From contig OMIW01000070.1 of NCBI GenBank assembly GCA_900299205.1, positions 1 to 17,194 on the forward strand: a stretch of DNA of 17,194 nt, read 5' to 3'. The stretch comes from Pseudomonadota bacterium (lineage in GTDB: Bacteria > Bdellovibrionota_C > UBA2361 > OMIW01). Made by a program: the position numbers and the translations under genes. This document shows positions 1-17,194 of this stretch, in pieces. The notes below the pieces were generated by a model. It searched no databases. It was not told the DNA's origin and worked only from the letters and a program-made list of their open reading frames with translations. The first letter of the stretch is position 1; each line of letters starts with the position of its first letter.

Positions 1-30
1 GGGCCACGAGAAAAAAAAGGGGGTTACGGG

Positions 31-2478
31 ATGGGGCAGGGACGGAGACACTTCTTTCCAAGGTGCGTTGGAAACCTCCATGGTCGGAGCAGGAAAGCGG
101 CTTTTCTTGAATCAGGGGGACGCTTTGTTTTTGGCACCCTGCTTTTCGTCGCTGTGGCTGCGCCGAGGCTTGCCCTTGCAACTCCCCGGACCGCCCGAGT
201 TATCTCCATCCGCTCGGAACGAGGCTCCTCTGATTCAATCAATACGGCGATGATCGCAGCATCGCGGTCACTGACGGTGCGAATAGTTCTCCCAGGAGCC
301 GGTCTTACCGAAATATCCCTCACCAGCCGACCCCGTAATGACGAACGATCGGCGGGTGAACAAGCCCTGTTTTGGCGAGGGGAGGCACGAGCTCCTTCGC
401 GAGAATCAGGGAGGGGCAGTTCGACCGCGACTCGGTGGGCTGCCGCATCGCTAACGAATGGTCGACCCTCTCGCACGCATGGCCCTTTGCCGCAGCGAGA
501 CAGAGATCGGCTTATCACCCTTAATTTTGCGACCTCGGGAGTTCGAGGGGGCACCCGATTCTTCGCACTCTCCGCTTTTGACGGGGACTCTCATTTTCGC
601 GTCGTTCGAGCCCCCCATTTTGCGCTTGCTGAGAAGGGTTGTGGTTCCGACCACCTTTTATCGTTCGCGCAGCCTAAGGGGAAGTCCGCTCCGAATACCC
701 TTCCTTCCCCGAGGACTGCGCGTGCGAGCCTCGGAAAAACCCTCTCAATTCGGAGTGTCGCCGATCATCTTTGGACAGCTCGGTACGGGTCGGCGGCGAA
801 CAGCCGGATAGCAACGATTACAAACGCAGCCTCGGCGATGTATGGGCCGGATCTCGGGATGAGCATCTTTTTAGAGTCGTCATTTATCGATCCGTCGCCC
901 GTTTCGTACCCGAGTTCGATCACAGCATCGGAGACGCTCCTCGACCTATTTCGGCAGAGTGGCGGTCGAGGAACGGCGAACGCAGGGGTATTGTTTACCG
1001 ATCGAATCTTTGATGACGGGGTCATCGGGATCGCATACCTCGGTGTCGCCTGTCGATATCCCTCTTCCTCCTACGCAACCATTCGGCGATTCCAGGATGC
1101 ACTCGATCCGATCATTCTTGCCCACGAGCTGGGTCACAATCTCTCCGCGGGACACGTTGCAGAGGGGATTATGACGACCTCGCTCAACCCGTCGAATCCT
1201 CCCTCATCATTCTCGGCGGCCTCCGTTAGCCAAATATCCTCTCATGTGAATACCTATGGTTTCTGCCTAGAGTCAGGTGCCTCAACACCCACCCCTCAAC
1301 CAACGGCCACACCGACGCCAACGCAGACTCCCACGCCGCTGGCATCAACAACAACCACTCCATCTCCCTCCCCTATCCCATCACCGACCAGCCCTCCCCA
1401 GCAAACGCCTCCAACTCCCTCCATCACGCCAACGCCCCGCAGCACATCGGCGGTCACTACAACCCCACGCCCTCCCGAGACCAGCTTCTCGGTTTCGGGT
1501 CGAGTTACCACCAAGGGGAAAAGAGCGGAGGGAGTGGCCATTATCATTGAGGGATTTGACGTATCGGGGATACCTTTTTCCTCGCCAACTATGACCGACC
1601 CACTCGGCGATTACCGAATAAGAGGTGTGCCGCCCGGCTCGTTTACCGTTCGGCTTGCATCACCCCAGCTTTCATCCGAACCGCTTCAATGGCAGGTGGT
1701 CGGAACGGCGGGGCAGCGGATCACCGCGCTTGATTTTGCGGTCCGACCGGTCGGAATCACCATCAGGCGGGGAGCCCTTTTTACGAACAATCCGGTCGTT
1801 CCTCTGACGCTTTTCCCCCCGTCGGGGACGACAAAGGTCTTGGTATCAAATGATGGAGGTTTTGAGGACTCTTCGGAATTCGGTGTTACGAGCACCCTGT
1901 CATGGACACTTTCCTCCTCAGGGATGGAAAGATTGCCGAAGACCGTATACGTTCGCTTTGCGGGTACCGATATTAATCCGTCGCAGAGCTTCACGGATGA
2001 TATAATTCTTGATCAGACCAGGCCCACGGTAACTCGAGCGATTGGATCGAAAAATCAGTTGGTTGATGAAGATATTGTTTTCCTGTGCGGAAAAGCCCGT
2101 TTTTCGAGTAAGAAGAAGACCTATGAAGTAGCAACCCGGTGGTTAGACCTGTTTCTTGCCAAGGGATACTCCCTCGGCCCGTGTAGCCCGGACGATATCT
2201 CAGCGCGGGCTAATGCCGCGACTTCTCCCCTGACTTCTCCGACCGCGAAGCTTGTTGGCTCCAACACGATAAAACGTATGGCTGTTTCACTCAGAGCAAA
2301 CGATGCGACCTCAGGAATAGACGCCGTGCAATTTTTTACGGGTAAGCGGGCGCTCACCCCGTGGTTGCCCTACAAACGCACTCTCCAGGTTGTCGCACCG
2401 TCTTCTGCCTCCCTGTCGGTTCGGGTGCGGGATCGCGCCCTTAACGTATCCCGCGGACGCACGGTGACAGTTAAGTAA
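31..2478 (+). CDS. Secreted reprolysin-like zinc metalloprotease, multidomain
   Basis: Predicted exported zinc protease of 815 residues. After a long basic N-region there is a hydrophobic stretch ending in an A-x-A-like site (about residues 30-51), read as a signal peptide. The metzincin zinc site HELGHNLSAGH is at residues 365-375, with the catalytic Glu at 366 and a Met-turn candidate at Met381. Residues 52-230 look like a propeptide; Cys204 (in GCGSD) could act as a cysteine switch, which is inference. Residues 415-482 are a Pro/Thr/Ser-rich linker. Residues about 488-578 resemble a carboxypeptidase-regulatory (CNA-B-like) beta domain. The C-terminus holds Ig-like segments of the type found in large bacterial surface proteins (SNDGGF, then YVRF and DDIILD). 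The ATG at 31 follows AAGGGGG by 7 nt, supporting this start. The physiological substrate is unknown. No sorting anchor is visible, so release or passive surface attachment is possible. Confidence 0.88.
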   Translation: MGQGRRHFFPRCVGNLHGRSRKAAFLESGGRFVFGTLLFVAVAAPRLALATPRTARVISIRSERGSSDSINTAMIAASRSLTVRIVLPGAGLTEISLTSRPRNDERSAGEQALFWRGEARAPSRESGRGSSTATRWAAASLTNGRPSRTHGPLPQRDRDRLITLNFATSGVRGGTRFFALSAFDGDSHFRVVRAPHFALAEKGCGSDHLLSFAQPKGKSAPNTLPSPRTARASLGKTLSIRSVADHLWTARYGSAANSRIATITNAASAMYGPDLGMSIFLESSFIDPSPVSYPSSITASETLLDLFRQSGGRGTANAGVLFTDRIFDDGVIGIAYLGVACRYPSSSYATIRRFQDALDPIILAHELGHNLSAGHVAEGIMTTSLNPSNPPSSFSAASVSQISSHVNTYGFCLESGASTPTPQPTATPTPTQTPTPLASTTTTPSPSPIPSPTSPPQQTPPTPSITPTPRSTSAVTTTPRPPETSFSVSGRVTTKGKRAEGVAIIIEGFDVSGIPFSSPTMTDPLGDYRIRGVPPGSFTVRLASPQLSSEPLQWQVVGTAGQRITALDFAVRPVGITIRRGALFTNNPVVPLTLFPPSGTTKVLVSNDGGFEDSSEFGVTSTLSWTLSSSGMERLPKTVYVRFAGTDINPSQSFTDDIILDQTRPTVTRAIGSKNQLVDEDIVFLCGKARFSSKKKTYEVATRWLDLFLAKGYSLGPCSPDDISARANAATSPLTSPTAKLVGSNTIKRMAVSLRANDATSGIDAVQFFTGKRALTPWLPYKRTLQVVAPSSASLSVRVRDRALNVSRGRTVTVK

Positions 2479-2794
2479 CTGCCGAGAGGCATTGCATCCG
2501 CACATGCCTGAGGCTCATCCCCTCTTGAAAAAGAAACCCCTGAGCACCAAATGAATTCGAGAGAAGAGAGAGCCACACAACCAAAGTGCGAGAGGATCGC
2601 ATTTCCGTGCCTTTTTGGGGACGCGAACTGAATCTGCTCTCGTAAAAATAGAGGAGAGGGTGCACAGCTCACATTTCGGGGAGAAACCGTGAGCTGTGCC
2701 AGAGGGATAATGCTCCACCGATCGACGAGAGCGTTCGATGGAGCCGTGCGCTGGAAAGAACATGACCCTTAAGGAGCCCTTTTTTTCTGCGCTA
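2479..2794. other. Convergent intergenic region, no gene
   Basis: This gap separates the stop of the protease gene (plus) from the stop of the acyltransferase gene (minus). No open frame here looks coding. It contains a small TGCC-GAGA-GGCA hairpin directly after the protease stop (2480-2491), a strong long hairpin at 2662-2699, and a weaker imperfect inverted repeat around 2711-2742 (GCTCCA and TGGAGC arms). The likely role is transcription termination or mRNA 3'-end protection for both genes. Confidence 0.6.
2662..2699. terminator. Strong stem-loop between convergent genes
   Basis: A perfect 11-bp inverted repeat: GCACAGCTCAC at 2662-2672 and GTGAGCTGTGC at 2689-2699. The loop can form an inner stem of TTTC (2674-2677) with GAAA (2683-2686). 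There is no adjacent T-run on either strand, so this is not a textbook intrinsic terminator. It could be a bidirectional 3'-end structure or a Rho-related site. Confidence 0.5.
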
Positions 2795-4249
2795 TCACCC
2801 TTGTTCCCTTTCTGCGGCCAACAAGAGCACCGAGGTCACCAACTCCTCACCCTCAGCCTCCACCGCAGCAAAGCGGTCGGGCTCAAGGAAGCGAAACAGT
2901 CGCGCATTTGCCCACAGATATCGCTGCGAAGCGACATATCCAAGGACCGCTGAGAGTACCGTTCCCATCAGGAATGGCACCAAGAGGCCTGGAGCGAGAC
3001 CAGCGACGATTCCGGAGGTGAGAAGCAAGGTCGCATACCAAGCTCCAAATACCGAAACCGCAGACCCAAAGAACTGCTGTCCCCGAAGCCAGAGAAACTG
3101 CGGCATTTTCGCAGTTCTCTTCGCCAAGATGGCCAGCGGCACACTATTGAGGACAATCCCGAGATAAACGAGACCAACCATAGATGCCGCCATGAGGGGG
3201 CTACGCCAAACACTCCGTGGCTTAAAGCCGTTTGAGGTCGACGTTTCGATTGCTCCGTCTTTCTGCACAGCCTCACTGACCCCTGGAGCAATTCGCCCCG
3301 GCAGAGCCCAACCTGACTGGAGCGCATCGAAATGACGATCCAAGCGATTGAAGAGGTCGATTCGTTGAGCGTCAGGAAGACGGTAAGCCCGCTCCACAAC
3401 CCGAGACGCAAGCCGCACTCGGTTGATGTCGCTCATGTCCAGCCCCATCAGGACCCCCGTAATCTGTTCGATTCGGGTTGAGTCGTTGATCGGAGCGATG
3501 ACCGCGAGTTTTCGGAGCCATTGTTCGAAGCTCTCAGTGAGAGTCTTGCGCCATTTCCTTGCCTCGGGCCGAGATGGCGAGGCAGGAAGTTGGGCAATCG
3601 GGGTCACCGCTCCAAAGGAAACGACAACCTGCGAGCCGAACGGCTCCAAAAACCCCGAATAACTCAGACCTGCACAGACAAGCGCTGGACTAGGGTGACG
3701 TTGGGAACTTTCAGCAGTAAACCGGGCGATATCGAGGGCCAACTGAGCGGCACCGGCCTGGACTTTATCAAGGCTATATCCGCCCGGACTGCCACCATCG
3801 GGGTAAATAACCACGACGGCACCAGCAACTACCCGTCGAGCCGCCTCCTCGAGAAGAGCGAGATTCTCTGCTCTGTCACGAGCTGAGTCCCGACCATCTT
3901 TCGCCCGATTAATCGGGATGAGGTTTAACGACCTCAGGAAGCTGAGACGAAGAACATCCTCAATCCTTTTCAGGCGAGCTTGGAGCAGAGGGCTTCTGAC
4001 TCGCTTCAGGATTGGCGCTACCAGCGCACCCTCGTACAGGGTACTGTAAGCCAAAAAGAAGACATCCTGACGCCCAAGAGCGTAGGCCATCATGACCGAA
4101 TCCATCATGTGATTGCAGTGTGGACCTGCAACAACGAGCAGCCCTCCTTTTGGTAGCTGCTCCCGTCCGACGACCGATACCCGCCCGTAAACGAGGGGAA
4201 CCGCCGAGCTGCTGATGATTTTCAGCAACGGAAAAAGTGAAAAACGCAT
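2795..4249 (-). CDS. Membrane glycerol-3-phosphate acyltransferase-like (PlsC/LPLAT family)
   Basis: Predicted acyltransferase of phospholipid synthesis, 484 residues, probably acylating glycerol-3-phosphate, dihydroxyacetone phosphate or lysophosphatidate at the membrane. The N-terminal block resembles the Gpt2/Sct1-type branch of the family: motif I is GPHCNHMMD, with His44 and Asp50; motif II is PINR (112-115); motif III is YPDGGS (149-154). In relatives motif III usually reads FPEGGS, so the conserved Glu is Asp here. A hydrophobic segment precedes motif I. Two or three transmembrane helices lie in the C-terminal third (about 365-385 and 405-450), as in bacterial members with this longer architecture. 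ATG is the start; an AAAGG is found 12 nt upstream, a rather wide spacing. Its nearest same-strand neighbour upstream is the trpS unit, separated by about 360 bp with two terminator-like hairpins, so it probably has its own promoter. The exact acyl acceptor cannot be read from sequence. Confidence 0.87.
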   Translation of the reverse strand: MRFSLFPLLKIISSSAVPLVYGRVSVVGREQLPKGGLLVVAGPHCNHMMDSVMMAYALGRQDVFFLAYSTLYEGALVAPILKRVRSPLLQARLKRIEDVLRLSFLRSLNLIPINRAKDGRDSARDRAENLALLEEAARRVVAGAVVVIYPDGGSPGGYSLDKVQAGAAQLALDIARFTAESSQRHPSPALVCAGLSYSGFLEPFGSQVVVSFGAVTPIAQLPASPSRPEARKWRKTLTESFEQWLRKLAVIAPINDSTRIEQITGVLMGLDMSDINRVRLASRVVERAYRLPDAQRIDLFNRLDRHFDALQSGWALPGRIAPGVSEAVQKDGAIETSTSNGFKPRSVWRSPLMAASMVGLVYLGIVLNSVPLAILAKRTAKMPQFLWLRGQQFFGSAVSVFGAWYATLLLTSGIVAGLAPGLLVPFLMGTVLSAVLGYVASQRYLWANARLFRFLEPDRFAAVEAEGEELVTSVLLLAAEREQG

Positions 4250-4331
4250 GGTTTAAAAAAACCTTTCGGTTCTCTCTTCTACCCAATCCACGCGTGTAAG
4301 AACCGCTCAAAAACCTCCGAGGGGGCTGAAT

Positions 4332-4354
4332 AAAAAAAGAAGGGGCCCTCCTTC
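4332..4354 (-). terminator. Intrinsic terminator with 7-T run, possibly an attenuator
   Basis: On the minus strand the arms GAAGG and CCTTC (5 bp, loop of six GC-rich bases) are followed immediately by TTTTTTT (4338 to 4332). This is the classical form of a Rho-independent terminator. It sits about 80 nt upstream of the acyltransferase start on the same strand and about 190 nt beyond the terminator of the trpS unit. It is therefore either a second backstop terminator, the end of a short RNA, or an attenuator in the acyltransferase leader. Confidence 0.6.
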
Positions 4355-4540
4355 CGCTAAGAGGCTGCGAAATAAGATATTCGAGTCGGTGTGTGGGCCG
4401 AATGAGCGGAGCGATTGTCCGAAGCCCCTTATTTCCCACCCTCTCAAAGTTTGACGCTAGCAGAGAGGCGAAAGGGAGTAAAGGCGGGGCGAGAATGAGG
4501 ATGTGAGTCCACCGGTCTACGAGGACCCTTTCAAGAGAAA

Positions 4541-4581
4541 ATAATCAGGGCCGTAAAAACACCTTTGGTGCTTACGGCCCT
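4541..4581 (-). terminator. Terminator of the trpS unit
   Basis: Perfect 10-bp inverted repeat (AGGGCCGTAA at 4547-4556, TTACGGCCCT at 4572-4581) with an inner CACC-TTT-GGTG stem. On the minus strand it is followed by GATTATTTT, an interrupted T-rich tract. It lies 31 bp beyond the stop of the 76-residue ORF and fits as terminator of the trpS transcript. On the plus strand there is no T-run. Confidence 0.7.
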
Positions 4582-4612
4582 AAAACCCTCTTAGGGGGGT
4601 GGTGCGCGGAAC

Positions 4613-4843
4613 CTAACGCACCGGGAAATTCCTCTCTTGCACCTGCGGTTGCAGCTGCAGATGAAGAACCAAGGTCAGAACCGAAGCGTTGTACAAAATG
4701 ACAAGGCAGACGAACACCGCCACTCCGTAGGTGAGGTCTCCCAACTCGAGGATACTGCCGAAGCAGTCCGAAAGGGCCCACTGCTTACTCACAATGTAAC
4801 CTGCAAACAGGTAAAATATTGACTGATTATGTCCAGTAGTCAA
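4613..4843 (-). CDS. Small predicted membrane protein coupled to trpS
   Basis: Hypothetical protein of 76 residues, not recognised. It would start at a TTG whose first three bases overlap the trpS stop as TTGA, an arrangement typical of translational coupling. It ends at TAG 31 bp before a strong hairpin, so it occupies exactly the space between trpS and its terminator. Residues 39-60 form one clear transmembrane helix, and residues 8-18 are a weaker hydrophobic stretch. The C-terminus is Gln-rich and ends in a short basic tail. No catalytic motif, cysteine pair or signal-peptide cleavage site is convincing. The alternative is that this is non-coding 3' trailer; the rare TTG start and the lack of a recognised family keep confidence moderate. 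Confidence 0.45.
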   Translation of the reverse strand: MTTGHNQSIFYLFAGYIVSKQWALSDCFGSILELGDLTYGVAVFVCLVILYNASVLTLVLHLQLQPQVQERNFPVR

Positions 4844-5835
4844 CTACGCCCGAGAACCCCCACCGCCTCCCGAACCCGACCAATCACCCGCTCGGCAACC
4901 GTCCTTGCCCGTTCCGCCCCCTCTTGCACGACTTGTCGCAAAAAGGGCTCGTCGGCGCGATAGCTCTGATACCGTTCGCGGGGCGCGGTCAATTCTCTAT
5001 TCATCGCCTGAAATAGCTCATCCTTCGCGTGCCCCCACCCCATGCCACCGGCAGCGAGCCGAGATGCGAGGTCGCCAAACTCCTCGGGGGATGCAAAAAG
5101 CGCGAAAAGATCCCCCACAAGAGTCCCCTGAAGGGTCTTTGGTTCTTCGAGCGGGGTCGAATCTGTCTTAATACTCATCACCTTCTTGCGCAGCGTGCCA
5201 GAATCGCAGAACACCGGGATGGTATTATCGTAGCTTTTGGACATTTTTCGCCCATCGAGCCCGAGCACCGTCATCACCGATTCGTCGATATGGGCGGTCG
5301 GTAATTTGAGCACATCACCATAAACTGCGTTGAACGAACCAGCGAAATCGCGTGCCATCTCAACGTGCTGTTTTTGATCCTTCCCCACTGGTACGATATC
5401 GGCCTCGTACAGCATGATGTCGGCTGCCATCAACACGGGATAATAGAGCACCCCGTGATTGACCTCTCGCTGCGAGGCGAGCGCATCCTTGTAGGCGTGC
5501 CCTTTTTCAAGGAAACCAACGCCAGTCACGCAGCTCAGATACCACGCGAGCTCAGTAACAGTAGGAATATCTGATTGCAGATAGATGGCGTGACGGGTGT
5601 GATCCAGCCCTGCGGCGAGATAGGTTGCAATCACATCGTAGGTTGCTTCCCGCAGTTTCTGTGGTTCCTTCACCGTGGTAAGGGCGTGAAGATCAGCGAT
5701 GAACAAAAAGAGTTCATTCCCCTGTTGTCGAGCAACCGCCGGCTTCACCGCAGAGAGGTAATTACCGATATGAAGCTGGCCCGACGCGCGAATGCCGGTT
5801 AGGATACGAGGAAGAGGTGAATGCTGCGTTATCAT
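4840..5835 (-). CDS. trpS: Tryptophanyl-tRNA synthetase
   Basis: Class I aminoacyl-tRNA synthetase that activates tryptophan with ATP and charges tRNA-Trp in the cytoplasm. At 331 residues it has the normal length for bacterial TrpRS and appears complete. The class I HIGH signature is HIGN at residues 22-25, preceded by the typical TGIRASGQL context. The KMSKS loop is at 197-201 inside GRKMSKSYDNTIPVF, a hallmark of this family. Other family features are the GKDQ stretch and the C-terminal anticodon-binding helical part. The ATG at 5835 gives the standard N-terminus, although only a weak ribosome binding site is visible. The gene is divergent from the plus-strand gene at 5954 across a 118-bp promoter region. 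I saw no T-box or trp leader peptide in those 118 bp. Confidence 0.97.
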   Translation of the reverse strand: MITQHSPLPRILTGIRASGQLHIGNYLSAVKPAVARQQGNELFLFIADLHALTTVKEPQKLREATYDVIATYLAAGLDHTRHAIYLQSDIPTVTELAWYLSCVTGVGFLEKGHAYKDALASQREVNHGVLYYPVLMAADIMLYEADIVPVGKDQKQHVEMARDFAGSFNAVYGDVLKLPTAHIDESVMTVLGLDGRKMSKSYDNTIPVFCDSGTLRKKVMSIKTDSTPLEEPKTLQGTLVGDLFALFASPEEFGDLASRLAAGGMGWGHAKDELFQAMNRELTAPRERYQSYRADEPFLRQVVQEGAERARTVAERVIGRVREAVGVLGRS

Positions 5836-5953
5836 CTGTTGTCTTGATGCGAGGTCGGTAGGAAGAGGGAAACCAGAATAATCGACGATTGCTGAGGCTA
5901 CCGTGGTTCCTCCTATGGGTCAATCAAGGCTCAATTTATAGAGAAACCTTCCG
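5836..5953. promoter_or_regulatory. Divergent promoter region
   Basis: The 118 bp between the divergent starts of trpS (minus) and the membrane-anchored protein gene (plus) must hold the promoters of both. No element close to consensus could be assigned with confidence. The plus-strand AT-rich stretch CAATTTATAGAG near 5933-5944 is the only -10-like candidate, and it would sit very near the start codon at 5954. Confidence 0.4.
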
Positions 5954-6994
5954 ATGTTCGGCCGAATAGCCACCCTCATAATCCTCAGCCTCTCTCTCGC
6001 GGCCTGGTGCTCGCTCATCAGTATCGGTTTTCTGTTAGCGCCAGAGGTACGTCGCGCGACCGCTGAAGCGAGTGTGCGACGTCTGGTGCTGGGTCGCGCC
6101 ACTCCCCCCACCTCGACGAACTCCCCGATCAACGTCAATCTGCCTGAACCTGATAAGCTAAAGCGTCTCATCGCTCAGAGCGTGGCACCACTAACCCTTC
6201 CCGAGCGACTCACAAGTCTCTTTCTTGGCCTCTCTGAGCCTTCACCGACCAGCCTCTCGTTCCTTGAGGAACTTGTAACCGTAGCTCTGCTCGTTAGTCC
6301 GGAGGAATCAGCATTGCGACTCGCAGAACATATTTCAACGCTGACGGATGCCCTTCCAACAGAGACGAGAAACCGAGTCCTTTCTGAACTTCTGCCCTCC
6401 ATGGAGTTACTACTCGATAATGCCTCTCTCCGTGCGACTCAAATCCGCGAAAGCGAAAAGCTCGAGGCGAGTCTCCGCGATCTCAACGCAGAATGTTACC
6501 AGCTTCGAAGCAAGCTCGCAGAACTGCTTGGACTTGGGAGCCCAACAATCGGTCGCCACATCGCTAATTCTGTCTGCAGCACCTATAAATCGGGGCCATT
6601 ACGCGGCCTACCGAAACTCTCACTACTCCGCTCTGAACCGGAAACAGCCGAAGCGCTATCAAGAGCGCTGCGAGGGGCTGGATCTGCCCTTGATTTTACA
6701 GATGGAACCTTCTCGGATCGATCAACACAGCTGCGGTTCCAGGATCACTCACCTCGTTGGCGAGCATTAATGGCAACGCTCGTACCTCAGATCTCAACCC
6801 AAACCGAGCAACTCGCCACTCATCGCGACGCGCTCGAACGGATCACGCAAGAGAGAGTCCCTCTCGGAAGGACGTTCATCGGAGCCCTCCTTACCGCCAT
6901 GCGCGAAGCCCGGGTCAGTCAACTCCATCGTCGTCAATCATCCGCGATCACTCAGCTGAGTAGTTGGATTGTCGACACGGTCGCTGACAAGTGA
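5954..6994 (+). CDS. Membrane-anchored protein of unknown function
   Basis: Protein of 346 residues that I do not recognise. Residues 5-29 are strongly hydrophobic and lack a clear cleavage site, suggesting a single N-terminal membrane anchor with the rest in the periplasm (or a long signal peptide). Most of the remainder is predicted alpha-helical and Leu/Glu/Arg-rich. Residues about 155-195 have heptad-like Leu/Glu spacing and could form a coiled coil (ESEKLEASLRDLNAECYQLR). A Pro/Thr-rich segment at about 50-68 separates the anchor from the helical part. Only three cysteines are present, and no metal or nucleotide-binding motif is seen. The coding frame is open throughout and has codon use like its neighbours, so the gene is probably real. 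It is divergent from trpS and followed by the long gene-free region. No ribosome binding site is strong at the ATG. Confidence 0.75.
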   Translation: MFGRIATLIILSLSLAAWCSLISIGFLLAPEVRRATAEASVRRLVLGRATPPTSTNSPINVNLPEPDKLKRLIAQSVAPLTLPERLTSLFLGLSEPSPTSLSFLEELVTVALLVSPEESALRLAEHISTLTDALPTETRNRVLSELLPSMELLLDNASLRATQIRESEKLEASLRDLNAECYQLRSKLAELLGLGSPTIGRHIANSVCSTYKSGPLRGLPKLSLLRSEPETAEALSRALRGAGSALDFTDGTFSDRSTQLRFQDHSPRWRALMATLVPQISTQTEQLATHRDALERITQERVPLGRTFIGALLTAMREARVSQLHRRQSSAITQLSSWIVDTVADK

Positions 6995-7259
6995 TCGAGA
7001 GAAAACGGGAGAGCAGAATCGATCTTCGATTCGATACCACAAGACGCAAACAGGCGATGTATATATTCGACCAAATTGAGAGATTCCCACAAAAAAATGA
7101 CGTAAAACTGAATAATATCAATATCGTAAAAATATTTTCCGTGTTGCAAAAATTTTTCTGAATCCTTCTCTTTTTTGCCTTGTGGACCCCCAAAAGACCT
7201 CCTATTATCCCCCCACTTGGCACCGGGAAGCGCCATGGGGATGGAGGAAAATGCACCTT
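6995..7259. other. AT-rich intergenic stretch with a short hairpin
   Basis: The first part of a 993-bp gap. It holds a 7-bp perfect hairpin (GAATCGA at 7016-7022, TCGATTC at 7026-7032, loop of 3) shortly after the preceding stop, without a T-run. Then comes a markedly AT-rich section (about 7056-7175) with runs of A and T, which is a plausible promoter or upstream-element region for the structured segment that follows. The two overlapping minus-strand frames here have no signs of being coding. Confidence 0.5.
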
Positions 7260-7985
7260 CGTGAGGGCAAGAGGTATTCCGCTCTGTGCGGGGCTTCTAA
7301 CGCTGGGGGTAGCGAAAAAAAATTTGTAAAAAAAGCAGATTAACGCCCCCTCTTAGTGTTAGAATCGCATAACTTCGAGACTCTTATGTTTGTTGTCGTT
7401 TAGGCCGGTTAGCGGGGACCCTTAGGTTCAGCAACGTGTGCTTCGGAAGGAATGTGCCACTTTGTGGCTGGTGTGTGAGCAGGCCCCTCGCTGAGGGGAT
7501 GATGAAACCCTCGCAGTAGGACGTTCATACGCAGGGACGTTTCCATTCCGGTTTTTTGATCGGTTGAACTTCGAGAATTGGTTTCTTTACGAAATATCGG
7601 TGGTCCCGGATAAACAGGCGGGAACCGAAAGGCCGGTTGGCCTCTCTCTTGAGTAAGCCCGTAAGGCTTCGGAGAGGAGATGGCAGACAAGATGGCCGTC
7701 GCTGGTTAATCTGAAACGTGTTCGTAAGAAAAGGCTCTCCTTGAGGGCCAGGGATGCTTTCGGCCTAGTTCCAGCGTTCGCCGATCAGTGCGGAGGATGA
7801 AAATTCAAGGAGTCAGAGATTGGGTCGACTGGTGAGCCCTTGTAGCCACCGGGTGGGATGAATCTTGACAGGTTGAAGGAATTTGCGGTGGGTGGTGCGA
7901 AGAGTTTTGCGAGATAGATTGTGATTAAAGATATCCGCAAGACGAAAACCAAAAACTTATGTAAGCAGTATTAGGGAGAACGATA
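7260..7985 (+). ncRNA. Candidate structured RNA or very long leader, unknown class
   Basis: About 725 bp without a believable reading frame, on the plus strand rich in purines and in short hairpins. Visible stems are: GCCAC/GTGGC with TTT loop (7456-7468); CCCCTC/GAGGGG with GCT loop (7484-7498); GGTCCCG/CGGGAACC with one bulge (7602-7626), which competes with AACCG/CGGTT (7623-7638); a nested hairpin CCTCTC/GAGAGG enclosing AAGCC/GGCTT (7641-7677); and a GACC-CTTA-GGTTC hairpin at 7417-7429. The segment ends directly at the ribosome binding site of the 100-residue gene at 7988. It may be a separate RNA gene, a 5' untranslated leader, or the remnant of a mobile element. It does not match tmRNA, RNase P RNA, SRP RNA or common riboswitches as far as I can judge. 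Boundaries are guesses. Confidence 0.35.
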
Positions 7986-7987
7986 CT

Positions 7988-8290
7988 ATGAAAGGATGGT
8001 CGAATTCTGAGACTCCAGGTTCAAGCGTGATGTTGCCGGAAAAGCGGCTTCTCGCGGCGGTACTTCAACGGGCGATTACCGACTACCTCTCGGGAGACCA
8101 AGACGTACAAGAGGACTCAGCCCAGTGGCTCCTCGACGACGAGCCGTCAGGTTCTCCGCTTACCTTTGAATTCGTGTGCGAAGCTCTTGATATTGATCCA
8201 GCTGGCCTTCGTCGCCAAATCCTCTCTCAGCGAGCCACGCTGTCTGCTTCTGCGGTCGAGAATGGAGGAATTACCGCGTCGCTGTTCTAA
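7988..8290 (+). CDS. Small conserved-looking protein of unknown function
   Basis: Protein of 100 residues with ATG preceded by AGGGAG at 9-nt spacing, a good ribosome binding site. The core (about residues 17-80) runs: a helix around LLAAVLQRAITDYLSG, an acidic patch WLLDDEP, then a segment FEFVCEALDIDP and a basic helix GLRRQIL. From memory this combination (tryptophan plus acidic pair, phenylalanine, CEAL, DP, LRR) resembles a family of short uncharacterised proteins, some predicted to contain a helix-turn-helix-like fold. No function is known to me. There is no signal peptide or membrane helix. It is preceded by the long structured region and followed by a hairpin and yacG on the same strand. 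A regulator or RNA-binding role would be speculation. Confidence 0.82.
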   Translation: MKGWSNSETPGSSVMLPEKRLLAAVLQRAITDYLSGDQDVQEDSAQWLLDDEPSGSPLTFEFVCEALDIDPAGLRRQILSQRATLSASAVENGGITASLF

Positions 8291-8342
8291 TTTCGAGTTC
8301 AATCACCGAACCTCGATTCCGAATAGACGAGCGGAAGAGAGA

Positions 8343-8368
8343 ATAGCCCGACACGAGTGCCGGGCTAT
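8343..8368 (+). terminator. Stem-loop between the 100-residue gene and yacG
   Basis: Perfect 8-bp inverted repeat: ATAGCCCG at 8343-8350 and CGGGCTAT at 8361-8368, with an inner CAC/GTG pairing in the 10-nt loop. It starts about 50 bp after the stop of the preceding gene. No T-run follows, so it could be a weak terminator, an RNA processing site, or an mRNA-stabilising element upstream of yacG. Confidence 0.5.
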
Positions 8369-8430
8369 CACTCGGCCAATCATGCCTCTTGAAGGGTGAT
8401 GCCCGGGTCAGATAAGTGGCTTTCAAGCAG

Positions 8431-8436
8431 AGGAGG
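8431..8436 (+). promoter_or_regulatory. Strong ribosome binding site of yacG
   Basis: AGGAGG, a full Shine-Dalgarno match, lies 8 nt before the ATG at 8445. It fixes the start of this very short gene and supports its being expressed. Confidence 0.8.
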
Positions 8437-8444
8437 GGTAACCC

Positions 8445-8693
8445 ATGGCGAGATGTCCCTCATGTAGCAGCCCCTCGGCCCGCAGGACCCCTGCTGAATC
8501 CTGTTTCCCCTTTTGTTCTTATCGTTGTCAACAACTTGACCTCAGCGCATGGCTTCGGTCCGATTTTGTGATCTCGACGGGAATTTCTGATGACGTCATT
8601 CCCATTTCTCATGCTGGCGACCAAGAAGCCGACCCTCCTACCGACGGGATAGGGACCTCTCCGAGCAGTCCCAACGGACTCCTCATCGATTAA
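8445..8693 (+). CDS. yacG: YacG-family zinc protein (DNA gyrase inhibitor family)
   Basis: Small zinc-binding protein of 82 residues. Members of the YacG family bind DNA gyrase and inhibit it in Escherichia coli; the role in this organism is inferred. The zinc site is C-x2-C-x16-C-x3-C: Cys4, Cys7, Cys24 and Cys28, in the context CPSC near the start and PFCSYRC, followed by the diagnostic DLSAW (residues 32-36). The start is fixed by the strong AGGAGG. The C-terminal half (residues 45-82) is acidic, Pro/Ser-rich and probably disordered, as in many YacG proteins. In many proteobacteria yacG sits beside coaE or type IV pilus genes; neither is nearby here. It follows the 100-residue gene on the same strand with a 154-bp gap that contains a hairpin. 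Confidence 0.88.
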   Translation: MARCPSCSSPSARRTPAESCFPFCSYRCQQLDLSAWLRSDFVISTGISDDVIPISHAGDQEADPPTDGIGTSPSSPNGLLID

Positions 8694-9030
8694 GCCCTTG
8701 CTCTCAAGCCCTCCACCTGGGGCGAGCAGTATCGCAGATTGTCTTATCCGAGAGCCCACGCTTCATTTCACCCTATTTTCCTGACGCACAGATTTATTTC
8801 AAAAAAGGGGGAAGAGCGGTCGCCCTCCCGCTCCTCCGGCCAGACGAGAGGCGACAGATCACCAATTCAGCGGTGACGAAGAGCGACAGATCGAAATGTC
8901 AAACCGACTCAACACAACGATTACTTTTGGGGAATAAAATACAAATATCTGAAATAATTGATAAAAACGGTCGTCTAAAGTTTCGTTTTTTCCTTTCTCG
9001 AACATAACCCTTCAAAAGGATGGTGCAATT
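8694..9030. other. Intergenic region upstream of the lysozyme-like gene
   Basis: No convincing gene. The left part is GC-rich; the right part (about 8915-9000) is AT-rich and probably carries the promoter of the gene at 9031, though no clear -35/-10 pair was assigned. It contains the imperfect direct repeat listed separately at 8843-8892. Confidence 0.5.
8843..8892. repeat. Two 18-bp direct repeats, 32-bp period
   Basis: GACGAGAGGCGACAGATC at 8843-8860 and GACGAAGAGCGACAGATC at 8875-8892 match at 15 of 18 positions, with the last ten bases identical. The start-to-start spacing of 32 bp is close to three helical turns. The location, upstream of the AT-rich putative promoter of the lysozyme-like gene, suggests tandem binding sites for a regulator. 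That is an inference. Confidence 0.5.
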
Positions 9031-10005
9031 TTGCAAAAACCTTTTCGAAGAGCTGTTATGAGCATGAGTCTTTCGCCCACCCCCTCCACTCATCGTCCCC
9101 AGAACGAGCCAACTCTGCCGGCCGTAACCTCTATCGGTAAAAGTCTTACCGCTCTCCTCGAGTCGAAATCAGAGGTTGCGGCGCTCATCGGAGGACGGTC
9201 AGGAGATGCTGCCTTTGTCAGACGCACGACGGAGGGTGGCTATGAAGTTAGGACGCCTCGGGTTACTGCCGTTTTCGATAGTTCGGGAGTATGTACCGGG
9301 TTCAGAAATGCTCAGGGGGACCAGATGAGCAGCCGAAATATCGGCGGTAGTCTGCTCCTAGAAAAGATTGAACGATGGGGATTGGTGGAGGATGAAGGGC
9401 GCCAGGGTGGAGTACGAATGGGCCCGACCGATTCCGAAGGCCCTGTTCCCGCGATAATGAGACCTCAATCTACACCATGGATCCTTGCTGTTGGCTCCGA
9501 TACTCCATTCCTCCGACAGAAGGGTGTATCGTCATCCGCCATCACCTCATTCATGAAGGAGGCGGAGACCATTTTTGCCCGGCATGGTCACACGCTCACT
9601 CGAGAGCAAGTGGTTGCTTTGACTGCTACCTGCCTGCAGGAAAATGCGTTATCAACGGGGCGGACCGCTGGTGGTCTCGGTATTTGCCAGTGGAATGGAA
9701 CACGAGAAACCAATTACTACCTCTTTGCCCGTCAGTACGCCAACCTCTATCCCGGCACCTCGACCGTCGGAACCCAACTTGCCTATGTCCTGCATGAGAT
9801 GGGAGAGGATGTAGGACCGAGGGGTGCGGGCAAAGGAGTTCGCTCCGCAGCGGGCGACATGTTCCTGAACGCCACCTCCGTTGAAGAAGCGATGAAGGCC
9901 CTCGCTAAATACGAAGGTTACGGAAATGCCGGTAATCGTTACCGCTTTGCGAGAGAACTCGATCACGGACTTCGCCAACCCAATTTAGATGACTTGCTCA
10001 TTTAA
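9031..10005 (+). CDS. Protein with C-terminal phage-tail-lysozyme-like domain
   Basis: Protein of up to 324 residues. Residues about 168-312 resemble the phage tail lysozyme domain (Phage_lysozyme2 type), which cleaves peptidoglycan. The pattern is a helix with the likely catalytic Glu204 in CLQENALS, the GGLGICQWNGTRETNYYLFA segment (family: G-x-G-x-x-Q-W-x-G-R), TQLAYVLHEM, and the closing ATSVEEAMKALAKYEGYGNAGNRYRFAREL. The N-terminal half is unrecognised: a Ser/Thr-rich start and a beta-rich stretch. No signal peptide or membrane segment is seen, so delivery outside the cytoplasm would need a dedicated route. The translation could begin at TTG 9031 (AAAAGGA 10 nt upstream) or at ATG 9058 (GAAGAG 5 nt upstream); I give the longer form. 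There are no other phage genes beside it. Confidence 0.78.
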   Translation: MQKPFRRAVMSMSLSPTPSTHRPQNEPTLPAVTSIGKSLTALLESKSEVAALIGGRSGDAAFVRRTTEGGYEVRTPRVTAVFDSSGVCTGFRNAQGDQMSSRNIGGSLLLEKIERWGLVEDEGRQGGVRMGPTDSEGPVPAIMRPQSTPWILAVGSDTPFLRQKGVSSSAITSFMKEAETIFARHGHTLTREQVVALTATCLQENALSTGRTAGGLGICQWNGTRETNYYLFARQYANLYPGTSTVGTQLAYVLHEMGEDVGPRGAGKGVRSAAGDMFLNATSVEEAMKALAKYEGYGNAGNRYRFARELDHGLRQPNLDDLLI

Positions 10006-10100
10006 CTCTCGGGGCCATGCCGTTGGCTACGCGGGCGCTAAACAACCCGTGCCGACAAAAATGCGGTACGTTCTCCCCCTTCGGACTATCGAACCAATCT
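10006..10100. other. Convergent gap between lysozyme-like and sigma genes
   Basis: The 95 bp between two convergent stops. No hairpin with a T-run was recognised, and no gene is visible. Confidence 0.4.
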
Positions 10101-10661
10101 TCACTCTGCTATTTTTCCCTTCTCAAGCTCCTTCATTAATCGATTCCGAGCCCGGTGGGCACGAACCTTCACATTAACCTCACTGAGACCAACCTCACCA
10201 GCTATATCTCGGAGACTCCTATCTTCAACGTGTAACCCCACGAGAATCGTGAGATCCCCCGGCGAAATGGTGCCACAGAGCTGTCTGAGGAGCGAAACAT
10301 TTTCAAATCTCCCCTCCCACTCCGAAAACGAGGTCGCCGCGTGGCCATCCGAAGCGCTCTCCCTTTCTTCATCACTACTTTTAATATCCCCGAGCTGTCT
10401 GGCCTTGCGGTTGACGTGTCGCTGCGCGATGCGTCGGGTAAGGGTGGCGAGCCAAGCCCGGACCGCCCGCGTATCCCGCAGCTGTGGCAGCTTGCGGTAA
10501 GCAACCCAAAGAGCTTCTTGCTCCACATCCATAACCGACGCTTCCCGCACAAACTGTCGCGCCACCCGACGAACAGTCTTGCGATGGTCGGCCCAAATTG
10601 TCTCGAAAAGGTGCTGAATCGCATCGTCCGAGACCGTTTTTGAGGATTGTTCAGAACCCAC
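10101..10661 (-). CDS. ECF-type RNA polymerase sigma factor
   Basis: Sigma-70 family factor of 186 residues with the two-domain ECF layout. Residues about 18-88 form region 2 (an LFETIWADHRKTVRRVARQFV helix, a DVEQEALWVAYRKL core-binding/promoter-melting segment, then RAWLATLTRRIAQRHVNRK). Residues about 122-180 form region 4, with a helix-turn-helix (LRDIAGEVGLSEVNVKVRAHRARNRL) for -35 recognition. A Ser/Glu-rich linker (94-115) separates them. The start is GTG at 10661, supported by AAGG 5 nt upstream; no earlier in-frame ATG is obvious. No anti-sigma factor (transmembrane or zinc-binding) is encoded on either side, so its control is not evident from context. Upstream lies a GAACC/GGTTC palindrome that is a candidate operator or RNA structure. 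Confidence 0.9.
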   Translation of the reverse strand: MGSEQSSKTVSDDAIQHLFETIWADHRKTVRRVARQFVREASVMDVEQEALWVAYRKLPQLRDTRAVRAWLATLTRRIAQRHVNRKARQLGDIKSSDEERESASDGHAATSFSEWEGRFENVSLLRQLCGTISPGDLTILVGLHVEDRSLRDIAGEVGLSEVNVKVRAHRARNRLMKELEKGKIAE

Positions 10662-10886
10662 GTTTACCTTATGGATAGAACTGAAGCTTTTTGTCTAATC
10701 TCCCGACCGGAGCGCCTCACATGCAGGAACCCTTAGGTTCGCTCGGTCAATGGCTGTTAGGATCAACGGCATAGCGTCGAAAAACTTAACAGGCCGCTCT
10801 CAAATTTCCCCCGAAGACTCTCTCGAGAGGGCCGAAGATTCTCTTCCACCTCTTATTCGATGCTACGACTGCCCAAAAGAACCCGA
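10662..10886. promoter_or_regulatory. Upstream region of the sigma factor gene
   Basis: The 225 bp between the FrhB-like stop and the sigma factor start, both minus strand. It should carry the sigma promoter and the terminator of the preceding operon. It contains the hairpin/palindrome at 10705-10748 and a CTCTCGAGAG palindrome near 10820-10829. No hairpin followed by a T-run on the minus strand was seen, so readthrough from the upstream operon into the sigma gene is possible. Confidence 0.45.
10705..10748. promoter_or_regulatory. Two-level inverted repeat with GAACC-CTTA-GGTTC core
   Basis: Inner hairpin or palindrome GAACC-CTTA-GGTTC at 10727-10740. It is nested in an outer stem formed by GACCG (10705-10709) and AGC (10711-10713) pairing with GCT (10741-10743) and CGGTC (10744-10748), with a single bulged G. 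It lies 44-87 bp upstream of the sigma factor start, where an operator or leader structure would act. The 12-mer ACCCTTAGGTTC from its core recurs exactly at 7418-7429. Confidence 0.45.
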
Positions 10887-12419
10887 CTATCGTCGACCCC
10901 AGAACCGACGTCGGACCCTCGCTATGATGTCACGCCGCCAGAAGCGGAACTGTCGACGCTGAAAGTTCATCCACAACAGCCAATAGCCGACCGGAGAGAG
11001 GATAAATCGAAGAACGGCTCCCCGCCACCGGGGAAGACAACAGAACAGATGGCTCCACATGTGAAGCTCTGTTTTGATAAAGTGGCTCGGAGAGTGGCGC
11101 GGGGTCTCGAAGCCATACGCCGGGATGGGCTTGCCCTGCCGCCGACGGGTTTCAATAACCCGAAAGGCTCGCCACCGCTTCTCCCCCGCCATCAGAGAGT
11201 TACACGCGAGTGCCTCTCGCCGGGTAACTTCGAGGAATCCAAGCTTTCCTTCGTCAACCATACGCCGACACACCTCGCGAGCGTAGGAGGAACGCACCAG
11301 CGCGAAGCTCCATCCTTCAGAAAACTTCACGGCATCCTCGGGGGGAGCCATCCAGGGATCGCCGACTGCGATATCAGCGAACTCGGCGGTTGCATCGTAA
11401 CAGGTCAGGCATCGCTCAGGAGTATAAAGCCGGTACAGAATATTGATCATTTCAATAGATGTGGGTCGATACCCCTCTGCCCTGTCACCAAAATACACGG
11501 GATAAAGACTACCATCATCGAGCTCGAGGTAGGGAGTGCCGGGGTGTTTTCCGATCCGGGAGATGAAGCGACGCGCTCGTCGCGCTTTATCGCCGAGAGT
11601 CTCCCACAACACCGCATACGCATCGTGCTCAATCGCAGCGTGACAAAAGAGGCCGATGGTGAGCACTACCCGTGATTGGATTCTCTCATCGAGCTCTGCG
11701 GCTTTTCTGATCCCGTGAATTTGACACGGCAATCCGACGACTGCGTATCGACCGGGCTTCTCACGAATCTCTGCGAGAAGGGTATTCGTCGGCGCGATGG
11801 CGTATTTGGATTTCATCGCCCCGATCAACTCCTCGGCAGTTCGAGCGATCATCGGCTTCCCGCGCCACAATTCGTTTTCATCCGACTGGATGGTGACCGC
11901 TCCATCGATCTCACCCCGCTCGAGGAGGTCGAGGAGAATCGCGGTGACGAGCCCTCCCGATGTTGATCCCTCTCGGATGCGGGTGTCGGTCGCGTAGGCG
12001 ATCCCCTGATCGATAAAATGGCCGTGGGTATCGTGGTGATCTGATGCGACCCCAAAGAGGGACTGGGAAAAATGATCCGCACCGAATTCGTCACCCGGGC
12101 AAACCTTTACGCAGAGCTGGCAATCGGTACAGGCTGAGAGATTGGTGACAGTCGGGTACTCCTCTCCATCACACGAGAGCACCGACGTTGGGCAGATACC
12201 CACACAGCTCCCACACCGATGACACAACCCCCCATCGACGATCCGCGCGAGGGTGCGGAGGGTGCGGGGCACCTCGTGTTCAGCAACCGGCGGCCACTGA
12301 AGAGGTGCTCCCATCGGTCCAGCGCCCCCTCTCAATGGCGCTTCGTCGGGCAAGATTCGGAGCCCCTTGGGCCGTGAGGCAATCGTTGCCACCGAGCTCT
12401 CGTTTTCCTCCTCACGCAT
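10887..12419 (-). CDS. FrhB-family iron-sulfur flavoprotein (coenzyme F420 hydrogenase beta-subunit-like)
   Basis: Redox protein of about 510 residues. The N-terminal ferredoxin part has two 4Fe-4S motifs, CHRCGSCVGICP (residues about 66-77) and CTDCQLCVKVCP (97-108). These are followed by the FrhB N- and C-terminal domains (about 130-400), including the glycine-rich STSGGLVTAILLDLLERG segment and GLPCQIHGIRKA, typical of the flavin-containing core. A further cysteine pair (CLTC) and a YPVYFGDRAEGYRP stretch fit the family. The C-terminal 90 residues are Arg/Trp-rich with a hydrophobic segment, perhaps membrane-associated. In archaea relatives reduce F420; bacterial homologues often sit in polysaccharide clusters beside pyruvyl transferases, as here, with unknown substrate. 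The ATG at 12419 is preferred over GTG at 12422 because AAGGAG lies 7 nt before the ATG. It overlaps the preceding gene by 8 bp. Confidence 0.9.
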   Translation of the reverse strand: MREEENESSVATIASRPKGLRILPDEAPLRGGAGPMGAPLQWPPVAEHEVPRTLRTLARIVDGGLCHRCGSCVGICPTSVLSCDGEEYPTVTNLSACTDCQLCVKVCPGDEFGADHFSQSLFGVASDHHDTHGHFIDQGIAYATDTRIREGSTSGGLVTAILLDLLERGEIDGAVTIQSDENELWRGKPMIARTAEELIGAMKSKYAIAPTNTLLAEIREKPGRYAVVGLPCQIHGIRKAAELDERIQSRVVLTIGLFCHAAIEHDAYAVLWETLGDKARRARRFISRIGKHPGTPYLELDDGSLYPVYFGDRAEGYRPTSIEMINILYRLYTPERCLTCYDATAEFADIAVGDPWMAPPEDAVKFSEGWSFALVRSSYAREVCRRMVDEGKLGFLEVTRREALACNSLMAGEKRWRAFRVIETRRRQGKPIPAYGFETPRHSPSHFIKTELHMWSHLFCCLPRWRGAVLRFILSPVGYWLLWMNFQRRQFRFWRRDIIARVRRRFWGRR

Positions 12420-13692
12420 CACGATGCTCCTTACTCAGCCACTGCTCTCCCAACGCCACAACCTGTGCGCCAACTGAGGGAAAGGTTGTATATTTGCCTG
12501 CCTGCACTGTTATATAGCCATCACGTGCCAAGACTCTGGTTCGGGGATCTGCGGCCACCGGCGCACCGGGTGAAGTCTCCTCCCGACGGCACATGACCTG
12601 TCTCGGCAATACCCCTGATTCGACGCCAACAACATCGTTGAGTGAGAGTCCAAGCCCGCCCGCACAAGCTACCTCATCAACAAGAGAAGCCAGATGCTCC
12701 TCGGGAACTGAGGTGCTCGAGCCCGCAGCGAGCCACTCCGAGAGCGATCTCGAGCTTCCCGACACACTCCCTATCGGGTTACGTTCCTCACTCCTCCCGC
12801 ACGCGGAGAGGGGGAGGTACCCGGTACCAATCGCTGAGCGACCCCCGGAACGGGGGGAGATAAACAGCATCCGCCCTCGATCTGAACCCTCGCCCGTTAT
12901 CGGTACCGCAATCCCGATCCCACCACTGATATCCCTGCCCAGCACGACGTTAAATCCGAGGCACCATCGAATTTCCTTATTGTTCAAAATCTCTTCGTCC
13001 CTCCACGGCCCTCGGGCGTCCACCACCACCCGACCGTGGACGACCTCGCCCCCCGAAAGCTCCACGGCAAAGCGGCCATTCTCTCGGTTCACCCTCACCA
13101 CTGAGGTCTGCTCCCTTACCACCCCTCCAGCCAACCCGATTTCGTCACGCACCTGCTCCACCAAGCCGTAATGGTCACGCAACCAGCCATCCTCCCACCC
13201 GAAAGCCGCGATTGCACCTCGGCGCTTGACCAACGGGTGTTCCGGGGATTTATGAATGGGCACCACCCCCGGACCCGCTGATACGTTGACCCGACCTGCT
13301 CCGACGATGGCGCGATATCCGAGGTGACCGAGCGTCAGCCCCCACCAACCTTTCACTCCCCACCCAAAGACGGGCATCCAGCAGGGAAGAGGGGCTATCT
13401 GTCCGGGAAATGCTCGTTGCAGCTCCGCTAACGAGCGGGCTGATTCGAGAACCCGCCCTACCGCGCCGTTCTGAATGTAGCGGAGACCACTGTGAATGAT
13501 GCAGTGACTATTCGATGATGTTTCAGAGGCGAGGCGTCCTCGCTCAAAAAGGTGGACGGACCATGGCGAGGAGAATCGCCCCCGAGACCGACGATCAGAG
13601 AGACAAGCCGCCCGCGCTATTCCTAATCCAGTGATGCCTCCGCCGATTATCACCAGATCAACAGTCGCCCCGTCGCCACCGCCCCGCGTCAT
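12412..13692 (-). CDS. GlpD/DadA-like FAD-dependent oxidoreductase
   Basis: Flavoprotein of 426 residues in the glycerol-3-phosphate dehydrogenase/D-amino acid oxidase superfamily. The N-terminal Rossmann fold has GGGITG (residues 17-22) after VDLVII. It is followed by ETSSNSHCIIHSGLRYIQNG, closely like the GlpD signature (TSS.S...IHGGLRYL). Near the C-terminus DGYITVQAGKYTTFPSVGAQVV resembles the GlpD G-K-Y-T-T segment that contacts FAD. It lacks the long C-terminal helical cap domain of full-length GlpD (about 500 residues), so it is nearer to GlpA-core or hydroxyglutarate-oxidase-like proteins. It begins with ATG overlapping the upstream pyruvyl transferase stop (ATGA) and ends inside the FrhB-like gene, so the three are translationally coupled. 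The substrate could be a glycerol-phosphate or a hydroxy-acid moiety; electron transfer to the FrhB-like partner is inference. Confidence 0.85.
   Translation of the reverse strand: MTRGGGDGATVDLVIIGGGITGLGIARAACLSDRRSRGRFSSPWSVHLFERGRLASETSSNSHCIIHSGLRYIQNGAVGRVLESARSLAELQRAFPGQIAPLPCWMPVFGWGVKGWWGLTLGHLGYRAIVGAGRVNVSAGPGVVPIHKSPEHPLVKRRGAIAAFGWEDGWLRDHYGLVEQVRDEIGLAGGVVREQTSVVRVNRENGRFAVELSGGEVVHGRVVVDARGPWRDEEILNNKEIRWCLGFNVVLGRDISGGIGIAVPITGEGSDRGRMLFISPRSGGRSAIGTGYLPLSACGRSEERNPIGSVSGSSRSLSEWLAAGSSTSVPEEHLASLVDEVACAGGLGLSLNDVVGVESGVLPRQVMCRREETSPGAPVAADPRTRVLARDGYITVQAGKYTTFPSVGAQVVALGEQWLSKEHRDA
12427..12432 (-). promoter_or_regulatory. Ribosome binding site deciding the FrhB-like start
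   Basis: AAGGAG on the minus strand, inside the end of the GlpD-like gene. It is 7 nt from the ATG at 12419 but only 4 nt from the GTG at 12422, so the ATG is the better start. Confidence 0.7.
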
Positions 13693-14972
13693 GCGGCCGC
13701 CTGCTTCATCGGCGCCGCCCCGATTGCAAACGCTTCATCGACCGAACTGCCACGATTGAGGGCTCCGACGATGTGCGCTGCTCGAGCTGCCTCGACCCGA
13801 AGCTCTGGCACTCGTCGCTCAAGATGTGCGCGAATCTCACCCCGTCGCTCCCAAGAGTCGGTAAAGTGGCGGTAGAGAGGCTCCTCACCGAAATCGTGAA
13901 AACTCATATTCAGCGAGGGCAAACCGAGCACCCGGAAATAGTAATCCACCTTCGGCTGATGGCCGAGACCGATCGTCGGTACAAGCTCCGACGATGCGAG
14001 AATAGTCGCATGGAGCCGCATGCCGAATAGCATCGATAGCTTTCGGAATACTCCCTTAATGTCGTAGTGGTCGTACTCAGTATTCGATAATATCGCGCGG
14101 GGCACCCGAGGAGATATCCGTTCAGCTAACTCCTGCGTGAGGGGAAGGTCGTGATGCTGGGTACTCACCATTAACAAACTTACCCCCGTATCGAGAGCGA
14201 ATCGTTCAATGGCCCGGGAGGTGGTCGCAAGAAATGCCTCTTTTCCCATCGATGGGCGTCGAGGACGAACCCACGTATCGATGTACTTGCTGACGTTAAT
14301 CCCCACAGCCTCTCGGGAAAGATCAATCCCGAGCTTACTCACGATCTCCTGGACTCGCCGATCATCGGCTGGTTTTACACTTATCGCTGCATCGGCCCCT
14401 ATCAGCACACGAGGATTTGTGACTCCCACCGAACGGAGAATATCGTAGGACTCCTGATCGCGAACTGTAATAAAATCCATCTGCTCCCCGAGGTCACGCA
14501 AAATAGCCGCGCCCTTGGGGGTATCAATCGGACCAACTCCCACATTATACATACCCAGCAATCGGCCCCGCCGTTTCGCTCGCGGTAGAAGCTGGGCGAC
14601 TGATATCATATTGTTGAAGAGGGGGTTATAGAGAGAGCGGTCGAACAGAATCGCATCGAAGATAAGGCTCAGATCGGTCCGCACGACGCTTCTGAGCGTC
14701 GGCACCCCGAGCATCCCGACCGAAAGCGACCACGGCAACATACTGATCGGTACGGTCCGGTGATGATAATGCTCCCGCACAAAGGTCGGATTAAGCGTCG
14801 GTATTTCGTACGTTACCGGCCGCCGCAAGTCATCATCGATGGCATCCATGATACCCGCGATCAGCGCCGCATCGCCCGCGTTGCGCCCACTCGATGAGCC
14901 GAGCAGCGTTATTGATCGAATCGCCCCCGGATGGCCTCCTGTCGGCTGACCTGAATAAGACTCCTGCACCAC
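13689..14972 (-). CDS. Polysaccharide pyruvyl transferase family protein
   Basis: Protein of 427 residues of the CsaB/WcaK-type pyruvyl transferase family, which adds ketal-linked pyruvate from phosphoenolpyruvate to sugars of cell-wall or exopolysaccharides. Family features are the N-terminal GSSSGRNAGDAAL (residues about 26-38, the G-x-x-N-x-G-D-x-A pattern), the central FITVRDQESYDILRSVGV segment, and the C-terminal GMRLHATILASSELVPTIGL with Arg319-Leu-His321, then KVDYYFRVLG. No signal peptide, so it acts in the cytoplasm on precursors. Two adjacent GTG codons (14972 and 14969) follow GAGGGAG; the second has better spacing (6 nt). It overlaps the GlpD-like gene by 4 bp (ATGA). No glycosyltransferases are in the window, which is unusual for this class. 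The acceptor is unknown. Confidence 0.88.
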   Translation of the reverse strand: MVQESYSGQPTGGHPGAIRSITLLGSSSGRNAGDAALIAGIMDAIDDDLRRPVTYEIPTLNPTFVREHYHHRTVPISMLPWSLSVGMLGVPTLRSVVRTDLSLIFDAILFDRSLYNPLFNNMISVAQLLPRAKRRGRLLGMYNVGVGPIDTPKGAAILRDLGEQMDFITVRDQESYDILRSVGVTNPRVLIGADAAISVKPADDRRVQEIVSKLGIDLSREAVGINVSKYIDTWVRPRRPSMGKEAFLATTSRAIERFALDTGVSLLMVSTQHHDLPLTQELAERISPRVPRAILSNTEYDHYDIKGVFRKLSMLFGMRLHATILASSELVPTIGLGHQPKVDYYFRVLGLPSLNMSFHDFGEEPLYRHFTDSWERRGEIRAHLERRVPELRVEAARAAHIVGALNRGSSVDEAFAIGAAPMKQAAA

Positions 14973-15002
14973 GCACTCCCTCTCTCTTGACCCTCAGCCC
15001 TC

Positions 15003-15040
15003 CTCGCCGACCCCGTTCCAAACGCACCGAGATCGGCGAG
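15003..15040. repeat. Inverted repeat between FKBP and pyruvyl transferase genes
   Basis: CTCGCCGA at 15003-15010 and TCGGCGAG at 15033-15040 form a perfect 8-bp stem around a 22-nt loop, within the 76-bp gap between two minus-strand genes. It lacks a T-run, so it may be only a weak terminator or a processing site separating the isomerase from the pyruvyl transferase cassette. Confidence 0.4.
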
Positions 15041-15048
15041 AATTCACC

Positions 15049-15783
15049 TTAACTCGGCGCCACAGCCGGACTTGCCACTGGCTTTGCTGCGCCATTTGGC
15101 TTAACGATGGCGAGAAGTTCGACCTCAAACACGAGGGTCGCATTCGGTCCGATCCTCGGCGGTGCACCCCGCTCACCGTAGGCTAGTGACGCCGGAATAA
15201 CGAGCTCGTACTTTGACCCCTCCTGCATCAGCTGTAACCCTTCTTGCCATCCCTTGATAACCGCCTTCACCGCGAATTCGGCTGGCTCACCACGTTCGAC
15301 TGAACTGTCAAAGATAGTTCCATCAACAAGCTTACCGACGTAATGAACGCGAACCGTGTCGGTTGGGGTTGGGGGGGCTCCGGAGCCAGGCTTGAGGAGC
15401 TTATACTGAAGCCCAGAGGGGGTGACCTTCACGCCGGCGGCTGCTTTATTCGTCTCAAGAAAAGCCTTCCCCTTCGCCTCAAGCTCGGCTTGCTTTTTTT
15501 CAAAGCGAGCCTGCGTGCCCTGCTGGAACGCTATCATGACCCGCTGACTCTCCTCCGGAGTTATCGCCGATGCCGTCCCCTTCAGCGCCTCTTCAATTCC
15601 CCGTGCGACGAATGCGGGACTGATCGGAGTCTCACTCTCCTTCATCTTCTCCCCTATATCCCGACCAATCAGGTAACTCACTCGCTCATCATCACTCGCA
15701 AAATCCTGTGCTCTCACCTCACTCACCGATCCTCCTATCGCTAACGCCAAACCCACGATCGTGAGCCCCTTGGTTATTCTCAT
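15049..15783 (-). CDS. Periplasmic FKBP-type peptidyl-prolyl cis-trans isomerase (FkpA/Mip-like)
   Basis: Folding helper of 244 residues that catalyses proline cis-trans isomerisation and acts as a chaperone in the periplasm. Residues 1-25 are a signal peptide with a VRA-QD-type cleavage site. Residues about 30-115 form the helical dimerisation domain (FKBP_N: VSYLIGRDIGEKMKE and a Lys/Glu-rich helix). Residues about 128-230 are the FKBP catalytic domain, with VRVHYVGKLVDGTIFDSS, the KGWQEGLQLM segment and the AYGERGAPPRIGPNATLVFEVELL end, so all core active-site aromatics appear present. The C-terminal tail is Ala/Pro-rich. The ATG follows AAGGGAG by 6 nt. It lies 96 bp after the MlaD-like gene on the same strand. 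The overall layout matches FkpA and Mip; I do not assign a specific symbol. Confidence 0.94.
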   Translation of the reverse strand: MRITKGLTIVGLALAIGGSVSEVRAQDFASDDERVSYLIGRDIGEKMKESETPISPAFVARGIEEALKGTASAITPEESQRVMIAFQQGTQARFEKKQAELEAKGKAFLETNKAAAGVKVTPSGLQYKLLKPGSGAPPTPTDTVRVHYVGKLVDGTIFDSSVERGEPAEFAVKAVIKGWQEGLQLMQEGSKYELVIPASLAYGERGAPPRIGPNATLVFEVELLAIVKPNGAAKPVASPAVAPS

Positions 15784-15879
15784 AGTTTGCTCCCTTAACG
15801 CCTACTCTTCTGTCATTTCAATCGTCCGCCTCGCTCTCCCGATGGCGACCGATATGCCTTTCACCTCTCTCTATCCGAA
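15784..15879. other. Gap between mlaD-like and FKBP genes
   Basis: 96 bp on the minus-strand transcript with no gene. It holds the ribosome binding site AAGGGAG of the FKBP gene (15790-15796). No terminator was recognised, so cotranscription is plausible. Confidence 0.4.
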
Positions 15880-16893
15880 TTATTCGCTTTTACCCTCTCG
15901 CTCCGGGGCCTCCTCCGATGCAGCCGATTTCTCCTCCCGCTTGGCCGAGCGCAAAGCCGACCGCATCGCTTGCCGCAGCAGTATGCTCCGTTTTGCCTCA
16001 TCGGTCACCCTCACTGCATTATCATAAAGCGTTGCATCCATGATAAGAGCACCCAAGGTTCCCGTCCCTCTCGCGAGCGCATCACTTACTGCCGCGATAT
16101 CGGCAGATGCCGAAGATGCGTTCGCAACGATCCGATGAAGCGCTTCTCGAGCGTCAGACCCCAGCAATCCCGGCAGCACACCGTCACTTCCCTTCAGCCG
16201 GTGAACCACCTCGCGGATATCAGCGGTCGCAATTTTCAGATTTTTTGCCGCATCCCGAAGATCCTCAATCGTCTCCCTCCCGGTCGAACCGTAAACGACC
16301 TCATGCGCGAAACCTTTTCCCCGCTCGACCTCGCTGATTACCCGATTAAACGATTCGAACGCCCTCACGAGCTTGTCGACCCCCTCTTCCTTTACTTTAC
16401 CCGTAATCGAGGTGAGATCCTTTGCAACCGTCGAGGTGTCCTCAACTATGGACTGAACCTTCCCGAGAACCGCACTAAACTCCTGAGAATCCTTTACTGC
16501 GATATCACTGCCCGGAGGAAGAAGCTCCTCTTTCCGTCCACCCGTGATGCTCACATACCGGTCCCCCAGCAACCCCTGCGTTTCAATCGTCACAACGGAA
16601 TCTTCCCGAAGTCGATTGATATACGGTTCATTAATAAGCAAGTGAATCCGAATCTCGGGATCACTCTGATCACGCGGGAACTCAATCGAGCCAACTCGGC
16701 CGATCTTTATCCCACCTAACCGAACCGGCGCACCGGTCGCTAGTCCTTTCGTGTCCGTTAATCGGGCATAATACGGGATCTGCTCCGCAAAGAGCTGCCG
16801 CTCGCGACCCATCACGAGGATACTCACGAAGAGCAGCCCGAGTGCGACCAGCACAAAGATTCCCGCCCGATACTCGTTTCTCAGTGTTGCCAT
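15880..16893 (-). CDS. MlaD/MCE-family lipid transport protein
   Basis: Substrate-binding component of an MCE lipid transporter, 337 residues. Residues 8-28 are an N-terminal membrane anchor after NEYRAGIFVL, residues about 38-116 form the single MCE domain (LTDTKGLATGAPVRLGGIKIGRVGSIEF, then VTIETQGLLGDRYVSITGG), and the remaining 200 residues are helical and probably form a long periplasmic needle or coiled coil. MCE proteins carry phospholipids between inner and outer membranes together with an ABC permease (MlaE) and ATPase (MlaF). Neither partner is in this window; they could lie beyond the right edge or elsewhere. The gene follows the glutaredoxin gene by 18 bp on the same strand. The ATG at 16893 gives the expected N-terminus, but the ribosome binding site is weak. 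The C-terminus is highly charged (KREEKSAASEEAPEREGKSE). Confidence 0.92.
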   Translation of the reverse strand: MATLRNEYRAGIFVLVALGLLFVSILVMGRERQLFAEQIPYYARLTDTKGLATGAPVRLGGIKIGRVGSIEFPRDQSDPEIRIHLLINEPYINRLREDSVVTIETQGLLGDRYVSITGGRKEELLPPGSDIAVKDSQEFSAVLGKVQSIVEDTSTVAKDLTSITGKVKEEGVDKLVRAFESFNRVISEVERGKGFAHEVVYGSTGRETIEDLRDAAKNLKIATADIREVVHRLKGSDGVLPGLLGSDAREALHRIVANASSASADIAAVSDALARGTGTLGALIMDATLYDNAVRVTDEAKRSILLRQAMRSALRSAKREEKSAASEEAPEREGKSE

Positions 16894-16911
16894 CGACCGT
16901 ATGCCTATCGT

Positions 16912-17166
16912 CTACGCTTTGAGATCATCAAGCCCCTGAGCCTCATCACGCGCCTTCAGATCGGAGAATCCCCCAATTAAGGCGTCGCCGTGAAAAATTT
17001 GGGGAAAGGTTTTCATCCCCGATCGCTGACGGAGCTGCTCCCGGGTCTCGGCATCACGCGAGTCGACCATGATTTCCTCGTAGGCGATACCCCGATTCGT
17101 AAGGAGCGCCTTTGCCTGCACACAGTACGGGCAATAATCGAGGGAATATATCGTTACAGTTGCCAT
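16912..17166 (-). CDS. grxC: Glutaredoxin 3
   Basis: Small thiol-disulfide oxidoreductase of 84 residues, reduced by glutathione, acting in the cytoplasm on protein disulfides or glutathionylated substrates. The dithiol active site CPYC is at residues 12-15, preceded by the expected TIYSLDY strand. TFPQIF contains the cis-proline of the thioredoxin fold, and GGFSDL is the glutathione-binding GG motif of GrxC. Length and order are exactly those of bacterial glutaredoxin 3, so it is complete. The ATG follows AAGGAG by 6 nt (17173-17178). It is the first gene of the minus-strand run seen here; its promoter would be at or beyond the right edge of the window. It is followed after 18 bp by the mlaD-like gene. 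Confidence 0.95.
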   Translation of the reverse strand: MATVTIYSLDYCPYCVQAKALLTNRGIAYEEIMVDSRDAETREQLRQRSGMKTFPQIFHGDALIGGFSDLKARDEAQGLDDLKA

Positions 17167-17194
17167 GATATTCTCCTTTGGTAACTATTCAGCA

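Follow-up and report, generated by a model that had tools for sequence, protein, structure and literature searches.

The DNA analysed here, referred to as the window, is a stretch of 17,194 nucleotides in which a segment at 7260-7985 is flanked by two genes, one of 346 aa that ends at 6994 and one of 100 aa whose start is at 7988. An earlier note, made by inspection, had proposed that this segment is a large structured RNA of no recognised family, with no plausible gene on either strand and a purine-rich plus strand. The last two observations hold. No open reading frame in the segment is longer than an antisense TTG frame of 93 aa, for which neither Pfam nor NCBIfam gives a match, and the purine content of the plus strand is 55.6%, compared with 48.4 +/- 3.7% in windows of the same size from the contig. 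The segment lies directly 5' of the 7988 gene, with no gene intervening. The features that can be placed at the locus are as follows:

7173-7208, plus strand: promoter-like block located with a profile of 22 relatives' promoters; T-tract, -35 element TTGTGG (7180-7185), 17 nt, -10 element TATTAT (7203-7208)
7215-7987, plus strand: predicted structured 5' leader, its start placed from the promoter block; based on positional homology to orthologue leaders and a folding z of -1.9 to -2.6
7295-7364, plus strand: long hairpin TTCTAACGCT...AGTGTTAGAA with an inward extension GGGGG/CCCCC; inverted repeat I1, also in the predicted fold (7250-7399, z -2.8)
7456-7498, plus strand: two short perfect hairpins, 7456-7468 and 7484-7498, seen directly
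7602-7677, plus strand: hairpin cluster including the overlapping stems 7602-7626 and 7623-7638, seen directly, overlap confirmed
7904-7943, plus strand: 12-pair hairpin GTTTTGCG..GATA/TATC..CGCAAGAC close to the 3' end of the leader, from the predicted fold (7800-7949, z -2.8)
7967-7987, plus strand: small hairpin AGTAT/ATACT whose loop holds the likely Shine-Dalgarno sequence AGGGAGA (7973-7979), seen directly and in the predicted fold
7988-8290, plus strand: gene for the 100-aa protein, with four predicted helices, a weak helix-turn-helix resemblance and no Pfam or NCBIfam family

Members of the 7988 family were found in all 45 phylum genomes searched, and orthologues with 49-58% identity occur in most genomes of the order; their sources are uncultured bacteria labelled Deltaproteobacteria, Oligoflexia, Bdellovibrionales and similar. 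Several paralogues per genome are usual among the 45. Pfam, NCBIfam and PHROGs contain no noteworthy entry for this family. In the AlphaFold model the protein forms four helices (mean pLDDT 79), for which Foldseek returns only weak likeness in the PDB to sigma-factor and homeodomain helix-turn-helix folds (E 0.6 or worse); uncharacterised phage proteins match somewhat better, still weakly (best E 0.002). Because these structural resemblances are weak, a role in DNA or RNA binding is only suggested by the model. Directly 3' of the gene in the window is a gene for a YacG-like DNA gyrase inhibitor (8445-8693). The neighbours of the orthologues in three other loci (L084 1004-2526, L068 3937-5202 and L060 3879-5669) are cell-division or translation genes; among these loci the orthologue is transcribed divergently from mraZ-mraW, faces ftsZ, or lies 5' of a class II tRNA synthetase gene.

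The orthologues can be used to compare what stands at the same position in other genomes. DNA searches of the source genome and 56 others gave no relative of the segment, and none that was convincing within the order. Orthologues within the same order are usually preceded by a gene-free leader of 130-650 nt, which begins at a recurring promoter block consisting of a T-tract, TTGACY, a spacing of 17-18 nt, TATTCT and a GC-rich discriminator; we take this discriminator to resemble those of stringently controlled, rRNA-type promoters. The shared block precedes most orthologues throughout the phylum, with the start codon 120-690 nt away. The leaders range from about 90 to 770 nt across the relatives and the window and cannot be aligned between families of one order. 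A comparison of words over all leaders brought out only T-rich words, the element GCTCCGGTTT of family f11 and the stretch just ahead of the start codon. The earlier note had held that absence of conservation in relatives would count against its proposal: the sequence of the segment is indeed not conserved, but the position, the promoter and the folding are.

A profile was built from the promoters of 22 relatives and the whole window was scanned with it. The best match on the plus strand, at 7180, is weak, with 3.1 bits as against 23-49 bits for the relatives used in training; the nearby site at 7141 reaches 2.2 bits, and chance sites on the minus strand score up to 7.2 bits. If the 7180 site is used, the transcript would begin near 7215 and have a leader of about 770 nt, rather than one starting at 7260.

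Folding was compared with shuffled sequences, and the relatives give the clearest result. Whole leaders have a plus-strand z of about -2 to -6 in most of the loci with long leaders. For 15 such loci, the mean z is -2.8 in the first 250 nt of the leader and -2.1 in the last 250 nt, compared with +0.2 in the 250 nt upstream of the promoter and -0.3 in the coding sequence; both ends of the leader differ from the upstream region (paired Wilcoxon p=0.0001 for the first 250 nt and 0.001 for the last), and both fold better on the plus than on the minus strand (Wilcoxon p=0.007 and 0.008). The folding excess in the relatives starts at the shared promoter and is greater on the plus strand. In more distant relatives the leaders are short (about 90-150 nt) and show no notable structure, and thus the long structured form looks derived in this order. 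The structured leader of the relatives is real, and it is undescribed.

Consensus folds could be calculated for three groups of sequences, all from family f11 and with 3-4 sequences per alignment. Judged against column shuffles, these folds are better than expected in every group, with z values of -4.7, -3.4 and -5.6 on the plus strand and -3.5, -2.0 and -3.3 on the minus strand. Pairs in which both sides have changed while pairing is kept in at least one sequence number 18 of 93, 19 of 110 and 16 of 56 (53 in total). Other predicted pairs break in some sequences, and for two of the three groups the covariation term is only a small part of the consensus energy. With 3-4 sequences to a group, the compensatory changes are supportive, not decisive.

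The 5' end of the f11 leaders carries the conserved sequence CTCCGGTTT, behind which there are usually one or two hairpins that differ in sequence but keep their pairing. The covariance model R1, made from this 5' domain, finds the eight sequences from which it was built and nothing more, missing even four other f11 leaders; thus, primary sequence is lost even inside f11. R1 finds no match in the leader of the window and no further copy, although this is a poor test given the f11 leaders that it misses. Another motif, GTGACnnnnGTCATGGAGGA, is kept in two f11 leader groups (in L077, for instance, between about -145 and -95 relative to the gene); it may form a small hairpin or belong to a short reading frame ahead of the gene. 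A conserved upstream open reading frame at GTGACnnnnGTCAT in f11 was also considered and rejected: a short peptide can be read in some loci, but neither the spacing of the start nor the stops are conserved, and leaders outside f11 lack the motif.

In the window, the whole segment folds on the plus strand with a z of -2.6 from 20 shuffles and -1.9 from 150 shuffles, five of which were equally good, and the minus strand has no excess over shuffles (z -0.1 and -0.8). Taken alone, the segment has a modest folding excess. The two strongest local folding windows are 7250-7399 and 7800-7949 (each z -2.8) rather than the cluster of five stems to which the earlier note had drawn attention. Those stems are present, at 7456-7468, 7484-7498, 7602-7626 (arms 7602-7608 and 7619-7626, with a bulge), 7623-7638 and 7655-7669 (inside 7641-7677); the one at 7416-7429 has five pairs and forms only when a G-U pair is accepted. 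Watson-Crick hairpins within 7400-7700 number 5 where 1.6 would be expected (P=0.014, for a stretch picked after the fact), and over the whole of 7214-7987 there is no excess of hairpins (P=0.39). The stems 7602-7626 and 7623-7638 are mutually exclusive, as the earlier note had said, with bases 7623-7626 common to both; nothing in the analysis bears out the switch that it read into their overlap.

Known RNA families were searched with the Rfam 15 covariance models, using the curated thresholds for the window and a cutoff of E<=5 for 6950-8000. There is no match in the window at the gathering score and none within the cutoff in 6950-8000, in agreement with the earlier note, and none of the matches in 20 related loci is credible. 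No tRNA or tmRNA was found in the window. The sequence at 7240, GGAGGAAAATG, is one that we take to resemble the RNase P core. Canonical RNase P RNA and tmRNA copies are present on other contigs of the same genome (G000:C180 and G000:C122); a divergent RNase P RNA at 7240 is rejected because the genome has the canonical copy, and tmRNA is rejected on the same ground. Nothing at the locus points to 6S RNA. The Rfam 6S RNA model matches none of 18 genomes of the order (this one and 17 relatives), and therefore these genomes have either lost 6S RNA or carry one that is too divergent to match. Collections of phage and plasmid DNA hold no similar sequence, which sets aside a mobile or phage origin.

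We lean, with only slightly better than even confidence, toward the reading that 7215-7987 is a long structured 5' untranslated leader of the 7988 mRNA, with its promoter at about 7173-7208. The assignment is carried over from the relatives through position and probably applies to the window. Of the two forms that the earlier note had offered, a long leader or an adjacent RNA gene, the leader fits better, since the relatives have a promoter 120-690 nt before the gene and a gene-free folded stretch that continues to the start codon. Its broader proposal of a large structured RNA without a family is borne out by the absence of Rfam matches and by the significantly folded leaders at the same place in relatives, and tempered by the modest excess in the window. 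A separate large noncoding RNA gene would use the same promoter, end or be processed before 7988, and act in trans or together with the small protein. The size, the density of the fold, its bias to the plus strand, the presence in three relatives of intrinsic terminators some 370-400 nt ahead of the gene, and an adjoining protein that is small, helical and present phylum-wide are all consistent with such a gene. We nevertheless regard it as unlikely: most leaders, that of the window included, have no terminator before the gene, neither length nor sequence is conserved as in the known large RNAs, and the model from the relatives finds no other copy. It is more doubtful still that the locus holds a large structured RNA of a new kind, one that evolves fast and works with the adjacent helical protein as a group-restricted RNA-protein regulatory pair.

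Another reading accepts that the leaders of the relatives are structured and takes the stretch in the window to be a neutral spacer, mostly drifted sequence with ordinary stems. The modest folding excess, the ordinary hairpin count over the whole segment (P=0.39), the weak promoter match and the lack of sequence conservation agree with it, but it accounts poorly for a z of -1.9 to -2.6 on the plus strand with no excess on the minus strand, for the two local windows at -2.8, for the strong purine bias, and for long leaders in the order that are clearly structured at the same position; we consider it rather unlikely. Length and structure invite the idea that the locus belongs, in very divergent form, to a known RNA family, or that it is a decayed coding or mobile element, but no direct evidence points that way. 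The idea is highly improbable, given that Rfam has no match at E<=5 and none credible in the relatives, that RNase P RNA and tmRNA are located elsewhere in the genome, that phage and plasmid DNA show no match, and that the antisense frame matches no protein family.

If the segment is a leader, transcription would proceed from the promoter at about 7173-7208 through 7215-7987 into the 7988 gene, and the leader would most likely regulate its own gene in cis, through the amount of transcript that extends into the coding region or survives that far. This would mean attenuation or an effect on stability rather than plain hiding of the ribosome binding site. The accessibility of this site in the window is 0.45, compared with 0.42 +/- 0.05 in shuffled leaders, and 15 relatives show no trend toward sequestration over shuffles, with few exceptions. 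A structure controlling access to the site, as expected of a riboswitch or translational switch, is not supported, and plain sequestration was rejected, as accessibility equals that of the shuffled controls in the window and nearly all relatives. Only a few relatives have strong intrinsic terminators: L076, L078 and L087 within their leaders, and L065 in the region upstream of the gene. In those lineages this is consistent with attenuation or with a short RNA product; no terminator was found in the leader of the window.

Known long structured 5' mRNA leaders (riboswitches, protein-binding leaders and attenuators) likewise precede and run into one gene, and the relatives share with them a promoter of their own, structure that is stronger on the plus strand and, in some cases, terminators inside the leader. 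Unlike them, the leader described here has no Rfam family or conserved ligand-binding core, is unusually long and changes very fast in sequence. The large ornate bacterial RNAs OLE, ROOL and GOLLD, the subject of PMC12286853, are similar in being several hundred nucleotides long and densely folded, with no open reading frame; they form conserved families, however, while the leader described here has no Rfam match and ranges in length from about 90 to 770 nt. RNase P RNA and tmRNA are also long structured RNAs in a comparable size range, but differ in that this genome has its canonical copies on other contigs. Sequence-based RNA searches miss the leader because its promoter position and folding are kept and its sequence is not. 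If the leader reading is correct, an uncultured bacterial group gains a long leader RNA of its own, attached to a phylum-wide protein, and such RNAs could be found through synteny combined with folding statistics. The window has a second gap, of about 590 nt at 4249-4840, which lies between a 484-aa gene and trpS and contains no convincing gene.
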